Positions 1-64,000 of a stretch of DNA of 64,000 bases are shown one piece after another. The notes below the pieces were generated by a model. It ran no database searches. It was not told where the DNA came from and saw only the letters and a list, made by a program, of their open reading frames with translations. The DNA is taken from assembly GCF_014206875.1 (NCBI RefSeq), contig NZ_JACIJO010000001.1:744001-808000 (forward strand), written 5' to 3'. Numbering within the stretch: position 1 is the first letter of the stretch; each line of letters begins with the position of its first letter. The translations under genes were made by a program, and so were the position numbers. The stretch comes from Algoriphagus iocasae. GTDB lineage: Bacteria; Bacteroidota; Bacteroidia; Cytophagales; Cyclobacteriaceae.

Positions 1-4
1 TACG

Positions 5-796
5 ATGTGTCCGGACACAAATAGTCCGGAAGAAAAAGATATGTTTTTCTCCAGAAGAGAGGCCTTTCGCCAGTTTGGAGATCTCAGTAAGAAAGTAGCG
101 ATGGCTGCAGTGCCACTGGGTGTTTTGACAGCTTTGCCAAAAGTGGCTAAAGCAGATACAGAAAGCCTGATTGGCGTATTGAATTACGCGCTGACACTGG
201 AGCATTTAGAATATAGATATTATCAGACCGGTGTAGAGTCAGGAGTGATCGAAGGAGCAGACCTGAACATTTTCACCAAAATTCGTGATCACGAGTTGGC
301 TCACGTCAACTTCCTCACTGAGGTGATCGGAAATGTACTAGGCGGTATGCCAGTAGCAGAACCAGAGTTTGACTTTACAGCAGGAGGAAACTTCTCTCCA
401 TTTATGGATTACCCTACGTTCTTGGCACTTGCACAGGCATTTGAAGATACCGGTGTAAGAGCTTACAAAGGACAAGCAGGGAATGTGATGGAGTCTGATG
501 TAGTTTTGACAGCGGCACTTTCCATTCACTCTGTGGAAGCGAGACATGCGTCTATGGTCAGAAGATTAAGGACCAAAAAAGGTCAGGATACAGTGAAAGG
601 TTGGATCACCAATGGATCGATAGGATCCCTTCCAGCAGCCACTCAGGCGATTTATGCGGGAGAGGAAAATGTTAGCCATGGTGGAGTAGATGTGACTGCA
701 TTGACAGGCATCGATGCGGCTGCGGTTTCTGAAGCTTGGGATGAGCCATTGAGCAAAGACCAGGTTCTCGGAATTGCATCACTTTTCTTAGCATAA
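5..796 (+). CDS. Ferritin-like domain protein with Tat-like signal
   Basis: Ferritin-like four-helix protein of the exported, desiccation-associated type (PF13668-like), probably periplasmic. Residues 16-21 (SRREAF) followed by a hydrophobic run to about residue 48 ending KADT look like a twin-arginine signal peptide. Likely metal-binding or core residues lie in LEHLEYRYY (66-73), DHELAH (about 95-100) and SVEARH near 180. The frame is open to the left edge, so the true start may lie outside the window; an internal Met at position 41 sits just before the RR motif and is a good alternative. Related proteins in Bacteroidota often occur as tandem pairs, so a partner may lie upstream. The iron-storage or oxidoreductase role is not established for this subgroup. 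A clear terminator follows. Confidence 0.75.
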   Translation: MCPDTNSPEEKDMFFSRREAFRQFGDLSKKVAMAAVPLGVLTALPKVAKADTESLIGVLNYALTLEHLEYRYYQTGVESGVIEGADLNIFTKIRDHELAHVNFLTEVIGNVLGGMPVAEPEFDFTAGGNFSPFMDYPTFLALAQAFEDTGVRAYKGQAGNVMESDVVLTAALSIHSVEARHASMVRRLRTKKGQDTVKGWITNGSIGSLPAATQAIYAGEENVSHGGVDVTALTGIDAAAVSEAWDEPLSKDQVLGIASLFLA

Positions 797-818
797 TTAT
801 TAGTTGGGTTGGGTGGCG

Positions 819-854
819 AGATGTCATTTCCTTTGGAGATGGCATCTTTTTTTT
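819..854 (+). terminator. Rho-independent terminator of the ferritin-like gene
   Basis: GATGTCATTTCC pairs with GGAGATGGCATC (two G-T wobbles) across a three-base loop and is followed by eight T. It begins 23 bases after the stop codon. Confidence 0.75.
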
Positions 855-864
855 GTTTAAAGTT

Positions 865-1125
865 GAAATAGGCCTGTGGCGAAATAGAGTCGCTTCGCTC
901 CCAAGATAGGCTACGCGAAATATAGCTTCGCTGACATAGGGTCACTTCGTTCCTGAGATATGCTACGCGAGATATGCCTTCCTCCCTTCGGAAGGCAGCC
1001 GGCGAGATAGGGTCGCTATGCTCCTGAGATAAAGTCGCTTTGCTTCTGAGATAGGCTACGCGAAATACAGCCTCGCTGAGATAGGGTCACTCCGTTCCTT
1101 AGATATGCTGTGAGGGATATACTTT
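865..1125. repeat. GATA-spaced mini-hairpin array, block A
   Basis: About ten short units each start with GATA (905, 957, 971, 1006, 1028, 1050, 1080, 1102, 1117; CATA at 935). Each carries a 2-3 bp stem with a three-base loop (GC-TTC-GC, GC-TAT-GC, GC-TTT-GC, AC-TCC-GT, GC-TAC-GC) and most end in TGA or CGA. Several are exactly 22 bases apart. One unit holds an 8-bp stem (975-982 with 990-997). The complement of GCTTCGC is GCGAAGC, known as an unusually stable DNA mini-hairpin. The array fills the 390 bases between two convergent genes, and no reading frame in it looks coding. Confidence 0.8.
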
Positions 1126-1186
1126 CTGCGAAATAAAACGTAGACAGTATTTCACCGACCGAAGGGAGGTTTATTTCTATGGTGTT

Positions 1187-1723
1187 TCAAAGTATTATTT
1201 GATATAAACTACAAGGATTCAGATGCTTTGATTTTTTTAAATCTGGATGATCGAAGTCCAACCAATATTCCATTCCGATTTTTTGCATGACACGAATAGA
1301 TGCTTTGTTGTCTGAGGAAGCTAGGGATAAGACTTTCTGAATTCCTAGCTCTTTGGCAAAGTCCAGACATCGGCTGGCACCTTCTGTGGAATAGCCTCTG
1401 TTCCAAAATTCTTTCCGGATTCTCCAACCTATATCCACGCAAGGGGTGAACTCTGCTTCGAAAGTTTTCCATCCCATTCCGATCATTCCTAGGAGTTCGC
1501 CGGTTTCTAGAAGTTCGACTGCGAAATAACAATAGCCTTTATCTTTAAACATGCTATTCATTCGCTCCATCATCGCTTTTGACTCGTCTTTGGACAGAGG
1601 CTTTTCAAAGTATTTCATGGTTTCCGGGTCGGAATTCATGGCGCTGAACACATCGAGGTCAGAATCTTGCCAGGTTCGAAAGCCTAGGCGAGGGGAGGTG
1701 AAGAGATGCTGAGTTGTTTTCAA
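1187..1723 (-). CDS. GNAT family N-acetyltransferase (RimJ/RimL-like)
   Basis: About 178 residues with the order typical of RimJ/RimL acetyltransferases: the opening strand SPRLGFRTWQDSDLD (10-24), a central strand FAVELLETGELLGMIGMG, an acetyl-CoA loop region around IRKEFWNRGYSTEGA, and the C-terminal SDNKASIRVMQKIGMEY signature. The acceptor substrate cannot be told; relatives acetylate ribosomal proteins, amino acids or small amines. No ATG precedes the conserved N-terminal strand, so the TTG at 1723 is the likely start. It lies 59 bases downstream of the dinB stop on the same strand, so the two may be cotranscribed. The 3' side abuts hairpin array A. Confidence 0.8.
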   Translation of the reverse strand: MKTTQHLFTSPRLGFRTWQDSDLDVFSAMNSDPETMKYFEKPLSKDESKAMMERMNSMFKDKGYCYFAVELLETGELLGMIGMGWKTFEAEFTPCVDIGWRIRKEFWNRGYSTEGASRCLDFAKELGIQKVLSLASSDNKASIRVMQKIGMEYWLDFDHPDLKKSKHLNPCSLYQIIL

Positions 1724-1782
1724 GCTATGTGGATTTGGAGCAATATCGGATATGGAAAATAGAATTTCAAATACTCTTTATA

Positions 1783-2973
1783 TTAAACAGCCATCCCATT
1801 AAAAGGATTAAAGCTCCTTCTTCCTACGCTCATTCCTACGGCTCTGCAGACAGTTTTTTCTCCAAACTTTCCATTGATTTTATCCATGGCCTGGTAGAGG
1901 TTGATCTGCTCCTGGGTGTCTTCGAAGAGTTTGATCTGGTAGTTGCCATAAACCAGCGAACTGAAGCGCACGCCGATCAGACGGATGAGGATACGTCGGT
2001 TGTAAAGCTTTCGGAAGAGTTCTTTGACCAGAGGAATCAGCGTATGATCCGCCGAGGTGTAGGGGATACGCTGCTGCATGGTGTGGGTATCAAAATCCGA
2101 ATAGCGGATCTTTACACTCACGCAGGCCGTCAATTGCAGGTTTTGACGAAGTTTTCCTGTGAGTTGCTCGCACATGGCCACCAGTGTAGCTTCCAGCATT
2201 TTCACATCGATGGTATCCTGTTCAAAGGTGTTTTCGGTAGAGATAGATTTGGCTTCGGAGTAGGGAGTGACCGGAGAGCGATCGATTCCGTTGGCTTTTT
2301 CCCAGATCATATTCCCATTTTTTCCGAAAGTAGCCTGCAGGAGTTCGGCGGGCATTTGCTGCAGCGTCTGAACTTTTTTGACGCCCATGTTGTAAAGCGT
2401 CTGAGATGTTTTTTCTCCGATCATCGGGATTTTTCGCACGGAAAGAGGGGCTAGAAAAGGCTTTTCCTCTCCGAATAGAATCTGCTTTTCATTATTGGGT
2501 TTGGCTTCACCGGTAGCGACTTTGGAGACGGTTTTATTTTCTGAGAGTCCCAGAGAAATGGGCAGTCCGGTTTCTTTGATGATGCGCTGTCGGATCTGCT
2601 GCGAAAGCTTAAAGCAACCGAAAAAGCGATCCATTCCCGTCAGATCGATGTAGAACTCGTCAATCGATGATTTTTCAAATAGAGGAACTTCCTCCCGGAT
2701 GATCTCGGTAACCTCGTGGGATTTTTGACTATATTTTTCAAAATCTCCCCGGATAATCAATGCCTCGGGGCAAAGTTGTCTGGCTGTTCGCATGGGCATG
2801 GCTGAGTGCACTCCAAACTTCCTCGCCTCGTAACTGCAAGAAGCCACCACGCCACGATCTCCCGAACCTCCGATTAGGATAGGCTTTCCGTTGAGCCTGC
2901 TGTCAAATAACCGCTCTACCGACACAAAATAGGAGTCCAAATCCATGTGTACGATACTTCTCTTCGCTTCCAT
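1783..2973 (-). CDS. dinB: DNA polymerase IV (Y-family translesion polymerase)
   Basis: Error-prone Y-family polymerase that copies past lesions in the cytosol. The N-terminus carries the metal site in HMDLDSYFVSVE (Asp11) and the second motif SSIDEFYIDLTG (about 104-115). The steric-gate region is in the first motif, a helix-hairpin-helix (KIPMIGEKTSQTLYNMG) lies near residue 190, and the C-terminal little-finger domain follows. A length of 396 residues is slightly longer than E. coli DinB (351). The start is ATG. Two overlapping inverted repeats lie just upstream (2981-3006), suggesting repressor control. It shares the neighbourhood with an S24/HTH regulator and an alkyltransferase, consistent with a DNA-damage response group. 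Confidence 0.93.
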   Translation of the reverse strand: MEAKRSIVHMDLDSYFVSVERLFDSRLNGKPILIGGSGDRGVVASCSYEARKFGVHSAMPMRTARQLCPEALIIRGDFEKYSQKSHEVTEIIREEVPLFEKSSIDEFYIDLTGMDRFFGCFKLSQQIRQRIIKETGLPISLGLSENKTVSKVATGEAKPNNEKQILFGEEKPFLAPLSVRKIPMIGEKTSQTLYNMGVKKVQTLQQMPAELLQATFGKNGNMIWEKANGIDRSPVTPYSEAKSISTENTFEQDTIDVKMLEATLVAMCEQLTGKLRQNLQLTACVSVKIRYSDFDTHTMQQRIPYTSADHTLIPLVKELFRKLYNRRILIRLIGVRFSSLVYGNYQIKLFEDTQEQINLYQAMDKINGKFGEKTVCRAVGMSVGRRSFNPFNGMAV

Positions 2974-2980
2974 TTCTTTT

Positions 2981-3006
2981 GTTAATTATATTAACATTTT
3001 AATGTT
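2981..3006. promoter_or_regulatory. Overlapping inverted repeats upstream of dinB (operator candidate)
   Basis: GTTAAT-tat-ATTAAC (2981-2995) overlaps AACATT-tt-AATGTT (2993-3006), 8-33 bases upstream of the dinB start. The position and symmetry fit a dimeric repressor site. The nearby S24-family regulator (3885-4580) is an obvious candidate, but nothing in the sequence proves the pairing. Confidence 0.4.
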
Positions 3007-3078
3007 TATAATTTAAACAAAATTTTTATATTTGGGAATGGATAGTTAAGGATTGACGAGGGTTGACGTATGGAGAAA

Positions 3079-3136
3079 GATAAGCTTCGCGAGATATGCC
3101 TGCGGCGAGATAGAGGAAGATAGGCTTCGCAAGATA
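3079..3136. repeat. GATA-spaced mini-hairpin array, block B
   Basis: Five GATA units in 58 bases: GATA-a-GC-TTC-GC-ga, GATA-t-GCC-TGC-GGC-ga, a degenerate unit GATAGAGGAA, GATA-g-GC-TTC-GC-aa and a terminal GATA. These are the same unit types as block A. The array ends 32 bases before the start of the four-helix-bundle gene. Confidence 0.75.
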
Positions 3137-3167
3137 AATTGGGTTTTCTTATTAATGAGTATTAGCT

Positions 3168-3557
3168 ATGGAATCAAAGTCAAAATATATTCCTCTAAAG
3201 GAACTCGATATTTATCAGCTATCAAGAAAATTGTCTTCTAAAGCATGGAACATTTACCAACGTTTAGATTATCATCTTCGGAAAAACTGGGGAGATCAAA
3301 TGATAAGTTCCATTGATTCAGTGGGAGCAAATATTGCTGAGGGATATGCAAGGTTTCATTTCTTGGACAGGATAAAATTTTATTATATAGCTAGAGCATC
3401 ACTTTCGGAAAGTGTTGAACATTGGATTGATTTAGGTCTTGAGCGTAAGATAGTTTTGCAGGAAGAATTTGAAGAAATCTATTCTATCTCGAAGAATTTA
3501 CAGATCAAACTGAATAGGCAAATCAAAACAAGTTATGATGCAAAAAAGCAAGTTTAA
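3168..3557 (+). CDS. Four-helix bundle protein (S23 / 23S rRNA intervening-sequence family)
   Basis: A 129-residue, all-helical protein matching the S23/IVS family (TIGR02436, PF05635). It opens with PLKELDIYQLSRKLSSKAWNIYQ, followed by the highly typical SSIDSVGANIAEGYAR (46-61) and a C-terminal pair of helices with RASLSESVEHW. The fold makes a barrel-like pentamer in known members and resembles Avd of diversity-generating retroelements; nucleic-acid binding is suspected but its job is unknown. Classic members lie in spacers inserted in 23S rRNA genes. This one is chromosomal, has no rRNA around it, and is flanked on both sides by GATA mini-hairpin arrays (blocks B and C). The start is ATG without a clear ribosome binding site. 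Confidence 0.9.
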   Translation: MESKSKYIPLKELDIYQLSRKLSSKAWNIYQRLDYHLRKNWGDQMISSIDSVGANIAEGYARFHFLDRIKFYYIARASLSESVEHWIDLGLERKIVLQEEFEEIYSISKNLQIKLNRQIKTSYDAKKQV

Positions 3558-3565
3558 TTAAAAGT

Positions 3566-3868
3566 TATCTGCCTTTAAGCTATCTTACTTATCTGCCACA
3601 GGGCTATCTTTTATTGATAAGATATGCTTCGCGAAGATAGGTCGCTTCGCTCCTGAGATAAGCCTTCGGTGGGATAGGCTTCGTAAGCTATAATCAACTT
3701 AGCTTCCTAAGATAGCTTTCGGTCAGTCCGAGCGGAGTCGAGGACTAGGCTTCGATTTCGAGACTCTCGTCTCTCAAGTGCTCAGCCTGAAATCTGGCTT
3801 AAGTTCTATCTTGAATTATCTGCCTTTAGGCTATCTTATTTCTATCTGCTCGAAGAGCTATCTTTTTT
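3566..3868. repeat. GATA-spaced mini-hairpin array, block C
   Basis: This array fills the 327-base gap between the four-helix-bundle gene and the S24 gene. Four units run in the reverse orientation (TATC...ATCTG on this strand). Their stems read, on the complement, GCT/GGC, GCC/GGC (twice) and GCTC/GAGC with three- or four-base loops (near 3566-3585, 3588-3610, 3816-3837, 3842-3864). Between them are forward units like those of block A, including 3636-3656, a near copy of the 22-base unit. The core also contains AGTCC...GGACT (3725-3745) enclosing GAGCGGAGTCGA, and GAGAC-TCTC-GTCTC (3760-3773). I see no coding sequence. Confidence 0.75.
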
Positions 3869-3884
3869 AATAAAAAGACAAAAA

Positions 3885-4580
3885 ATGACTCTAAACACCA
3901 ATATTAAATTCCTCCGGAAAAAGAAAAATCTCACCCAAGAGGTACTGGCTTCTACATTGGGCATATCGAGGTCTAAGCTGGCTGGATATGAATCCAGTGT
4001 CAACCCACCGCTAGACACCTTAGTGAAATTGTCGGATGCGCTGGGTGTGTCTTTGGATATTCTGCTTCGAGAGGATCTGACATCTTATTCGGAATATAAA
4101 CTGCGTGAACTCCTGGAAACAGATCAATTTCTGCGAGGGAGAAAGTTGCGGATTTTGGCCACGACAGTGGATGAACAGGGGAGAGAGTTGATAGAAGTGG
4201 TTTCGCAACGCGCCAAAGCGAGTTATCTGGCGGGCTTTGCTGATCCAGAATATATTTCTGAGTTGCCAAGGTTTGCTTTACCATTCTTACCAACAGATAA
4301 AAAACACCGGGTATTTCAGGTGGATGGAGATTCCATGTTGCCGATACCGGACGGAGCATGGATTGTCTGTGAGTATGTGGATGATTGGTTGGCAGTGAAG
4401 GATGGAGAGCGATATGTCATCGTCACCGAGCAGGATGGAGTAACTTTCAAATTGGCCTACAACCGCATTCAATCAGAGCAGAAGTTGTTGCTTTGCTCGG
4501 CTAATCCGATTTATCCTCCATTCGAAGTGGAAATCGAGCAAGTCCGGGAAATCTGGAAATATCGCTTGGCGATGAGTTGA
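3885..4580 (+). CDS. XRE-type HTH regulator with S24 (LexA/CI-like) peptidase domain
   Basis: A 231-residue regulator. Residues 5-60 form an XRE helix-turn-helix (NLTQEVLASTLGISRSKLAGYE). Residues 130-225 form an S24 domain with nucleophile Ser150 in GDSM and likely general base Lys189 in VTFKLAYN. A LexA-like Ala116-Gly117 pair (YLAGF) lies in the linker at the expected place for self-cleavage. This is the architecture of repressors that are inactivated on DNA damage. It is encoded between hairpin block C and the alkyltransferase gene, with dinB 0.9 kb away on the other strand, so control of the local repair genes is plausible but inferred. The start is ATG with no clear ribosome binding site. 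Confidence 0.87.
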   Translation: MTLNTNIKFLRKKKNLTQEVLASTLGISRSKLAGYESSVNPPLDTLVKLSDALGVSLDILLREDLTSYSEYKLRELLETDQFLRGRKLRILATTVDEQGRELIEVVSQRAKASYLAGFADPEYISELPRFALPFLPTDKKHRVFQVDGDSMLPIPDGAWIVCEYVDDWLAVKDGERYVIVTEQDGVTFKLAYNRIQSEQKLLLCSANPIYPPFEVEIEQVREIWKYRLAMS

Positions 4581-4605
4581 TAGGTTTGAAAAACAATGGA
4601 AATAA

Positions 4606-4640
4606 GTCTCACTTCGTTCGACGAAATACAATAGAAATAG
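4606..4640. repeat. Possible remnant of the mini-hairpin repeat
   Basis: The segment between the S24 and alkyltransferase genes contains GTCTCACTTCGTTCGACGAA, close to the GGGTCACTTCGTTCC core of block A units, followed by AT-rich sequence with ATAG/GATA. It lacks a full unit. Confidence 0.35.
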
Positions 4641-4667
4641 ATAACCTTACTTAAAATCTTTTAATCC

Positions 4668-5132
4668 ATGCCGATAATAGCGACCTCCTTAGGAAATGTT
4701 CTTTTGGAGATTCAAGATGAAAAACTCACTCGACTTCAATTTACCCAAGATCCTTTGAGTGAAGAATCTATACAAGGAATTGCCAAAGAGGTGAAAAATC
4801 AATTGGATGACTATTTTTCTGGTAAAAGGAATTCCTTTGATCTGCCACTGGAATTAAAAGGAACTGACTTTCAAAAAAGTGTGTGGGAAGCTGTGAACCA
4901 GATTCCTTTTGGACAGACGACCACCTACATGAAGCTATCGCAAAAGCTTGGAAATGTAGCTGCAATCCGAGCTGTCGGTGCTGCCATTGGTGCAAATCCG
5001 ATTTTAGTGATTGTGCCTTGCCATCGAATTATCGGTACCAATGGGCAGTTGACCGGCTATGCAGGAGGCTTGGAAAGAAAACAAGCTTTACTGGAGTTAG
5101 AAGGTTTTCCTGTCCAGAAAAGCTTGTTTTGA
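4668..5132 (+). CDS. ogt: Methylated-DNA-[protein]-cysteine S-methyltransferase
   Basis: Suicide repair protein that moves O6-alkyl groups from guanine to its own cysteine. The acceptor Cys118 is in the invariant VPCHRI motif (116-121). A winged-helix DNA-binding segment (FQKSVWEAVNQIPFGQTTTYMKLSQKLG, 68-95) and the asparagine-hinge region lie upstream, and GQLTGYAGGLERKQALLELEG follows. The length (154) fits Ogt-type single-domain enzymes without the AraC-like Ada domain. It converges with the RidA gene, with only two bases between stop codons. The neighbouring S24 regulator and dinB suggest a DNA-damage group. Confidence 0.93.
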   Translation: MPIIATSLGNVLLEIQDEKLTRLQFTQDPLSEESIQGIAKEVKNQLDDYFSGKRNSFDLPLELKGTDFQKSVWEAVNQIPFGQTTTYMKLSQKLGNVAAIRAVGAAIGANPILVIVPCHRIIGTNGQLTGYAGGLERKQALLELEGFPVQKSLF

Positions 5133-5134
5133 GC

Positions 5135-5647
5135 TTAATCTTTCAGTTCAACGATTACCTCGATTTCAACGGCAATGTCGTTTGGTAAAGCAGCAACTCC
5201 TACTGCTGATCTAGCATGTTTTCCTGCCTCACCAAAAACTTCGACCATCAAGTCAGAAAAACCGTTGATGACGGCTGGATGCTTAGTGAAGTCCGGGGCA
5301 GAATTCACCATTCCCAAAACTTTTACAAATTGTTTAATACGGCTTAAATCACCTCCGGTAGCTGCTTTGAGCACTGCCAGGATTTCGATTCCAGTTTCTC
5401 TTGCGGCTTGATATCCTTCTTCCACGGTGAGATCTGCACCTACTTTTCCAAAAACATCAGGCCCATTACCAGCCAGATAAATGACATTTCCCACTTGCCT
5501 CCATTTGACATAGGTGCCCATTGGTTGGCCAACTTCAGGAAGAGTGATCCCTAATTCTTTGATCTTTGCTTCAGGGCTTTGCGCCTGAACCATAAAAGGA
5601 AGGCAAACGGCTAGTGCCAATCCTAAAATTATTTGTTTCAAATTCAT
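5135..5647 (-). CDS. Exported RidA family protein
   Basis: YjgF/RidA fold with an N-terminal signal peptide (residues 1-22, ending MVQAQ), so probably periplasmic, unlike cytosolic RidA, which deaminates reactive enamines and imines. Arg146 and Glu161 keep the spacing of the catalytic Arg105/Glu120 pair of E. coli RidA. The conserved region VIYLAGNGP...GDLSRIKQFVKVLGMVNSAPDFTKHPAVING...ARSAVGVAALP marks the group that also contains chorismate-mutase-like and 'endoribonuclease L-PSP' annotations. The substrate in the periplasm is unknown. The ATG start is followed directly by a positively charged n-region. Confidence 0.85.
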   Translation of the reverse strand: MNLKQIILGLALAVCLPFMVQAQSPEAKIKELGITLPEVGQPMGTYVKWRQVGNVIYLAGNGPDVFGKVGADLTVEEGYQAARETGIEILAVLKAATGGDLSRIKQFVKVLGMVNSAPDFTKHPAVINGFSDLMVEVFGEAGKHARSAVGVAALPNDIAVEIEVIVELKD

Positions 5648-5721
5648 GCGTTGGTTGATGTTTAGTCTTCCTAAGCTAATCGATTCTGATTACTTTTACA
5701 GCCTGTTTAAAACCTATTTCC

Positions 5722-6186
5722 ATGAGTGATCTTCAGATTATCCCTTATTCTTCTGATTATAAACCTGATTTTGTGTCAATCACCAAAGCTTGGGTGGAGG
5801 ATTATTTTACGCTGGAACCCTTTGATCTGGAGCAACTGGAGTCTCCAGAAAAAGCAATTATCCATCCAGGAGGAGATATTATTTTTGCAAAAATGGGAGA
5901 TGAAATTGTAGGGACTGTTGGACTTGCTAAAGCAGAAGAAGGTGTTTTTGAAATGGTAAAGATGGGTGTGAAACCTGTCGCTCAGGGAAAAGGAGTGGGG
6001 ATGCTTTTAGGCAAAGCCATTATAGAAAAAGCCAAGGAAATGGGAGGAAAGAAGCTAGTGCTCTACAGCAGTACAAAGCTACAATCAGCTTTACATATTT
6101 ATAAAAAACTGGGTTTTAAAGAGTCAGTTCCTGAAGCTGGAAAGTATTGCCGATGTGATGTCAAGATGGAATTGGACCTTATTTAG
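5722..6186 (+). CDS. GNAT family N-acetyltransferase
   Basis: A 154-residue single-domain acetyltransferase. The acetyl-CoA pyrophosphate loop is VAQGKGVGMLLGKAIIEKA (about 90-108), preceded by the strand VFEMVKMGVKP and followed by the C-terminal strand KLVLYSSTKLQSALHIYKKLGF. The substrate is unknown. It starts with ATG 74 bases from the divergent RidA gene and is followed by a universal stress protein gene; no shared function is evident. Confidence 0.85.
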   Translation: MSDLQIIPYSSDYKPDFVSITKAWVEDYFTLEPFDLEQLESPEKAIIHPGGDIIFAKMGDEIVGTVGLAKAEEGVFEMVKMGVKPVAQGKGVGMLLGKAIIEKAKEMGGKKLVLYSSTKLQSALHIYKKLGFKESVPEAGKYCRCDVKMELDLI

Positions 6187-6287
6187 AGTTTTTGAAAAGG
6201 AGATATTTCTCATATTTTCTACTGAATACCATCATGTTATGAGAGCTTGATTTTGGTGAAATTGGTACTGATCCAATTGATATTGCC

Positions 6288-7112
6288 ATGAAATCTATTC
6301 TCGTTCCCTTTGATTTTTCGCCCTATGCAGTTGCGGCTTTAAAAACTGCGTACAAAATCAGTAAAAAATCTGGTGCTGAAATTCTGTGTGTGACCATCAT
6401 TCCCACCTTGTTGGATTGGAATTTTTTGTCTGATCAGTTGAAAGCAAAAAATGCTCAGGTTCAGGAGGAATACGATGAAGCTGTTGAGTTTTTGCCTACT
6501 TACCTTTTTTCTATTTTGCCTACAAAGACTCCTTTGAAGTCTATTATACAAATAGGTGTTCCCTCTGAGTCGATTTTAAATGTGGCAAATGAATATTCTC
6601 CAGATTTAATCGTTATTGGTGCTTATGGAAAAGGCTACCAGGATGGAGATTTTATTGGTAGTAATTTGCAAAAAGTTATTAGAAATGCTCATTGCCCAAT
6701 CTTAGCAGTAAAAGAAGCGTTGGATGGTAATCATTTCAGAAAGCTTGCTTTTGCTTCTAATTTTTCTGTCAACTCTTCAGATTCTTTTAAACTAGTCAAG
6801 CCATTGGTGAAATTATTCCGGGCGAGTGTTCATCTGGTGCATATCAATACCCCAGCTCATTTTGAAAACAGTTCTGAGACTCTTGATCGGATGGGCTTTT
6901 TTATGAAAGGACATGAGGAAGTCACCTTTCATTTGCATGTCTTTAATCACAGGGAAACTGAAAAAGGATTGATTGAATTTTCGGAATTAAATCAAATAAA
7001 ATGGGTGGCTCTGGAATCTGGCCATCATGAAAAAAATCCAGGCTATCAGATAGGCACCACAGAAACTCTGATTTTCCAATCAGACCTTGGGGTCTTGAGT
7101 GTGAAAAGATGA
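6288..7112 (+). CDS. Universal stress protein (tandem UspA-like)
   Basis: A 274-residue cytosolic protein. The N-terminal UspA domain (1-145) starts KSILVPFDFSPYAVAALKTAYKIS and ends with the ATP-binding pattern IGAYGKGYQDGDFIGSNLQKVIR...CPILAVK. The second half (about 150-274) is a divergent Usp domain with a poorly kept nucleotide loop. Usp proteins bind ATP and accumulate in stress; the partner is unknown. It converges on the DUF6089 gene, with stops one base apart and no obvious terminator between them. Confidence 0.85.
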   Translation: MKSILVPFDFSPYAVAALKTAYKISKKSGAEILCVTIIPTLLDWNFLSDQLKAKNAQVQEEYDEAVEFLPTYLFSILPTKTPLKSIIQIGVPSESILNVANEYSPDLIVIGAYGKGYQDGDFIGSNLQKVIRNAHCPILAVKEALDGNHFRKLAFASNFSVNSSDSFKLVKPLVKLFRASVHLVHINTPAHFENSSETLDRMGFFMKGHEEVTFHLHVFNHRETEKGLIEFSELNQIKWVALESGHHEKNPGYQIGTTETLIFQSDLGVLSVKR

Positions 7113-7113
7113 T

Positions 7114-8037
7114 TTACCAGAATCTGAATCGCTTCTCATAAATTCTATCTCTGAAGATCCAGTTTTGGAAAATATCTTCAGACAAATGGATCTCAAGACC
7201 TACATTGATGGTCATGTATCCATCAAATCTATGCCGAAGTCCAGATCCTCTCCTGATTCTGCCGTTGCTTTGAAGGATTTTGTCTATGTCGGGCATCCCA
7301 TTGGCATCAAGGTATCTGGGATTTCTGATTGCTAATCTTAATCTGTCTGGATTTGATCCATCAACATAATCTTCTACCAAATCCAGGTAAAATTCACTCA
7401 CATTATAAGCGGAAATATCATCCATATAGTCGGTGAGTGTGAATCTATAATTCCCTTCAAATGTCAGATCCATGTACACGTTCAATTTGTACTTGAGACC
7501 CAATCCCATTGGGAAAGCAAGGATATATCGCTCATAAGGATTGTTTTCGAGTTGCAATGGTCGCAAATCAACCCATTCTCCATCCAGTTGAGTTTCAGGA
7601 TTGTTTGTTGATAATGCCAATCCTGCAAAAATGTAGGGATTCCAAAGTGGCCTATGGATATTGGGTACTTTGACAGGATACCAATGGTATTCAATAATAC
7701 TTGAGATTTCCCAATTTTTTGCTCTGAAGGTTAGGTTTCTTGGAAACCGATAAGCTCTTGGATCTGAAGGTTTATCCGAGCCGGACATTTTGTAGTAAGT
7801 GCCTTCAAGCCTCGCTCTTAAGTTGGTGCCAATGGTTCTTCGAATAGCAAAATTTGCATTCCAATCTGGCTGTATTCCTTCATTGTATTTCCAGAAAGAA
7901 TACAATTCCCCAAAATATTGAGTAGGTCCAATGCTAGCAGAAATAGACCATGGTTCCTCGAATCTATAGCGATAAAAGCTCTGTGAATGGGCAGTCCAAG
8001 TGCATAAAAAGAATACTACGAATAACAGTTTTTTCAT
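7114..8037 (-). CDS. DUF6089-type outer-membrane beta-barrel protein
   Basis: The signal peptide (1-18, ...WTAHSQ) is followed by a beta-barrel-like chain with alternating aromatic strands: ISASIGPTQYFGELY, FAIRRTIGTNLRARLEGTYY, WEISSIIEYHWYPV, IFAGLALSTNNP, FPMGLGLKYKL, YMDLTFEGNYRFTLTDYMDDIS and a C-terminal YMTINVGLEIHL. The pattern and the Gly-Asp/Glu-Leu after the first strand match DUF6089 proteins of Cytophagales. The last residues (RDRIYEKRFRFW) end in an aromatic, as in barrel proteins recognised by BamA. The function is unknown. Confidence 0.8.
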   Translation of the reverse strand: MKKLLFVVFFLCTWTAHSQSFYRYRFEEPWSISASIGPTQYFGELYSFWKYNEGIQPDWNANFAIRRTIGTNLRARLEGTYYKMSGSDKPSDPRAYRFPRNLTFRAKNWEISSIIEYHWYPVKVPNIHRPLWNPYIFAGLALSTNNPETQLDGEWVDLRPLQLENNPYERYILAFPMGLGLKYKLNVYMDLTFEGNYRFTLTDYMDDISAYNVSEFYLDLVEDYVDGSNPDRLRLAIRNPRYLDANGMPDIDKILQSNGRIRRGSGLRHRFDGYMTINVGLEIHLSEDIFQNWIFRDRIYEKRFRFW

Positions 8038-8089
8038 GAAGAACCCCAGGCTTTCTTATGCGAAATGTTTTATCAAAGCGAAAAATAGC

Positions 8090-8992
8090 CTATTTAATGA
8101 TATTTTCAAACCCAGATCGCAGATGCAAATCTCTCTGAGGAAACGGAATTTCAATACCAACTTCTCCAAACCTTCTAAAGATCTCGTAATAAAGTTGACT
8201 TTTGAGGATTTTTGGTCTGTTGATGTATTCGGTGGTCCACACCCGCAGATTGAAATTAATGCTGTTATCTCCATAATCTTCAAACAGCACGTCTGGCTCT
8301 GGTTGGTTTAAAACGCCTTTATTTGCTTTGGCAACTTCTAATAATATTGCCCTTACCTTTTCCGGATCTTCTTTGTAAGAAACCCCAACAGGAAAATTGA
8401 ATCGGATTTTCCTTTCGTTGTGAGACCAGTTTATTACTTGACTATCAATGAATTGACTGTTTGGGACGATGATCGTAATGTTGTCATTAGTTACGATCAT
8501 AGTAGATCTAGCAGAAATTTTAATGACGTCTCCTGTTACATCTCCGACTTCTATTCTGTCGCCAACTTTGATAGGCTGTTCAAAAAGAATGATCAAACCA
8601 CTGATAAAGTTGTTTGTGATGTTCTGTAGACCAAAACCGATACCGACACCAAGTGCACCAGCCAATATCCCAAAGGCACTGAGATCGATTCCATTTGTCT
8701 GAAGGATTGAAAAGATACCTGCCAGAATCAGCAAGTATTTGATCATGGTTCCGATCGATTGTTTAGTCCCGACATCGATTTGATACCGTTTCAAAACCCG
8801 GTGAACCATAAAACGTCTGATCCATTCGGTAACAATAAATAAAACGATAAAAGAAATAGCCAACGTAAGGAGCAGTCCGATGGTTAATTTGGACTCTCCA
8901 AGATTAAATAGACTATAATTCATTAGCTCTTCGAACCATTCGATAAATGATTGAGCTTTTTCTTTTGCTACTTGATTAATACTTTCTTGCAT
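8090..8992 (-). CDS. MscS-family mechanosensitive ion channel
   Basis: A 300-residue inner-membrane channel that releases solutes on osmotic downshock. Membrane segments lie at about 32-58, 85-105 and 108-135; the last is the pore-lining helix with GILAGALGVGIGFGLQNITNNFISGLIILFEQPI. The beta domain follows with GDRIEVGDVTGDVIKISARSTMIVTNDNITIIVPNSQFI, a canonical MscS signature, and then the alpha/beta vestibule domain. It is close to E. coli MscS in size (286). It is transcribed alone, and 166 bases separate it from the divergent fusion gene. Confidence 0.92.
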   Translation of the reverse strand: MQESINQVAKEKAQSFIEWFEELMNYSLFNLGESKLTIGLLLTLAISFIVLFIVTEWIRRFMVHRVLKRYQIDVGTKQSIGTMIKYLLILAGIFSILQTNGIDLSAFGILAGALGVGIGFGLQNITNNFISGLIILFEQPIKVGDRIEVGDVTGDVIKISARSTMIVTNDNITIIVPNSQFIDSQVINWSHNERKIRFNFPVGVSYKEDPEKVRAILLEVAKANKGVLNQPEPDVLFEDYGDNSINFNLRVWTTEYINRPKILKSQLYYEIFRRFGEVGIEIPFPQRDLHLRSGFENIIK

Positions 8993-9146
8993 GGAAATTC
9001 GGGTACTTTATCGAAATTTCGGTTTTAAAAATATTGAGAATAAGGACATTAAACTATTTATATTTAAATCACTTTTGAAGTTCAGTAGATTATTCTGTTT
9101 TGAGATTCAAATTACGATTCTTTTAAAACGATGGACTGGATTTTGT

Positions 9147-9154
9147 TAATTTTG
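9147..9154 (+). promoter_or_regulatory. -7 element TAATTTTG; possible leaderless start
   Basis: TAATTTTG matches the Bacteroidota TAnnTTTG element and ends five bases before the ATG at 9159. A transcript starting the usual 5-7 bases downstream would begin at or next to the start codon. The -33 TTTG element is weak (TTTA at 9122-9125). Confidence 0.45.
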
Positions 9155-9158
9155 GCAT

Positions 9159-10700
9159 ATGAGTAAGAATAAAGAAGAACTTGAACATAGGCTCAGGTTA
9201 CGGAATATAAAGCTTTCGGATTACGATGATATCCGGGCAATTATGACTTCAATCTACAAAAATCCAGGTGGTGCCTGGACTAAAGAGGAGTTGAAAAATC
9301 AATTACGAGCTTTTCCAGAAGGTCAGATCTGTATTGAGGATAACGGAAAGGTCGTTGCAGCAGCCTTGAGTTTGATTGTGGATTATGCTCAGTTTGGGGA
9401 TAATCATACCTATGATGAAATCACTGGATATGGAAAATTCGATACCCATAGCGATGACGGAGACACCTTATATGGTACTGATGTTTTTGTAGATAAAGAA
9501 TATCGGGGCATGAGGATTGGCCGAAGGCTATATGATGCCCGAAAGGAGCTTTGCGAAAACCTAAACCTCAGGTCCATTATTGCTGGTGGAAGGATCCCCG
9601 GCTATGCAAATTATGCGGATGAAATGACTCCGCGTAAATACATAGACTTGGTCAAGAATAAAGAGATTTTTGATCCGGTTCTTTCTTTCCAGTTGGCAAA
9701 TGAATTTCACGTAAGAAAAGTAATCACTAAATATCTTCCAGAGGATACGGATTCGCGGGCCTATGCGACCTTACTCGAATGGATCAATATCTATTATGAG
9801 AAAGATGAAAAGCTGATTGGAAACAAGAAATCCATCGTGCGATTGGGTTTGGTACAGTGGAAAATGCGTCGCTTCTCCAATGTGGATGATCTAATGCAGC
9901 AAGTCGAGTTTTTTGTGGATACGGTTTCAGGTTATAAATCTGATTTTTGCCTTCTCCCAGAATTCTTTAATGCCCCGCTATTGGCGGAGTTCAATGACAT
10001 GGATGCCTCAGAGGCCATCCGAAATTTGGCGGATTATACTGACGAAATCGTCTCAAGAATGAGCGATTTGGCAGTTTCTTACAACGTGAATGTCATCGGT
10101 GGTTCGATGCCCGAATACGATGGCAAAAAATTGAGAAACGTAAGTTACCTCTGTCGAAGAGATGGAACGCAAGCCAAACAGTATAAGCTACATATCACTC
10201 CGGATGAAGCTGCCTATTGGGGACTACAGGGAGGAAACGGAATCAATGTTTTTGACACGGATGCAGGAAGGATCGGGATTTTGATTTGTTATGATGTTGA
10301 ATTTCCTGAATTGGGAAGGATTTTAGCGGAGCAGGAAATGGATATTTTATTCGTGCCTTTCTGGACCGATACCAAAAATGCTTTCCTCCGGGTAAATACC
10401 TGTGCCAAATCCAGGGCAATAGAAAACGAATGCTATGTGGCGATCACCGGTTCGGTGGGCAACTTGCCAAAAGTAGAAAATATGGACATCCAGTATTCTC
10501 AGGCAGCGATATTCTCCCCATCAGATTTTTCTTTCCCTCATGATGCGGTGGTAGCGCAGGCATCTGAAAATGAAGAAACAATTATCGTAGCTGATGTTGA
10601 TTTGGATTTGCTAACCAAACAAAGAAAGGCCGGAAGTGTGAGAAATTTAGAACAAAGAAGATTAGACCTATATTCTATCCAATGGAAACAGAAGAAGTAA
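9159..10700 (+). CDS. GNAT-carbon-nitrogen hydrolase fusion protein
   Basis: A 513-residue fusion. Residues about 12-215 form a GNAT domain with an acetyl-CoA loop VDKEYRGMRIGRRLYDARKEL (111-131). Residues about 226-505 form a nitrilase-superfamily domain with the catalytic triad Glu268 (LLPEFF), Lys343 (YKLHITPDE) and Cys377 (ILICYDVEFPE). Related fusions are widespread and annotated as bifunctional GNAT/amidohydrolase; the substrate is unresolved. The 3' end overlaps kdsC by 19 bases, so it probably heads a kdsC-kdsA operon, although no link with Kdo synthesis is known. Confidence 0.9.
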   Translation: MSKNKEELEHRLRLRNIKLSDYDDIRAIMTSIYKNPGGAWTKEELKNQLRAFPEGQICIEDNGKVVAAALSLIVDYAQFGDNHTYDEITGYGKFDTHSDDGDTLYGTDVFVDKEYRGMRIGRRLYDARKELCENLNLRSIIAGGRIPGYANYADEMTPRKYIDLVKNKEIFDPVLSFQLANEFHVRKVITKYLPEDTDSRAYATLLEWINIYYEKDEKLIGNKKSIVRLGLVQWKMRRFSNVDDLMQQVEFFVDTVSGYKSDFCLLPEFFNAPLLAEFNDMDASEAIRNLADYTDEIVSRMSDLAVSYNVNVIGGSMPEYDGKKLRNVSYLCRRDGTQAKQYKLHITPDEAAYWGLQGGNGINVFDTDAGRIGILICYDVEFPELGRILAEQEMDILFVPFWTDTKNAFLRVNTCAKSRAIENECYVAITGSVGNLPKVENMDIQYSQAAIFSPSDFSFPHDAVVAQASENEETIIVADVDLDLLTKQRKAGSVRNLEQRRLDLYSIQWKQKK

Positions 10701-11257
10701 TCAAAACCTATTTTGCATCTGTTTCTGAAGATGTATGGCAAAGAGCCAAAAATATCAAACTCCTGATTACGGACATCGATGGAGTCATGACTGATGGGGG
10801 AATCATCTATGATGATCGAGCATTAGAGTTTAAAAAGTACAATGTAAAAGATGGTCAGATCGTAAAATACCTTAGGAAATCCGGGGTTTTAATTGGAGCT
10901 ATCACAGGCAGAGAATCACAAGTGGTGATGAATCGATGCGAGGAACTGAAATTCGATTTTCATTACCATGGAGTCAAAGACAAAGGTAAAAAGCTGAACG
11001 ATCTTTTAGAGACGATGGAAATTGATCTTGAAACAGTTGCTTACATTGGAGATGACTTGATCGATTTGCCGATCTTGAGCCAAGTAGGTCTGGCGGTATG
11101 TCCAAAAGACGCGGTCGAGTATATTAAACCATTTGCTCATTTGGTCTCAAATTTTAAAGGCGGAGACGGTGTATTTAGGGAAACAGCCGACATTATTTTA
11201 CATTCGAAAGGACTGCTTGTCCCAATTATTGAAAATTTAACTAAAAAAGAAGCATGA
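10682..11257 (+). CDS. kdsC: KdsC-type HAD phosphatase (Kdo-8-phosphate phosphatase)
   Basis: Removes phosphate from 3-deoxy-manno-octulosonate 8-phosphate in lipopolysaccharide core synthesis. C0-type HAD fold with nucleophile Asp31 and acid/base Asp33 in LLITDIDGVMTDG, the TGR motif (75-77), Lys in GVKDKGKKL and the metal site GDDLIDLP (123-130). The length (191) is close to E. coli KdsC (188). Its start overlaps the upstream fusion gene and its stop overlaps kdsA (ATGA), so the three are translationally coupled. Adjacency to kdsA makes the assignment firm. Confidence 0.92.
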   Translation: METEEVIKTYFASVSEDVWQRAKNIKLLITDIDGVMTDGGIIYDDRALEFKKYNVKDGQIVKYLRKSGVLIGAITGRESQVVMNRCEELKFDFHYHGVKDKGKKLNDLLETMEIDLETVAYIGDDLIDLPILSQVGLAVCPKDAVEYIKPFAHLVSNFKGGDGVFRETADIILHSKGLLVPIIENLTKKEA

Positions 11258-12102
11258 TCAGAAATACCAAACCCATGAAAATCACGGATAAGGTGATTTT
11301 AGGTGAGGAAAAGCCAGTACTTTTTTCGGGACCTTGTGCAGTAGAGAGTTATGATATCTGTATAGAAATCGGGACTAAAGTAAAAGCTTGGGCAGAAGAA
11401 CATGGTTTCTCCTATGTTTTTAAAGCTTCTTTTGACAAAGCCAATAGGACTTCATCTGGTTCATTCAGAAGTATCGGGATGGATAAATCTCTGGAAGTTT
11501 TACAGAGGGTTGGTAAAGCTTTAGACGTGCCTTTGGTGACAGATATTCATGAAAGCTACCAAGCCAAAGAAGTGGCTGAAGTGGTAGATGTGCTTCAGAT
11601 TCCAGCATTCCTTTGTAGACAAACTGATCTTTTGTTGGCAGCTGGCGAAACTGGCAAAGCAGTGAAAATCAAAAGAGGTCAGTTCATGGCGCCTGAGGAT
11701 ATGCAATATGCAGTAACTAAAGTAAGGTCTACAGGAAATGAAAATGTTTGCTTGACAGAAAGAGGCTTTTCTCTTGGCTATCATAATTTGGTCGTAGATA
11801 TGCGTGGATTGCCGATCATGCGCCAATTTGCCCCGGTTGTTTTTGATATTACACACTCAGTACAGCAGCCAGGTGGACAAGGAGGAACTTCAGGAGGACA
11901 GAGGGAATTTGCTCCGATTTTGGCAAGAGCTGCCGCTGGAACAGGGATCGATGGATTTTTTATCGAAACTCATCCTGAGCCTGCAAAAGCCTTAAGTGAT
12001 GGACCAAACCTAATTCCGCTTCATCGAATGGGAGATTTTCTGGAAATGCTAAAAGAAGCCTGGTCTGTAGGACGAAAGTATCAGGATTTTCAAATTCAAT
12101 AA
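11254..12102 (+). CDS. kdsA: 3-deoxy-8-phosphooctulonate synthase
   Basis: Condenses arabinose 5-phosphate with phosphoenolpyruvate to give Kdo-8-phosphate in the cytosol. The TIM-barrel landmarks are all present: LFSGPCAVES, FKASFDKANRTSSGSFRG-like segment (FRSIGMD), VTDIHE, DVLQIPAFLCRQTDLL, IKRGQFMAP, NVCLTERGFSLGYHNLVVDMR, VFDITHSVQQPGGQGG and GFFIETHPEPAKALSDGPN. The start used is the ATG overlapping the kdsC stop; a second ATG seven codons later (11275) fits the family N-terminus equally well. Confidence 0.96.
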   Translation: MIRNTKPMKITDKVILGEEKPVLFSGPCAVESYDICIEIGTKVKAWAEEHGFSYVFKASFDKANRTSSGSFRSIGMDKSLEVLQRVGKALDVPLVTDIHESYQAKEVAEVVDVLQIPAFLCRQTDLLLAAGETGKAVKIKRGQFMAPEDMQYAVTKVRSTGNENVCLTERGFSLGYHNLVVDMRGLPIMRQFAPVVFDITHSVQQPGGQGGTSGGQREFAPILARAAAGTGIDGFFIETHPEPAKALSDGPNLIPLHRMGDFLEMLKEAWSVGRKYQDFQIQ

Positions 12103-12105
12103 GTT

Positions 12106-13761
12106 ATGATCGCTATGCAGGTTAAAATTTTTAGGATTCTTTCTATTGTTTTTATTTTCATTTCTCATGGTCTTTCTGCCCAATCTTACGATGAGGTTAG
12201 TGAGTTGATTCGATTTAGGATTGAGTCCGACGAACCACGGGATAAAATAGAAATCCGAAATGTTTCTTTATTGACAATTGAAGATATTATCCGCTTTTAT
12301 ACAGATAGGACTTTTGAAAAGGCATGGTCTGCAAATGGATTTCTCACAGAAGAGGCTTATGAATTGAGGTTCGAAATCAAACAAGCGGAGTTTGATGGAT
12401 TGATTCCTGAAGATTACAATCTGGCTATCATTGAATCTTTTTTCCTCACATTCGAAGAAAACAAGAAAAATGGCGTCCAGAATGAAGTAGGTGACTTGGC
12501 TGATTTGGACATATTTTTAAGTGACGCTTATTTTCATTTGGCCAAAAACCTTGAAATAGGAAAAGTAGACCCTTCCAAAATTGGAGAAGATTGGGAAATA
12601 TCCAGGAAAGCTCCAGTTCATGATTATCCTCAATTGCTGGAAGAGGCGCTTGTAGAAAAATCAATCAGAAAAAGTTTTGAATCCCTTTATCCCCAATTCA
12701 GTATTTATAAAAAGGGGAGAGAAGTCATCCGTGAATTGACAGCTAAAGTCAAGGAAGATACGCTCAATTGGAAGAAAATAAAGGTAGACAAAGCAATTCA
12801 TGTAGGAGAGACCAATTCCCAGATTCCTAGAATACGAGAGCGACTTATTTATGGAGAGTTATTAGAGAAATATACTTTTCAAGATGAAAAATTGTATGAT
12901 TCCATCATGCTGGATGCGGTCAAGAATTTTCAGGGTATCAATGGACTTGAGATAGATGGTGTGATTGGTTCTCAGACAGCAGAGCTCTTCAATGATTCCC
13001 CTCAAGACCGATTGGACAAGGCTAGGGTAAATATGGAGCGCTTGAGATGGCTGCCTGACACTGTGAAGAATGCTGAGTTTATCTTGGTGAATATTGCCAA
13101 TTTCCAGCTGGACTATCTGAAGAATTTGGATACCTTAATTTCGGAGCGGGTAATTGTTGGTAAAAAGTACCACGAAACTCCGATTTTTATGGCTGAGATG
13201 AGCTATATCGTATTTAGCCCTTATTGGAATATCCCTTATTCTATTACTCGGGGAGAAATTATTCCGAGTGTCAGAAAAAACCCAAATTACATTGCCTCCA
13301 AAAACATGGAAGTGGTGACTACTTCTGGAAAAGTAGTTGACCCAAGCACCATCGACTGGAATGCAAAGTCATTTCCCTACTTGGTCAGACAAAAACCCGG
13401 AGAATGGAATTCTTTAGGTTTGGTGAAATTTATGTTTCCTAATAAGCACAATGTCTACATCCACGATACCAATGCCCGTTCTTTATTTGCTTTAGATGAT
13501 CGAGCCAGAAGCCATGGTTGTATCCGAATTAATAACCCTCAGGATTTTGCTAAGACGCTATTGGCCAATGATCCGAAATGGACGATGGAGAAGATAGAGT
13601 CCGCCATGCATCAAAACCAAGAAACAGTGGTAACACTGGATCGAAAAATTCCGGTAGTACTTGTTTACTTGACATTTTGGGCTGATTCTAAGGGAGAAGC
13701 ACATTTCAGGGATGATATTTACGACCGTGATGCAGAAGTATTAGAAGCACTCAATAAGTAA
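12106..13761 (+). CDS. L,D-transpeptidase, YcbB/LdtD-like (first tandem copy)
   Basis: A 551-residue exported cell-wall enzyme that forms 3-3 crosslinks or attaches amines to peptidoglycan stems. The signal peptide (1-25, ...GLSAQ) is followed by an LdtD-type scaffold (60-220), a peptidoglycan-binding helical domain (about 236-296: VPRIRERL...GLEIDGVIGSQTAELFN), the ANMERLRWLP-type linker and a YkuD domain (about 325-480). The catalytic site has His453 in IHDT and SHGCIR with Cys472. It lies four bases after kdsA, so it may be read from the same promoter. It is strongly similar throughout to the next gene, a tandem duplicate. Confidence 0.9.
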   Translation: MIAMQVKIFRILSIVFIFISHGLSAQSYDEVSELIRFRIESDEPRDKIEIRNVSLLTIEDIIRFYTDRTFEKAWSANGFLTEEAYELRFEIKQAEFDGLIPEDYNLAIIESFFLTFEENKKNGVQNEVGDLADLDIFLSDAYFHLAKNLEIGKVDPSKIGEDWEISRKAPVHDYPQLLEEALVEKSIRKSFESLYPQFSIYKKGREVIRELTAKVKEDTLNWKKIKVDKAIHVGETNSQIPRIRERLIYGELLEKYTFQDEKLYDSIMLDAVKNFQGINGLEIDGVIGSQTAELFNDSPQDRLDKARVNMERLRWLPDTVKNAEFILVNIANFQLDYLKNLDTLISERVIVGKKYHETPIFMAEMSYIVFSPYWNIPYSITRGEIIPSVRKNPNYIASKNMEVVTTSGKVVDPSTIDWNAKSFPYLVRQKPGEWNSLGLVKFMFPNKHNVYIHDTNARSLFALDDRARSHGCIRINNPQDFAKTLLANDPKWTMEKIESAMHQNQETVVTLDRKIPVVLVYLTFWADSKGEAHFRDDIYDRDAEVLEALNK

Positions 13762-13810
13762 AAGAGTTCTTTTTGAGAAGAATCCCCAAAACAGGAAAAT
13801 ATTTACACTA

Positions 13811-13843
13811 ATCCATTTAAGAACTTCTTAAATGGATTTTTTT
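13811..13843 (+). terminator. Terminator after first L,D-transpeptidase
   Basis: ATCCATTTAAGAA pairs with TTCTTAAATGGAT and is followed by a T run (TTTTTTT). It lies 50 bases after the stop and separates the two tandem paralogues. Confidence 0.8.
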
Positions 13844-13971
13844 AAAAAGGCGAAATGTCTCTTTTGAGCATGCAAAGGACATATTTTCTCGCTTTTTCTG
13901 GAAATTGAATTTAAAGCATCAGAATTGGATAGTCATAGTCAGGGATTTCATTAATTTGACCCATTTGAACT

Positions 13972-15660
13972 ATGAAAAATAAACCACTATTAATTATTCT
14001 AGCCGTTCTTACTGTTTGCGCCGCTGTATTCTTTGTCAATAGGTTGCGCCGATCTGATTTAACTGAAGAAATCGAATTGAGATTGAGCAATAATGAAGAC
14101 CGCAAATTCATCGAAGTGAATGGTGAGAGACTTCAGACTTCGGAAGAAATTATTGAATTCTATCAAGACAGAGATTTCGAAGAAGTTTGGTCAAATAATG
14201 GGAAAATCAATTCTTTGGCAGAAGATTTCCTGGAGGAAATTGAGTCAGTAAAATACGATGGACTAAATCCGGATGATTACAATCAGGCCTTGATCCATTC
14301 TTTTTTTGAAGAAATCCAAAACAAACGAAAAATTTTAAAACCGAAATCTACTCCAGAGTTAGTGGATCTTGATTTTTTGATGACTGATGCATTTCTGAGA
14401 CTAGCAAAAGATTTGGAATTAGGTAAAATTTCTCCAGACTCTAGAGGGTCTTATTGGAAACTTGCTGCCAAAGAATCCTCGGTAAACAGGATAGAACTTC
14501 TGGGAGAAGTTGCAGGTGGAGAAGATATTAGAGATGTGCTTGAGAGCCTTTATCCTAACCATGAAATGTATAAAAATGGTAGAAAGGTGATTCAGGATCT
14601 GTACGATAAAATGGGTGAAGATACCTTGACCTGGAAGCAAGTTCGATTTGAAAGCTCATTGAAAGTAGGAGATCGAAATGAGTCTGTTCCAAAGTTGAGA
14701 GAAAGACTGCAGTTTTGGGGATTTTTGGACAACTATAAGATGGAAGATGAGCTATTGTTTGACTCTACCATGTGGAAAGGGTTGAAAGCCTATCAGCTTG
14801 AAAATGGGATGAATCCAGATGGTGCCATCGGTGATTTGACTTCAGATTTCTTGAATGATTCACCAAAAAAGCTGATTGAAATTGCTTCAGCAAATATGGA
14901 AAGAATGAGATGGATGCCGGAAATTGATATGGAAAACGAATTGGTGTTGGTAAATATCGCTAACTATCAATTGGACTATTTTAAAGATGGTGATACTACG
15001 TTGACTGCGAAGGTTATTGTAGGGAAGGAATACAATGAGTCTCCGGTATTTACTGCCCCAATGAGCTATATCGTTTTTAGTCCATATTGGAATATTCCTC
15101 CTTCTATTACCAGCGATGAAATCATTCCTTCTGTGAGAAAGAATGGAAATTATTTGGCAGAAAAAAATATGGAGGTAGTCTCTAATTCCGGAGAGGTTTT
15201 GAACCCTAAGCAAGTAAACTGGTCAGGAAAAGAAGGAGAAAATTTCCCTTATAGAATTCGTCAAAAACCGGGAGGTTCCAATTCTTTGGGCTTGGTAAAA
15301 TTTATGTTCCCAAATGATTATAACATTTACATTCATGATACTCCGGCAAGAAGTCTTTTTGCCAGAGAAAGCAGGGCATTGAGTCACGGATGTATTCGAA
15401 TTCAATACCCGGATAAATTCGCCGAAACGTTATTGAACGATAAAAAATGGACCGAGGAAAAGATCCAGATGGCCATGAATCAAGAAAATGAAGAAGTGGT
15501 AAAATTGGATCGTGAAGTGCCCGTATTATTGCTTTACCTGACTTTCTGGGCAGATGAAAGCGGAAACGGACATTTCAGACCGGATATCTATAATCGCGAT
15601 GCTTCTGTGATCAAGGCGCTGAAAGCTGCTCCAAAGAGCGAATCAAAGATGAGGACTTAA
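13972..15660 (+). CDS. L,D-transpeptidase, YcbB/LdtD-like (second tandem copy)
   Basis: Paralogue of the preceding gene (562 residues) with the same layout: an N-terminal membrane segment (4-22; no clear cleavage site, so possibly anchored), a scaffold domain, a PG-binding helical domain (about 238-295: GMNPDGAIGDLTSDFLN) and a YkuD domain with His455 (IHDT) and SHGCIR Cys474. The shared core includes MSYIVFSPYWNIP, DEIIPSVRKN and NSLGLVKFMFPN. It has its own upstream region and a terminator before it, so it is probably regulated separately. The last 50 bases overlap the convergent third transpeptidase gene. Confidence 0.9.
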   Translation: MKNKPLLIILAVLTVCAAVFFVNRLRRSDLTEEIELRLSNNEDRKFIEVNGERLQTSEEIIEFYQDRDFEEVWSNNGKINSLAEDFLEEIESVKYDGLNPDDYNQALIHSFFEEIQNKRKILKPKSTPELVDLDFLMTDAFLRLAKDLELGKISPDSRGSYWKLAAKESSVNRIELLGEVAGGEDIRDVLESLYPNHEMYKNGRKVIQDLYDKMGEDTLTWKQVRFESSLKVGDRNESVPKLRERLQFWGFLDNYKMEDELLFDSTMWKGLKAYQLENGMNPDGAIGDLTSDFLNDSPKKLIEIASANMERMRWMPEIDMENELVLVNIANYQLDYFKDGDTTLTAKVIVGKEYNESPVFTAPMSYIVFSPYWNIPPSITSDEIIPSVRKNGNYLAEKNMEVVSNSGEVLNPKQVNWSGKEGENFPYRIRQKPGGSNSLGLVKFMFPNDYNIYIHDTPARSLFARESRALSHGCIRIQYPDKFAETLLNDKKWTEEKIQMAMNQENEEVVKLDREVPVLLLYLTFWADESGNGHFRPDIYNRDASVIKALKAAPKSESKMRT

Positions 15661-16315
15661 GATAATTCTCATCTTGTCCATAGATGAAAAGAAGTGATCC
15701 GTCTTTGATAAAATCAATTGCTTTGGATGAAATTTCTGTTGGAAGTGCTGGACAACCCAAGCTTCTTCCGAGTCTTCCAGTGTTCTTTGCAAATTCTTCC
15801 CGTGCATAATCGGCACCATGAATCACAATGGCACGGTTTCTCGCCTGATCGTTAAACCCTTGCTCTAATCCATCCAGACGTAAAGAATAACCATGTTTGC
15901 CCTGATAAGTCTCCGCAGTTTTATAGAAGCCAAGGCTGCTTTGGTAGGATTCAGGTTTGTTGGAAAACTTGCTTGCCATCAGATTTCCAGAATTTCTACC
16001 ATGAGAAACAACGGTATTTAAAAGAACCAGTTGATTGGTAGGATCGATGATCCAAAGACGCTTTTCTGTAGATGGAAGACTGAAATCAATGATGGTAATC
16101 ACTTTGGATTTCAGTTCCGAGTTCAATTTTTGCCAACCTTTCAAAGCAATATCAAAAACCTCTTTTTTTGGGAGAGCCTCTGTTTTCTCTGCAAGTTGTT
16201 CATAAAGTGAAATTGGATTCTCAGTTATTACCTTTTCCATGGGATTTGCTTCTTCTGGAGAGAATGCAAAGCTGAAGATCCAAAGTATGGGTAGTAATAA
16301 GTTTGTTGAAATCAT
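15611..16315 (-). CDS. L,D-transpeptidase catalytic domain protein (murein LDT family 2)
   Basis: A 234-residue exported protein of the YkuD_2-type family, distinct in sequence from the two LdtD-like neighbours. Signal-like N-terminus (1-20). The catalytic site is IHGADYA (His166) and GRSLGCPALP (Cys188), where the family uses SxGCP instead of SHGCIR. Preceding conserved segments are IIDFSLPSTEKRLWIID, LLNTVVSHGRNSG and SSLGFYKTAETYQGKHGYSLRLDGLE. Relatives are thought to act on peptidoglycan; specificity is unknown. It converges on and overlaps the second LdtD-like gene. Confidence 0.85.
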   Translation of the reverse strand: MISTNLLLPILWIFSFAFSPEEANPMEKVITENPISLYEQLAEKTEALPKKEVFDIALKGWQKLNSELKSKVITIIDFSLPSTEKRLWIIDPTNQLVLLNTVVSHGRNSGNLMASKFSNKPESYQSSLGFYKTAETYQGKHGYSLRLDGLEQGFNDQARNRAIVIHGADYAREEFAKNTGRLGRSLGCPALPTEISSKAIDFIKDGSLLFIYGQDENYLKSSSLIRSLEQLSAP

Positions 16316-16472
16316 GTAATTCGGGTGATTTTACAAAGGTACAAGGTTCATTTGTGGGATAAAAGTTCCAAAGGATCAGAACATTAATAAATTTTGTTAA
16401 GGAACTTGATGATGAGTTTGGAACCTAAATAAGGATTCTTTCGGTTAAATGGGTGCATGATTACACAACGGC

Positions 16473-16503
16473 TTTCATCGCGAAATATTATTCTGTAGTT
16501 TTG
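16473..16503 (+). promoter_or_regulatory. Promoter candidate for queD-folE
   Basis: TTTC (16473-16476), a 19-base spacer and TAGTTTTG (16496-16503) resemble the Bacteroidota -33/-7 consensus. It would give a leader of about 100 bases before queD. The rest of the 296-base gap is AT-rich, and I could not identify a riboswitch in it. Confidence 0.45.
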
Positions 16504-16611
16504 CAGCCTGTTTAAAAATTAAAATACTGAACAGTAAGGTTTTAATGATTGTGTTTAAAATTATTTCGAAAAAGGTAAACAAAATTAAATCTTCCTCTGT
16601 TCAATAAGCGC

Positions 16612-17022
16612 ATGAAAGTTACCGTATTTAGAAAAGAGCATTTTAATGCCGCTCATCGTTTAAACAACCCAGATTGGACTGAGGAGCAGAACAAGGCTTT
16701 TTTCGGAAAGTGTAATAATCCGCATTATCACGGACACAACTATGAGTTGGTCGTGGTCTTGCGAGGGGAAGTAGATCCGGCAACGGGCTATGTATACGAT
16801 ATGAAATTGCTCAGCGATCTGATCAAAGAGCATGTTTTAAATAGATTTGATCATAAAAATTTAAACCTGGATACCGATGAATTCAGTCAACTTAACCCAA
16901 CCGCCGAAAACATTGCAGTGGTTATTTGGAATATTTTGAGGGAAAAAATTGATCGGAAATTCGAATTAAAGATTCGACTTTATGAAACGGAAAGAAACTT
17001 TGTTGAATACGATGGGAATTAA
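16612..17022 (+). CDS. queD: 6-pyruvoyl-tetrahydropterin synthase / 6-carboxytetrahydropterin synthase
   Basis: T-fold enzyme acting on dihydroneopterin triphosphate. Zinc ligands are His15 (FNAAHRL) and the two His of HGHNY (40, 42). The catalytic Cys34 lies in GKCNNPHYHGHNY, and substrate-binding Glu residues occur near the C-terminus (LYETERN). The length of 136 residues is typical of QueD/PTPS. It is overlapped by or abuts folE, whose product supplies its substrate; queD-folE pairing fits queuosine or another tetrahydropterin route. Sequence alone does not separate QueD from PTPS activity. Confidence 0.87.
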   Translation: MKVTVFRKEHFNAAHRLNNPDWTEEQNKAFFGKCNNPHYHGHNYELVVVLRGEVDPATGYVYDMKLLSDLIKEHVLNRFDHKNLNLDTDEFSQLNPTAENIAVVIWNILREKIDRKFELKIRLYETERNFVEYDGN

Positions 17023-17686
17023 TATTGCCAGAGCATCATTTGAGGAAATTGGAGAAGAGCATGTAGGTACATCTCTTGAGACTCCACTTAGAGAAGATGC
17101 ATTTGAAATGGATGATGAGCTGAAAATCGAATTGATCGAAAAGCATTTCCGTGAAATCATGCATATCATGGGGCTGGACTTGACTGACGATAGTTTGAAA
17201 GGAACACCTCATCGAGTAGCCAAAATGTATGTGAAAGAAGTGTTCAGCGGGTTGAATCCAAAGAATAAGCCTACGGCAAAACTTTTTGAAAATAAATATA
17301 AGTACAATGAAATGTTGGTGGAGAAAGACATCACATTCCATTCACATTGCGAGCACCATTTCGTGCCGATTTATGGCAAAGCGCATGTCGCCTATATTTC
17401 AGGTGGAGAGGTGATCGGACTTTCTAAAATCAATAGAATCGTTCAATATTTTGCAAAAAGACCTCAGGTTCAGGAAAGACTGACCATGCAAATCGGAAAC
17501 GAATTGAAAGAGGTTTTGAAAACTGACGATGTAGCAGTCATTATGGATGCAAATCACATGTGTGTGAGTTCACGAGGAGTGCAGGATACAAACAGTTCCA
17601 CAGTGACATCATTCTTCTCAGGGAAGTTTGAAAAAGATGAACAATCGAGAAATGAATTTTTGAAATACATATCTCTGGAAAAATAA
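17012..17686 (+). CDS. folE: GTP cyclohydrolase I
   Basis: Converts GTP to 7,8-dihydroneopterin triphosphate, entering folate and queuosine synthesis. Zinc ligands are in HSHCEHHFVPIYG, and Cys plus substrate residues are in ANHMCVSSRGVQD. The conserved TPHRVAKMY and GLSKINRIVQYFAKRPQVQERLT segments are present. I chose the ATG at 17012, which overlaps the queD stop by eleven bases; the frame is also open from an ATG at 16982, adding ten residues without family similarity. A terminator follows. Confidence 0.95.
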   Translation: MGINIARASFEEIGEEHVGTSLETPLREDAFEMDDELKIELIEKHFREIMHIMGLDLTDDSLKGTPHRVAKMYVKEVFSGLNPKNKPTAKLFENKYKYNEMLVEKDITFHSHCEHHFVPIYGKAHVAYISGGEVIGLSKINRIVQYFAKRPQVQERLTMQIGNELKEVLKTDDVAVIMDANHMCVSSRGVQDTNSSTVTSFFSGKFEKDEQSRNEFLKYISLEK

Positions 17687-17710
17687 TTTTAAAGTAACTA
17701 GACCAACATT

Positions 17711-17739
17711 AAACCGGGCCATTTAGCCCGGTTTTTTTG
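17711..17739 (+). terminator. Terminator of queD-folE
   Basis: AAACCGGGC pairs with GCCCGGTTT across a CATTTA loop, followed by T7. It lies 24 bases after folE, facing the convergent sulfatase gene. Confidence 0.9.
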
Positions 17740-17767
17740 TTTTATGACTTAAAATAGAGGGCTTTTC

Positions 17768-19207
17768 CTAAAGAGATAAAACCATTTTATTATTTGAAGT
17801 ATTCTCGTCTAGAACTGGCATTGACTGATACCAAGAAACCACTTTATCAGTTAGTTTTTTCACGATATCAGGATAGGTTTCTGCAAGATTATGTTTTTCT
17901 CCCGGATCATTTACGATTTGATACAATTCCGGCCTTCCTCCATCATAATCACATAAAAGTTTCCAGTTTCCATCGCGAACTGCCAAATCAGGAAGATTTT
18001 CGATTCCATAATAATTTTTCCTATCAGGAGGTCTGCTGTAAAAAATAGGAGCTTTTCTGGATGCTGTAGATTTCCCTAGAATTGTTTCAATCATATTTTC
18101 ACCGTCCAAAACTGATTTTTTTTCAGGTTGGAGTCCTGTAAACTCTAGCAGTGAAGGCATCATGTCGATTGCCGAGAACACAGATTCCTTGTTGCGGGAA
18201 CCTATTGCTTTTTCATCGAGGTAACTCGCTCCCCAGACAATCAAGGAAGAGCGAATTCCTCCTTCATATAAATGAGTTTTATATCCTTTGAGGTTACCTG
18301 CTTGCCCGGCTCCAAGTTCCGGACCGTTGTCAGAGCAGATCAAAATCAAGGTATTCTCGCTTAACTCGGGATTGGATTTGATGTAATCAAATAATTTACC
18401 GAACTGCTGATCCATAGCTTCCAGAACGGCTAGGTATAAACCTCTTTTTCCCGCTTCTTTGGCAAGCCCATAATCCTCAAATGGAGGCCAATAAGGGCTG
18501 TGTACATCATCAGGCCAGATATTGACGTAAAAGGGTTGTTCTTTATTTTCGGCCTTATCTATAAACTGGATCGCTTCATCAATAAATCCAGTGGTAATCT
18601 CTGATCGCTGCATCCAAGTAACTGGCTCACCCAATATTTCCGCATCTTGCCAGATCCTTCCAACTTTTCCAGTTTCATCTTTAGTCAATGGAAGGAGTTT
18701 AGCCCCCAATCCTTCAAAATTGGTCAAAGATTCATCAAAACCGTAAGAGGTAATCTGTGGTGCATCGGTTACATCTCGCTGTCCACCCATATGCCATTTT
18801 CCAAAATGACCAGTTGCGTACCCGGCTTCTTGGAGTCTTCTTGCCAACATGGGGGCTTTGGGATCGAGCCAGCTTGCCATGCCCCTTTTTTGATTTTGGG
18901 CTCGATTATCTAAGTAGGAAGTAATATTCCAACGCTGTGGATAGGTTCCAGTAGATATAGCCACTCGGGAAGGAGAGCAAATAGGAGAGTTGACATAAAA
19001 CTGCTCAAAGCTGATCCCTTCCGAAGCCATTTGATCAAAATTGGGAGTCTGGGCATCCTTATTTCCGAAACTTGAAAAATCCGCCCAACCCATATCGTCA
19101 ATAAAGATCAGGATAATGTTGGGCTGTTTATTGGGCTTAGGTTTTGGAGAAATGAAGCTATTAAGGCTTAATAAAGTAAGAATTGATAATACATAAACTC
19201 TTTTCAT
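17768..19207 (-). CDS. Exported sulfatase (arylsulfatase A family)
   Basis: A 479-residue hydrolase of sulfate esters. The signal peptide (1-20) is followed by the metal site NIILIFIDDMGWADF (Asp37, Asp38) and the formylglycine signature CSPSR (Cys77 to Arg81), so an FGE-type maturase elsewhere is required. Downstream GHFGKWHMGG, DDVHSPYWPP, LILICSDNGPE and GIRSSLIVWG complete the sulfatase core. The substrate is unknown; in marine-type Bacteroidota such enzymes usually attack sulfated polysaccharides, but no SusC/D pair or glycoside hydrolase is nearby. Confidence 0.92.
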   Translation of the reverse strand: MKRVYVLSILTLLSLNSFISPKPKPNKQPNIILIFIDDMGWADFSSFGNKDAQTPNFDQMASEGISFEQFYVNSPICSPSRVAISTGTYPQRWNITSYLDNRAQNQKRGMASWLDPKAPMLARRLQEAGYATGHFGKWHMGGQRDVTDAPQITSYGFDESLTNFEGLGAKLLPLTKDETGKVGRIWQDAEILGEPVTWMQRSEITTGFIDEAIQFIDKAENKEQPFYVNIWPDDVHSPYWPPFEDYGLAKEAGKRGLYLAVLEAMDQQFGKLFDYIKSNPELSENTLILICSDNGPELGAGQAGNLKGYKTHLYEGGIRSSLIVWGASYLDEKAIGSRNKESVFSAIDMMPSLLEFTGLQPEKKSVLDGENMIETILGKSTASRKAPIFYSRPPDRKNYYGIENLPDLAVRDGNWKLLCDYDGGRPELYQIVNDPGEKHNLAETYPDIVKKLTDKVVSWYQSMPVLDENTSNNKMVLSL

Positions 19208-19721
19208 AGGTTAAAAATATGTCGGATGCTTAGGTTTTGAAAATGGTTTCTGCCTCAATGTACAATAGTCATGTAATTTGGCCTATTTCATATTCTATGG
19301 CTGGAGCGAATACCTGATGATCTCCAGCAATAAAATGGAAAATGGTTTTCTGTGATTGTCCAAATTGGTAGGTGATATTTCCTTATATAGCCTTTTATCA
19401 ACTTGTTGGATTAAGAAAGTATTTTTCCATTTGTCCTTGAACTATTTAGTAAGAAGTCTGAATTCCCGAAAAAACCTCCTCCGAAAATTTTTTCCCGATC
19501 TGTTGATTTAAATCCACATCTATAAAATATAAGTGTCTGAAAATCTGTGTTATATGATTTTAAAGGTTGGTTTAAGAGTCTGGAATAGTGTTGGTATTAT
19601 AATAGGGGTAATAAAGAAGGAAAAAAGATTGAACCTGTTGCAAACAGAGTTTTTTAAGGCCCTAATCAGGTCGAATACGTGACAATTCTTTTTGATTTGT
19701 TTCACCTTAAACTCTAGAATC
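19208..19721. other. Gene-free interval upstream of the DUF4136 gene
   Basis: About 510 AT-rich bases between divergent genes. I find no convincing reading frame, tRNA or repeat. A weak CTGTT-GCA-AACAG stem followed by a T run lies near 19634-19655, and no good -33/-7 pair is evident. Confidence 0.5.
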
Positions 19722-20312
19722 ATGAAAAAATTAACTTATTTATTAATAGCCACTTTTATCAGTATGACATTCATTTCCTGCTCTAATAATGGGATGAAAG
19801 TAGTCACAAGAGAGGATGGAGATACGAGTCTCTCTGGGTACAATACGTATGCATGGATTTCAGAGAAGCAGAATATACCAAATGCATATGCACTTTTAGG
19901 TTCAAATGAGGCTTTGGTTTTCAATAATGAATCTTCTCAAAAAATGATTAAAGATGCTGTTGAACTTCAAATGGCAGCTAGGGGATTTAAGAAGGATGCT
20001 CAAAACCCTGACATGTTAATCAACTTTGAAGTTTTAGAAGATGATACAGAATTGAGAAAATATATTTTGGACAATGGACAGGATTATTTAGGGTTTGGAC
20101 CAAGATCTGAATCAGTTCAGATGATTCCTGTGGATGAAGGAACGGTCTTGATAAACTTTATGGATTCAAGATCAGGAAATCAGATTTGGCAAGGATATGC
20201 TTCCGGAGCATTGGAAGAGAAAGACATTAAAAATATGAGTGCCATGCAGGAAAAAGTTGGAGCAATATTCGAAGATTTTGACTTCAACCAGTTTAATACG
20301 AGTTCACAATAA
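19722..20312 (+). CDS. DUF4136 family lipoprotein
   Basis: A 196-residue lipoprotein. The start at 19722 gives a classic signal (MKKLTYLLIATFISMTFISC) with Cys20 as lipid anchor; an alternative start ten codons upstream adds no recognisable sequence. DUF4136 landmarks are LSGYNTYAWI, then DAVELQMAARGFKKDAQNPDMLINFEVLE, and late LINFMDSRSGNQIWQGYASGALEE. The function of the family is unknown. A terminator follows, so it is monocistronic. Confidence 0.85.
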   Translation: MKKLTYLLIATFISMTFISCSNNGMKVVTREDGDTSLSGYNTYAWISEKQNIPNAYALLGSNEALVFNNESSQKMIKDAVELQMAARGFKKDAQNPDMLINFEVLEDDTELRKYILDNGQDYLGFGPRSESVQMIPVDEGTVLINFMDSRSGNQIWQGYASGALEEKDIKNMSAMQEKVGAIFEDFDFNQFNTSSQ

Positions 20313-20330
20313 TTAGTAGAGTATCCTAGA

Positions 20331-20359
20331 AGCCCGGGCTTAAAGCCTGGGTTTTTTTA
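20331..20359 (+). terminator. Terminator of DUF4136 gene
   Basis: AGCCCGGGCTT pairs with AAAGCCTGGGTTT (one G-T) and ends in T7. It lies 18 bases after the stop. Confidence 0.85.
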
Positions 20360-20411
20360 TGCTTTTTTCAAATTCAAATTAAAAATGAAATAGGGAGGCA
20401 GATCCGGATAT

Positions 20412-20861
20412 TTATTTATTGTCATCATCTTTTTTCTTTCGGATTTCAGATTGTCTCATCGGCATTTGGTCTATTAATCTGAAAAGTTGATCAGTAGACA
20501 AAAATTCATTTTTACGAAGCTTTACACCTCCATCCAGACCGATGAGTATTATTTCAAATTCGGAGCTATTGCGCAAATCTTTTTTGAGACTGGAATTCAG
20601 GTTTTCCCAAGGAGCATCTTGTTCAAATCCTTTTTGAAAGGAACCTGGAGTGAATTTGAATACTACTATGCGTCTTTCTTCCAGCCCTTTTAAGTGATCT
20701 TCTAGTTCCTGAATCTGAGTTTTAAAAAGTTGATTTTGTGGATTAGTTGTTTGGATCAGTACTAGTCGATTTTTCCATTGATAAGAAGACAGAGATTGGG
20801 AATAGACGGAAAGGGAATTCAAAATTAAAATTGTAAAGATGAATAGTTTCTTAAGGCACAT
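20412..20861 (-). CDS. DUF4174 domain protein, exported
   Basis: A 149-residue protein with a signal peptide (1-22, ...SVYSQ). The mature part has a thioredoxin-like pattern without a CxxC: LSSYQWKNRLVLIQTTNPQNQLFKTQ, ERRIVVFKF, FEIILIGLDGGVKLRKNE and the family's C-terminal LIDQMPMRQSEIRKKK. DUF4174 is found in bacteria as a small secreted protein of unknown role. It is divergent from the following lipoprotein gene. Confidence 0.8.
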   Translation of the reverse strand: MCLKKLFIFTILILNSLSVYSQSLSSYQWKNRLVLIQTTNPQNQLFKTQIQELEDHLKGLEERRIVVFKFTPGSFQKGFEQDAPWENLNSSLKKDLRNSSEFEIILIGLDGGVKLRKNEFLSTDQLFRLIDQMPMRQSEIRKKKDDDNK

Positions 20862-20945
20862 AATGGCCTAACCTTTCAAATGCAATAAAGTTTGAGATTT
20901 TTAGTTTTCATTCTCACTACCTATCTTATTAGGAAATTAAGATCG

Positions 20946-22079
20946 ATGAAAAACTTTTTACTGCTTTGCCTTATTCCAGTGCTTTTTGCCTGCAACGAAA
21001 AGACCCAAGAAACACCTTCAGAATCCTATATACCCGAGCTGGTAATAAAAGATAGTTTGGTGATAGATAATCTCACACAGTTAACCTTGATCGATGTGAA
21101 GGAAGATAATTCGGAGTATCTGTTTTATGATTTTAAAACCAAAGAGTTTTTAAGAGTTGATAGCTCAGGAGATATATTACTAAGAGCAAATAGAACGGGA
21201 GATGGAAAAGATAATTACAAGTCATCTTATTTTTATACGGCCAATTATTCAGGAAATGATGAAATTATGCTGACTACTAATTCAGAATATTTTAGGTATG
21301 ATCTCAATTTCAATTTGAAAGAAAGTCAACCTATGGAGTTTGTTTTGTTAACCAGGAGATCAGGTGAAAATAGAGCTGCTCAATCCTATGGAAGTTATTT
21401 GTATACATTTTCTGTGGAACTACAGGACATGGACAAAGTTTATAATTCAGGAATTTTTAATATTTCCTATCCCTTATTGACAATAAGGGATTTAGCTACT
21501 TTAAAACGCATAAGTGCAGATTCACTTCCCAAAGAAAGCCAACCTGCAATTCATAATGGGATGTTTCTTAGTTTCGATCCAATTGTTCAATTTAGAAAGG
21601 ATGAAATGTTTGTTCTTTTCCCATATTCCCCAGAAATATATGTTTATAATTTCCCCGAATTAAAATTGAAGTCTACATGGGAATTGAATCCTTCTAAGGA
21701 GTATAAGCAAACTTTACCAACAAATTCTACACAAAATTTTGATGGTTTCTTCAAAGACCTGGCAGGTTCTCAATACACCGGGTTAGCGTTTTCTAATGAT
21801 TACTTAGTGACCATGTTCCAAGGGGCGGTTCCACAGGAGGAGGTAGATGCATTGCCGAGAAATGTCGTTGGGGATAAGCGTTATATGGCATTGGAAGAAA
21901 AGTATAAAAGCGAAATGTATTACCAAGTATTCAAAGGAGAGGAAAAAATCTGGGAAGGAACCTGGGACGTAAATCTAAGTTCAGTTCGCGATGTGCTTTA
22001 TTCCAATGCAAAGCCTGGAGAAGATCCTGATGCCGTAGAAAAGGATGTTCAGACTTTTTACTTTTATGAATTGAGATAA
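20946..22079 (+). CDS. DUF4221-like lipoprotein
   Basis: A lipoprotein of about 377 residues. The start at 20946 gives MKNFLLLCLIPVLFAC with Cys16 as the lipid anchor; an ATG at 20892 would add 18 residues in front of the signal. The mature chain reads like a beta-propeller (repeated YLFYDFKTKEFLRVD, MLTTNSEYFRYD, FVLFPYSPEIYVYNFPELKLKSTWEL) and resembles DUF4221 proteins of Bacteroidota, whose role is unknown. It is followed 12 bases later by the phosphotriesterase-family gene, so the two are likely cotranscribed. Confidence 0.65.
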   Translation: MKNFLLLCLIPVLFACNEKTQETPSESYIPELVIKDSLVIDNLTQLTLIDVKEDNSEYLFYDFKTKEFLRVDSSGDILLRANRTGDGKDNYKSSYFYTANYSGNDEIMLTTNSEYFRYDLNFNLKESQPMEFVLLTRRSGENRAAQSYGSYLYTFSVELQDMDKVYNSGIFNISYPLLTIRDLATLKRISADSLPKESQPAIHNGMFLSFDPIVQFRKDEMFVLFPYSPEIYVYNFPELKLKSTWELNPSKEYKQTLPTNSTQNFDGFFKDLAGSQYTGLAFSNDYLVTMFQGAVPQEEVDALPRNVVGDKRYMALEEKYKSEMYYQVFKGEEKIWEGTWDVNLSSVRDVLYSNAKPGEDPDAVEKDVQTFYFYELR

Positions 22080-22091
22080 GTAAATTCAAGC

Positions 22092-23099
22092 ATGCGAAGT
22101 CGTTATTATTTCTTATTGCTGATTGCGATATTTTCTTTTTCATGCTCTAAACCAGCAAATGAAGAAAAGGCCGGTTTCAACTCGGTTACCGGACCCATCT
22201 CATTAGATTCCCTAGGTCTTACTCTAGTCCATGAACATATGCTGGTGGATTTTATAGGAGCGGACTCGGTATCTCCAGATCGTTATAGTCGGGAGGAAGT
22301 AATTACCAAGGTTTTACCCTATTTGCTCGAGGTGAAGAAGTATGGCGTAAAAACTATTTTTGATTGTACTCCGAGTTTCTTGACGAAGGATCCTGAGTTG
22401 CTTAAAGAACTTAGTGAAAAATCAGGGATCCAACTAATCACGAATACTGGGTTTTATGGGGCAGTAGGAGGGAAATATTTACCTGATTTTGTCTTCCAAG
22501 AAAATGCTTCCCAATTGGCCGAAAGATGGATGGATGAGTTTGAAAAGGGGATTGAAAATACTGGGATCAAACCGGGATTTATCAAGATTTCCGTCAATGA
22601 AGAGGATCCTTTGCTGGAAGTGGATGCAAAACTGGTTAGAGCTGCAGGCATAACCAATGAAAACACAGGGTTATTGATTTATTCTCACACTGGTACCTGG
22701 AATACTGCCAAACAAGAAGTCGAAATCCTGCAAAAGATGGGAGTTGATCCATCGGCATTCGTTTGGGTTCATGCACAAGCAGAACAGGATTTTCAAAATT
22801 ACCTTATAGCTGCTCAACTTGGAGTTTGGATCAGTCTAGATGGTATAGGTTGGAGTATCGATGAATATGTAGACCGCTTACTTTTCGCCAAGGAAAATGG
22901 GATTTTGGGAAATGTTCTGATTTCCCATGATGCAGGTTGGTACGATCCTGCCAAACCCGATGGGGGAGATTTTCAGCCATTCACCAACATTTTCGAAAAG
23001 TTGATGCCTGAATTGAACGCAAAGGGATTTGATGAAGCGGATTGGGATCTTCTTTTAAAAGAAAATCCAAAGCGGGCTTTTGGAGAAAATAAAAAATAG
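22092..23099 (+). CDS. Phosphotriesterase-family lipoprotein
   Basis: A 335-residue amidohydrolase-superfamily protein anchored by a lipobox (FSFSC, Cys18). Metal ligands match the PTE family: HEH (His47, His49), the carboxylatable Lys165 (PGFIKIS), His199 (YSHTG), His227 (VHAQAE) and Asp280 (SHDAG). Family members include lactonases and phosphotriesterases; the surface-anchored Bacteroidota members are uncharacterised. It probably forms an operon with the upstream DUF4221-like lipoprotein gene. Confidence 0.87.
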   Translation: MRSRYYFLLLIAIFSFSCSKPANEEKAGFNSVTGPISLDSLGLTLVHEHMLVDFIGADSVSPDRYSREEVITKVLPYLLEVKKYGVKTIFDCTPSFLTKDPELLKELSEKSGIQLITNTGFYGAVGGKYLPDFVFQENASQLAERWMDEFEKGIENTGIKPGFIKISVNEEDPLLEVDAKLVRAAGITNENTGLLIYSHTGTWNTAKQEVEILQKMGVDPSAFVWVHAQAEQDFQNYLIAAQLGVWISLDGIGWSIDEYVDRLLFAKENGILGNVLISHDAGWYDPAKPDGGDFQPFTNIFEKLMPELNAKGFDEADWDLLLKENPKRAFGENKK

Positions 23100-23109
23100 G
23101 AAAGAGAGC

Positions 23110-23712
23110 TTACTTTAATTTGAATCCGATTCTGTAAGTAGCCATCAGGTACCACGGCCAATAACCGTTAAAAGATGACATGCTAACCAATGCAGAATTT
23201 CTACGGTTTTCATTTTTGCTTTTCCAATCGAAAATTACTTGCTGGGTGTAGCCTAATCTTGCAAATTTATTTATACTATAAAGGTACTCATAGTAGTTTC
23301 CAAAATCGTCATATCGAAGCACAGCCCCCTCTGTGCTATTCTCGCTTCCTATTTGAAAAGAAGGTCCTATGGCCAAAGAAATTCTAAAGTCATTTTTTGT
23401 TTTTAGGACATCGTATTTGAAAGTAACATTGGTAAAAAGCCCTGATGAATTATCCTGTCCAAATTTTGGGTCATCATAATTATCAAATGATTTAATAGAT
23501 TGATAATAGGTTAATGATGGGTTCAGGGAAGTTTTTTTGCCTAAGGCAAAACTCAGTTCATTGCTTAAATTAATTCCAAAAAGCCCAATATTCCCATCTA
23601 TTGCGGGACCAATTCCCACATTATATATGAGATTTTTATTCTCTTGTGAAAACCCGGTTGTTTGTAGGGAAAAAGTTAAAAGGGCAAATAGGGGAAGAAA
23701 AAATCTGTTCAT
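23110..23712 (-). CDS. Outer-membrane beta-barrel protein (paralogue A)
   Basis: A 200-residue exported protein (signal 1-22, ...TGFSQ) of about eight predicted strands with alternating hydrophobic residues: LIYNVGIGPAIDGNIGLFGINLSNELSFALGKKTSLNPSLTYY, FTNVTFKYDVL, FRISLAIGPSFQIG, FARLGYTQQVIFDW, and a C-terminal WYLMATYRIGFKLK. It is clearly related to the gene at 25565-26173, with an M28 peptidase gene between the two. The function is unknown. Confidence 0.75.
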   Translation of the reverse strand: MNRFFLPLFALLTFSLQTTGFSQENKNLIYNVGIGPAIDGNIGLFGINLSNELSFALGKKTSLNPSLTYYQSIKSFDNYDDPKFGQDNSSGLFTNVTFKYDVLKTKNDFRISLAIGPSFQIGSENSTEGAVLRYDDFGNYYEYLYSINKFARLGYTQQVIFDWKSKNENRRNSALVSMSSFNGYWPWYLMATYRIGFKLK

Positions 23713-23792
23713 TGGTTTAGTTTTTAAATTGAGGCAAACCTAGTAAAAAAAAGTTAGTTAAAATTAAATTTTAATTTTCTTTAATTAATAAT

Positions 23793-25514
23793 TTAAAGGG
23801 TTAAGATTAAGCTTTGATAAACGCCTTCCAATTTCTCTTTTGCACCAAAAATGATAGATTCTAATTTTTGATTTGGCTTGGGAGAAAGATCACTAATTGA
23901 GTCCAGTGAATTCATGTACCAATCTTTCCAAGTCGTGAGAATTAACTTTTGTTCCGCTGCATCTTCACCATTTTCGATCGCTTTTTTACTTAAAATCGCC
24001 TCAACCTGCAGCCTTTGATTTGCTTTGGCAAGAAGCAATTGGGCTAGTTTTTCACCTGTTTTGATATCTCCATTCAGCAAAGAATAGGCTGAAGCCAAAG
24101 CCGCAGTTCCGACATTGACCATGGTTTTTTGAGAGACTTTGTCTATACGATCGTTATCTGTATGATAAAACTGATCGGTAAAGTGCCAAAGCAATAATCC
24201 CGGAATATCAGCCCGTAAAAATGGAGTGTGATCCGAACCTCCTTCGAAAGGATTGGTTTTTACTATCCAGTCAGCATATTCTCCCTGCGCCTCGAAATTG
24301 GTCAGGATAATATCATTTAAATAATGCGGTTTCATGTCTTCAACAGTCAGAGGACGGCCACCCCACTCACTATGTTTATCATTTCCTCTTGTCCAGATCG
24401 CACTTGGATCAGGCATTTTTTCGATCAGGAAAGTTCCTCCGGTGACATCGGTATTTTCACCCACCATATCCAAAGAGATTCCCCAATTGATTTCCGGTTC
24501 TCTTTTTTCTTCCTCTTCAATATACCTTCTGGTAGAAATGATTTCATCTCCCCAAAGGAAAGTCAAAGTTCGCTTCAGATCGAGCTTGCCTTGTTTCATC
24601 AGATCAGCTGTTATTTTAGCCATTTCCAATTGCGTACCCACGCCTGTTGCATTGTCATTTGCTCCTGGCTCTTGAATGTGTGCAGAAAAGACCAGACTTT
24701 CCAAGGGAAGTTCGGAACCTTTGACATTGGCCACCACTGTTAATTCTTCAGACTCATAGATTCGGGTCTGAATCTTCACATTCACCATTACAGGCCCTTC
24801 TGATAAGGCAGCCATTAACTTTTCTTTGGCTTCATAGGAAAGAGCTACTGCCCAAGTAGGATTTTCTGCATCGTATCTTAAGCCTCGGAATTGAATGGAT
24901 GTGGTATTCTTTTCTGGTTGGAGGTATTCCGGCATATCATAAGTGAAAATCCCTGAAGCCCCTTTTTCTTTGACAGCAGATTGGAATGCCCGGTAACCAC
25001 CTTCTCCGGCAAAAATGATTTTCCCTTTCACATCAAGGCCTTCCAAAGCTTCTTTGTCCTTCACATAAATGATCTCAGCAGTGACTCCTTCTTCTGGAGT
25101 GGAAGAAGAATATTGATACATCAAATGGCGATTGCTGCTAAAGTCCAGCAGCTTTTCCTCATGACCGATTAGTTGAACAGATCCATCGACAGGCTCCCAA
25201 GTGGGTCTATCCATTTTTCTTTTCTCAATTCTGTATGTCAATCTATCTGCGCTGGTTGCATTTTCTTCCAAGACATATCCTGCATTTTCTAGTTTGGAAG
25301 CTATCAGCTCTACCGTATTATTAAATCCGGTATTCCCTGCCACTCTCCAATATTTCTCGACAAAGGCCACGGTTTCATAAGCCAGATCTCCCTTAAATTC
25401 AGGCCTTACTAAATTGAAATAAGGCTCGCTAATTTTTTGGACATTGGCTTTTTGAGCAAATGAGTTGAAGGCAAAAAGCAGTAAAATTAATGAGAGAAAG
25501 AAAGGGGATTTCAT
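23793..25514 (-). CDS. M28 family zinc aminopeptidase with PA domain
   Basis: A 573-residue exported peptidase (signal 1-20, ...FNSFAQ). A protease-associated segment (about 145-200: VTAEIIYVKDKEALEGLDVKGKIIFAGEGG) precedes the M28 core. The zinc and catalytic residues are His279 and Asp287 (FSAHIQEPGANDNATG), Glu324 (WGDE), Asp349 (SLDMVGE) and His429 (GGSDHTPF). It likely trims N-terminal residues from peptides in the periplasm or outside the cell. It is flanked by two paralogous barrel genes on the same strand. Confidence 0.88.
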   Translation of the reverse strand: MKSPFFLSLILLLFAFNSFAQKANVQKISEPYFNLVRPEFKGDLAYETVAFVEKYWRVAGNTGFNNTVELIASKLENAGYVLEENATSADRLTYRIEKRKMDRPTWEPVDGSVQLIGHEEKLLDFSSNRHLMYQYSSSTPEEGVTAEIIYVKDKEALEGLDVKGKIIFAGEGGYRAFQSAVKEKGASGIFTYDMPEYLQPEKNTTSIQFRGLRYDAENPTWAVALSYEAKEKLMAALSEGPVMVNVKIQTRIYESEELTVVANVKGSELPLESLVFSAHIQEPGANDNATGVGTQLEMAKITADLMKQGKLDLKRTLTFLWGDEIISTRRYIEEEEKREPEINWGISLDMVGENTDVTGGTFLIEKMPDPSAIWTRGNDKHSEWGGRPLTVEDMKPHYLNDIILTNFEAQGEYADWIVKTNPFEGGSDHTPFLRADIPGLLLWHFTDQFYHTDNDRIDKVSQKTMVNVGTAALASAYSLLNGDIKTGEKLAQLLLAKANQRLQVEAILSKKAIENGEDAAEQKLILTTWKDWYMNSLDSISDLSPKPNQKLESIIFGAKEKLEGVYQSLILTL

Positions 25515-25564
25515 GCGAATAATTGAATAGAAAGGCTTTATTGGCGCAAGATAGAATTTTAGTT

Positions 25565-26173
25565 TTATTTCTTTCCGACTTTAAATTTCAATTTGTAAGT
25601 GGCATTAAGGTACCAAGGCATGGCATTATTAGCTCCAAATGCTGAAATGCTGACAGCATTCTTTCGGTTTGGATTTTTAGAATTCCATTCAGCTTCTAAT
25701 TCCAGCATTAAACCTATGCGGTGATATTTATTTACAAAATAAACGTATTCGGGGATTTCAGTCCCATAAGACATTCCTCTGAGAAAGGATTCTCCTCCTA
25801 GCTGTAGGGAAGGTCCTGCTGAAAATGCTAAATTAAATCCAGAAGGACGCTGGATGATGTCATATTTTAAAGAAGGTGTAATGAAAAAGCCTGAGGACTG
25901 TTCATTGTTCTTTCCGTTTGAAAAAGTTGGTAATGATTTTTCTTCAGTACTCCCTAATGATTGGTAGAATAAAACTCCTGCATTAAATGAGGTTCTTTTG
26001 CCAAGTCTTACATTGAGTTCATTGGAGAAGTTGAGCCCATACAGGTGGTTCATGCCGTCGAAAGATGATCCGACCCCAATTCCATATTGTAGCTTGGGTT
26101 TTTCCTGTGAAAATGAGATTTGAGGAATCAAATAACAAAAGGCAAGCAATAGAAGTAGTCGTTGGAATTTCAT
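25565..26173 (-). CDS. Outer-membrane beta-barrel protein (paralogue B)
   Basis: A 202-residue exported protein (signal 1-22, ...ISFSQ). It aligns over its whole length with the barrel encoded at 23110-23712: LQYGIGVGSSFDGMNHLYGLNFSNELNVRLGKRTSF against LIYNVGIGPAIDGN..., then FNLAFSAGPSLQLGG, WNSKNPNRKNAVSIS and the end WYLNATYKLKFKV. It sits 50 bases upstream of the M28 peptidase gene on the same strand, so the order barrel-peptidase-barrel suggests a local duplication. The function is unknown. Confidence 0.75.
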   Translation of the reverse strand: MKFQRLLLLLAFCYLIPQISFSQEKPKLQYGIGVGSSFDGMNHLYGLNFSNELNVRLGKRTSFNAGVLFYQSLGSTEEKSLPTFSNGKNNEQSSGFFITPSLKYDIIQRPSGFNLAFSAGPSLQLGGESFLRGMSYGTEIPEYVYFVNKYHRIGLMLELEAEWNSKNPNRKNAVSISAFGANNAMPWYLNATYKLKFKVGKK

Positions 26174-26309
26174 GTTTTATAGAGTTTAAAAGTTGAATTA
26201 CCGAATTACTACTAATCTTTTTAAATACTAAATTCTTTTTAGTTTGATTAACTAAAAGATTGTTAAATCAAAAAGTACCAGAGATTCTGGAATTGTTTTA
26301 ACCGGGAGG

Positions 26310-26410
26310 AACCACCTTTTAATCTTTCAACCTTTCAACTTTACAACCTTCAACTCAAAATCTTCCAATATTATAACCTTCCAATTGACTTTGCTTCGAC
26401 TCCTCTCAGG
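26310..26410. repeat. Pyrimidine-rich degenerate repeats upstream of guaA
   Basis: Short degenerate repeats of the form (A)ACCTTTCAACTTT/ACAACCTTCAACT run from about 26317 to 26388. They end in TTGCTTCGACTCCTCTCAGG (26391-26410), which contains CTTCGACTC, the complement of the GAGTCGAGG stretch in hairpin block C (GAGCGGAGTCGAGG, 3732-3745; CTTCGACTC against CCTCGACTC differs at one base). It may be a decayed intergenic repeat. Confidence 0.45.
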
Positions 26411-26446
26411 ATTACCAAACATTATTCTGTAAAATTTCGCAGAACA

Positions 26447-26478
26447 TTTCCTCAATTTATCTGACCTGCTTACCTTTG
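26447..26478 (+). promoter_or_regulatory. guaA promoter candidate
   Basis: TTTC (26447-26450), a 20-base spacer and TACCTTTG (26471-26478, an exact TAnnTTTG match). The -7 element ends three bases before the guaA ATG, so the message could be leaderless. Confidence 0.5.
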
Positions 26479-26481
26479 CGC

Positions 26482-28011
26482 ATGGCAGAACAAATCTTGA
26501 TCCTTGATTTCGGTTCTCAGTACACACAACTCATCGCCCGAAGAGTTAGAGAGCTGAATGTTTATTGTGAAATCCACCCCTATAATAAAGTTCCAGAAAT
26601 CACTTCCGATATCAAAGGAGTGATCCTTTCGGGTTCCCCTTGCTCTGTAAGAGATGCGGGATCTCCTGACTTGGATTTGGATGTTTTAAGAGGAAAATTA
26701 CCTCTATTAGGAGTTTGCTACGGCTCCCAGCTTTTGGCACAAAAATATGGAGGAGAAGTTCTTCCTTCTGAAATCAGAGAATATGGACGTGCTAATTTGA
26801 GCCATATCGATACGCATTACGATCTGCTCAAAGAAATGAGCCATGGATCTCAGGTTTGGATGTCTCATGGAGATACCATCAAAGAGCTTCCGGATAATTT
26901 TGAGGTGATCGCAAGTACTTCTTCCGTACGTGTAGCGGCATTCAAGGTAAAAGAAGAAGAAACTTACGGGATTCAGTTTCACCCGGAAGTAACCCATTCT
27001 TCAGAAGGAAAAAATCTCTTGAGAAATTTCGTGGTTGGAATTTGCGGATGTGCACAGGATTGGACTTCAGATGTATTCATTGATGCAACTATCGCGGATT
27101 TGAAAGCTAAAATCGGTTCTGATAAAGTGGTCATGGGACTTTCTGGCGGAGTTGATTCCTCTGTTGCTGCCACCTTGATCCATCGAGCGATTGGTGATCA
27201 ACTGACTTGCGTTTTCGTAGACAATGGATTGCTTCGTAAAAATGAGTTCGAAGAAGTTTTGGATTCTTACAAGCACATGGGATTAAACGTGATCGGTGTG
27301 GATGCCAAGGATCGTTTTTATAAAGCTTTGGAAGGTTTAACTGATCCGGAAGCAAAGAGAAAAGCAATCGGAAGAGTCTTTATTGAAGTTTTTGACGATG
27401 AAGCGCATAAAATTGAAGGAGTAAAATGGCTAGGTCAAGGAACCATCTATCCAGATGTGATTGAGTCTGTGTCTGTTAAAGGTCCTTCTGCAACCATAAA
27501 ATCTCACCACAATGTGGGAGGATTACCCGATTTTATGAAACTTTCTGTGGTGGAGCCTTTGAATACGCTTTTCAAAGATGAGGTTCGTGAAGTAGGAAGA
27601 GCTTTGGAAATTGTGGAAACCATTATTGGTAGACATCCATTCCCAGGTCCAGGTCTTGGAATCAGGATTTTGGGTGATATCACTGCTGAGAAAGTCAAAA
27701 CTCTACAGGAAGTGGATTACATCTTTATCCAGGGATTGAAAGATCATGGTCTTTATGATCAGGTTTGGCAAGCAGGAGCGATGTTGTTGCCAATTCAGTC
27801 TGTAGGCGTGATGGGAGACGAAAGAACCTATGAAAAAGTGGTTGCATTGAGAGCTGTTGGTTCGGTAGACGGAATGACTGCAGATTGGATCCATCTTCCA
27901 TATGAGTTTCTTGGAAAGATTTCTAACGAGATTATCAATAGAGTGAAAGGTGTCAACCGAGTAGTGTATGATATTTCTTCCAAGCCACCAGCAACAATTG
28001 AGTGGGAATAA
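26482..28011 (+). CDS. guaA: GMP synthase (glutamine-hydrolysing)
   Basis: Converts XMP to GMP in the cytosol. The N-terminal class I glutamine amidotransferase has Cys79 ([12 protein letters not shown]) and the His-Glu pair in FHPEVTHS. The ATP pyrophosphatase domain opens with the P-loop [15 protein letters not shown], and the dimerisation domain ends KPPATIEWE. The length (509) is typical. I chose the ATG at 26482 ([13 protein letters not shown]); the frame also opens two codons earlier at a TTG. A terminator follows and then the binding-protein and hemL genes. Confidence 0.97.
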
Positions 28012-28048
28012 GAAATTTGAGATTTAAAATTTCAATTTAGAAATAGTG

Positions 28049-28077
28049 AAACCCGGAGCTTTGACTTCGGGTTTTTT
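28049..28077 (+). terminator. Terminator of guaA
   Basis: AAACCCGGAG...CTTCGGGTTT stem (one imperfect position) followed by a T6 run, 38 bases after the guaA stop. Confidence 0.8.
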
Positions 28078-28103
28078 ACTTTAAAAGCCTTTTCGGCTCG
28101 AAC

Positions 28104-28133
28104 TTTGGGTTTGAAAATATTGGGTTAAATTTG
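28104..28133 (+). promoter_or_regulatory. Bacteroidota promoter for the binding protein-hemL operon
   Basis: TTTG (28104-28107), an 18-base spacer and TAAATTTG (28126-28133) fit the -33/-7 consensus exactly. The predicted leader is about 30 bases. Confidence 0.7.
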
Positions 28134-28170
28134 CAGACCCTGTTTTGATGTTTGATTCACCTTCAGCTAC

Positions 28171-29823
28171 ATGAGAAAATATTCATTATTTCTATTCGCT
28201 TTTTTTCTGATCACGTTCACTTTTGCCCAGAATATCCCTGCGGACTATCAAAAAGCCCAAACATTTCTTGATTCAAAGAATTATTGGGAGGCAATGCCAT
28301 TGTTCAGAGAATTTCTGGATTCAGACAAGTATGGGAATCTATCCAATTATGCTGCTTTTCACCTTGGAGAGGCAGCTTTGGGAGCGAATCAACCAGATCA
28401 GGCAATTGCCGCTTTGAAGCAAGTTTCAGGGAAAGTCTGGACCAAATCCGATGAGTCAAAATACATGCTGGCTTTGGCCTATTTTCAAAACCAGCAAAAC
28501 GTGGAAGCGCTGCGAACGATCAAGGGGATTAAAAAAGAGGATGTCAAAGTGTTAGCTGAGAACGCCACTTTTGAAAACCTCAAAAAGACCAGTGCAAGTT
28601 TTATGGTTGCCAATCTTCAGGAGTTCAAAGAAAACAAAGGATTTTCCGCAGCTTTGAAGGCGGTTTTAGAATCTCAAACAATTCTTTCTGCGACTGAAAG
28701 AGCAGCATTTTATGAGCTCCAAGGAAATGCAGGAGGAGAAGTAAATCAGGTGAAGGATTTGATTCTAGATGTGGTTGTGATTTTACCTTTTACAAACAAT
28801 CCGAACGCTTCTATCAATTCAATTGATCAGTCAAGCTTTGTCTTTGAATTGTATCAAGGAATTGATTTTGCAGTCAAAAGATTGAAAGAAGAAGGAAAGC
28901 AGGTGACCTTGCATAGTTTTGATTCGAAGCATGATCTAGACCGGGTGAGAGAATTGTTAAATGATCCTGTCATTGCCAAAGCTGATGTGATCATTGGCCC
29001 GATTTATCAGGATGAAGTAGATATTGTCAGTGCATTTTCCGAGACAGCTAAAATTCCTTTGATTCATCCTTTATCAAACCTAGGAGAGCGATTCGAAAAT
29101 ACCGGCTTTAGTTATTTGTTTAGACCTTCTGTAGCCTCTTTATCCAATGGTGTAGTGAAGTCCTTGCAAAAGCAAAACTGGGGAAGGAAAGTGGCGATTG
29201 GTTATAGTGGTAGTTCCAGAGATGAGCGTTTAGCGATGTTGTTGAATGATCAGCTTGCGTCAGCAGGTTTTTCAGTGGTTGAATCTAAGCAGGTGAATTC
29301 AAGAAATGTGATTGATTTTCTTCAAAGACAAGGAGTTCGATCAGGAATGGATAGCACCGAACTAGGAGTAGATCAGATCATTTTGTTGACAGATGATCCT
29401 TCTATCGCGCAGCCTACTTTTGGCTTGATGGAATCGGTGACAGCTTCCGTTCCGTTTTTGGTGATGGACTCTTGGTTAGGGTTTAATTTCGCCAATTACG
29501 AGATGTTGGCATTCCCAAATTTCCATTTCATTTCAAATAATACTCCGAATTTTCAAGCGGACGAAATGCAGCAGTTTAAAGACAACTTCTTTACCAAAAA
29601 CTTGGCCTATCCAAGCTTAAATGCAACTGTTGGAAGAGAGTTGATTTATTGGATTTCCAATAATATGGGCCCAAGTAAAGGGTTTGATTTTCGTAAAAAC
29701 CTGAATCAAGCGGCATTCCAAAAAGGTAAAGTTACTTGGGGATTTAATTTTCAAAACAGCAATAACAACCAGTACGTTCCTGTCTTCAAAATGGAAGCAG
29801 GAGAATTGAAACCATTACAGTAA
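28171..29823 (+). CDS. TPR plus periplasmic-binding-fold protein (PBP activator / LppC-like)
   Basis: A 550-residue exported protein (signal 1-19, ...TFTFAQ). Residues about 21-175 carry TPR-like helix pairs (YQKAQTFLDSKNYWEAMPLFREFLDS...YAAFHLGEAALG). Residues about 195-545 form a type I periplasmic-binding fold (VVVILPFTNNPN...FVFELYQGIDFAVKRLKEEGKQVTLHSFDSKHD...ADVIIGPIYQDEV...PLIHPLSNLGERF). The architecture resembles LpoA/LppC, which activates penicillin-binding proteins, and amino-acid-binding ABC proteins; no transporter genes are adjacent. hemL follows after three bases. Confidence 0.75.
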   Translation: MRKYSLFLFAFFLITFTFAQNIPADYQKAQTFLDSKNYWEAMPLFREFLDSDKYGNLSNYAAFHLGEAALGANQPDQAIAALKQVSGKVWTKSDESKYMLALAYFQNQQNVEALRTIKGIKKEDVKVLAENATFENLKKTSASFMVANLQEFKENKGFSAALKAVLESQTILSATERAAFYELQGNAGGEVNQVKDLILDVVVILPFTNNPNASINSIDQSSFVFELYQGIDFAVKRLKEEGKQVTLHSFDSKHDLDRVRELLNDPVIAKADVIIGPIYQDEVDIVSAFSETAKIPLIHPLSNLGERFENTGFSYLFRPSVASLSNGVVKSLQKQNWGRKVAIGYSGSSRDERLAMLLNDQLASAGFSVVESKQVNSRNVIDFLQRQGVRSGMDSTELGVDQIILLTDDPSIAQPTFGLMESVTASVPFLVMDSWLGFNFANYEMLAFPNFHFISNNTPNFQADEMQQFKDNFFTKNLAYPSLNATVGRELIYWISNNMGPSKGFDFRKNLNQAAFQKGKVTWGFNFQNSNNNQYVPVFKMEAGELKPLQ

Positions 29824-29826
29824 TTC

Positions 29827-31119
29827 ATGCAAATTTCAGAAAGCAAAAGGCTATTTGCCCATGCCCAAAATTTTATCCCAGGTGGAGTTAATTCTCCAGT
29901 TAGAGCCTTTCGAGCAGTAGGAGGGGAACCTCTTTTTATCAAAAAAGCAGAAGGTGCATTTTTGATTGATGAGGACGGGAATAAATTCATCGAAATGATC
30001 AATAGCTGGGGTCCAATGATTCTCGGTCATAATCATCCGATGATCAAAGAAGCGGTAGTTCAGGCAATGGAAGATGGGACATCTTTTGGAGCACCTACGG
30101 CGAAGGAAGTGGAGATCGCTGAGCTGATCGTCAGCATGGTTCCTTCTGTAGAAAAAGTGAGAATGGTGAATTCAGGAACCGAAGCAACTATGTCGGCAAT
30201 TCGCGTTGCCAGAGGGTATACAGGTCGTGATAAGTTCATCAAAATGGAAGGACATTATCATGGACATGGAGATTCATTTTTGATTGCTGCAGGTTCTGGG
30301 GCAATGACTATGGGGAATCCTGATTCCCCAGGAGTGACAAAGGGAACAGCGAAAGACACACTTTTGGCACCGTACAATGATCTGGATGCAATCGAGAAAT
30401 TGGTCGCTGCAAATAAGGGAGAAATTGCTGCTTTGATTTTGGAGCCAGTTCCAGGGAATATGGGGCTTTGCTTGCCTAAGCAAGGTTATCTGCAGGGACT
30501 TCGTGAGATCTGTACCCGTGAAGGGATTGTCTTGATTTTTGATGAAGTGATGACTGGCTTCAGACTTGCAAAAGGTGGTGCTCAGGAACTATTTGGGGTA
30601 ACTCCAGATATGACAACACTTGGTAAAATTATCGGTGGAGGAATGCCTGTTGGAGCCTATGGTGGGAAAAAAGAAATCATGGAGTTTGTTTCACCTGCAG
30701 GGCCTGTGTATCAAGCAGGAACATTATCAGGAAATCCTATTGCAATGGCAGCTGGGTTGGCGATGCTAAATCATCTAAATACTCATCCCGAAGAATATGC
30801 AAGATTAAACCATGTGGGAGAGTTGATTTCTGATGGGATCATGGCTATCAATAAAAAACTAGGTCACAACTTTACTGTCAATAGACTTGGTAGCATGTAT
30901 TCAATGTTTTTCACAGACAATGAAGTCTATGACTTTGAATCTGCGAAGCATTCTGATACTGGAAAATTTGGTAAGTATTTCCAGGCAATGCTACACAGGG
31001 GAGTGTATTTGGCTCCATCACAGTTTGAGAGTTTGTTTTTATCTACAGCACTTACTGATGAATTGATATCCAAGATTCTTCAGGCTCATGAGGAAAGTAT
31101 GATCGAAATCTTCAATTAA
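29827..31119 (+). CDS. hemL: Glutamate-1-semialdehyde 2,1-aminomutase
   Basis: PLP enzyme making 5-aminolevulinate in the C5 haem pathway. Landmarks are FIPGGVNSPVRAFRAVGG, NSGTEATMSAIRVARGYTGRDKFIKMEGHYHGH, LIFDEVMTGFR and the PLP lysine Lys267 in TTLGKIIGGGMPVGAYGG. The length (430) is standard. The partner enzyme HemA is encoded in this window at 54760-56028, so the first two committed steps are both present, though far apart. It is probably cotranscribed with the upstream binding-protein gene. Confidence 0.97.
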   Translation: MQISESKRLFAHAQNFIPGGVNSPVRAFRAVGGEPLFIKKAEGAFLIDEDGNKFIEMINSWGPMILGHNHPMIKEAVVQAMEDGTSFGAPTAKEVEIAELIVSMVPSVEKVRMVNSGTEATMSAIRVARGYTGRDKFIKMEGHYHGHGDSFLIAAGSGAMTMGNPDSPGVTKGTAKDTLLAPYNDLDAIEKLVAANKGEIAALILEPVPGNMGLCLPKQGYLQGLREICTREGIVLIFDEVMTGFRLAKGGAQELFGVTPDMTTLGKIIGGGMPVGAYGGKKEIMEFVSPAGPVYQAGTLSGNPIAMAAGLAMLNHLNTHPEEYARLNHVGELISDGIMAINKKLGHNFTVNRLGSMYSMFFTDNEVYDFESAKHSDTGKFGKYFQAMLHRGVYLAPSQFESLFLSTALTDELISKILQAHEESMIEIFN

Positions 31120-31122
31120 TTC

Positions 31123-31149
31123 AAAACCGGCTTTTCTGCCGGTTTTTTT
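31123..31149 (+). terminator. Terminator of hemL
   Basis: AAAACCGGC pairs with GCCGGTTTT across TTTTCT, ending in T7. Confidence 0.9.
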
Positions 31150-31202
31150 ATTTTCAGCCCAAAAAACAAAGAAAACCCCCGAAAAATACCCAATCCTAGG
31201 TA

Positions 31203-31233
31203 TTTACTATGATAGATTGAAGACCTAGTTTTG
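31203..31233 (+). promoter_or_regulatory. Promoter candidate for a small transcript
   Basis: TAGTTTTG (31226-31233) matches TAnnTTTG; TTTA (31203-31206) lies 19 bases upstream. An inverted repeat CTAGGT (31196-31201) / ACCTAG (31223-31228) brackets the spacer and overlaps the -7 element, as an operator might. Confidence 0.4.
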
Positions 31234-31239
31234 TAATAG

Positions 31240-31320
31240 TAATTCACATTGAGAATGTGATCGCTGAAACTATTTTTTAGTCTATTTTTCGGGAACCTGT
31301 TTTTGACAGGTTTTCTTTTT
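31240..31320 (+). ncRNA. Candidate small RNA between hemL and the DUF3667 gene
   Basis: No gene lies between the hemL terminator and the convergent DUF3667 gene, yet a second complete terminator is present: AACCTGT-TTTTG-ACAGGTT followed by TTTCTTTTTT (31294-31320). Upstream of it is a -7-like element (31226-31233) and a CACATT-GAG-AATGTG stem (near 31244-31258). Together these would make a transcript of about 80 bases with two hairpins. The terminator could instead serve DUF3667 on the other strand or be a second hemL terminator. Confidence 0.35.
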
Positions 31321-32403
31321 TTAAAAGGTTATTAAAGAAAGATACAATTCTATAAAAAGGGCAAATGTGATTGCGGTAAGGTAAAAAAGGCCCAAGACCC
31401 AGAATTTGATCAATGTTTTAAACCAGCCTTGTTTCATGACATTTAGCATGGATAGATAGGTGTAAATTGATACACCAACAAAGGCGATTAAGGTGACAAT
31501 AGAAACGAATAATTGGGCCTTTACAATCCATAAAATAGCCAGCCCATAGATAACATAAGCAAAGGCATGTAAATGAAGCCCATGAATCAAGTGCTCAACA
31601 TAGAATTTTTTGCTGCGGATATTGAGAAACCAAAGGAGAAAGGCGAAAAATGGCAGCAATAAAAACATCATAAAAGGCAGGTTTTGAGCAGCACTAGTAA
31701 TAAACAAACCTGAGTTGGCTACGAATTTCCTTTTTTGATGGGATTCCAGACCAAATGAAGCATCAAATGATGTTTTTGATAAAGCAATATTAAATGCTGA
31801 ATCAGATACCTCAGGATTTATCGATAATGTTCTGAGTTCTTTCCAGTCATTTCTGCTTTTCTCAACGGTATCCTTCACAAATTTATCCAGCTCACTCAGA
31901 CCTTTGGTATTCATTTGCATTGAGTCCAGATTGATCCCAAGTTCTTTTATTTCATCCAGTTGTCCTGATTTTTTTAATGAGTCAAATGTTTCGGCAGCTT
32001 CGGTATTAAACCGAACCATACCTTCACTATTTTTTTCGATTTGTTCAGGCGTGAGTTCTCCGGTCATGATTTTATCCACCAAGTCAACTGGAATCACCAG
32101 AGCAATGATGAAGAAATAGAAAAGCGAAGTCATCAAATACAATCGAATAGGATGGATGTATTTTCGTCTTTTCCCTTCGTTAAAAGTATTTGTCAATTTC
32201 CCTGGACGGAGAAAAAATGGAGGTAATGTTTGGAAAAAAACGGTCTCAAAATTCAGGTAGTTTGAAATAAAATCTTCAACAAACCTAAAAATCGATACTT
32301 TTTGATCCTTGTTTTCTTGGCCGCAATTGGGGCAGAAATTAACGTCTTGTCCAAGTTCAGTCCCGCAGTTGAGACAGGAATTTAATTTTCTTGAATTTTT
32401 CAA
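31321..32403 (-). CDS. DUF3667 membrane protein with zinc ribbon
   Basis: A 360-residue protein. The N-terminal zinc ribbon has Cys10, Cys13, Cys24 and Cys27 (CLNCGTEL...FCPNCGQEN) and leads into the DUF3667 signature (FVEDFISNYLNFETVFFQTLPPFFLRPGKLTNTFNEGKRRKYIHPIRLYLMTSLFYFF). A charged extracytoplasmic or cytoplasmic loop (about 110-235) and three to four more membrane helices follow. No ATG precedes the ribbon, so the TTG at 32403 is the likely start. The function is unknown; the family is common in Bacteroidota. Confidence 0.85.
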   Translation of the reverse strand: MKNSRKLNSCLNCGTELGQDVNFCPNCGQENKDQKVSIFRFVEDFISNYLNFETVFFQTLPPFFLRPGKLTNTFNEGKRRKYIHPIRLYLMTSLFYFFIIALVIPVDLVDKIMTGELTPEQIEKNSEGMVRFNTEAAETFDSLKKSGQLDEIKELGINLDSMQMNTKGLSELDKFVKDTVEKSRNDWKELRTLSINPEVSDSAFNIALSKTSFDASFGLESHQKRKFVANSGLFITSAAQNLPFMMFLLLPFFAFLLWFLNIRSKKFYVEHLIHGLHLHAFAYVIYGLAILWIVKAQLFVSIVTLIAFVGVSIYTYLSMLNVMKQGWFKTLIKFWVLGLFYLTAITFALFIELYLSLITF

Positions 32404-32470
32404 AGGCTGGAAATTTGAAGAAAATTAGCCAATCCTTTTCAAAATAAAAGTCCGCTTTCCTCATAAGTCT

Positions 32471-32478
32471 TAAATTTG
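32471..32478 (+). promoter_or_regulatory. -7 element for the ArsC-like gene
   Basis: TAAATTTG, an exact TAnnTTTG match, lies 18 bases before the ATG at 32497. No convincing -33 element was found. Confidence 0.45.
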
Positions 32479-32496
32479 CTTGAAAACAAAGAACAA

Positions 32497-32850
32497 ATGA
32501 AATTAAAAGTATACGGAATCAAGAATTGCAATACGATGAAAAAAACCTTCGATTTCCTGACGGAAAAAGGAGTTGCGTATGATTTTATTGATTACAAAAA
32601 GCAAAAGCCTGATGCAGCGCTTTTGAATGGATTTTTGAAGAAAACCGACCTCGAATCATTGGTAAATAAGAAGGGGACGACTTATAGAAAAATGGATGAG
32701 GGGCAGAAGACTTTATTAGAAAAGGAAAGTACTGCAGTCTCTATTTTGGCAGAAAACTCTAGCATGATCAAACGTCCTGTAATCATTTATCCTGATGGAA
32801 GTTTAACTTTGGGTTTTGACCCTGAAGCGATCGAGAAACATTTGAAATAA
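32497..32850 (+). CDS. ArsC/Spx/YffB-like reductase
   Basis: A 117-residue thioredoxin-fold protein of the ArsC family, YffB subgroup. It opens KLKVYGIKNCNTMKKTFDFL with a single redox Cys11 in the CNT pattern, then FIDYKKQKPD, a typical LVNKKGTTYRKM segment and MIKRPVIIYPDG (cis-Pro site). True arsenate reductases keep further Arg residues, and YffB-type members bind glutathione or have no known substrate. I chose the ATG at 32497 rather than the TTG at 32476. A long hairpin terminator follows. Confidence 0.85.
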   Translation: MKLKVYGIKNCNTMKKTFDFLTEKGVAYDFIDYKKQKPDAALLNGFLKKTDLESLVNKKGTTYRKMDEGQKTLLEKESTAVSILAENSSMIKRPVIIYPDGSLTLGFDPEAIEKHLK

Positions 32851-32881
32851 TAGTTTGAAAGAAGATATCCGTAAAAAATCT

Positions 32882-32920
32882 GTTCTCAGATCATCATAAA
32901 ATGATCTGAGAACTTTTAAT
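32882..32920. terminator. Bidirectional terminator with 13-bp stem
   Basis: GTTCTCAGATCAT (32882-32894) pairs perfectly with ATGATCTGAGAAC (32901-32913) and is followed by TTTTAAT. It lies between convergent genes and can serve both. Confidence 0.85.
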
Positions 32921-34298
32921 AAACAATGGTGTCTGTCGGCAAAGCTGGCAATTGATAGTTACCTGTTTCCAGAATAAATTTAAATTTTTCGGAGACTTCC
33001 TTTTCTGCCAAAGGAGTATCAAAAGCAAATACTTTTTCTAATAAGGGATGTTCTTTCAGGGCCTGAATGGAAGATAAATCCACTTTTGTTTCATTCAGAT
33101 AGAGATGTTTCAGATTTTTGTTTTCATTCAAAACCTGAAGATTGTCCCCTGAAATACCGGTCTGATTTAATTTCAGGACAGTCAGGTTGGGTAAAGTATT
33201 CAGACTATCCAAAATAGCATCAGTGACTTGCGTTCCAGTCATATCCAGGTAAGCGATTTGATTTTTGACTGCTCCTAACTTACTCCAGTCTTGATCTGAG
33301 AAACTCTGGAAATTCACGCAGGAAATCATCAACCAATTTGAAGTCTCAGAAACTTTCTCTGCAAAGAAACCTTCGGCTTTTAAGTTAGAAAGCGATTCTT
33401 CTGTTGCCGGATCAACTGCTAATTCAGGATAAAATGGCTTTTCAACACGATGGAAAAAAGGCTCTAAAGTTTCTGTGTCAATATTGGATTCTCCCAGCTT
33501 AGCACTTTTTGTAGCACCTAAATCTATCCAGGCACGGATCAGTTCAATGGCTTCTTTTTCAGGCTGTCTTTTCTCTTCAGGAGGCATGTGATCCTCATCT
33601 TCTTTTGGCAGGACCAGTCGTGAATAGAGAGCACTTTCTTTTGCATTACCTGCAGTCAGAATGCTTCCATCTTCACCGCCTTCCAGCATTTTGTCAAATG
33701 AAGTCAAGTCAAGTTCGCCTTTCAGGTTTTTAGGATTATGGCAGCTTTTGCAATTCTGATTTAAAATGGGTTGTACTACTTCGTCGTAATATGCGAGCTC
33801 CTCCCAACCTTGTTCGGGTAAAACAAGGCCTTTTTCGGGCTCTATTTCATATCCGATGAGCGATTGCATTTCTGGAGGCAAGACCTCAATTAGGTATTCT
33901 TCTCCATGTGTAATATTTCCTCCCAAATGCCCTGTAAATAACATCAACCCAAATAGACCTGCAGCTTTTAACTTTAAGTTTTTGGGGTTGGAATTTGCCT
34001 TGTTGACTTCATAGAAAAGCCAAAAAGAGGCGATTGCAGTAGCCCATCCAAAGAAGAAGTGAAACTGCACAGTTTCCCAAGTAAATCCTTCGTATTGGTA
34101 TTGTAGAAAACCTGAAATCGAAGAAATGACTGCGAAAATACCTCCCAGCAAAAAGGCAAGCCTAATGGAATCCAGGTGTTTGGAAGTACCTTTCTCAGAA
34201 AGGAAAACCAAGATGATCCCAAAGGCAAGAATGCCAATAGGAAGATGGACAAGGATCGGATGAAACCTTCCAAAAAGCGGCAAAATAAACTCAATCAT
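32916..34298 (-). CDS. DUF2231 membrane - cytochrome c (PSCyt1) - leucine-rich repeat protein
   Basis: A 460-residue protein of three parts. Residues 1-135 hold about four membrane helices of the DUF2231 type (RFHPILVHLPIGILAFG, with His13 and His18 of the LVHLP motif). Residues 165-265 hold a planctomycete-type haem-binding domain with CKSCH (Cys183, Cys186, His187) and a distal DHMPP methionine. Residues about 320-425 hold degenerate leucine-rich repeats (LTVLKLNQTGISGDNLQVL). It is the last gene of a four-gene operon, overlapping the preceding gene by eight bases. It may accept electrons from surface oxidations; the partner is unknown. Confidence 0.85.
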   Translation of the reverse strand: MIEFILPLFGRFHPILVHLPIGILAFGIILVFLSEKGTSKHLDSIRLAFLLGGIFAVISSISGFLQYQYEGFTWETVQFHFFFGWATAIASFWLFYEVNKANSNPKNLKLKAAGLFGLMLFTGHLGGNITHGEEYLIEVLPPEMQSLIGYEIEPEKGLVLPEQGWEELAYYDEVVQPILNQNCKSCHNPKNLKGELDLTSFDKMLEGGEDGSILTAGNAKESALYSRLVLPKEDEDHMPPEEKRQPEKEAIELIRAWIDLGATKSAKLGESNIDTETLEPFFHRVEKPFYPELAVDPATEESLSNLKAEGFFAEKVSETSNWLMISCVNFQSFSDQDWSKLGAVKNQIAYLDMTGTQVTDAILDSLNTLPNLTVLKLNQTGISGDNLQVLNENKNLKHLYLNETKVDLSSIQALKEHPLLEKVFAFDTPLAEKEVSEKFKFILETGNYQLPALPTDTIVY

Positions 34299-35166
34299 TC
34301 TGGAATCTTTCTTTAATCGCTTTCATGATGAAAACATTAGCTTCCCACTGATCGGCGATAGGTTTATTTGTGAATGGAATGGTTGGTAAATACGGTGGAG
34401 GCCCAAACTCTGTCGTGATAGTAAAGACATCCTCTTCGGAATTTCTGATGATTTCTTCCCAAATATCAAGATGTGCTACCAGTTCATTTTTCCATTCTGG
34501 AGCTGCCGGATTGTTTACTTGGGGGCCTTCCGCAAATCCAACTCTGGCATGAATATGCTGAACTGATGGAAGGATCTTTTGAAGGTTTGGATCATCTTTT
34601 TTTAGTAATCGCTCGTGGACGACCATCCAATGACTGACGTCGAGTGTGTATTTTAATTCAGGAAATCTGGCTAGCATAGAAAAAGCGGATGGCAAAGTAT
34701 TTGAAAATCTTCCTCTATGAGTTTCATGGATTACCGGTATACCTGATTCTTTCGAAAGCCGATCTGCGATTTTGATGAATTCCAGGTTTTCATCCTCTGA
34801 CCAAAAATCATTTCCTGTATGATTGTTAACCTTGACAGGTGACCATGATAAAACTTCTTTTAGGCCAGTTTCATAGCTTTCTAATGCTTCTTCAAAAGGT
34901 AAACCACGGTTGGTTCCATGTAGGAAGATTACTTTTAGATCATACTTTTTAAGTCCCGATTTTAGATTTGCTTTGGCTTCATCCGAGCCGGGCATCCAAA
35001 CTTCAATCCCATCGTACCCATCTTCTTTCACCTTTTTTAAAAACTCATCCAGAGGTAGTTGATTTCCCCAATCAGTTTGGAAAAACTGCAATTGCTTTTG
35101 TGCCAAAATTGTGAAAGGCAGCATGAAGAGGCCTAGGAGAATAAGCGGCTTTAATATTGATCGCAT
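34291..35166 (-). CDS. Exported TIM-barrel sugar isomerase/epimerase-like protein
   Basis: A 291-residue AP_endonuc_2/xylose isomerase-like TIM barrel with a signal peptide (1-22, ...TILAQ), so extracytoplasmic. Metal-site strands include GYDGIEVWMPG, VNNHTGNDFW, PVIHETHRGRFSNT (Glu, His), LKYTLDVSHWMVVHER (Asp, His), HIHARVG (His) and TTEFGPPPY (Glu). The sugar or cyclitol substrate is unknown. It is the third gene of the cytochrome/DUF1501 operon, two bases after DUF1501, suggesting that this protein processes a product of that surface complex. Confidence 0.85.
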   Translation of the reverse strand: MRSILKPLILLGLFMLPFTILAQKQLQFFQTDWGNQLPLDEFLKKVKEDGYDGIEVWMPGSDEAKANLKSGLKKYDLKVIFLHGTNRGLPFEEALESYETGLKEVLSWSPVKVNNHTGNDFWSEDENLEFIKIADRLSKESGIPVIHETHRGRFSNTLPSAFSMLARFPELKYTLDVSHWMVVHERLLKKDDPNLQKILPSVQHIHARVGFAEGPQVNNPAAPEWKNELVAHLDIWEEIIRNSEEDVFTITTEFGPPPYLPTIPFTNKPIADQWEANVFIMKAIKERFQND

Positions 35167-35168
35167 GA

Positions 35169-36677
35169 TTAAGCTAAAATTTTCCTTATTAATTCTCCTT
35201 CGACATCCGTCAATCTGAATGGCCTTCCCTGAAATTCATAAGTGAATTGTTCGTGGTCAAAGCCCATCAGGTGTAAAATGGTCGCGTGAATGTCATGAAC
35301 AGAAACTTGTTCGCCAATTCCTGAAAATCCAAAGTCATCAGTCAATCCATAACTTGCTCCTTTTTTTATTCCACCGCCTGCCATCCACATCGTAAATGCG
35401 TCGCCATGATGATCTCTTCCCAAAAAGCTTTGGGTTTTTCCTTCTCTGTTTTCCTGCATCGGAGTTCTGCCAAACTCTCCACCCCAAACTACCAATGTGT
35501 CTTCCAGCAATCCTCTTTGTTTTAGGTCAAGTAAAAGGGCAGACATCGGCCGGTCTATTTCTCGACATTTATTTCTTAATCCCATATCGATGGATCCATC
35601 GTGATCGGTACCATGAGTATCCCATCCCCAATCATACAATTGGACGAATCGAACTCCTTTTTCCACTAATTTCCTTGCAAGTAAACAGTTGTTGGCAAAA
35701 GATTCTGATCCAGGTTTGGTCCCGTAGAGGTCATGGATATACTTAGGTTCATCATTGATATTCATGACTTCAGGCACTTCTATCTGCATGCGATAGGCCA
35801 TTTCGTATTGGTTGATTCTTGCTAGGATTTCCGGATCTCCGTATTGATCAAACTCACTTTTATTGACTGTGTTGATCGCTGAAATCAGGTTTTTCTTCAT
35901 GTCTCTGGACATTCCGTCTGGATCCTGAAGATAAAGCACTGGATCTCCTTTGGAGCGACATTGTACACCTTGGTAAACCGATGGAAGGAAACCGCTTCCC
36001 CAGACACTTTTTCCTGCATCAGGAGTCTTTCCTCCAGAAGTTAAAACGACAAATCCTGGTAGGTTTTGATTCTCTGTTCCTAACCCATAGGTTACCCAAC
36101 TTCCCAAACTAGGTCTTCCAAGTCTTGGACTTCCTGTTTGCATAAATAACTGTGCTGGGCCGTGGTTGAATTGGTCCGTGTGAACTGCTTTCAGAAAAGC
36201 CACTTCATCCACAACTTTCGAAAAATGAGGTAGGAAATCAGAAACCCAAGCTCCTGATTCTCCATGCTGCTCAAATTTGGCCTGAGGTCCCAGTAAATTT
36301 GGGACACCTCTGATAAAGGCAAATTTCCTCCCCTCCAGCAAAGATTCAGGGCAAGGCTGATTATGATATTTCGCCAACTCAGGTTTGAAATCAAATAGCT
36401 CCAATTGGGATGGGGCACCAGCCATATGGAGATATATGATCGATTTTGCTTTTCCTGTAAATGGAGGAGGCAAAGGGGCCAGTGGATTTAAATCCCGTTG
36501 GCTTAAATTAAGTCCTGAAGAGGCTTTTGATGAAGAACCGGTATCGCAGCCAAACATCAAAGGAGCCAAAGCAAGGCCTCCCATTTTACTAACACAATCC
36601 ATAAGGAAATGTCGTCTGGTTTGCCTTTCCAGCTTTTGCTGAGTTAGCTCATTGATCAACTTTTCTACTTGTTTCAT
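35169..36677 (-). CDS. DUF1501 protein with Tat signal
   Basis: A 502-residue protein of the sulfatase/alkaline-phosphatase-like DUF1501 family. A twin-arginine motif TRRHFL (Arg20-Arg21) and hydrophobic segment to about residue 44 (GLALAPLMFGC) make it a Tat substrate, possibly lipidated at Cys44. Family segments are SIIYLHMAGAPSQLELFD, GKSVWGSGFLPSVYQGV, GVRFVQLYDWGWDTHG, DTLVVWGGEFGRTP and RDHHGDAFTMWMAGGGI. DUF1501 genes are habitually paired with PSCyt1/DUF1549/DUF1553 genes in planctomycetes, as here, one base downstream of that gene. The reaction is unknown. Confidence 0.9.
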   Translation of the reverse strand: MKQVEKLINELTQQKLERQTRRHFLMDCVSKMGGLALAPLMFGCDTGSSSKASSGLNLSQRDLNPLAPLPPPFTGKAKSIIYLHMAGAPSQLELFDFKPELAKYHNQPCPESLLEGRKFAFIRGVPNLLGPQAKFEQHGESGAWVSDFLPHFSKVVDEVAFLKAVHTDQFNHGPAQLFMQTGSPRLGRPSLGSWVTYGLGTENQNLPGFVVLTSGGKTPDAGKSVWGSGFLPSVYQGVQCRSKGDPVLYLQDPDGMSRDMKKNLISAINTVNKSEFDQYGDPEILARINQYEMAYRMQIEVPEVMNINDEPKYIHDLYGTKPGSESFANNCLLARKLVEKGVRFVQLYDWGWDTHGTDHDGSIDMGLRNKCREIDRPMSALLLDLKQRGLLEDTLVVWGGEFGRTPMQENREGKTQSFLGRDHHGDAFTMWMAGGGIKKGASYGLTDDFGFSGIGEQVSVHDIHATILHLMGFDHEQFTYEFQGRPFRLTDVEGELIRKILA

Positions 36678-36678
36678 A

Positions 36679-39417
36679 CTATGGTTTGGTTAGAAATTCA
36701 TCCAAATTCAATAAGGCGTTTGCCACTACAGTCATGGCTGCAAGCTCAGGGCTTGTGTTGACATCCTCAATTTTAAAAAATGAATTCATGGCCGTGCTGT
36801 CATTTTTAAACTCGCTGTATGAACTCTGGTATAAACCAGTCAAAGCTTCCAGTTTGCTGTCTGAAATCGGAGTCAACATCAATTTTTGATATCCAAAAGA
36901 AATTGCTTGGGAAGGTTCTTTACTCTTCTCAGCCATTATTTTGCCCAAATGGGCTGCTGCTTCAATGAAAACTGGATCATTGAGGGTTACCAAGGCCTGA
37001 AGAGGTGTATTAGTTACAATTCTTCTACTCAGACAAACTTCCCGACTCCCCGCATCAAATGTGATGAATGAAGGGTATGGACTGGTCCGTTTAATAAAGG
37101 TATACAAACCTCTTCTGTGTCTGTCTTCTCCCTCAGATTCAGTCCATGATTCTCCATTATAGACCGTTTGCCAGATACCTTCTGGTTGAGCAGGTTTCAC
37201 ACTTGGCCCAAACATTTTATCTGATAACAATTCCGAAACTGCCAATGCCTGATCTCTGATCTGCTCAGCACTTAGCCTCACTCTAGGTCCTCTTGCATAC
37301 CATTTGTTTTGCGGGTCTTGGCTGTATAATTCAGGTGTTACAACAGAGCTTTGCTTGTAAGTTTTGGAAGTTACGATCTGTCTGATCAATTGTTTGATGC
37401 TCCAATCATATGTGTTCATGGTTTCCCAAGACAAATAATCCAAAAGCTCAGGATGGGAGGGAGGATCTGATTGTGTTCCCATATCCTCCAAAGTACTTAC
37501 CAAACCTCTTCCAAAAAGCTGACCCCAAACTCTATTTACCAATGTACGGGCTGTCAGAGGGTTTTCTTTATCGGTCAACCAATATGCAAAGCCTAATCGA
37601 TTTCTTGGCCATTCTGGTTTCCAAGGATTTAATTCACTTGGTACATCTGGAGAAACCTTGTCACCCAAAACCAGCCAGTTTCCTCTTTCGAAAACCCTCG
37701 TTTCCCTTTTCATGTAATCAGGGTTTTCTATAAGGATTGGAAGCTTTGTCCCATTGAATTTCAGTATGCTTTCCCATGAATTCTGAACTGCTTGGAATTC
37801 AGGTTTTTCTTTTCCTGGAAGTGTAGGTACGAAAGCAAACCAAATGATTTTAGAAGTATTTTGCTGGGGCTTGGCATTCGGGCTGATGACAGAAATATAA
37901 AGGTCATTTTTGCCATGTATTTCTTTAAATGGAAATGCATGAATTTCATCACCTTTGGTCTTATTGATTGTAAAACGGGAAAGAATTTCACCTTCAGGCC
38001 CATCTTTCTGGATAGTAATCTGACTTCCATCAATTCCCGTCCCGTAGTTCATCAGCATCTGATCCGAACCCTGGGTATCTATATTTCTTAAATAGGCAGA
38101 TCCTCCTGGCCACATACCCAGCCATTTAGTATCGATCAATTCGGCTTTATCAAAATCCTCCGCAATGTGAGCTTCATATTTAGGTTCAAAAAAAGTCAGA
38201 AAATCCTTTCTCTTTTTAGCAGCATCAGTGCCTTTATTTTCTTTAACCCAGTTAATAATAGAATGGAGTTTTATCTCATCTGAAACGGAGTAGAACCTTA
38301 GTTTAGGCTCTTCGTCATGCGTATCCTCATCTCTGGTGTTATTAAAGAATGCTGCGGATTCATAAAATTCTTCATGACGGATTGGATCGTAAGGATGGCT
38401 ATGACATTGTACACAAGCCATCGTGGTACTTTGCCAAACTTCATAAGTGGTGTTAAGCCTATCCAAAACAGCCGAAACTCTAAATTCTTCATCTTGAGTT
38501 CCTCCCTCATCATTATTCATAGTGTTTCGATGAAAAGCCGTTGCGGTTAATTGCTCTTGGGTAGGATCAGGAAGTAAGTCCCCTGCCAATTGCTCAATGG
38601 TGAAGTCGTCAAAGGGTTTGTCTTTATTAAATGAATTGATGACATAATCCCTGAATGGCCAAAGGGTTCTTGAAACATCGCGTTCGTATCCCTTTGTATC
38701 AGCATATCTTGCTAAATCTAGCCACCAACTTGCCCAGTTTTCTCCATATGTTGGTTGAGAAAGTAAGTAATCAACCGCTTGATCGTAACTGATTTTTCCT
38801 TCCTTATACACTTGAACCAGTGAGTCTGAAGGTGGTAGACCGGTAATATCCAGAGTGACTCTTCTCAACAGTTTGAGAGGATTTTCTTCTTCTGAAAAAT
38901 TTAAATTTTGAGTTTCTAAAGTGTTTCCAACAAAAACATCTATGGGGTTAATTTCTTCATTGGTCGATTCTGATGAGATTCCAGCTTCAAGTTTTTTCCC
39001 TTCTAATGATGGCTTTTGGATTGGTTCATAAGCCCAGTGTTTCCCCCAATTTGCTCCTTGACGAATCCATGTTTTCAAAAGATCAATTTCCTCCTCTGAA
39101 AGCGGCGCTTTTTCGTACGGCATCCGTAACTCTGGATCAGAATCTGTGAGTCTTTTGATCATTTCACTGTTTTCAGGATCTCCAGGAATGATTGCAGGAT
39201 GCCCAGATTCAGTGATTGCAAGAGCCTCTTCTTTAAAGAGTACGCTAAAACCTCCGCTTTTTTTCACTCCTCCATGACAGGAGATACAGTGTTTGTTTAG
39301 AATAGGCTTGATCTGACTACTGTAATCTACCTCCTGTTCATTACCAAAAAGGAAAAAACCTAATACTGCCAAGAGAATGGCAGTGCTTGTTAGTATGATT
39401 ATTCGGTTTACTGACAT
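36679..39417 (-). CDS. PSD1/planctomycete cytochrome C - DUF1549 - DUF1553 protein
   Basis: A 912-residue surface or periplasmic protein, first gene of the operon. Membrane anchor or uncleaved signal at 5-24; PSCyt1 haem motif CISCH (Cys44, Cys47, His48) with a late RMPYEKAPLS segment; DUF1549 at about 155-370 (DITGLPPS...WASWWLDLARYADTKGYE...FTIEQLAGDLLPD...QCHSHPYDPI); a beta-rich segment around 420-560; and DUF1553 at about 620-880 (NRLGFAYWLTDKENPLTARTLVNRVWGQLFGRGLV...EMPLQALVTLNDP-like NTPLQALVTLNDP). The function is unresolved; these proteins are linked to polysaccharide or sugar oxidation. It has a good promoter just upstream. Confidence 0.92.
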   Translation of the reverse strand: MSVNRIIILTSTAILLAVLGFFLFGNEQEVDYSSQIKPILNKHCISCHGGVKKSGGFSVLFKEEALAITESGHPAIIPGDPENSEMIKRLTDSDPELRMPYEKAPLSEEEIDLLKTWIRQGANWGKHWAYEPIQKPSLEGKKLEAGISSESTNEEINPIDVFVGNTLETQNLNFSEEENPLKLLRRVTLDITGLPPSDSLVQVYKEGKISYDQAVDYLLSQPTYGENWASWWLDLARYADTKGYERDVSRTLWPFRDYVINSFNKDKPFDDFTIEQLAGDLLPDPTQEQLTATAFHRNTMNNDEGGTQDEEFRVSAVLDRLNTTYEVWQSTTMACVQCHSHPYDPIRHEEFYESAAFFNNTRDEDTHDEEPKLRFYSVSDEIKLHSIINWVKENKGTDAAKKRKDFLTFFEPKYEAHIAEDFDKAELIDTKWLGMWPGGSAYLRNIDTQGSDQMLMNYGTGIDGSQITIQKDGPEGEILSRFTINKTKGDEIHAFPFKEIHGKNDLYISVISPNAKPQQNTSKIIWFAFVPTLPGKEKPEFQAVQNSWESILKFNGTKLPILIENPDYMKRETRVFERGNWLVLGDKVSPDVPSELNPWKPEWPRNRLGFAYWLTDKENPLTARTLVNRVWGQLFGRGLVSTLEDMGTQSDPPSHPELLDYLSWETMNTYDWSIKQLIRQIVTSKTYKQSSVVTPELYSQDPQNKWYARGPRVRLSAEQIRDQALAVSELLSDKMFGPSVKPAQPEGIWQTVYNGESWTESEGEDRHRRGLYTFIKRTSPYPSFITFDAGSREVCLSRRIVTNTPLQALVTLNDPVFIEAAAHLGKIMAEKSKEPSQAISFGYQKLMLTPISDSKLEALTGLYQSSYSEFKNDSTAMNSFFKIEDVNTSPELAAMTVVANALLNLDEFLTKP

Positions 39418-39434
39418 GGGTTTAAAGCTGAATT

Positions 39435-39464
39435 GAAAAGTAGGGATTTTCAGATTATATCAAA
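39435..39464 (-). promoter_or_regulatory. Promoter of the PSCyt operon
   Basis: On the minus strand TTTG (39464-39461), an 18-base spacer and TACTTTTC (39442-39435) match the Bacteroidota consensus except the last base. The element ends 17 bases before the ATG at 39417. Confidence 0.6.
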
Positions 39465-39496
39465 AGTCAATTCTGATATTAGGGCAAATAGTCTAA

Positions 39497-39530
39497 AAAA
39501 ACCTAGAATTTTGTATTCTAGGTTTGATTT
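39497..39530 (-). terminator. Terminator of the threonine dehydrogenase gene
   Basis: AAACCTAGAA pairs with TTCTAGGTTT across a seven-base loop and is followed on the minus strand by TTTT, isolating the dehydrogenase from the PSCyt operon. A T run on the plus side makes it symmetrical. Confidence 0.8.
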
Positions 39531-39535
39531 TTTTC

Positions 39536-40483
39536 TTAAAAGGAAAAATTCGGAAGGTTTTCCAGAATGTCTTTGGTCATTTTATCCAAATCATAATCTG
39601 GTTTCCAACCCCAGTCTTTTTGAGCACAAGTGTCATCGATGCTATCAGGCCAAGAATCTGCAATTGCTTGTCTGAAGTCAGGTTTGTATTCAATTTCGAA
39701 GGAAGGATAATGCTTCAAAATACTTTGATAAATATCTTTTGGAGCAAAGCTGATTGCAGAAAGATTATAGCTTGATCTGATTTTAACAGATTCACTCGGA
39801 GCATGCATCAAATCCAAAGTAGCTTTGATGGCATCTGGCATATACATCATTGGCAAATAACTGTCTTCTCTTAGGAAGCAAGAGAATTTCTCGCCAGCAA
39901 TAGCTTTATGGTATATGTCCACTGCATAATCTGTGGTTCCGCCACCTGGAAGTGATTTATATCCAATTAGACCTGGATATCGAAGACTCCTTACATCTAC
40001 ATTGAATTTCTGGAAATAATACTCACACCATCTTTCTCCGGCTTGCTTTGAAATCCCATAAACGGTGTTGGGTTCTTTTACACAATATTGAGGAGTATTT
40101 ACTTTTGGAGTGTTTGGGCCAAAAACAGCAATTGAAGACGGCCAGTAAACTTTGTCCAGTTTAAATTCTTTTGCCATTTCCAGGACGAACAAAAGGCTGT
40201 TCATATTTAGGTCCCAGGCAAAAAGCGGGTTTTTCTCACCTGTAGCAGATAAAACTGCTGCCAAATGATAAATCTGTTTTACATTTTCTCTTTTGATAAG
40301 ATCTTTTGCAGCATCTTGATTCATGATATCAAGAACTTCAAATCGACAATAATCAAATTTAGAACGGGCAGCTTCATTTAAATCTGTGGCAATAACTTGC
40401 TCACCACCATACATTTCGCTTAGAGATCGTGTCAATTCTGAGCCAAGCTGACCAGCAGCGCCGATTACAAGGATTTTTTCCAT
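39536..40483 (-). CDS. tdh: L-threonine 3-dehydrogenase, SDR (GalE-like) type
   Basis: A 315-residue NAD-dependent short-chain enzyme oxidising threonine to 2-amino-3-ketobutyrate. Rossmann motif VIGAAGQLGSEL (5-16); catalytic Tyr-x3-Lys in NTVYGISKQAGE; the family's WPSSIAVFGP and SLRYPGLIGYKSLPGGGTTDYAVDIYHKA. The assignment from sequence is supported by the divergent neighbour kbl, which uses the product. Start chosen at the ATG 40483 (MEKILVIGAAG); a TTG nine codons upstream opens the same frame. Confidence 0.9.
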   Translation of the reverse strand: MEKILVIGAAGQLGSELTRSLSEMYGGEQVIATDLNEAARSKFDYCRFEVLDIMNQDAAKDLIKRENVKQIYHLAAVLSATGEKNPLFAWDLNMNSLLFVLEMAKEFKLDKVYWPSSIAVFGPNTPKVNTPQYCVKEPNTVYGISKQAGERWCEYYFQKFNVDVRSLRYPGLIGYKSLPGGGTTDYAVDIYHKAIAGEKFSCFLREDSYLPMMYMPDAIKATLDLMHAPSESVKIRSSYNLSAISFAPKDIYQSILKHYPSFEIEYKPDFRQAIADSWPDSIDDTCAQKDWGWKPDYDLDKMTKDILENLPNFSF

Positions 40484-40637
40484 GTTGTATTCTTTCAAAA
40501 ATGCACCCAAAGCCGCGCTTTAGGTTTTTGTTTATATTTGGGAATGCGATGGCAAAAGTAAGAAAAATCTAAAGTTTTGCAGGATTTTTTGATTGCCGGC
40601 AACTGATAATAATTGAACAATTTATTCTAACAAGTAT

Positions 40638-41834
40638 ATGTACGATCGATTAAAACCCAAATTGGTAGAAGAGTTAAAAGGAATTGAAGAAGCTGGACTC
40701 TTTAAAAAGGAAAGAATCATCACTTCTCCTCAATCTGCCGAAATCACAATTGCTGGTGGTAAGTCAGTTTTAAATTTTTGTGCTAACAATTACCTAGGTC
40801 TTTCTTCACATCCAAAAGTGATTGAAGCAGCTAAAGCCACCATTGATACACATGGTTTTGGAATGTCTTCTGTGCGATTTATTTGCGGTACACAGGATAT
40901 TCATAAGGAATTGGAAAAAAAGATTTCCGAGTTTCTGGGAACGGAAGATACCATCCTTTACGCAGCAGCTTTTGATGCAAATGGAGGCGTTTTTGAACCG
41001 ATTTTGGGCCCGGAAGATGCAATTATTTCAGATGCATTAAATCACGCTTCTATTATCGATGGGGTAAGACTTTGCAAAGCAATGAGATTTAGATATCAGC
41101 ATAATGATATGGCTGACCTAGAAGCACAATTGAAAGATGCTGATGCAAAGGGAGCTAAACAAAAGATTATCGTGACGGATGGAGTTTTCTCCATGGATGG
41201 CACGATCGCCCAACTGGATAAAATCGTTGAGCTAGCAGAGAAATATGAAGCATTAGTGATGTCTGACGAATGTCACTCCACCGGATTTATGGGTAAAACC
41301 GGAAGAGGTGTTCACGAGCATTGTGGTGTCATGGGTAAAATTGATATCATTACAGGAACGCTTGGAAAAGCTTTAGGTGGGGCTTCAGGAGGATTTACTT
41401 CTGGAAGAAAAGAAATTATTGAGCTTTTGCGCCAGCGATCAAGACCGTATTTATTCTCTAATACCTTGGCGCCTTCTATCACCGGAGCATCCATTGCTGT
41501 ATTTGATCTTTTGACCGGTACCACTGAGTTGAGAGATAAATTGGAAGAAAACACTGTTTACTTCCGTGAGAAAATGACTGCTGCAGGATTTGATATCAAG
41601 CCGGGAACACATCCTATCGTTCCAGTGATGCTATATGATGCGGTTTTATCCCAAAAAATGGCCGAGAAATTATTGGAAAAAGGCATTTATGTGATAGGTT
41701 TTTATTATCCTGTTGTTCCAAAAGGCCAAGCTAGAATCAGAGTTCAAATCTCTGCTGGACACGAAAGAGCTCATTTGGATCAAGCTATTCAGGCATTTAC
41801 CGAAGTTGGCAAAGAGTTGGGAGTGATTAAATAA
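40638..41834 (+). CDS. kbl: Glycine C-acetyltransferase (2-amino-3-ketobutyrate CoA ligase)
   Basis: PLP enzyme splitting 2-amino-3-ketobutyrate with CoA into glycine and acetyl-CoA. Alpha-oxoamine synthase landmarks: [73 protein letters not shown] and PLP Lys244 in [14 protein letters not shown]. The length (398) is that of Kbl. With the divergent dehydrogenase it completes threonine catabolism. TATATTTG at 40533-40540 could be its -7 element, with a leader of about 90 bases. A strong bidirectional terminator follows. Confidence 0.96.
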
Positions 41835-41890
41835 AGTGAGCATTGCCTATTTGAAAAAGTAGAGTAGGTTGTCAATATTTGTAAATAAAA

Positions 41891-41925
41891 AGTCGGGTTT
41901 CAATTATTGAAACCCGACTTTTTTT
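41891..41925. terminator. Bidirectional terminator between kbl and DUF5715 gene
   Basis: AGTCGGGTTTCAA pairs with the complementary arm TGAAACCCGACT across a short loop, with T7 on the plus side and a T run on the minus side. Confidence 0.9.
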
Positions 41926-41952
41926 GAAGGCAATTCCAATCCATGTGATGGA

Positions 41953-42675
41953 TTATCTAACTGTTACATGATAGCAACTTTGCTTTCTTTCTTTGATAAA
42001 TACGATTTTGTCAGACTTTTCAAATTCTTTGAGAATGGTCTCTATCTTCTTTTGAAGAGGTCTGCTAAAGCGTTTTTTGCCATTTAAGCGGATGTAAGAA
42101 ATATCAAATGAAACGCCATAAGAACGAGAACTTGTTCCTCCTGTGGCATTCTTATTTCTTCTTCTTAGACTCTTTTGCTGTTCTGGGGTACGCGTTACTG
42201 ATGTAATCGTGAAAAAGCTTTCATCATCAGTTAAAGCTTGAAAAGCCAAACCAAGTTCTTCAAGAATAACCTTGGAATAAGGTGTAATGTAAGGATGGCT
42301 ATGGGTCAATTTCATGATTTCATAACCCTTTCCCTTATCTACCAACACTAGTTTTTCATCTTCAATCAGCTTTTTGAAATGATCTTCAGACTCAATTAAT
42401 CCAAAACCATTGTGTTCGGCAGCATATAAATGCTTGTCATATTCTTTTGTAATTAAACCTTCTGGAATCGGAGGAACCACTCTTATTTCAGGTGTTTCCA
42501 CTTCTATTGGTTCTAAAGCTTCTAATTTTTCTTTGGGTTCAGGGGAATTAGTAAGCGCCGTGTACGTTTCTTTTAATTGTTCTTTCAGTTCTGGGATATA
42601 AGCTTGAGCAGCATACGCGCCCACTGAAAAAAGGATGAAAAATGAGATAAGTTGGATGAGTGAAGGTTTCCTCAT
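41953..42675 (-). CDS. DUF5715 (M15 peptidase-like) exported protein
   Basis: A 240-residue protein with an N-terminal signal or anchor (5-25, ...GAYAAQA), then a Pro/Glu-rich linker (45-72) and a C-terminal domain resembling D-Ala-D-Ala carboxypeptidases of the M15/VanY fold: FTITSVTRTPEQQKSLRRRNKNA, SSRSYGVSFDIS and CYHVTVR. In M15 enzymes the second motif is SxHxxGxxxD; here the His position is Arg184, while Asp191 and a late His236 remain. It may therefore be a non-catalytic peptidoglycan binder or a variant. It lies 350 bases downstream of cdaA. Confidence 0.75.
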   Translation of the reverse strand: MRKPSLIQLISFFILFSVGAYAAQAYIPELKEQLKETYTALTNSPEPKEKLEALEPIEVETPEIRVVPPIPEGLITKEYDKHLYAAEHNGFGLIESEDHFKKLIEDEKLVLVDKGKGYEIMKLTHSHPYITPYSKVILEELGLAFQALTDDESFFTITSVTRTPEQQKSLRRRNKNATGGTSSRSYGVSFDISYIRLNGKKRFSRPLQKKIETILKEFEKSDKIVFIKERKQSCYHVTVR

Positions 42676-42996
42676 GGGTGAAATCGTACTTGGTTTTTTT
42701 ATCCAGATGTTAATTTAGGTAGCTGCAAAGCAAATATTAATCCATCTAGCCAAATGAAACTAATTAATTTAGGGTGATTTCTAATTGGCATTTGCCGCTT
42801 GGGATTAAGAAAAGACAACTTGATTTTAAAATATAATAATTCCCAGAAGAAATTTTTCTGGTGGCATATTGAATTTATAAGAGGTTTCGGAAATCAGGAA
42901 AGCTCTCTTTGGTAAACGAAGAAATCCTTTCTGGAATATTTTCAAGATAATTTTTTTGTGTTTAAATCTTGATAAATAATTATGGATGGATAACAA
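42676..42996. other. Gene-free interval between cdaA and DUF5715 gene
   Basis: An AT-rich stretch of about 320 bases that presumably holds the DUF5715 promoter. I see no clear -33/-7 pair, repeat or RNA structure. A 60-codon frame at 42826-43008 has no coding character and overlaps the cdaA terminator. Confidence 0.5.
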
Positions 42997-42998
42997 TA

Positions 42999-43025
42999 AA
43001 AAAGGCAAGTATTCAACTTGCCTTC
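42999..43025 (-). terminator. Terminator of folP-cdaA
   Basis: AAGGCAAGT pairs with ACTTGCCTT across ATTCA; on the minus strand it is followed by TTTTTATT. It begins a few bases after the cdaA stop. Confidence 0.9.
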
Positions 43026-43027
43026 CT

Positions 43028-43903
43028 TTATGATTTGCTTGTCATAGCTAGTTTTCGTCTCTTCTTTAATTCGTATTCATCAATGTCTTCAAATCGAGCA
43101 TCTACATCCTCGCTATTTAAATAATCATTGATCGTTTCACGAACTTCCTGAAATGACATGTTATGGAGAATCTTGCCATTTTTCGCCATAGAGAGTTGAC
43201 CGGTTTCTTCTGAAACTATTAAAATCAATGTGTCAGTAGCTTCTGACATCCCGATACCTGCTCTGTGTCTCAAGCCAAATTGTGCGGGAACTTCTCTTTC
43301 GGTAACAGGAAGAATACATCTGGCTGCTTTTATTTTACCATTGTAAATAATTACTGCTCCATCGTGAAGTGGGCTGTATTTATTGAAGATGGAAATCAAA
43401 AGTCTTTTGGAAAGTTCGGCGTCAAGAATATCTCCACTTTCAGCATAAAATTTAAGCTCAGTACTTTTTGAGATAACCATCAATGCTCCTGTATTGCTAC
43501 CTGCCAAAGTCTTGGATGCATCTATGATCGGACTGATATTGAAAATCGAGTTTTCTCTTTTTCTCCAAAAGAAAAGAAGATCCTTCCACATATTATCATC
43601 GGATAAAAATGAAGAACGGCCGATAAGTAGCAAGAACTTTCTGATCTCGGGTGCAAAAATAATGATGGCGGCAATCACACCAACACCCATAAACTGACCT
43701 AATATTGCTGAAAGGAGCTCCATTCGAAGCGCTCTTACCAAAAGGTAAATCAGATAAATCGAAAGAAATCCAAGAAATATCTTTATCGCAACACTTCCCT
43801 TCAGCAATTTATAAATTTGATATAATAGCGCAGCTACCAACGCAATATCAATCATATTGACGATGGAAATGTCTAAAAATCCTATTTTAAATAGTAGGGT
43901 CAA
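43028..43903 (-). CDS. cdaA: Diadenylate cyclase (CdaA type)
   Basis: Makes the second messenger c-di-AMP from two ATP. Three membrane helices occupy residues about 15-95, followed by a DAC domain with the catalytic DGA (181-183, SPLHDGAVII) and RHR (212-214, FGLRHRAGIGMSE) motifs, then VSEETGQLSMAKNGKI. A length of 291 residues is normal for CdaA. The family N-terminus (LLFKIGFL...DI.LVA.LLYQIYKLLKGS) requires the TTG at 43903, whose TTGA overlaps the folP stop; the first ATG comes 16 codons later. It is translationally coupled to folP. Confidence 0.93.
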   Translation of the reverse strand: MTLLFKIGFLDISIVNMIDIALVAALLYQIYKLLKGSVAIKIFLGFLSIYLIYLLVRALRMELLSAILGQFMGVGVIAAIIIFAPEIRKFLLLIGRSSFLSDDNMWKDLLFFWRKRENSIFNISPIIDASKTLAGSNTGALMVISKSTELKFYAESGDILDAELSKRLLISIFNKYSPLHDGAVIIYNGKIKAARCILPVTEREVPAQFGLRHRAGIGMSEATDTLILIVSEETGQLSMAKNGKILHNMSFQEVRETINDYLNSEDVDARFEDIDEYELKKRRKLAMTSKS

Positions 43904-44781
43904 GGGTAAATTGTGTGATATAGTTTAAGTGTTTCTTTAGCTTCTTTTACGTCATGTACTCTTAGGATGTTTGCGCCCTGACAAAGGGCAAACATGTTTA
44001 ATGCTGTAGTTCCATTCAAAGCATCATTAGCATCGTTTTGGAGAGTTTTGTAAATCATTGATTTACGGGAAACACCGACTAAAACGGGTGATGATAAACA
44101 TTGGAACTGGCTTAAATTTTTCAGCAAAAAATAATTTTGTTCAATCGATTTTGCAAATCCAAAGCCAGGATCAATTATTGCATCTTTGATGCCAAACTTT
44201 TTGAATTGATCCAGTTTTTCAGCGAAATAATTCAATATTTCTGCTAAAATATCAGAATAATTTGTTAGTTCTTGCATATTTTTCGGATTTCCCTTCATAT
44301 GCATTGCGATATACGGCGTTTTTAACTCACCTACAGCCGGTATCATTTCTGGATCAAGGTCTCCTGACGAAATATCATTTACTATATGAGCACCAGATTG
44401 GACTGCTTTTTCTGCCACTTTTGCCCGGAAGGTATCAATAGAAATTAATACTTCCGGATGATTCTCGGCGATCCATTCAATGACTGGAACAACTCTTCTG
44501 ATTTCTTCTTCTTCCGAAACTTCTGAAGCCCCAGGTCTTGAGCTATAACCTCCGATATCCAATATATCTGCTCCTTCAGCAACTAATTTATTTACCTTGG
44601 CAGAGAAATCAGTAGAGTTAAAATCAGTCCGGCTTTTTTGAAAAAAAGAATCAGGTGTTACATTTAAAATACCCATAATCTTTGGACTGTTCCAAACATG
44701 GAGCCGTCCGTTGATTTGAAATGTATATTTTTGGGGAAATAATCTATCTTCGAAAGAAGAATATCCCTGAACCGGAAACAT
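43900..44781 (-). CDS. folP: Dihydropteroate synthase
   Basis: Condenses pterin pyrophosphate with p-aminobenzoate in folate synthesis. TIM-barrel motifs: IMGILNVTPDSFF (35-47), ADILDIGGYSSRPGA, ISIDTFRAKVAEKA, GAHIVNDISSG, YIAMHMKGNP, IIDPGFGFAKS and VLVGVSRKSMI. The ATG at 44781 is preferred; the frame also opens at a TTG at 44817. The gene overlaps cdaA by a TTGA and lies only 16 bases from the divergent DUF1599 gene start, so the two promoters must overlap coding sequence. The folP-cdaA pairing is common in Bacteroidota. Confidence 0.95.
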   Translation of the reverse strand: MFPVQGYSSFEDRLFPQKYTFQINGRLHVWNSPKIMGILNVTPDSFFQKSRTDFNSTDFSAKVNKLVAEGADILDIGGYSSRPGASEVSEEEEIRRVVPVIEWIAENHPEVLISIDTFRAKVAEKAVQSGAHIVNDISSGDLDPEMIPAVGELKTPYIAMHMKGNPKNMQELTNYSDILAEILNYFAEKLDQFKKFGIKDAIIDPGFGFAKSIEQNYFLLKNLSQFQCLSSPVLVGVSRKSMIYKTLQNDANDALNGTTALNMFALCQGANILRVHDVKEAKETLKLYHTIYP

Positions 44782-44797
44782 TAAACTAAAATAAAAT

Positions 44798-45346
44798 TTG
44801 GAGACGCTAACTAGCAACGAATATACACAAGTTATCAGCCGTTGTAAAGAATTATTTCGTAAGAAAACTATCGATTATGGTACTGCTTGGAGGATTTTAA
44901 GATTATCATCCATTACCGACCAGATTTTTATCAAAGCTCAAAGAGTACGATCTATCCAGGAAAAGGGAAGTCAAAAAGTAAATGATCCAATCGTAGATGA
45001 GTTTGTAGGAATCATTAATTATTGCCTTATCGCCTTGCTTCAAATTAGTTTTTCTGATGATGAGCGAATGGAAATACCTTTTTCAGAATTAGAACCAGTC
45101 TATGATAAATGGGTGAGTGATACGAAAGGATTATTGGAAAATAAGAATCATGATTATGGTGAAGCCTGGAGAGAAATGAGAGTAAGCTCTATGACTGACA
45201 TCGTATTGATGAAATTACTTCGTGTCAAACAGATAGAAGATAATGAAGGACAAACCATCGTTTCAGAAGGAATTGAAGCCAATTATCAGGATATGATTAA
45301 TTACTCTGTATTTTGTTTGATCAAACTTGGATATCATCATGATTAA
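44798..45346 (+). CDS. DUF1599 protein with two repeats
   Basis: A 182-residue protein of two homologous halves: CKELFRKKTIDYGTAWRILRLSSITDQIFIKAQRVRSIQ (about 15-53) and TKGLLENKNHDYGEAWREMRVSSMTDIVLMKLLRVKQIE (about 108-147). Each has the DYGxAWR signature of DUF1599, a family annotated as nucleotide-modification associated; its function is not established. A stop at 44792 closes the frame upstream and the first ATG lies about 90 codons in, so the TTG at 44798 is effectively forced as start. It overlaps the DoxX gene by eight bases. Confidence 0.85.
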   Translation: METLTSNEYTQVISRCKELFRKKTIDYGTAWRILRLSSITDQIFIKAQRVRSIQEKGSQKVNDPIVDEFVGIINYCLIALLQISFSDDERMEIPFSELEPVYDKWVSDTKGLLENKNHDYGEAWREMRVSSMTDIVLMKLLRVKQIEDNEGQTIVSEGIEANYQDMINYSVFCLIKLGYHHD

Positions 45347-46439
45347 AGACGGATTTCTTTGGGTCTTACGCCTTTTGGTAGGCGGGCTTTTTATTTTTTC
45401 AGGATTAATTAAAGTAAATGATCCAGTTGGGACATCAATCAAACTTGAAGAGTATTTTGATGTATTCTCTAATGATATTGCTGGTTTTTTTGCTGCCTTT
45501 GAACCTTTTGCTCTGCAAATAGGTGTGTTTTTGGTGGTAGTCGAAGTTGTCCTTGGAGTTATGCTGATTCTCGGAGTGAAGAGTCGATTTACCGTATGGG
45601 CTTTAGGATTGATGATTCTATTCTTTACGTTTCTGACTTTCTATTCTGCTTACTTTAATAAAGTAACGGATTGTGGATGTTTTGGAGACGCCATCAAATT
45701 GACTCCTTGGGAATCTTTCTATAAAGACATTATTTTATTGGTTTTGATTACCATTTTATTCCTGTTCAGGGATGATCTTCCGGATTCCTCTCCTATGTGG
45801 GCGAACGGCCTTGTCGTCCTAGTATTAATTAGCTCCTTGGTATTATCAATTTTGGCGATTAGAAATCTACCATTCATTGACTTCAGAGCTTATAAGGTTG
45901 GTGTGAATATTCCGCAGGCAATGGAGCCTTCTGCACCTTTGTTGTATTCATATGTGATGAAAAAGGATGGTGAAACGGTCATTCTTGATTCATATCCTTC
46001 GGATGAAAGCTATGAGTTTGTGGAAATGAATATCAAAAATCCTGAAAACTTACCTAAGATTTCAGATTTCGCGGTTTGGAATGAGAATGGTGATTATTCT
46101 GCCGAGATGTTTAATGGCAATAAAGTAGCCATTTTGGTGAGCAGTATGCCTAAAATGGATGATTCTAATCTGGAGCAAATCGATGCATTGATTGCTTCAT
46201 TAAGAAACTCTCCTATTGAAGTTGTATTCGTAGCAGCAGCTACTGAGGAAGAGATAACAAAACTGATTAGTGAAAGAGGGTGGGGCATTACAGGCTTGCA
46301 GGCTGATGCGACTGTGGTGAAAACAATTATCCGCTCAAATCCTGGAATAATGATTCTTAAAGACGGAGAAGTTTTATCGAAATATCATCACAACAATACA
46401 CCGGAGGCCGGAGAGGTTTTAGATCTTTTTATGAAATGA
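45339..46439 (+). CDS. DoxX-family membrane protein with thioredoxin-like C-terminus
   Basis: About 366 residues. The N-terminal DoxX/MauE-like membrane domain has four helices (WVLRLLVGGLFIFSGLIKVNDPVG; 60-90; 80-105; 130-170) and a conserved KVTDCGCFGDAIKLTPWESFYKDI segment with a Cys-Gly-Cys typical of DoxX/MauE proteins coupled to thiol redox chemistry. The C-terminal part (about 255-366) looks like a thioredoxin fold without CxxC (VAILVSSMPKM...PGIMILKDGEVLSKYH). The start overlaps the DUF1599 stop and its stop overlaps aroK (ATGA), giving a coupled three-gene operon. The function is unknown. Confidence 0.85.
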   Translation: MIKDGFLWVLRLLVGGLFIFSGLIKVNDPVGTSIKLEEYFDVFSNDIAGFFAAFEPFALQIGVFLVVVEVVLGVMLILGVKSRFTVWALGLMILFFTFLTFYSAYFNKVTDCGCFGDAIKLTPWESFYKDIILLVLITILFLFRDDLPDSSPMWANGLVVLVLISSLVLSILAIRNLPFIDFRAYKVGVNIPQAMEPSAPLLYSYVMKKDGETVILDSYPSDESYEFVEMNIKNPENLPKISDFAVWNENGDYSAEMFNGNKVAILVSSMPKMDDSNLEQIDALIASLRNSPIEVVFVAAATEEEITKLISERGWGITGLQADATVVKTIIRSNPGIMILKDGEVLSKYHHNNTPEAGEVLDLFMK

Positions 46440-46972
46440 CAAAAGAACTTAAAGTCGTTTTGGTAGGACTACCTGGTTCGGGAAAAAGCACATTTGGACG
46501 ACAATTGGCCTCTGTTTTAAACTTTCCTTACTATGATTTGGATCAATTGATTGAATCAAATTACGAAATGAAAATTCCCGAAATCTTCAGCAAATTTGGT
46601 GAGGGAAAATTTAGGGAATGGGAAAGTGAAACCTTGAGACAAACCCTAGAAAGCACCGACTCTTTTGTTCTTGCTTCAGGAGGAGGTTGTCCTTGTTTTA
46701 ATGACAATATGGACATGATCAATAAACATGGTGTTTCAGTTTATTTGGATGTTCCATTAGATGAAATTTCCACTCGTTTGGGGCTGTCAAAGATTCAAAA
46801 TAGGCCGATGTTTCAAGGACTAGATAGAGATGAGATTACAGCGAAGCTAAAGAGCCTTTTGCTGGAAAGGGAATACTTTTATAATCAGGCAAAAATAAAG
46901 CTCAGCGGTGAAGACTTCTCCGCTGAGCTTTTGATATCTGAATTGATCAGTCTTTTAAAAGCTGAATCCTAA
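46436..46972 (+). CDS. aroK: Shikimate kinase
   Basis: Phosphorylates shikimate in aromatic amino-acid synthesis. P-loop GLPGSGKST (11-19), the shikimate-binding DLDQLIE segment, FREWESETL (conserved Arg) and ASGGGCPC. The length (178) is typical. The ATG overlaps the DoxX-gene stop. The 3' end contains a 12-bp hairpin (46897-46931) and overlaps the convergent FadL-type gene by 18 bases. Confidence 0.94.
   Translation: MTKELKVVLVGLPGSGKSTFGRQLASVLNFPYYDLDQLIESNYEMKIPEIFSKFGEGKFREWESETLRQTLESTDSFVLASGGGCPCFNDNMDMINKHGVSVYLDVPLDEISTRLGLSKIQNRPMFQGLDRDEITAKLKSLLLEREYFYNQAKIKLSGEDFSAELLISELISLLKAES
46897..46931. terminator. Terminator hairpin embedded in the aroK coding end
   Basis: AAAGCTCAGCGG (46897-46908) pairs perfectly with CCGCTGAGCTTT (46920-46931). 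On the minus strand a T-rich run (TTTATTTTT) follows directly, as expected for a terminator of the convergent barrel gene; on the plus strand only TTTT follows. It lies entirely inside aroK, because the convergent genes overlap. Confidence 0.7.
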
Positions 46973-48466
46973 GGTTAGCATACCCGTAAAAATATTGTTC
47001 TCTAATTGGGTTACTGGACCTATATTATTGTTCTGAGCATCTAATACCTGGTAGCTACTGTAGAGCCCATCGAAGCGCTGATTAATTAACGCAAGGTCAA
47101 TTGAAAACTTATTGAGTTTTGCGCCGAATCCACCACTAATCTGATTGGTACTTCTGTCAAAATCTGAATTAGCTATTGGATCACCATAATACGCATAACC
47201 TCCTCTGATTCGGAATATATCAAACCTGAATTCTGCTCCAAATCTATAATTCAGCGTGCTTGTATAGGTGCTTCTGATAGCTTCATTATCAGGTCCCTCG
47301 TCAAAGTCCCTGCTTTTAATATTGGAATTGCTATAATCTACAAAGTCTATATCAGCTGAAACAAATCCATTTTTGCCAAGGAAAAATGTAGCTCCACCAC
47401 CGATCTTTAGTGGTGTGTTTAAGTTATATGAACCGACTATATAGTCAGATAAAGCCTCAACTCTTCCTAAAGTAATGTTTTCAGGTTCGAATTCGTAGTT
47501 GTCATATTCCGCAAACATACTTGCTTCATATTCTTCATTGAAAGCATACCAAGTTGGAGTCTGGAAAGTGAAACCTAAGTTCACATAATCAATTGGCTTA
47601 TAAATTAATCCCAAATTGACATTTAAGCCTGCTCCGTTAATATATAATCTTTCAGAAAGTGAAGAATTTATCAAAGGTCCGTCAGGGAACTCTTCGTTAT
47701 AAGTTTTTCGAGAAGTAAATGATAGATTCCTTATTCCTACCGAACCACCTATAAACACCTTATGGTTGAAATTAGCTCCATAGGCAAAAGTGATTTGGTT
47801 GGAGCTTCCTTCTTGCGTAATGTTTTCATCCTGAAAAGGGAAACCAGTCACAAATGAATCGTAGGAGGTAGGGTTTTGAATAACATTCCCATTATCATCT
47901 ACAAATACTGGATTAATCTGGTAGGTAGAATACGCAAGTCCTGTCAAACCAAATGATTCAATTTGAGTTTCTGGGATTCCATTGGCATCCTGCAGATAAA
48001 AATCAATGATGGAAGTATTGCCGATTTCGTCAGAATAAAAACCATATTCTGTATTAAAGTTTGCCAATCGTTGAATACTGATTCCAAAAGCTCCTCCTTT
48101 AAAAGCTCCTCTTGATAAACCATCCTTTGGGTTGGCCATCACATAGGAAAGGTTTGGCAAATTGAAGTTGCTGGTATTGTATGACCTGCCCTGATCTAAA
48201 TAAGTTGTGTTAACTCCCCAATCAGAATATCCGATGGAAATACTTGCTTCGGAAGATCTGAAAAAACCTAGGCCTGCTGGGTTTCCAGCGATATTTGAAA
48301 CATCGCCGCCAATAGACCATTGGGTTCCGCCAATCCCCATAATCCGGGAGGAACCATTTGCTTTTACATGACTGAATCTGTATGCATCTTCATAATAACC
48401 ACTCTGCGCCAATAGCAAATTGGAGGATAGGAGAAAACTGAAGAATATAAGAATCTTTAATTTCAT
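46955..48466 (-). CDS. OmpP1/FadL-type outer-membrane transport protein
   Basis: A 503-residue outer-membrane barrel (signal 1-20, ...NLLLAQ). The N-terminal plug-like part has the FadL pattern YRFSHVKANGSSRIMGIGGTQWSIGGDVSNIAGNPAGLGFFRSSEASISIGYSDW. Many amphipathic strands follow (FGISIQRLANFNTEYGFYS, YVNLGFTFQTPTWYAF, LNYRFGAEFRFDIFRIRGGYAYYGDP), and the end MLTLGFSF carries the aromatic BamA signal. FadL relatives carry hydrophobic compounds; Bacteroidota members are often annotated hemin receptor without evidence. Confidence 0.83.
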   Translation of the reverse strand: MKLKILIFFSFLLSSNLLLAQSGYYEDAYRFSHVKANGSSRIMGIGGTQWSIGGDVSNIAGNPAGLGFFRSSEASISIGYSDWGVNTTYLDQGRSYNTSNFNLPNLSYVMANPKDGLSRGAFKGGAFGISIQRLANFNTEYGFYSDEIGNTSIIDFYLQDANGIPETQIESFGLTGLAYSTYQINPVFVDDNGNVIQNPTSYDSFVTGFPFQDENITQEGSSNQITFAYGANFNHKVFIGGSVGIRNLSFTSRKTYNEEFPDGPLINSSLSERLYINGAGLNVNLGLIYKPIDYVNLGFTFQTPTWYAFNEEYEASMFAEYDNYEFEPENITLGRVEALSDYIVGSYNLNTPLKIGGGATFFLGKNGFVSADIDFVDYSNSNIKSRDFDEGPDNEAIRSTYTSTLNYRFGAEFRFDIFRIRGGYAYYGDPIANSDFDRSTNQISGGFGAKLNKFSIDLALINQRFDGLYSSYQVLDAQNNNIGPVTQLENNIFTGMLTLGFSF

Positions 48467-48528
48467 TGAGAGAAATAATTTTTTAATAATAACGGCTTAG
48501 CTAAGGAATTGTGTCAGATATGTTCAAA

Positions 48529-48553
48529 AAAAAAGGGGAATTAATTTCCCCTT
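48529..48553 (-). terminator. Terminator of the low-complexity lipoprotein gene
   Basis: AAGGGGAA and its complement TTCCCCTT flank a short AT loop. On the minus strand the stem is followed by T9, and it overlaps the stop codon region. Confidence 0.8.
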
Positions 48554-49881
48554 CCTCCTCTGGATGATCCGCTGGAGACGCTGCCTCCGCCGCTTCTTGA
48601 TCCTCCAGAACTCATGCCGCTACCCGAGCTTCTGCTTGGAGCACTATAGCTTGGTGTATTAGATCTGCTCGGCATTGATGATCTTGACGGCGAACCGTAA
48701 GATGGCGATGTACGAGCAGGAATATTACTTCTGTTGTAAGAAGGACTTGCCGATCTATTATAAGAAGGGCTAGCACTTCTATTGTATGTGCCAGTATTTC
48801 TACTTGGTCTATATACTGAATTTGAAGATCTTGAATTTGTTCCAGAATAACTAGGTCTTGCAGAAGGCATTGCACTTCTAGATCTAGTAGCACTTCTAGT
48901 TACGGCAGGAGAACTTACATTTCTTGTAGTTCCTACTCTAGATCTACTATTAGTGTAATAATCATTTTTTGAGCTACCAAATTCTCTTGATGCAGTTCTA
49001 GCACTTGAGTTAGAAACTAAGCTTCTGTTTGAAGGAGAATTTACTGCCTCTCTTCTTGCTTGAGCTCTTGAAGTACTTGGCAAAACAGCAGAAGATCTAG
49101 TGCCTAAAGAAGAAGTCGCTAAACTTGAACCTCTTGTTGCTCGAGCTCCTCTTACAACTCTTCTATCTCCATATTCTCCGCCAGGAAGAACATAAATTGG
49201 TCTATTGAATCCATAACCAGGATAATACCCTGGATAACCATAGCTAGGATAAAATCCTCCATACATTGGATATCCTCCCCAAGCATAACTTGGACCCCAC
49301 ATAGAACCAAAACCAAGTCCGAATCCGAAACCAAATCCGAAACCTAGACTAAATCCAGGTCTGAATCCGAAAGAAGGATACATGTAGCCAGGCATATAGA
49401 ATGGATCGTAGAAAGGACTATAATATCCCATTCCCCAAGGACTAAAGCCTCCCATATAACCAAGGCTTAAAGACATGGTTGGGAAGAAATTTGATCCGTA
49501 AGAAGAATTGGAATTGTTTACTCTATAATTATCGTATGCATTGATATCACCTTCTCCTGAAGATTCAACTCCTTCGTCGAAATAAACCATCTCATCAGAA
49601 ATTGTATCCTCAGCAGCGGTATATCTCGCTATGTATTCAGGATTTACATTCCTAGAGCTGAAATTTTCACCTTTATAGGAGTCTGTATTCAATGAACTCA
49701 GGCTTTCAAAAGATTCAGGATTATTGTTTTGCACAGCAAACTCGGTAGCGATTTTAGCATCCGAAGCCATGAAATACAAGTTATCCTGTTCTCCACTAGT
49801 CGCAAGTTTATTGGTGCTACAAGCACTCAATGCTAAAGCGCTGAGAACAACAGAAGATGTGAATATTGAAATTTTCCTCAT
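48541..49881 (-). CDS. Low-complexity Gly/Tyr- and Ser/Arg-rich lipoprotein
   Basis: A 446-residue protein I cannot assign to a family. The signal ends at a lipobox (LALSAC, Cys21). Residues about 30-135 are acidic and of normal composition. Residues about 140-235 are very rich in Gly, Tyr, Phe, Pro and Met (GFGFGFGFGLGFG, then repeats of YGYPGYYPGY type). Residues 245-440 are rich in Ser, Arg, Asn and Pro with short repeats (SPSYNRSA twice, RPSYSGTNSRS) and end GGSRSGGGSVSSGSSRGGRGN. The layout suggests a disordered, possibly adhesive or phase-separating surface protein, with a basic tail. Terminator follows. Confidence 0.75.
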   Translation of the reverse strand: MRKISIFTSSVVLSALALSACSTNKLATSGEQDNLYFMASDAKIATEFAVQNNNPESFESLSSLNTDSYKGENFSSRNVNPEYIARYTAAEDTISDEMVYFDEGVESSGEGDINAYDNYRVNNSNSSYGSNFFPTMSLSLGYMGGFSPWGMGYYSPFYDPFYMPGYMYPSFGFRPGFSLGFGFGFGFGLGFGSMWGPSYAWGGYPMYGGFYPSYGYPGYYPGYGFNRPIYVLPGGEYGDRRVVRGARATRGSSLATSSLGTRSSAVLPSTSRAQARREAVNSPSNRSLVSNSSARTASREFGSSKNDYYTNSRSRVGTTRNVSSPAVTRSATRSRSAMPSARPSYSGTNSRSSNSVYRPSRNTGTYNRSASPSYNRSASPSYNRSNIPARTSPSYGSPSRSSMPSRSNTPSYSAPSRSSGSGMSSGGSRSGGGSVSSGSSRGGRGN

Positions 49882-49944
49882 GGTTGAAGTTAGATTGTTA
49901 CTTTCTTATACGTGGTCAGAAGTGAAGGGTTATACTTTTTACTT

Positions 49945-49952
49945 TATATTTG
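49945..49952 (+). promoter_or_regulatory. -7 element for proS
   Basis: TATATTTG, an exact TAnnTTTG match, gives a leader of about 45 bases to proS. No good -33 partner is visible. Confidence 0.45.
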
Positions 49953-50003
49953 CCCTGCTCAATTTAGCAAAATTAAGGACAAAAAGTATCTGAATCAATT
50001 ATA

Positions 50004-51485
50004 ATGAGTAAAGGACTACCTAAGAGAAGTGAAGATTATTCACTTTGGTACAACGAATTAGTTAAAAAAGCCGACTTGGCGGAAAATTCCGCAGTCAGGG
50101 GTTGTATGGTAATCAAACCATACGGTTATTCTATTTGGGAAAAAATGCAAGCGGAACTAGACCGGATGTTTAAAGAAACTGGTCATACCAATGCTTATTT
50201 CCCCTTATTTATCCCCAAGTCATATTTGAGCAAAGAGGCAAGTCACGTAGAAGGTTTTGCTAAGGAATGTGCAGTGGTAACACATTACCGTCTGAAAAAT
50301 GCAGAGGATGGGAGTGGAGTAATTGTGGATCCTGAAGCAAAATTGGAAGAAGAATTAATCGTAAGGCCTACTTCCGAAACTGTAATCTGGAGTACCTATA
50401 AAAACTGGATTCAATCTTACCGTGATCTTCCTCTATTAGTAAACCAATGGGCTAATGTGGTGCGTTGGGAAATGAGAACCAGACTTTTCCTAAGAACTGC
50501 AGAATTCCTTTGGCAGGAAGGACATACCGCTCATGCTACTGCTGAAGAAGCTAAAGCAGAAACATTGCAAATGATGAATGTCTATGCACAGTTTGCTGAA
50601 GATTTCATGGCATTGCCTGTAGTAAGAGGTCGTAAATCTGCAAATGAGAGATTTGCTGGAGCTGATGATACATTGTGTATTGAGGCGATGATGCAAGATG
50701 GAAAAGCTTTGCAAGCAGGAACATCCCATTTCTTAGGTCAGAATTTCGCAAAAGCTTTTGATGTGAAGTTTGCGACAAAAGAAGGAGGACTAGAATATGT
50801 ATGGGGAACTTCTTGGGGTGTAAGTACACGTTTGATGGGTGCGCTGATTATGGCTCACTCTGACGATAATGGTTTAGTACTTCCTCCTAAGCTGGCACCA
50901 ACCCAAGTGGTGATTGTTCCGATTTATAGAAAAGATGAGGAATTTGAGGCTATCTCAGCGAAAGCTAATGAAATCATGGCTGACTTGAGAAAAGCTGGTG
51001 TATCTGTGAAATATGACAATAGAGATACGCATAAGCCAGGTTTCAAATTTGCTGAATATGAATTGAAAGGAGTACCTTTGAGAATTGCAATCGGTCCAAG
51101 AGATCTTGAAAATGGCACTATTGAAATTGCAAGAAGAGATACTTTGACGAAAGAACAATTCGAGTTGGCTTCTCAACCTATTACCGAAAAAATAACCGGA
51201 ATGCTGGATGATATCCAAAAGTCCATTTATGATAGGGCATTTTCTTTCAGAGAGGAAAAGACTACAGAAGTGAATACCTGGGATGAGTTTAAAGAGGTTC
51301 TTGAGAATAAAGGCGGATTTATTTCAGCTCATTGGGATGGAACATCCGAAACGGAAGAAAAAATAAAAGATTTGACCAAAGCAACTATTAGGTGCATTCC
51401 TTTAGCAAGGAAAGAAGAAGCCGGAACTTGTATTCTGACCGGCAAACCTTCAGAAGGAAGAGTCTATTTTGCAAAAGCTTATTAA
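50004..51485 (+). CDS. proS: Prolyl-tRNA synthetase (archaeal/eukaryotic-like, ProS type 3)
   Basis: Charges tRNA-Pro in the cytosol. Class II core with motif 1 near [24 protein letters not shown], motif 2 at [26 protein letters not shown] and motif 3 near [29 protein letters not shown]. An anticodon-binding domain follows ([20 protein letters not shown]...[34 protein letters not shown]) and then a C-terminal zinc-type domain ending [10 protein letters not shown]. The length (493) and the absence of an insertion editing domain mark the short type found in many Bacteroidota. A terminator follows. Confidence 0.97.
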
Positions 51486-51489
51486 TATG

Positions 51490-51517
51490 AAACCCGGAAT
51501 TTTCCGGGTTTTTTTTG
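51490..51517 (+). terminator. Terminator of proS
   Basis: AAACCCGGAA pairs with TTCCGGGTTT across a short loop and ends in T8, directly after the stop. Confidence 0.9.
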
Positions 51518-51527
51518 TCTTGTCGAA

Positions 51528-51555
51528 TTTGGTGTCTAGGAAACTTGTATTTTAG
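51528..51555 (+). promoter_or_regulatory. Promoter candidate for nfeD-floA
   Basis: TTTG (51528-51531), a 16-base spacer and TATTTTAG (51548-51555; one mismatch from TAnnTTTG). The spacer is shorter than at the better promoters of this window. Confidence 0.35.
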
Positions 51556-51577
51556 GACATTCAACACCCCCAAATAC

Positions 51578-52036
51578 ATGACGGTTTTCATTCTTTCCAG
51601 TCTTCTGATTATCGGCCTCGTTCTATTTCTGATAGAGGTCTTTCTGCTCCCAGGCACTACGGTGGTAGGAATTATCGGTTTATTGGTAAGTCTTCTAGGT
51701 GTTTACTACGCTTATATTTCATTTGATTTAAATATTGCTCTTTGGATTATGGGAATAACAGCTTTGTGTTATATAGCTGTAATTTGGTATGGATTTAATT
51801 CTGGTGTATGGAATTATTTTTCTCTAAAATCAAAAATGGAAGGGGGAGCTTTTGATGGAAGAACTGACGGTTTGTCTGTTGGGATGCCTGGTCAGGCCAT
51901 TTCAGATATTAAGCCAATTGGGAAAGCTACTTTTGAGGATAAAATCTTTGAAGTTAAAAGTGAAAATGGCTTTATAGAAGTAGGGAAAAACGTCACGATC
52001 ATAAAAATTGAAAACAATAAAATCATAGTAAAATAG
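51578..52036 (+). CDS. NfeD-like membrane protein
   Basis: About 152 residues. Two or three membrane helices (4-28 and 31-75: VFILSSLLIIGLVLFLIEVFLLPGTTVVGIIGLLVSLLGVYYAY) precede a C-terminal OB-fold domain (about 105-150: GMPGQAISDIKPIGKATFEDKIFEVKSENGFIEVGKNVTIIKIENNKIIVK). NfeD proteins partner with flotillin/stomatin-like proteins in membrane microdomains; the flotillin-like gene follows six bases later. I chose the ATG at 51578 over an upstream frame opening at 51515, because the extra residues lack similarity. Confidence 0.88.
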   Translation: MTVFILSSLLIIGLVLFLIEVFLLPGTTVVGIIGLLVSLLGVYYAYISFDLNIALWIMGITALCYIAVIWYGFNSGVWNYFSLKSKMEGGAFDGRTDGLSVGMPGQAISDIKPIGKATFEDKIFEVKSENGFIEVGKNVTIIKIENNKIIVK

Positions 52037-52042
52037 CCAAAA

Positions 52043-53053
52043 ATGGATCCATCTAATTCTTTATTTATTTTAGTCGCAGCGATAGCCGCGATTGTTGTCC
52101 TATTTATCTTTTTGTATTTCATTCCTGTAGGACTTTGGATTACAGCGATCTTTTCCAATGTCCGCGTAGGATTGTTGGAATTGGTAGGTATGCGTTTTAG
52201 AAAAGTGCCTCCAGGAGTTATCGTCAATTCCTTGATTACTGCTACCAAAGCAGGTTTAGAGCTTACTACTGGTGAATTGGAAACGCACTATTTGGCAGGA
52301 GGAAATGTGCCAAATGTGATCAGAGCTTTGATCTCAGCAGATAAAGCGAATATTAATCTTTCTTTCAAACAGGCAACAGCAATTGATTTGGCTGGTAGAG
52401 ATGTTTTTGAAGCGGTACAGATATCTGTAAATCCAAAAGTGATCAATACTCCAAATGTGGCTGCAGTGGCGGCTGACGGGATTCAATTGATCGCAAAAGC
52501 GAGAGTAACGGTTCGGGCGAATATCGCTCAATTAGTTGGTGGAGCAGGAGAGGAGACAATTTTAGCAAGGGTAGGAGAAGGTATCGTAACTTCTATCGGT
52601 TCTGCATCTAATCATAAAAGTGTTTTAGAAAACCCTGATAAAATCTCCAAACTGGTTTTGGAAAGGGGCTTGGATGCTGGAACTGCTTTTGAAATTCTTT
52701 CAATTGATATTGCAGATATTGACGTGGGAACCAACATTGGAGCGAAGCTTCAAATCGATCAGGCTTCTGCAGACTTAAAAGTTGCGGAAGCAAAAGCGGA
52801 AGAAAGAAGAGCAATGGCGGTAGCGCTTGAGCAAGAAATGCGAGCCAAAAATGTAGAAATGCGAGCGAAAGTTGTGGAGGCTGAAGCAGAAGTTCCAAAA
52901 GCTTTGGCGGAGGCATTCCGAAGCGGTCAATTAGGAGTGATGGATTATTATAGAATGGAAAATATCAAATCCGACACTTCGATGAGAGACTCAATCGCTA
53001 AATCGGATCCAGATAATCTAGATTCTAGCAAAGGAAAATCAGATAAAAAATAA
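52043..53053 (+). CDS. floA: Flotillin-like protein FloA
   Basis: A 336-residue membrane-scaffold protein (UPF0365/YqfA family). The N-terminal hydrophobic segment (6-35, [26 protein letters not shown]) is followed by the conserved [19 protein letters not shown]-like region, [49 protein letters not shown], and a coiled Ala/Glu-rich stretch ([51 protein letters not shown]). It forms an operon with the NfeD gene. Confidence 0.95.
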
Positions 53054-53061
53054 GAGTACAA

Positions 53062-53097
53062 AGAAGAAGCCCTCAAATTTTTGAGGGCTTCTTCTTT
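53062..53097. terminator. Bidirectional terminator between floA and the WG-repeat gene
   Basis: AGAAGAAGCCCTCAAA pairs with TTGAGGGCTTCTTCT, followed by TTTT on the plus side. It serves both convergent genes. Confidence 0.9.
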
Positions 53098-54662
53098 TAG
53101 TTTCGCTTTCTACCTTTTTTATCCAAAGGCTCGGGTTCCACAACCACTACCGGCTCGTATAGATTTTTGGTTAAAATCCTGTTGCTGTCCGTATCGAGTA
53201 TGATGTTTTCAAAAGCTAGTGGAAGAAGAATTTCACCTTGATCAGAGATCAATCCTACTTTGCCATCTTTTGCAACGATGATTTGGTCTCTTTTGGCTCT
53301 TTGAATAGTTTCGAATTCCATTGGGATTAGTTCTTTCCCAGTAGCATCTAAGATTCCAACTTTCCCATCTTTTTCAATAATAAAATAGCCATCGTTGATT
53401 CTGGAAATTTGATCTAAAGATTCCTGATTTACAGCCGAGCCAGAGGAGTTAAGCAAATAAAACCCATTGCTTGCTTTTGCAATGGAAAAGCCATTTGAAA
53501 ATGGTTTGATTTCATCCCAAGAAGGCATTCCAACCAATTCTCCATTACTTTTTACTAAGCCCCATTTTCCTGATTTTTTATACGAACTCAAGGATTCTGA
53601 GAACTTTCCAACCTCCTCAAATTGAGGTTCGATCACCCATTCTCCCAACGAATTAATAAATCCCAAATCGCCATCTTTTGAGGCAGGGAAAAGTCCATCG
53701 GATCCCATCCAGATTTTATCCACTGGAGCATTAGGTCTAACCAGCCAGCCACCTTTGCCTAACAAACCTAAGTTGCCATCTCGAAATCTAATCGTGTAGA
53801 GGTTATCATCAATTCTGTTTACTTCTTCCATCCCTACAGCATCAAGCAAAATCCCATCTTCTTCCATGACTCTGCGAAGTTTGCCATGGATGTACTCTAG
53901 CATCAAACCATTCTCCAAAGTGATTTTATGAAATGAATTATATCGGACATTCGCTTTGATGTCATTTCCTTCAATTAAAAGGAATTGATTTTCATCGTAA
54001 CCAAAATAAAAATTCCCTCTGTTATGTCTTAATTCGTCCACCACAGGGTCCATTACATAGTCACCTTCACGATTGATTAGGCCAAATCCAGTAGACTCTT
54101 TTGCAAGTAAAAAATCGCCCTCTGAGTCTTCCAGCAATTGAAATGATTTTTGACCGGCTTTAGACAAAGGGATGAAATATTCATTCCCGATCCGGGTAAT
54201 CAGCATTCCTGTTTTGGTCAGTTTGGCTTCATCAAGTCTTCCTAATGACGTTGTTTTACCGCTTCCTCTTTCAAATATCCAGTAGTTATTTCCTTTGCGG
54301 GCCAAAAGAAGATTAAAATAAGTTTCGATTCCATCATATTCCAAAGGCAAAACCTGTTGTCCATATTCATGGAAAGCGCCAATACCATTTGGGCCTTTTA
54401 CAAGTATCCAAGGAGCTAAATATTGGTAGATCTCAGTTCCTTGAAGTGAAACAGCAGGCTTAAGATCGGAAGAAAGTAAACTTAAAATGGAGTCCTTTTT
54501 TCCGATTCGCACTGTTTCACTTAATAGTTCTACCTCATCATAAAGTAATCTTGCCTTAAGCTTGTATTCATCATCATAAACTTCCCAAGTCTGAGCTTTT
54601 GAAATAGTGACTGTGCAAACGGTGAATATGAAAAATTTGAGAACTGAGAGATGTAATTTCAT
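53097..54662 (-). CDS. WG-repeat protein, exported
   Basis: A 521-residue exported protein (signal 1-23, ...TISKAQ) made of repeats of about 30-55 residues. The clearest copies are DGDLGFINSLGEWVIEPQFEEVGKFSES, SGKWGLVKSNGELVGMPSWDEIKPFSNG, DGKVGILDATGKELIPMEFETIQRAK and DGKVGLISDQGEILLPLAFENI. WG repeats form small beta-hairpins or a beta-propeller-like surface, often for binding partners; the ligand is unknown. The tail after residue 500 is charged (PEPLDKKGRKRN). Confidence 0.87.
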   Translation of the reverse strand: MKLHLSVLKFFIFTVCTVTISKAQTWEVYDDEYKLKARLLYDEVELLSETVRIGKKDSILSLLSSDLKPAVSLQGTEIYQYLAPWILVKGPNGIGAFHEYGQQVLPLEYDGIETYFNLLLARKGNNYWIFERGSGKTTSLGRLDEAKLTKTGMLITRIGNEYFIPLSKAGQKSFQLLEDSEGDFLLAKESTGFGLINREGDYVMDPVVDELRHNRGNFYFGYDENQFLLIEGNDIKANVRYNSFHKITLENGLMLEYIHGKLRRVMEEDGILLDAVGMEEVNRIDDNLYTIRFRDGNLGLLGKGGWLVRPNAPVDKIWMGSDGLFPASKDGDLGFINSLGEWVIEPQFEEVGKFSESLSSYKKSGKWGLVKSNGELVGMPSWDEIKPFSNGFSIAKASNGFYLLNSSGSAVNQESLDQISRINDGYFIIEKDGKVGILDATGKELIPMEFETIQRAKRDQIIVAKDGKVGLISDQGEILLPLAFENIILDTDSNRILTKNLYEPVVVVEPEPLDKKGRKRN

Positions 54663-54703
54663 TCTGTTTTAGAGTGATAAATCTTGATGAGGGCTCAAAT
54701 ATA

Positions 54704-54740
54704 AAATGACCAAAGGTTTTAGCAATCCTTTGGTCATTTC
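54704..54740 (-). terminator. Terminator of hemA
   Basis: AAATGACCAAAGG pairs with CCTTTGGTCATTT across a ten-base loop. On the minus strand a T-rich run follows. It begins 20 bases after the hemA stop. Confidence 0.8.
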
Positions 54741-54759
54741 ACTTTAAACTTTTATGTAA

Positions 54760-56028
54760 TTACTTTTTGACGTCCTCTTTATCTAAGTCAAAAAGATCCG
54801 AAATAAATTCGATCATTTCTTCAGCTTGATCTCTTTGACAGGCAGCTCTCAGTTGTACCACAGGAACTTTCAGAATTTTTTGCATCATGCTTTTAGTGAT
54901 TTTATCAATCACTGCAAATTCCTTCTCATCTGCATTTTTCAAGTATCTGCTTAACTCCTCAAGTCTGATTTGCTCAAGAGTTTGTTTCAGCTTGTTGATG
55001 GTAGGGGAAACCATCATTTCTTTTTTCCAGCTGTAAAATTCATCAATGCTCTCATTGATAATTGCCTCAACTTGAGGAACAGCAGCAAGCCTTTTTTCCA
55101 AAGCTTCAGAAGTTTTGCTTCTGATATTGTCAACATTATATAGAATCACACCAGGTACATCTTCTACTGAAGTTTCAATACTTCTAGGTACTGATAGGTC
55201 AATCAAAAGCTTATAGCTAGGGATTTCAAATTTCTGAATTAGATTTTTTGTAATGAAAGGCTCATTTTTCATGATTGAACAAACAATCACATCTGATTCT
55301 TTCATTGCCTCAATACAATTTTCGAATGGAATCACCTCAAACCCCAAAGGAGCAGCAATCTCTTCTGCTTTTGAAAGTGTTCTATTGGTAACTGTTACTT
55401 TGGCATTTGGAAGATATACCATGTTTTTGGCTACATCTTCACCTATTTCACCAACTCCAATTAATAAGATTCTTGGCTGATATGTATTTGCAGTAAGACT
55501 CTCGATTAATTCTACTGTCGCATAAGACAAGGAAGCAGCACCTTCTCTGAAAGAAGTTTCCTGAACGATTCTCTTGTTGGTGAAAAATACAGTGTGCATC
55601 AAACGATGTAAAAATGGACCTGCCATTTCTAAATCTGCTGATGCTTGATATGCTCTTTTTACCTGATTGGAAATCTGAATATCCCCAACAACCTGTGCCT
55701 CGAGTCCCATAGAAACACGGAACAAATGAGAAATTGCATCTCGGTCGTTTTGATAAATCTGGAAGTATTCTAGGTAATTGACAATGTCAGGAAGACCTTT
55801 TTCTAGACCAACCAATTTGATGATCTCTGTGCTAAGATCGAGGTCGTGACTGTAATAAACTTCAGTTCGATTACAGGTAGACAAAATCAGCACATCATTT
55901 AAACTAAAGAAGTCCTTCAGTTTCAGTAAAATGCGTTGGATTTCCTGATCCCCAAGGGCAATAATTTCCCGGATTTGAACAGGTGCTGTCTTATGTGATA
56001 AACTTAAAGCTCTAAACTTGATTTGCAT
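54760..56028 (-). CDS. hemA: Glutamyl-tRNA reductase
   Basis: First enzyme of the C5 route to 5-aminolevulinate. N-terminal LSHKTAPVQIRE, catalytic Cys52 in LSTCNRTEVYY, SMGLEAQVVGDIQI, the NADPH-binding ILLIGVGEIGEDVAKNM and LIDLSVPRSIE. The C-terminal dimerisation helices follow. Start chosen at the ATG 56028 (MQIKFRALSLSHKTAP); a TTG seven codons upstream opens the same frame. TAAATTTG on the minus strand (56054-56047) may be the -7 element. hemL is also in this window. Confidence 0.95.
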   Translation of the reverse strand: MQIKFRALSLSHKTAPVQIREIIALGDQEIQRILLKLKDFFSLNDVLILSTCNRTEVYYSHDLDLSTEIIKLVGLEKGLPDIVNYLEYFQIYQNDRDAISHLFRVSMGLEAQVVGDIQISNQVKRAYQASADLEMAGPFLHRLMHTVFFTNKRIVQETSFREGAASLSYATVELIESLTANTYQPRILLIGVGEIGEDVAKNMVYLPNAKVTVTNRTLSKAEEIAAPLGFEVIPFENCIEAMKESDVIVCSIMKNEPFITKNLIQKFEIPSYKLLIDLSVPRSIETSVEDVPGVILYNVDNIRSKTSEALEKRLAAVPQVEAIINESIDEFYSWKKEMMVSPTINKLKQTLEQIRLEELSRYLKNADEKEFAVIDKITKSMMQKILKVPVVQLRAACQRDQAEEMIEFISDLFDLDKEDVKK

Positions 56029-56227
56029 AGGTACAAGTCTTGGTTGCAAATTTAACAGACTATGGGTGTTAAAGTGCCAATTTTGCTAACCGAAATTCCA
56101 ATTTGAAATAATTCTAAATAAGGATTCTATACCCTGTGCAAAGATCAGTTATTTTGAATTAATATGCCAATATCCTTAAATTATAGGTGATTGATAAAAT
56201 CAATGTCCCTTGCAGATCAAATTTTTT

Positions 56228-56908
56228 ATGAAAACCAATTTGTTTTTTTGGCTTAAATCGTATTTGGGTTTTTCCAATAAAGAATCCAGGGGTTTTGTAC
56301 TTCTTATTCCGGTTTTGATTTTCATGATTATCATCCCTTCTCTGATTAATAAAGTAAGGTCTTCAAAAGCAGAAGATTATGAATTGCTGTATCAAGAGAA
56401 GGTTGATTCTTTAGAAAAAATAGGGATGAAATTGGTCTCGTCTCCAGATCCTGTTTTCAATCCACAGGATACAATTAAAAATAATTCAAGCTCCAAGAAA
56501 TTAGAAAACTTAAATCGAATACCTTTTTCAGAGGCGGATTCCATCACCTTACAAATCGTTTCCGGAATCGGTCCAAGTACTGCCAGTAGGATTATTAAAT
56601 ATGGAAATCAACTGGGAGGATTTTATAGCTCCTCCCAGCTTTTAGAAGTTTATGGATTAAAGGCAGAAACAGTAGAATTGATGTGGGATTATTTTGATTT
56701 TGATCCTTTGATCTATCGAAAAATCCCAATAAACGAAGTCGAACTGGAAGAACTTTCCAAGCATCCTTACATTTCCTATTCTGAAGCAAAGGTGATTTTA
56801 GCCTATAGAAATCAACATGGAAAATTCAATTCCAAAGAGGATCTTAAAAAGATAAAGATCTTTAAATCGGAATGGATTGATAAGATAGCACCTTACTTAA
56901 CTTTTTGA
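56228..56908 (+). CDS. Helix-hairpin-helix (ComEA-like) membrane protein
   Basis: About 226 residues. A single N-terminal membrane segment (25-42, FVLLIPVLIFMIIIPSLI) is followed by a linker and two helix-hairpin-helix units: ITLQIVSGIGPSTASRIIKYGNQLGGFYSSSQLLEVYGL and INEVELEELSKHPYISYSEAKVILAYRNQHGKFNSKEDL. This resembles ComEA-type proteins that bind DNA in the periplasm for uptake; here there are two related modules. Start at ATG 56228, preferred over the TTG at 56210. The 3' end overlaps the convergent amidohydrolase gene by 16 bases. Confidence 0.85.
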   Translation: MKTNLFFWLKSYLGFSNKESRGFVLLIPVLIFMIIIPSLINKVRSSKAEDYELLYQEKVDSLEKIGMKLVSSPDPVFNPQDTIKNNSSSKKLENLNRIPFSEADSITLQIVSGIGPSTASRIIKYGNQLGGFYSSSQLLEVYGLKAETVELMWDYFDFDPLIYRKIPINEVELEELSKHPYISYSEAKVILAYRNQHGKFNSKEDLKKIKIFKSEWIDKIAPYLTF

Positions 56909-58575
56909 TAGACCATTTTTCCACCTACTACCGTTGCCCAAATCGGTAAGTCTCTAAGGTTTTTAGCGTCTTCGATCATGATGTCATTTTCCATGATAAC
57001 CAAATCAGCCAATTTCCCCGTTTCTATACTTCCTTTCAGATTTTCCTCAAAATTTGCATACGCTGCCCAAATGGTCATCCCTTTAAGGGCTTCTTCTCTG
57101 GTCAGTTTGTTTTCAATTTGGAATCCCTCATCTGGCCAGTTGTTTTTATCTTTTCTTGCTACGGCAGCATGAAATCCATAAAGTGGATTAATGAATTCAA
57201 CAGGGAAATCACTTCCTAGTGCAATTAGGCCATTCTGGTCAAGCAATTCCTTGAAAATATAGGCGTGTTTGATGCGGTCTGGTCCCAATCTTTGTTCTGC
57301 CCAGTACATGTCTGAAGTTGCATGAGTTGGTTGAACAGAAGGAATAATGCTGAATTCAGCAAATTTTGGAACATCATCAGGATTGACCACTTGGGCATGC
57401 TCGATTCTCCATCTCAGGTCATTTTTCCCTTTCAGAACATCCGCATAAATATTCAAAAGCGTTCTGTTTGCAGAATCCCCGATGCAATGAGTATTCATCT
57501 GGAATCCATTTTCATACATTTTACTCGCAAGATCTCTGAAATCATCCTCGGTACTCAATAAAAAACCAGTCTCTTCAGGTTTGTCAGAATAGGGCTTTAA
57601 TAAAGCAGCTCCTCTAGATCCCAAAGCTCCATCTCCATAAATTTTAAAACTCCGAATTGTTAGCTGATCATCTTGGTAAACCCCTTGATCAAAATAATAT
57701 TCCATGTTGGAAGGTGTAGGATTGACCATTGCATAGATTCTCATTTTTAAGGAAGAATCTTGGTGCATTTTTTTATACAAGTCAATGGTTTCCTTATCTA
57801 ATCCAGCGTCCACAACTGAAGTTAAGCCAACTTCAAAACAGTTCTGTTGTGCTTGTAAAATCGCCTTTCTGGCTTGCTCTTCCGTTGTTTTTGGAATTTT
57901 TGCACTGACAAGATCAATTGCATTATCTACCAATATTCCGGTTGTTTTGCCGTTTTTTACGGTTACAGTTCCACCGAGTAATTTGGTGGCAGCGGTAACT
58001 CCACCCAATTGTAAAGCTCTTCCATTTGCCAAAGCAGCATGACCATCAATCCTTGTCAGAAGGACAGGTTTATCGGGGAACAATTCATCTAATTGATCTC
58101 TTGTTGGAAATTCCTGTCCTTCCCAAATGTTTTGGTCCCAACCGTTTCCAAGAATCCAGCTCTCATCCGGGTTTTCATTGGCATAGTCTTTTACTTTCTG
58201 AACTAACTCATCGAAGCTTTTAACTCCAACTAAGTCTATCACACGTAATCCAGTACCGTATCTGAAAAAATGGGTATGAGCATCTATAAAACCGGGATAG
58301 ACTGATTTTCCTTTAAGGTCAATTGTTTCTTCAGCTTCGTAATTATTTAAAATTTCATCATCGGAACCTACCGCCACAAATTTCCCATCAGTAATGGCAA
58401 CTGCATCCGTGATTTCAAATTCTGAATTGACGGTATAGATAGTGCCTCCATGGTAAATGATGTCTGCTTGTATCTTTGGATTTTGGCAAGATGCCAATAC
58501 TAAGAGACCACAGAGAGCCAGAAAATGAATCATCTTTGAGAGATTCTTTAATTTCAACTGACGATTAATGTACAT
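56893..58575 (-). CDS. YtcJ-type metal-dependent amidohydrolase lipoprotein
   Basis: A 560-residue amidohydrolase-superfamily protein with a lipobox (LLVLASC, Cys30 from this start; an ATG at 58533 would place it at 16). Metal ligands in GFIDAHTHFFRYG (His-x-His), then the conserved ILGNGWDQNIWEGQEFPTR, LTSVVDAGLDKE, FKIYGDGALGSRGA, MNTHCIGDSANR and GSDFPVEFINP. YtcJ-like enzymes hydrolyse unknown amides, and this copy is surface- or periplasm-anchored. It is divergent from the HsdR_N gene, with only nine bases between starts. Confidence 0.87.
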   Translation of the reverse strand: MYINRQLKLKNLSKMIHFLALCGLLVLASCQNPKIQADIIYHGGTIYTVNSEFEITDAVAITDGKFVAVGSDDEILNNYEAEETIDLKGKSVYPGFIDAHTHFFRYGTGLRVIDLVGVKSFDELVQKVKDYANENPDESWILGNGWDQNIWEGQEFPTRDQLDELFPDKPVLLTRIDGHAALANGRALQLGGVTAATKLLGGTVTVKNGKTTGILVDNAIDLVSAKIPKTTEEQARKAILQAQQNCFEVGLTSVVDAGLDKETIDLYKKMHQDSSLKMRIYAMVNPTPSNMEYYFDQGVYQDDQLTIRSFKIYGDGALGSRGAALLKPYSDKPEETGFLLSTEDDFRDLASKMYENGFQMNTHCIGDSANRTLLNIYADVLKGKNDLRWRIEHAQVVNPDDVPKFAEFSIIPSVQPTHATSDMYWAEQRLGPDRIKHAYIFKELLDQNGLIALGSDFPVEFINPLYGFHAAVARKDKNNWPDEGFQIENKLTREEALKGMTIWAAYANFEENLKGSIETGKLADLVIMENDIMIEDAKNLRDLPIWATVVGGKMVYQKVK

Positions 58576-58584
58576 ATTTGGGGT

Positions 58585-59058
58585 ATGAATCAGGGTTTAG
58601 ATCGTATTCAATTACCAAATCTCAATCTGCCGGCTTTCGAACCTAAGCTTAGAGAAATGGATGGGAAAATAGGCATTTTTGACAGTCTCAGAAAGAAGTA
58701 TTTGATATTAACACCGGAAGAGTGGGTGAGACAACATTGGATCAATTTTTTGATCAACCATCAAAATTTTCCCAAGGGATTAGTTGCACTCGAAAAGGGT
58801 CTGGTCTATAATAACCTTCAAAAAAGAACGGATTTGGTAGTTTGGAACCAAGAAGGAAAACCATACCTTTTAATTGAATGCAAAGCTCCTGCTGTGAAAT
58901 TGACTCAAAAGACTGTGGAGCAAGCTTGTCTTTATCATCAAAAGATTCATTCGAAATTTCTGATTCTCTCAAATGGGATGAACCATTTAAGTTTAGAATG
59001 GATTGAAGAAAAAAAGGAATTTATGCAAATCAAAGAGTTTCCTTCATCACCTAAATAG
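58585..59058 (+). CDS. Orphan HsdR N-terminal-domain nuclease-like protein
   Basis: A 157-residue protein made almost entirely of the type I restriction enzyme R subunit N-terminal domain. PD-(D/E)xK residues are Asp83 (RTDLVVW) and Glu98-Cys-Lys100 (LLIECKAP), with a preceding helix EEWVRQHWINFL and YNNLQKR. There is no helicase part and no hsdM or hsdS nearby. Single stand-alone copies are typical of Bacteroidota genomes, and their function is unknown. The start is ATG, nine bases from the divergent amidohydrolase start. Confidence 0.85.
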   Translation: MNQGLDRIQLPNLNLPAFEPKLREMDGKIGIFDSLRKKYLILTPEEWVRQHWINFLINHQNFPKGLVALEKGLVYNNLQKRTDLVVWNQEGKPYLLIECKAPAVKLTQKTVEQACLYHQKIHSKFLILSNGMNHLSLEWIEEKKEFMQIKEFPSSPK

Positions 59059-59118
59059 GAGACAGTTTTATGATTTATAGCAGTGTTTTTATAATTTCGA
59101 CCAAACTAAGATCAGATT

Positions 59119-59832
59119 ATGAGTGGTAATTCAGGAAATACTCCATGTGAACTATGCGCTAGCAGGAAATATTCACTTTTTGCGGATTTGCCTGAACAAC
59201 ATGTTTGTACCATTTCAGATAATAAAAACCTGATTTCTCACAGAAAAGGACAGATTTTGTTCTACGAAGGAACCAAGCCTTTGGGGATTTTCTGCATCAA
59301 CTCAGGAGTGGTAAAAGTATACAAAACTGCTTCCAATGGTAAAGAGCAAATTTTACATTTATCTAAGGAGGGAGATTTCCTAGGATATTCAGCATTGCTT
59401 GGAGAAGAAAATTACTCCAATTCTGCAATGATTGTAGAAGATGCTAAAATATGCTTCATTCCTAAAGAGGCATTCCTAAATACATTATTTCAAAACACCC
59501 AATTTTTTAAACGTGTCACCAAAGCACTCAGCCATGAACTGGGTGTGATGGAAGAAAAACTGACCGATGCTACTCAGAAAAGTATTCGTGAGCGTCTCGC
59601 TTTTGTATTGCTTCAATTAGGGAATACCTATGGTGTCGAAGGTGGAGAAAACCAAAAAATCGATTTAATCTTGAGCAGAGAAGAAATTGCAGGATTGGTC
59701 GGCACCGCCACTGAGTCAGTGATTCGATTACTGTCTGAGTTCAAAAAAGACAATTTGATTGAGTTGGAAGGCAAGAGAATCATCTTGAAAGACAGAAAAG
59801 GCCTTGCCCGTCTGTCAGATTTTTACGCTTGA
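59119..59832 (+). CDS. Crp/Fnr-family transcriptional regulator
   Basis: A 237-residue regulator with an N-terminal extension containing Cys10-x2-Cys13 and Cys30, a cyclic-nucleotide-binding-type beta roll (about 40-125), a dimer helix (QFFKRVTKALSHELGVMEEKL) and a winged HTH (LSREEIAGLVGTATESVIRLLSEF, about 190-215). Three N-terminal cysteines plus Cys59 or later cysteines could bind an iron-sulfur cluster as in Fnr, although the spacing differs from E. coli FNR. It precedes rhodanese, DUF547, an FAD oxidoreductase and a Fe-S membrane protein, so control of that redox cluster is plausible. TAATTTCG at 59092-59099 is a weak -7 candidate. Confidence 0.87.
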   Translation: MSGNSGNTPCELCASRKYSLFADLPEQHVCTISDNKNLISHRKGQILFYEGTKPLGIFCINSGVVKVYKTASNGKEQILHLSKEGDFLGYSALLGEENYSNSAMIVEDAKICFIPKEAFLNTLFQNTQFFKRVTKALSHELGVMEEKLTDATQKSIRERLAFVLLQLGNTYGVEGGENQKIDLILSREEIAGLVGTATESVIRLLSEFKKDNLIELEGKRIILKDRKGLARLSDFYA

Positions 59833-59868
59833 TCTGAACCCTAGGATAAGTTCATAAGTTGCTTAGGT

Positions 59869-60381
59869 ATGAAAGCCCAAAAATCATCAGTTTCAAAATT
59901 GAAAGCTGGTTTAACTGTTATTCTTATCCTGATTTTCAACTCGACATTTGCGCAGTCATTTGCTTACAAAACCCTCCTGAGCGGGATTTATGATAAAGAT
60001 TTTCCGATTGTTTATCCAAAGGAAATCAAAGACTTATCGAGCTATCAAGTTTTGGATACGAGGGAAAAAGAAGAATATGATGTCTCGCATCTAAAAGGAG
60101 CTCAATGGGTAGGTTTTGATTCTTTTCAGTTGGAAAATATTGAATCATTGGACAAAGAGAAACCTGTGTTAGTCTATTGTACGGTAGGTGCTAGATCTCA
60201 GGAGATTGGTATGAAACTGAAAGATGCGGGCTTCAAAAATGTATTCAATCTTTACGGTGGGATTATTCAATGGTCCAACGACGAATTACCACTTTTTAAA
60301 AATGGCCATCTTACCAGAGAAGTACATACTTATTCCAAATCCTGGGGTTTTTGGCTCAACAATGGCAAAAAAGTCTATTGA
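59869..60381 (+). CDS. Exported rhodanese-like protein
   Basis: A 170-residue protein with a signal peptide (about 1-29, ...FNSTFAQ). The rhodanese domain (about 48-150) has YQVLDTREKEEYDVSHLKGAQWVGFD, the active-site Cys104 in VLVYCTVGARSQEIG, and NVFNLYGGIIQWSN. The CxxxxRS loop suggests persulfide transfer in the periplasm, and the substrate is unknown. It lies 36 bases after the Fnr-type gene and ahead of the DUF547 gene. Confidence 0.88.
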   Translation: MKAQKSSVSKLKAGLTVILILIFNSTFAQSFAYKTLLSGIYDKDFPIVYPKEIKDLSSYQVLDTREKEEYDVSHLKGAQWVGFDSFQLENIESLDKEKPVLVYCTVGARSQEIGMKLKDAGFKNVFNLYGGIIQWSNDELPLFKNGHLTREVHTYSKSWGFWLNNGKKVY

Positions 60382-60448
60382 AAAATACTTTGTCTTTAGC
60401 ATGACAAAACGGATTGTTGAGTCATCTCAAAACATTGAATGCACGTAA

Positions 60449-61276
60449 ATGAAGAAAAAAGAACTCATGAATCATATGAAAACATCTTTGCTTGCCGGAT
60501 TGGCAATTTTCTTTTTATCCTGTCAAAACTCTAATTCTGAGGTAAAAGAAAATACAGTTGCTGAAAAAGTAGAACTTGGGAATAATACAAAAGCAGAAAA
60601 TGGCCCGAATCACACCCCTTGGGATGAACTTTTGAAAAAACATGTCGATGCTTCTGGAATGGTGGATTATGAAGGATTTGTGAAAGACAAAGCGAAATTA
60701 GAAGCATACCTAAAGACTTTGAGCAGTAAAAAACCAGATAAATCTTGGTCAAGAGAAGAGCAATTGGCTTATTGGATCAATGCTTACAATGCATTTACAG
60801 TAAAATTGATTGTAGATAATTACCCTACCAAAAGCATCAAGGATTTGGGGCCGGCTTTAAAAATCCCTTTGGTCAGTGATGTTTGGCATTATAAGTTTTT
60901 TCAAATCGAGGGAGAAGATTTTAACCTTGATGAGATCGAACATGGGATTTTGAGAAAGGATTTTGATGAACCTCGAATTCACTTTGCAGTTAACTGCGCT
61001 TCAATTTCTTGCCCTCCTTTATTGAATGAAGCATTTGTTCCATCTAAACTGGAGTCGCAATTAAATTCTCAGGCAGAGGCATTTATTAATGGAGGAACCA
61101 GAAATAAAATCTCAAAAAATTCTGTTCAGCTATCTTCGATATTTTCTTGGTTCAAAGGCGATTTTACAGACAATGGAACTCTAATCGATTTTTTGAACAA
61201 ATACAGTAAAGTGAAAATCGATCAGAATGCGAAAATCAGTTATTTGGATTACGATTGGAATCTAAATAAACAATAA
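60449..61276 (+). CDS. DUF547 family lipoprotein
   Basis: A 275-residue lipoprotein; lipobox FFLSC. The ATG at 60449 gives a nine-residue extension before MKTSLLAGLAIFFLSC; ATGs at 60467 and 60476 are equally possible. DUF547 domain (about 60-270): LLKKHVDASGMVDYEGFVKDKAKLEAYLKTLS, EQLAYWINAYNAFTVKLIVDNYPTKSIKDLG, LDEIEHGILRKDFDEPRIHFAVNCASISCPPLLNEAF. The paired cysteines CASISC are family-conserved. The function is unknown. DUF547 genes often accompany thiol/redox genes, as here. Confidence 0.87.
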   Translation: MKKKELMNHMKTSLLAGLAIFFLSCQNSNSEVKENTVAEKVELGNNTKAENGPNHTPWDELLKKHVDASGMVDYEGFVKDKAKLEAYLKTLSSKKPDKSWSREEQLAYWINAYNAFTVKLIVDNYPTKSIKDLGPALKIPLVSDVWHYKFFQIEGEDFNLDEIEHGILRKDFDEPRIHFAVNCASISCPPLLNEAFVPSKLESQLNSQAEAFINGGTRNKISKNSVQLSSIFSWFKGDFTDNGTLIDFLNKYSKVKIDQNAKISYLDYDWNLNKQ

Positions 61277-61325
61277 TCGTATCTTTTACTTTCTGATTTC
61301 TTTTTCATCCTAACCCAATTTCTTG

Positions 61326-62681
61326 ATGAAATCTAACCGCCATGTGGTCATCATTGGCAATGGAATATCCGGAGTGACCTGTGCTCGTCAATTAAGGAAA
61401 CTGGACGATCAAGTCAACATCACCCTTATCTCTGGAGAATCTAAATACTTCTTCTCTAGAACAGCATTGATGTACATATTCATGGGGCACATGAAGTTTG
61501 AGCATACCCAGCCCTATGAGCCTTGGTTTTGGGAAAAGAACAGAATTGATCTCAAAGAAGCTTGGGTTTCTTCAGTTGATTTTGACTTGAAAGTCATTTC
61601 TTTTCAATCCGGAGAAAATATGGCTTATGATGATTTGGTGATAGCTACTGGTTCTAAGCCGAATAAATTTGGCTGGCCGGGGCAGGATTTAATAGGAGTG
61701 CAAGGGTTGTATTCCAAACAAGATCTTGAATCCATGGAAGCTTTAACGAGCCAAGGAGTAGGTAGAGCGGTGATTGTAGGAGGTGGTTTAATAGGAATCG
61801 AAATGGCAGAAATGTTGGCCTATAAAAAGATTCCGGTGACTTTTCTGGTTCGTGAGACTGGGTTTTGGAATAACATTTTACCAAAAGAAGAATCTGATTT
61901 AGTCGGTCGACATATCAGAGAGCATCATATTGATTTGAGGCTTGAGGAGGAATTGGAAGAAATTATTTCCGATGAAAATGGTAGGGTTCGAGCAGTTCAG
62001 ACAAAATCAGGTGATAAAATTCCTTGCCAATTTGTAGGCCTGACAGCAGGAGTGTCTCCAAATATTGAGTTTTTGAAAAACACTCCATTAAATATAAATA
62101 GAGGAGTCAAAGTGGATCTTCAGTTTAAAACAAATCTTCCTAATGTGTATGCAATAGGGGATTGTGCGGAGTTTTTGGAAATTCCAGCTGCTGATAGAAA
62201 ACCAATCGAACAAGTTTGGTATACGGGCAGAATGCATGGAGAGACTTTGGCTTATACGCTTGCTGGAAAGCCGACAACTTACCGTCCTGGCATCTGGTTT
62301 AATTCTGCCAAGTTTTTGGATATCGAATACCAAACATACGGGACAGTTCCTGCTACTTGGGATGAAGAGAATTGTAATTCTTTTTATTGGGAACATGAAT
62401 CCGGAAAAGTTTCTTTCCGAATGCTTTTAAGTAAAAAAGGAGAGATCCTTGGCGTCAATAACTTCGGATTCAGATTGCGTCATGAGTTTTTTGACAAAGC
62501 GATCAAAGAAAAATGGAATGGAGAAAAAGTCGTTTCCAATCTGGCAAAAGCCAATTTTGACCCGGAGTTCTTTGCTCCTTACAATATAGAAATTCAAAAG
62601 GCTTTCAATTCCCAATTTGGAACTTCCATCCAGTTGGAAAAAAGGTCTTTCATTCAAAAACTTTTCGGAGCCAGCGTATGA
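61326..62681 (+). CDS. NAD(P)/FAD-dependent oxidoreductase (nitrite-reductase-like FAD domain)
   Basis: About 451 residues. A pyridine nucleotide-disulfide oxidoreductase fold with FAD motif VVIIGNGISGVTCARQL (7-23), NAD motif RAVIVGGGLIGIEMAEML (about 145-165) and the second FAD motif VYAIGDCAEF (about 275-285). A C-terminal region (340-450) has no cofactor motif. Related to the FAD parts of nitrite reductase and rubredoxin reductase. No CxxC redox pair was seen. The stop overlaps the next gene (ATGA), so electron transfer to that membrane Fe-S protein is plausible. Start at ATG 61326. Confidence 0.87.
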   Translation: MKSNRHVVIIGNGISGVTCARQLRKLDDQVNITLISGESKYFFSRTALMYIFMGHMKFEHTQPYEPWFWEKNRIDLKEAWVSSVDFDLKVISFQSGENMAYDDLVIATGSKPNKFGWPGQDLIGVQGLYSKQDLESMEALTSQGVGRAVIVGGGLIGIEMAEMLAYKKIPVTFLVRETGFWNNILPKEESDLVGRHIREHHIDLRLEEELEEIISDENGRVRAVQTKSGDKIPCQFVGLTAGVSPNIEFLKNTPLNINRGVKVDLQFKTNLPNVYAIGDCAEFLEIPAADRKPIEQVWYTGRMHGETLAYTLAGKPTTYRPGIWFNSAKFLDIEYQTYGTVPATWDEENCNSFYWEHESGKVSFRMLLSKKGEILGVNNFGFRLRHEFFDKAIKEKWNGEKVVSNLAKANFDPEFFAPYNIEIQKAFNSQFGTSIQLEKRSFIQKLFGASV

Positions 62682-64000
62682 AGCTTATTCAAAAAATAGG
62701 GATCCTTTTATTCTTAGTGGGCATTGGGACTTTTACACTTATTCCATTTCTAGGCTCGTATCAGTTAGATAAGAAAACGGTCCTGGAAAACACCAAAGAC
62801 ATCCATCAAGAGAAAATGTCTGAGGTTTTGGAACCTATGTATGGAGAAGTCTACAATTCCAATTTTGGATTTATTTCTGCATTCAAAACAAATTTCAACA
62901 ACTACAATGATGGCTTAAAAGAGCAATCTCTTTGGGATCAGGTTATCTGGGATGATTATAGTTTTCCATTGGCAAAAGCAGCTTTATCAAGTCCGGTAAA
63001 AGAGAATCCTTGGCTGTTTTTGATGCTGTCGATTGGTTTGGCTGCAATCGGAGGGCTTCTTTATAATCTTCCTAAACACCGCGATGAACCGGCAGGGGTT
63101 AAAAACAATGGTGTGTTTCATTCAGCAATGAAAAATCGAGGCTGGATGGGAATGATAACAGGAGCTTATTTGATTTTGTTTTACATCATTCTTTACTGGT
63201 TTCCTGCCTATATAGTCAATCTGGTGTCAATGGTGGATCCAGTCAGCATGATTTTAAGTGGAAATCCTGCGAGCCAATGGTTTCTCTACGGCTTGATCTA
63301 TACCCTGGCCATTTTGGTGATGGGGATCCGAATGTTTAGAAAGTATCGGGGTAATAGATACCAACAGCTTCGAACAGCTTCAGTTATGTTCTTTCAAACA
63401 GCTTTTGCATTCCTAATTCCCGAAATTTTAGTCCTCTTTAATCAACCTTATTTTGATTTCAAAAATATCTGGCCTTTAGATTATGACTTCTTTTATGATT
63501 ATCAGATAGATACTTTTTTGAGCGCTGGCGGAGTAGGGATGTTTATGCTAATCTGGGGGATTCTTTTGATTATTATTGGAGTTCCGGTCTTTACCTATTT
63601 CTTCGGAAAGAGGTGGTATTGCTCTTGGGTTTGTGGCTGCGGAGGTTTGGCGGAAACTGTTGGCGATCCCTATAGACAACTATCTGATAAAAGTCTAAAA
63701 GCCTGGAAATACGAGCGAGTAATTATTCATTCTGTTTTAGTTTTGGCGGTAGTGATGACGCTTTTAACCATCGTCAATTACTTTTCGGGATTTAGTCTTT
63801 TGGGAAATGTCACGAACCAGTTACATTCGTTTTATGGTTTTGCCATCGGATCTGCTTTTGCAGGAGTGGTTGGTACCGGGTTTTACCCTTTCATGGGAAA
63901 TAGGGTTTGGTGTAGATTTGGATGCCCTTTGGCAGCTTACTTAGGATTGGTTCAGAGATTTAAATCCAGATTCCGAATCACTACAAATGGAGGACAGTGT
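62678..64000 (+). CDS. NosR/NapH-like Fe-S membrane protein (3' end beyond window)
   Basis: 441 codons are present and the frame is open at the right edge, so the gene is partial. An N-terminal membrane segment is followed by an extracytoplasmic part (about 25-105) and several helices. After helix FYDYQIDTFLSAGGVGMFMLIWGILLIIIG comes a cysteine cluster FGKRWYCSWVCGCGGLAETVGDPYRQLSDKS (about 310-345), then further helices and a second pattern NRVWCRFGCPLAAYLG near the end. The layout resembles NapH/NosR/CcoG-type 4Fe-4S membrane proteins moving electrons across the membrane; the last visible residues (GGQC) may begin a ferredoxin domain. It is coupled to the oxidoreductase gene by ATGA. Confidence 0.8.
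   Translation, partial: MKLIQKIGILLFLVGIGTFTLIPFLGSYQLDKKTVLENTKDIHQEKMSEVLEPMYGEVYNSNFGFISAFKTNFNNYNDGLKEQSLWDQVIWDDYSFPLAKAALSSPVKENPWLFLMLSIGLAAIGGLLYNLPKHRDEPAGVKNNGVFHSAMKNRGWMGMITGAYLILFYIILYWFPAYIVNLVSMVDPVSMILSGNPASQWFLYGLIYTLAILVMGIRMFRKYRGNRYQQLRTASVMFFQTAFAFLIPEILVLFNQPYFDFKNIWPLDYDFFYDYQIDTFLSAGGVGMFMLIWGILLIIIGVPVFTYFFGKRWYCSWVCGCGGLAETVGDPYRQLSDKSLKAWKYERVIIHSVLVLAVVMTLLTIVNYFSGFSLLGNVTNQLHSFYGFAIGSAFAGVVGTGFYPFMGNRVWCRFGCPLAAYLGLVQRFKSRFRITTNGGQC

Follow-up and report, generated by a model that had tools for sequence, protein, structure and literature searches.

The S23-type gene at 3168-3557 and the repeat blocks on both sides of it (B and C) appear to form a single insertion, designated here as an S23 element, and a further block (A) and distant GATA clusters appear to be gene-less members of the same repeat family. 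We assign this reading a probability of approximately 0.6. The window, i.e., the whole analyzed stretch of 64,000 nt from the Algoriphagus iocasae contig NZ_JACIJO010000001.1, was compared with PF05635 loci from other genomes, plasmids, and viral contigs. On our best reading, S23 elements are mobile, resemble the intervening sequences (IVSs) of rRNA, span approximately 0.5 kb, lie mostly in sense between genes, and have arms that also spread without the gene.

The S23 locus in the window

The features of the locus are as follows.

873..1140, + strand: block A, a GATA-spaced array without a gene, 3' of a ferritin-like gene
1783..2973, - strand: dinB-type Y-family polymerase gene (profile match), the host gene on one flank of the insertion site
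3079..3136, + strand: block B, the upstream arm of the S23 element, with forward GATA units
3168..3557, + strand: S23/23S_rRNA_IVP four-helix-bundle gene, PF05635 and TIGR02436, 129 aa (profile matches and predicted fold)
3566..3609, - strand: inner part of block C, the downstream arm, with TATC (inverted) units
3616..3715, + strand: middle of block C, with forward GATA units
3807..3863, - strand: outer part of block C, with TATC (inverted) units, adjoining the next gene
3885..4580, + strand: HTH_3 and Peptidase_S24 gene (profile match), the host gene on the other flank of the insertion site

The three blocks and the S23-type gene were present at the positions given in the preliminary description, and the gene product matched PF05635 at 73.2 bits (cut-off 33.8) and TIGR02436 at 65.7 bits (cut-off 24). 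Its predicted fold consists of four helices (pLDDT 94.1). The best solved match in Foldseek was 2gsc (TMt 0.91-0.94), and 2rld was also matched (TMt 0.78-0.86); both of these solved members have 5 chains. The Xanthomonas S23 protein is described as a ring in PMC4990558, a passage of which calls the function of PF05635 proteins not known. PF05635 was the only family listed for the window protein, with no transposase domain and no Y1 transposase. The protein also resembled Avd (4dwl chains, Foldseek E 0.03-0.08, TMt 0.84-0.89), a likeness of PF05635 that is remarked upon in PMC10053308, and the Avd model was absent from the families listed for it. The own genome yielded 0 matches to the reverse transcriptase family PF00078, which rules out reverse transcriptase dependence there.

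The blocks were linked by repeats. Block A contains two copies of ~101 nt that are 83% alike, the repeat family D1 (28 nt, 6 copies) is common to blocks A and C, and families D3/D5 (18-20 nt, 6 copies each) are common to all three. The single design previously proposed for the blocks does not hold for block C, which mixes forward and inverted units. GATA plus TATC occurred 9 times in block A, 5 times in block B, and 15 times in block C, against 2.5, 0.6, and 2.8 expected from the window density. Since shuffles of the first 6 kb of the window reached a maximum of 10 per any 270 nt, the count alone places only block C beyond chance; blocks A and B are established as real repeats by the repeat alignments, not by the GATA count. 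The unit pattern had 8 matches in the window, 6 of which were within the blocks (2.6 expected overall).

Block C is composite. Its TATC ends (3566-3609 and 3807-3863) enclose the forward GATA units at 3616-3715, which are probably a second array nested inside the arm, and it also holds a stretch resembling other interspersed repeats. The inverted match between the flanks of the gene was 19.0 (z 4.3, equalled by 1 of 200 shuffles). The direct match was as good (19.0, z 4.7) because block C also contains forward units.

The blocks had been described as mini-hairpins. In fold stability, blocks A and B did not exceed shuffled sequences (z +1.23 and +1.69, respectively), ruling out exceptional hairpin stability for them, while block C was mildly more stable (z -2.01). 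Spacing was also variable: [GA]ATA recurred every 14-38 nt in block A, and GATA every 10-16 nt in block B and 5-38 nt in block C. No 7-nt array was called in the window, including the arms of its own S23 gene. A known RNA family was not matched in Rfam up to E 1 (window 1-5000), and a CRISPR identity was rejected for the blocks, the units being degenerate and spacer-like regularity absent. Elsewhere in the window, 26311-26356 is a solo array without an S23 gene.

PF05635 genes between mirrored arrays

Most of the PF05635 genes examined, from approximately a dozen phyla, cyanobacterial plasmids, and viral contigs, sit between mirrored arrays, the sequence of which is locus-specific and varies from site to site. 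Thus, the repeat-plus-protein element suggested in the preliminary description holds in outline, with a gene and flanking arrays in a layout that recurs in most PF05635 loci examined. Within the own genome, the inverted arm match averaged 19.3 within a locus and 12.8 across loci, and an arm's own partner was its best match in 9 of 13 rows. An inverted match of at least 16 was found at 95 of 123 loci in the order-level set (123 kept of 136 gene matches after E limit, flank length, and duplicate filtering) versus 13 of 256 control ORFs. The phylum-level set gave 51 of 77 loci versus 43 of 473 controls; three of its 80 loci were left out (L163 and L181 for want of an upstream flank, one more as too short), and L225 was retained with an upstream flank that is mostly N. 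The layout was also seen at 9 of the 10 cyanobacterial plasmid loci fetched (of 26 records).

S23 was absent from the annotated phage records searched and present in IMG/VR viral contigs. The threshold was passed by 25 of 28 viral genes (from 36 viral loci, two of the genes from L403) and by 12 of 15 further paralogs (those new relative to the phylum set among the 30 loci L367-L396), with cross pairs passing in 4-6%. Since the further paralogs include L389 from Fodinibius, the "non-Bacteroidota" label of that set is loose; they also include L368, which repeats the L237 locus.

Pooling gave 191 of 254 loci (many of them orthologs, with a few duplicates, L237/L368 and L405/L408) versus 26 of 357 controls, the latter being genes at least 700 nt from any S23 gene. 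Thinning to <60% protein identity left 100 of 135 loci above the threshold. The 191 passing loci had a median arm of 40 nt and a median element of 497 nt. S23 genes were mostly oriented like their neighbors (in sense at 168 of the 195 sites with codirectional neighbors). A direct match of at least 16 occurred at 43 of the 254 loci, some of which also had an inverted match. All three array tests were failed by 31 of 254 loci, and at least one was passed by 75 of 357 controls. S23 shares this layout with a second family, GxxExxY, which is also flanked by inverted arrays, of other units (28 of 32 loci used). A high lag-7 value at the GxxExxY locus L328 is an artefact of an N run.

Across PF05635 loci, the dominant arm unit is usually 7 nt. 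The lag-7 periodicity of the arms had z scores of 48 and 41 in two sets, which also showed harmonics at 14 and 21; z was 29.9 in viral contigs and 19.3 in the further paralogs. Arrays of 7 nt were called at 64 of 123 and 41 of 80 loci; the expectation, 1.1 per 123, was taken from 400 kb of one genome, in which 8 arrays were called. S23 protein identity and array similarity within genomes did not correlate (347 pairs, rho -0.08), which rules out array choice tracking protein identity and leaves arm binding by sequence unsupported. By eye, a few close S23 paralog pairs have a common array theme.

In the gammaproteobacterium G421, the sole PF05635 gene is flanked by arms of GGGAATC on one side and GATTCCC on the other (score 28). 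The GGGAATC heptamer also occurs elsewhere in that genome with no detectable S23 gene, and no S23 remnants were found within 300 nt of three such places (best full-sequence E 0.92). GGGAATC / GGGGA(T/C)T is a published heptamer repeat, with 70 and 75 convergent heptamer pairs in two xanthomonads (PMC4692102).

Site states and explanations of the arms

Three sites (odhB|lpd, fadJ|fadI, and dinB|S24) were compared across related genomes and occurred in filled, broken-gene, gene-less-arm, and empty states. Unparsed loci were left out at odhB|lpd (7 of 30) and dinB|S24 (5 of 17); at fadJ|fadI, one locus had no start match and G006 (L317) was not counted. Such presence and absence at fixed sites would be expected if the insertion is mobile or decaying, in line with the mobile-element idea raised at the outset. 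Transposition was not observed in the present analysis, and a transposing enzyme was not found.

We propose that insertion takes place between the genes of an operon and that the element would be expressed as part of the host transcript. The S23 protein, the relatives of which are ring-shaped pentamers, may bind the arms through their regular spacing, not a fixed sequence. With the arms as the cis part, host enzymes of replication or recombination may copy the element, as well as gene-less arrays in trans, in a manner akin to the dependence of REP sequences on the RAYT protein. Loss of the gene from between the arms would leave gene-less arm pairs. More broadly, we tentatively envision a mobile element with ends set by rhythm rather than sequence: the S23 ring would read the 7-nt spacing, so that the two arms of every copy have a sequence peculiar to that copy; gene-less arms would spread in trans; cyanobacterial, xanthomonad, Beggiatoaceae, and Geobacter heptamers would have this common source; the rRNA IVS would be a special case that landed in rRNA; and GxxExxY would be a parallel second kind with another unit length.

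A possible, albeit rather unlikely, alternative is RNA excision. On this view, the two arms would base-pair within the operon transcript and form a stem for RNase III, whose cleavage would free the S23 segment from the mRNA, as happens to an IVS in 23S rRNA; the arms would be retained because such pairing makes the insertion less harmful to the host operon. The orientation of S23, in sense at 168 of the 195 sites whose two neighbors run codirectionally, is consistent with this, as are the inverted arms at 191 of 254 loci and the 23S IVS of one species, described in PMC4990558 with an RNase III-cut inverted-repeat stem and three GACAGAT heptamers before the S23 start. However, arm mismatches showed no excess of G-U wobble (0.440 vs 0.458 in the cross-locus null, p 0.39), so that wobble gives no support to RNA pairing of the arms, and arms are direct at some loci. 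Moreover, the arm match at odhB|lpd within the genus was 21.9 within species and 21.6 between species; therefore, no arm-to-arm homogenising or co-evolution within the genus was seen at that site.

It is improbable that the arrays came first, with slippage building 7-nt arrays in operon gaps where S23 genes land or are kept. Gene-less solo arrays at fadJ|fadI in G014 and G004 and at 26311-26356 in the window fit such an order, and slippage was earlier proposed as the origin of heptamers, as told in PMC4679880. However, 7-nt arrays are rare by chance (8 in the 400 kb cited above), and slippage by itself gives no reason to expect arrays on the two sides that match in inverted orientation. Still less probable are regulatory sites for a host protein, with S23 as one of several controlled genes. 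Such a role was proposed in print for the heptameric TAACTGA repeats (PMC4679880) and for the paired heptamer/octamer repeats of Geobacter (PMC2700814), but the arm sequence varies between S23 sites of one genome, a variation incompatible with one regulator that recognizes its sites by sequence.

The preliminary description had proposed testing whether the density of GATA mini-hairpin units peaks near PF05635 genes. The GATA mini-hairpin does not mark the family. Only the window's gene among the 13 PF05635 genes of the own genome has GATA arrays, and GATA clusters at C3:1199443-1200064 and C2:1194524 are separated from even the closest of these genes by >160 kb, which is half of what that description held would count against it; stand-alone clusters were checked for S23 remains by an ORF search. 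At the dinB|S24 site, the nearest filled relative (G001) has upstream GATA-type units in the reversed orientation, and the other filled relatives (G007, G002, and G005) have GAAATA-type units and the CCCCGCAAGCGGGG hairpin instead. Consequently, a specific pairing of the S23 protein with GATA mini-hairpins as such, which blocks B and C around the window gene and the units of G001 would favor, is very improbable and already mostly refuted by the remaining observations.

Comparison with known systems

The 23S rRNA IVS with an S23p ORF, as described in PMC4990558, is similar to the S23 element in its protein family, an ORF in sense, and complementary ends, which are clear in most relatives, although at the window locus the direct match equals the inverted one; its length is 428 nt versus the median of 497 nt here, and it has heptamers before the ORF. 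In contrast to the IVS, S23 elements are found in the gaps separating protein genes, occur several times per genome, and have site-specific arrays, and their removal from RNA is putative. The window element is located between dinB and the Peptidase_S24 gene, not inside an rRNA gene. Avd of diversity-generating retroelements shares the S23 fold; however, the own genome lacks a reverse transcriptase match.

In REP/RAYT systems, the gene lies between inverted repeats, and gene-less repeat pairs occur elsewhere in the genome. The S23 element similarly has gene-less copies elsewhere and inverted flanks, with an equal direct match at the window locus. It differs in that S23 lacks a transposase domain and its arms, instead of being a single palindrome, are degenerate arrays that share a period.

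Published heptamer repeats also include cyanobacterial heptanucleotides, known as STRR. These were the subject of a Calothrix report cited in PMC4692102. Similar to S23 arms, the published repeats are 7-nt tandem units located between genes. They differ from the window's own arms, which lack the 7-nt period that the family at large has. The published GGGAATC repeat had no known partner gene, whereas GGGAATC arms surround a PF05635 gene here; "S23" and "four helix" are absent from the main texts of PMC4692102 and PMC4679880, which describe heptamers as repeats alone. PF05635 occurs in many phyla, and heptamer repeats have been reported repeatedly without an accepted explanation (PMC4679880, PMC4692102, PMC2700814). 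The present results suggest that several puzzling repeat families are traceable to one widespread mobile element. If PF05635 and the heptamers are one element, the ligand of the S23 ring and the reason for the 7-nt unit become testable, as do arm cutting from mRNA and transposase-less spread via gene gaps, plasmids, and viral contigs.

Locus-specific arrays around S23 genes

The window carries a four-helix-bundle gene of PF05635 (23S_rRNA_IVP; S23), matched at 73.2 bits, and three arrays with repeat families in common:

Block A, 873-1140, families shared with B and C
Block B, 3079-3136, families shared with A and C
S23 gene, 3168-3557, forward strand
Block C, 3566-3863, families shared with A and B

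GATA and TATC together occur 9, 5 and 15 times in blocks A, B and C, against 2.5, 0.6 and 2.8 expected from the window density; the maximum per 270 nt in shuffles of the first 6 kb was 10. Block C is composite, with TATC units inverted at either end and forward GATA units in the middle. The preliminary description regarded the units as mini-hairpins. As RNA, block C folded somewhat more stably than shuffles (z -2.01), whereas blocks A and B did not (z +1.23 and +1.69). We scored the match of the upstream flank to the downstream flank, inverted or direct (threshold at least 16), and this locus reached 19.0 inverted (z 4.3) and 19.0 direct (z 4.7). A short array of units of approximately 8 nt (ACCTTTCA type), with no gene, lies at 26311-26356, 5' of a start that we take to be that of guaA.

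Nearly each of the 13 PF05635 genes in this genome was flanked by its own short-unit arrays, the sequence of which varied by locus when inspected by eye (for example, AAGTACAAAGTACCAAGT and ACTTGGTACTTTGTACTT on the two sides of the gene at L001). We compared the 350 nt 5' of each gene with the reverse-complemented 350 nt 3' of it; own pairs scored 19.3 on average and cross pairs 12.8, and the own partner was the top match in 9/13 rows. The inverted match was weak at L002 and L004 (z 1.5 and 2.5), and the arms of L009 and L011 were chiefly direct. L011 (C3:650465) has mini-hairpin-like units (GCTTCGC, GCTACGC) with a mostly TTGT-like spacer in place of GATA.

The two-sided array around the S23 gene is real, and a repeat-plus-protein element had rightly been suspected. 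However, GATA is a local variant, present at the window locus only among the 13. GATA clusters at C3:1199443-1200064 and C2:1194524 are distant from all 13 genes. The finding is the general pattern of an S23 gene between locus-specific arrays, not the GATA variant.

The predicted model of the window S23 protein (pLDDT 94.1) matched 2gsc and 2rld, of five chains each (TMt 0.78-0.94), and Avd chains at E-values of 0.03 and worse. PF00078 reverse transcriptase had no match in this genome.

Generality and unit length

In an order-level set, 95/123 S23 loci scored at least 16 vs 13/256 control ORFs taken from those loci (p 7e-43); in a scan of named genomes covering about a dozen phyla by record titles, 51/77 loci did so vs 43/473 controls (p 4e-30). 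An archaeal MAG locus scored 29.5, with a binning error possible. A tblastn search of plasmids yielded 26 records with S23, 24 of them cyanobacterial; 9 of the 10 loci fetched reached the threshold, as did 25 of the 28 usable genes from 36 IMG/VR loci and 12/15 further paralogs, mostly outside Bacteroidota. S23 was not found in annotated phages. The pooled values were 191/254 vs 26/357 control ORFs lying 700 nt or more from an S23 gene, and 223 S23 loci vs 75 controls passed any of three array tests. Many of the 254 loci are orthologous and a few duplicated; thinning to below 80% and 60% protein identity left 157/211 and 100/135.

In CRISPR operons on plasmids of Anabaena sp. 90 and Pseudanabaena galeata, an S23 gene with heptamer arrays separates cas6 from cas4. 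This arrangement may explain why a survey of CRISPR associations (PMC10910872) names 23S rRNA IVP in one figure legend.

Lag 7 was in excess in S23 flanks (245 flanks, z 48; 156 flanks, z 41), and harmonics appeared at 14 and 21. Arrays of 7 nt were called at 64/123 and 41/80 loci; the background of 8 in 400 kb of one genome predicts 1.1/123. Other periods from 5 to 10 were found at 0-2 loci per set, except for 8 (12 and 7 loci). Upstream arrays were purine-rich in 83/105 and downstream arrays pyrimidine-rich in 101/126. Approximately a dozen consecutive AAGTATC units precede S23 between fadJ and fadI in G002 (L313), whereas most relatives have few, degenerate units, which suggests that arrays are capable of fast expansion.

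GxxExxY/PDDEXK_3 genes (PF13366; L327-L331 and L446-L473, from this genome and relatives) were chosen as a control. They also had inverted degenerate arrays of other units on either side (for example, ACCGCAGAGGCGCAG / CTCTGCGGTGA or CACATAG units), and 13/28 loci scored at least 16 vs 11% of cross pairs. Their flanks had no 7-nt period (lag-7 z -3.6) and a weak excess at lags 8 and 9. Therefore, S23 shares the two-sided layout with at least one other family, and the 7-nt rhythm is typical of S23.

States of the same sites in relatives

Between odhB and lpd, the S23 gene was present in 12 genomes of the genus, with internal stops in three (G008, G009, and G010), and absent in nine. Among the latter, inverted arms of another theme (by eye) still match in G016, G018, and G019, G003 retains fragments resembling S23 remains, and arrays are mismatched or absent in the others (gap of 35 nt in G022). 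Leaving out G006, the site between fadJ and fadI was filled in 13 genomes and unfilled in seven: solo arrays with a theme like the odhB-lpd arms (G014, G004), arrays of two themes without the gene (G005, G011), or gaps of 25-43 nt (G018, G022, G015). Across Bacteroidota, the theme at fadI varies with lineage; arm matches at 15 loci averaged 15.5 for own vs 10.8 for cross pairs, with the own partner best in only 5/15 rows. The window's site was filled in 5/12 genomes read; G008 has a truncated gene, G018, G006, and G020 have arms without it, a short remnant is left in G003, and there is none in G010 or G004. Among the four filled relatives, GAAATA-type units occur together with a CCCCGCAAGCGGGG hairpin in G007, G002, and G005, and the nearest, G001, has upstream GATA-type units in reversed orientation. 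G018, listed as 100% complete, has zero PF05635 matches, yet of the three sites compared, odhB-lpd and the window's site still have arrays in this genome.

With the longest nearby ORFs taken crudely as neighbours, S23 was in sense at 168/195 sites with codirectional neighbours (all neighbour pairs: ++ 168, -- 27, +- 33, -+ 12). Within genomes, S23 protein identity did not predict array similarity (347 pairs, rho -0.08).

The simplest reading that fits these sites is that an S23 element inserts between genes, its gene would be expressed in sense from the host's transcript, the gene may be lost from between the arms, and gene-less arms may spread. The S23 segment might be excised from RNA, as in rRNA intervening sequences (IVS), but two tests were negative: wobble-compatible arm mismatches were not in excess (309/703 transitions vs 1173/2559 in cross pairs, p 0.39), and own arms in the 12 odhB-lpd genomes matched no better than other species' arms (21.9 vs 21.6). 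For the inserting element, we infer that an S23 ring binds the spaced arms and that host enzymes copy the arms or the element.

Comparison with published repeats

GGGAATC repeats are described in Xanthomonas, where two genomes have 70 and 75 convergent pairs, and related repeats in Nostoc (PMC4692102). Among 369 gammaproteobacterial genomes, three consecutive perfect GGGAATC units occurred in one (G421), the sole PF05635 gene of which is flanked by arms of GGGAATC and GATTCCC (score 28). This gene has an apparent frameshift, and its neighbours are apparently accB and accC, judging from flanking peptides. GGGAATC occurs at four more places in G421, at least two of which are close inverted pairs (L436, L439); no S23 remnant was found beside the three tested. 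TAACTGA repeats (PMC4679880) and paired heptamer and octamer repeats in one Geobacter (PMC2700814) have also been reported. Searches of openly licensed PubMed Central papers found no statement of a family-wide S23-heptamer link. PMC4990558 describes an rRNA IVS with a stem cut by RNase III and three heptamers ahead of the S23 ORF, and this is the sole printed case we met of heptamers with an S23 gene.
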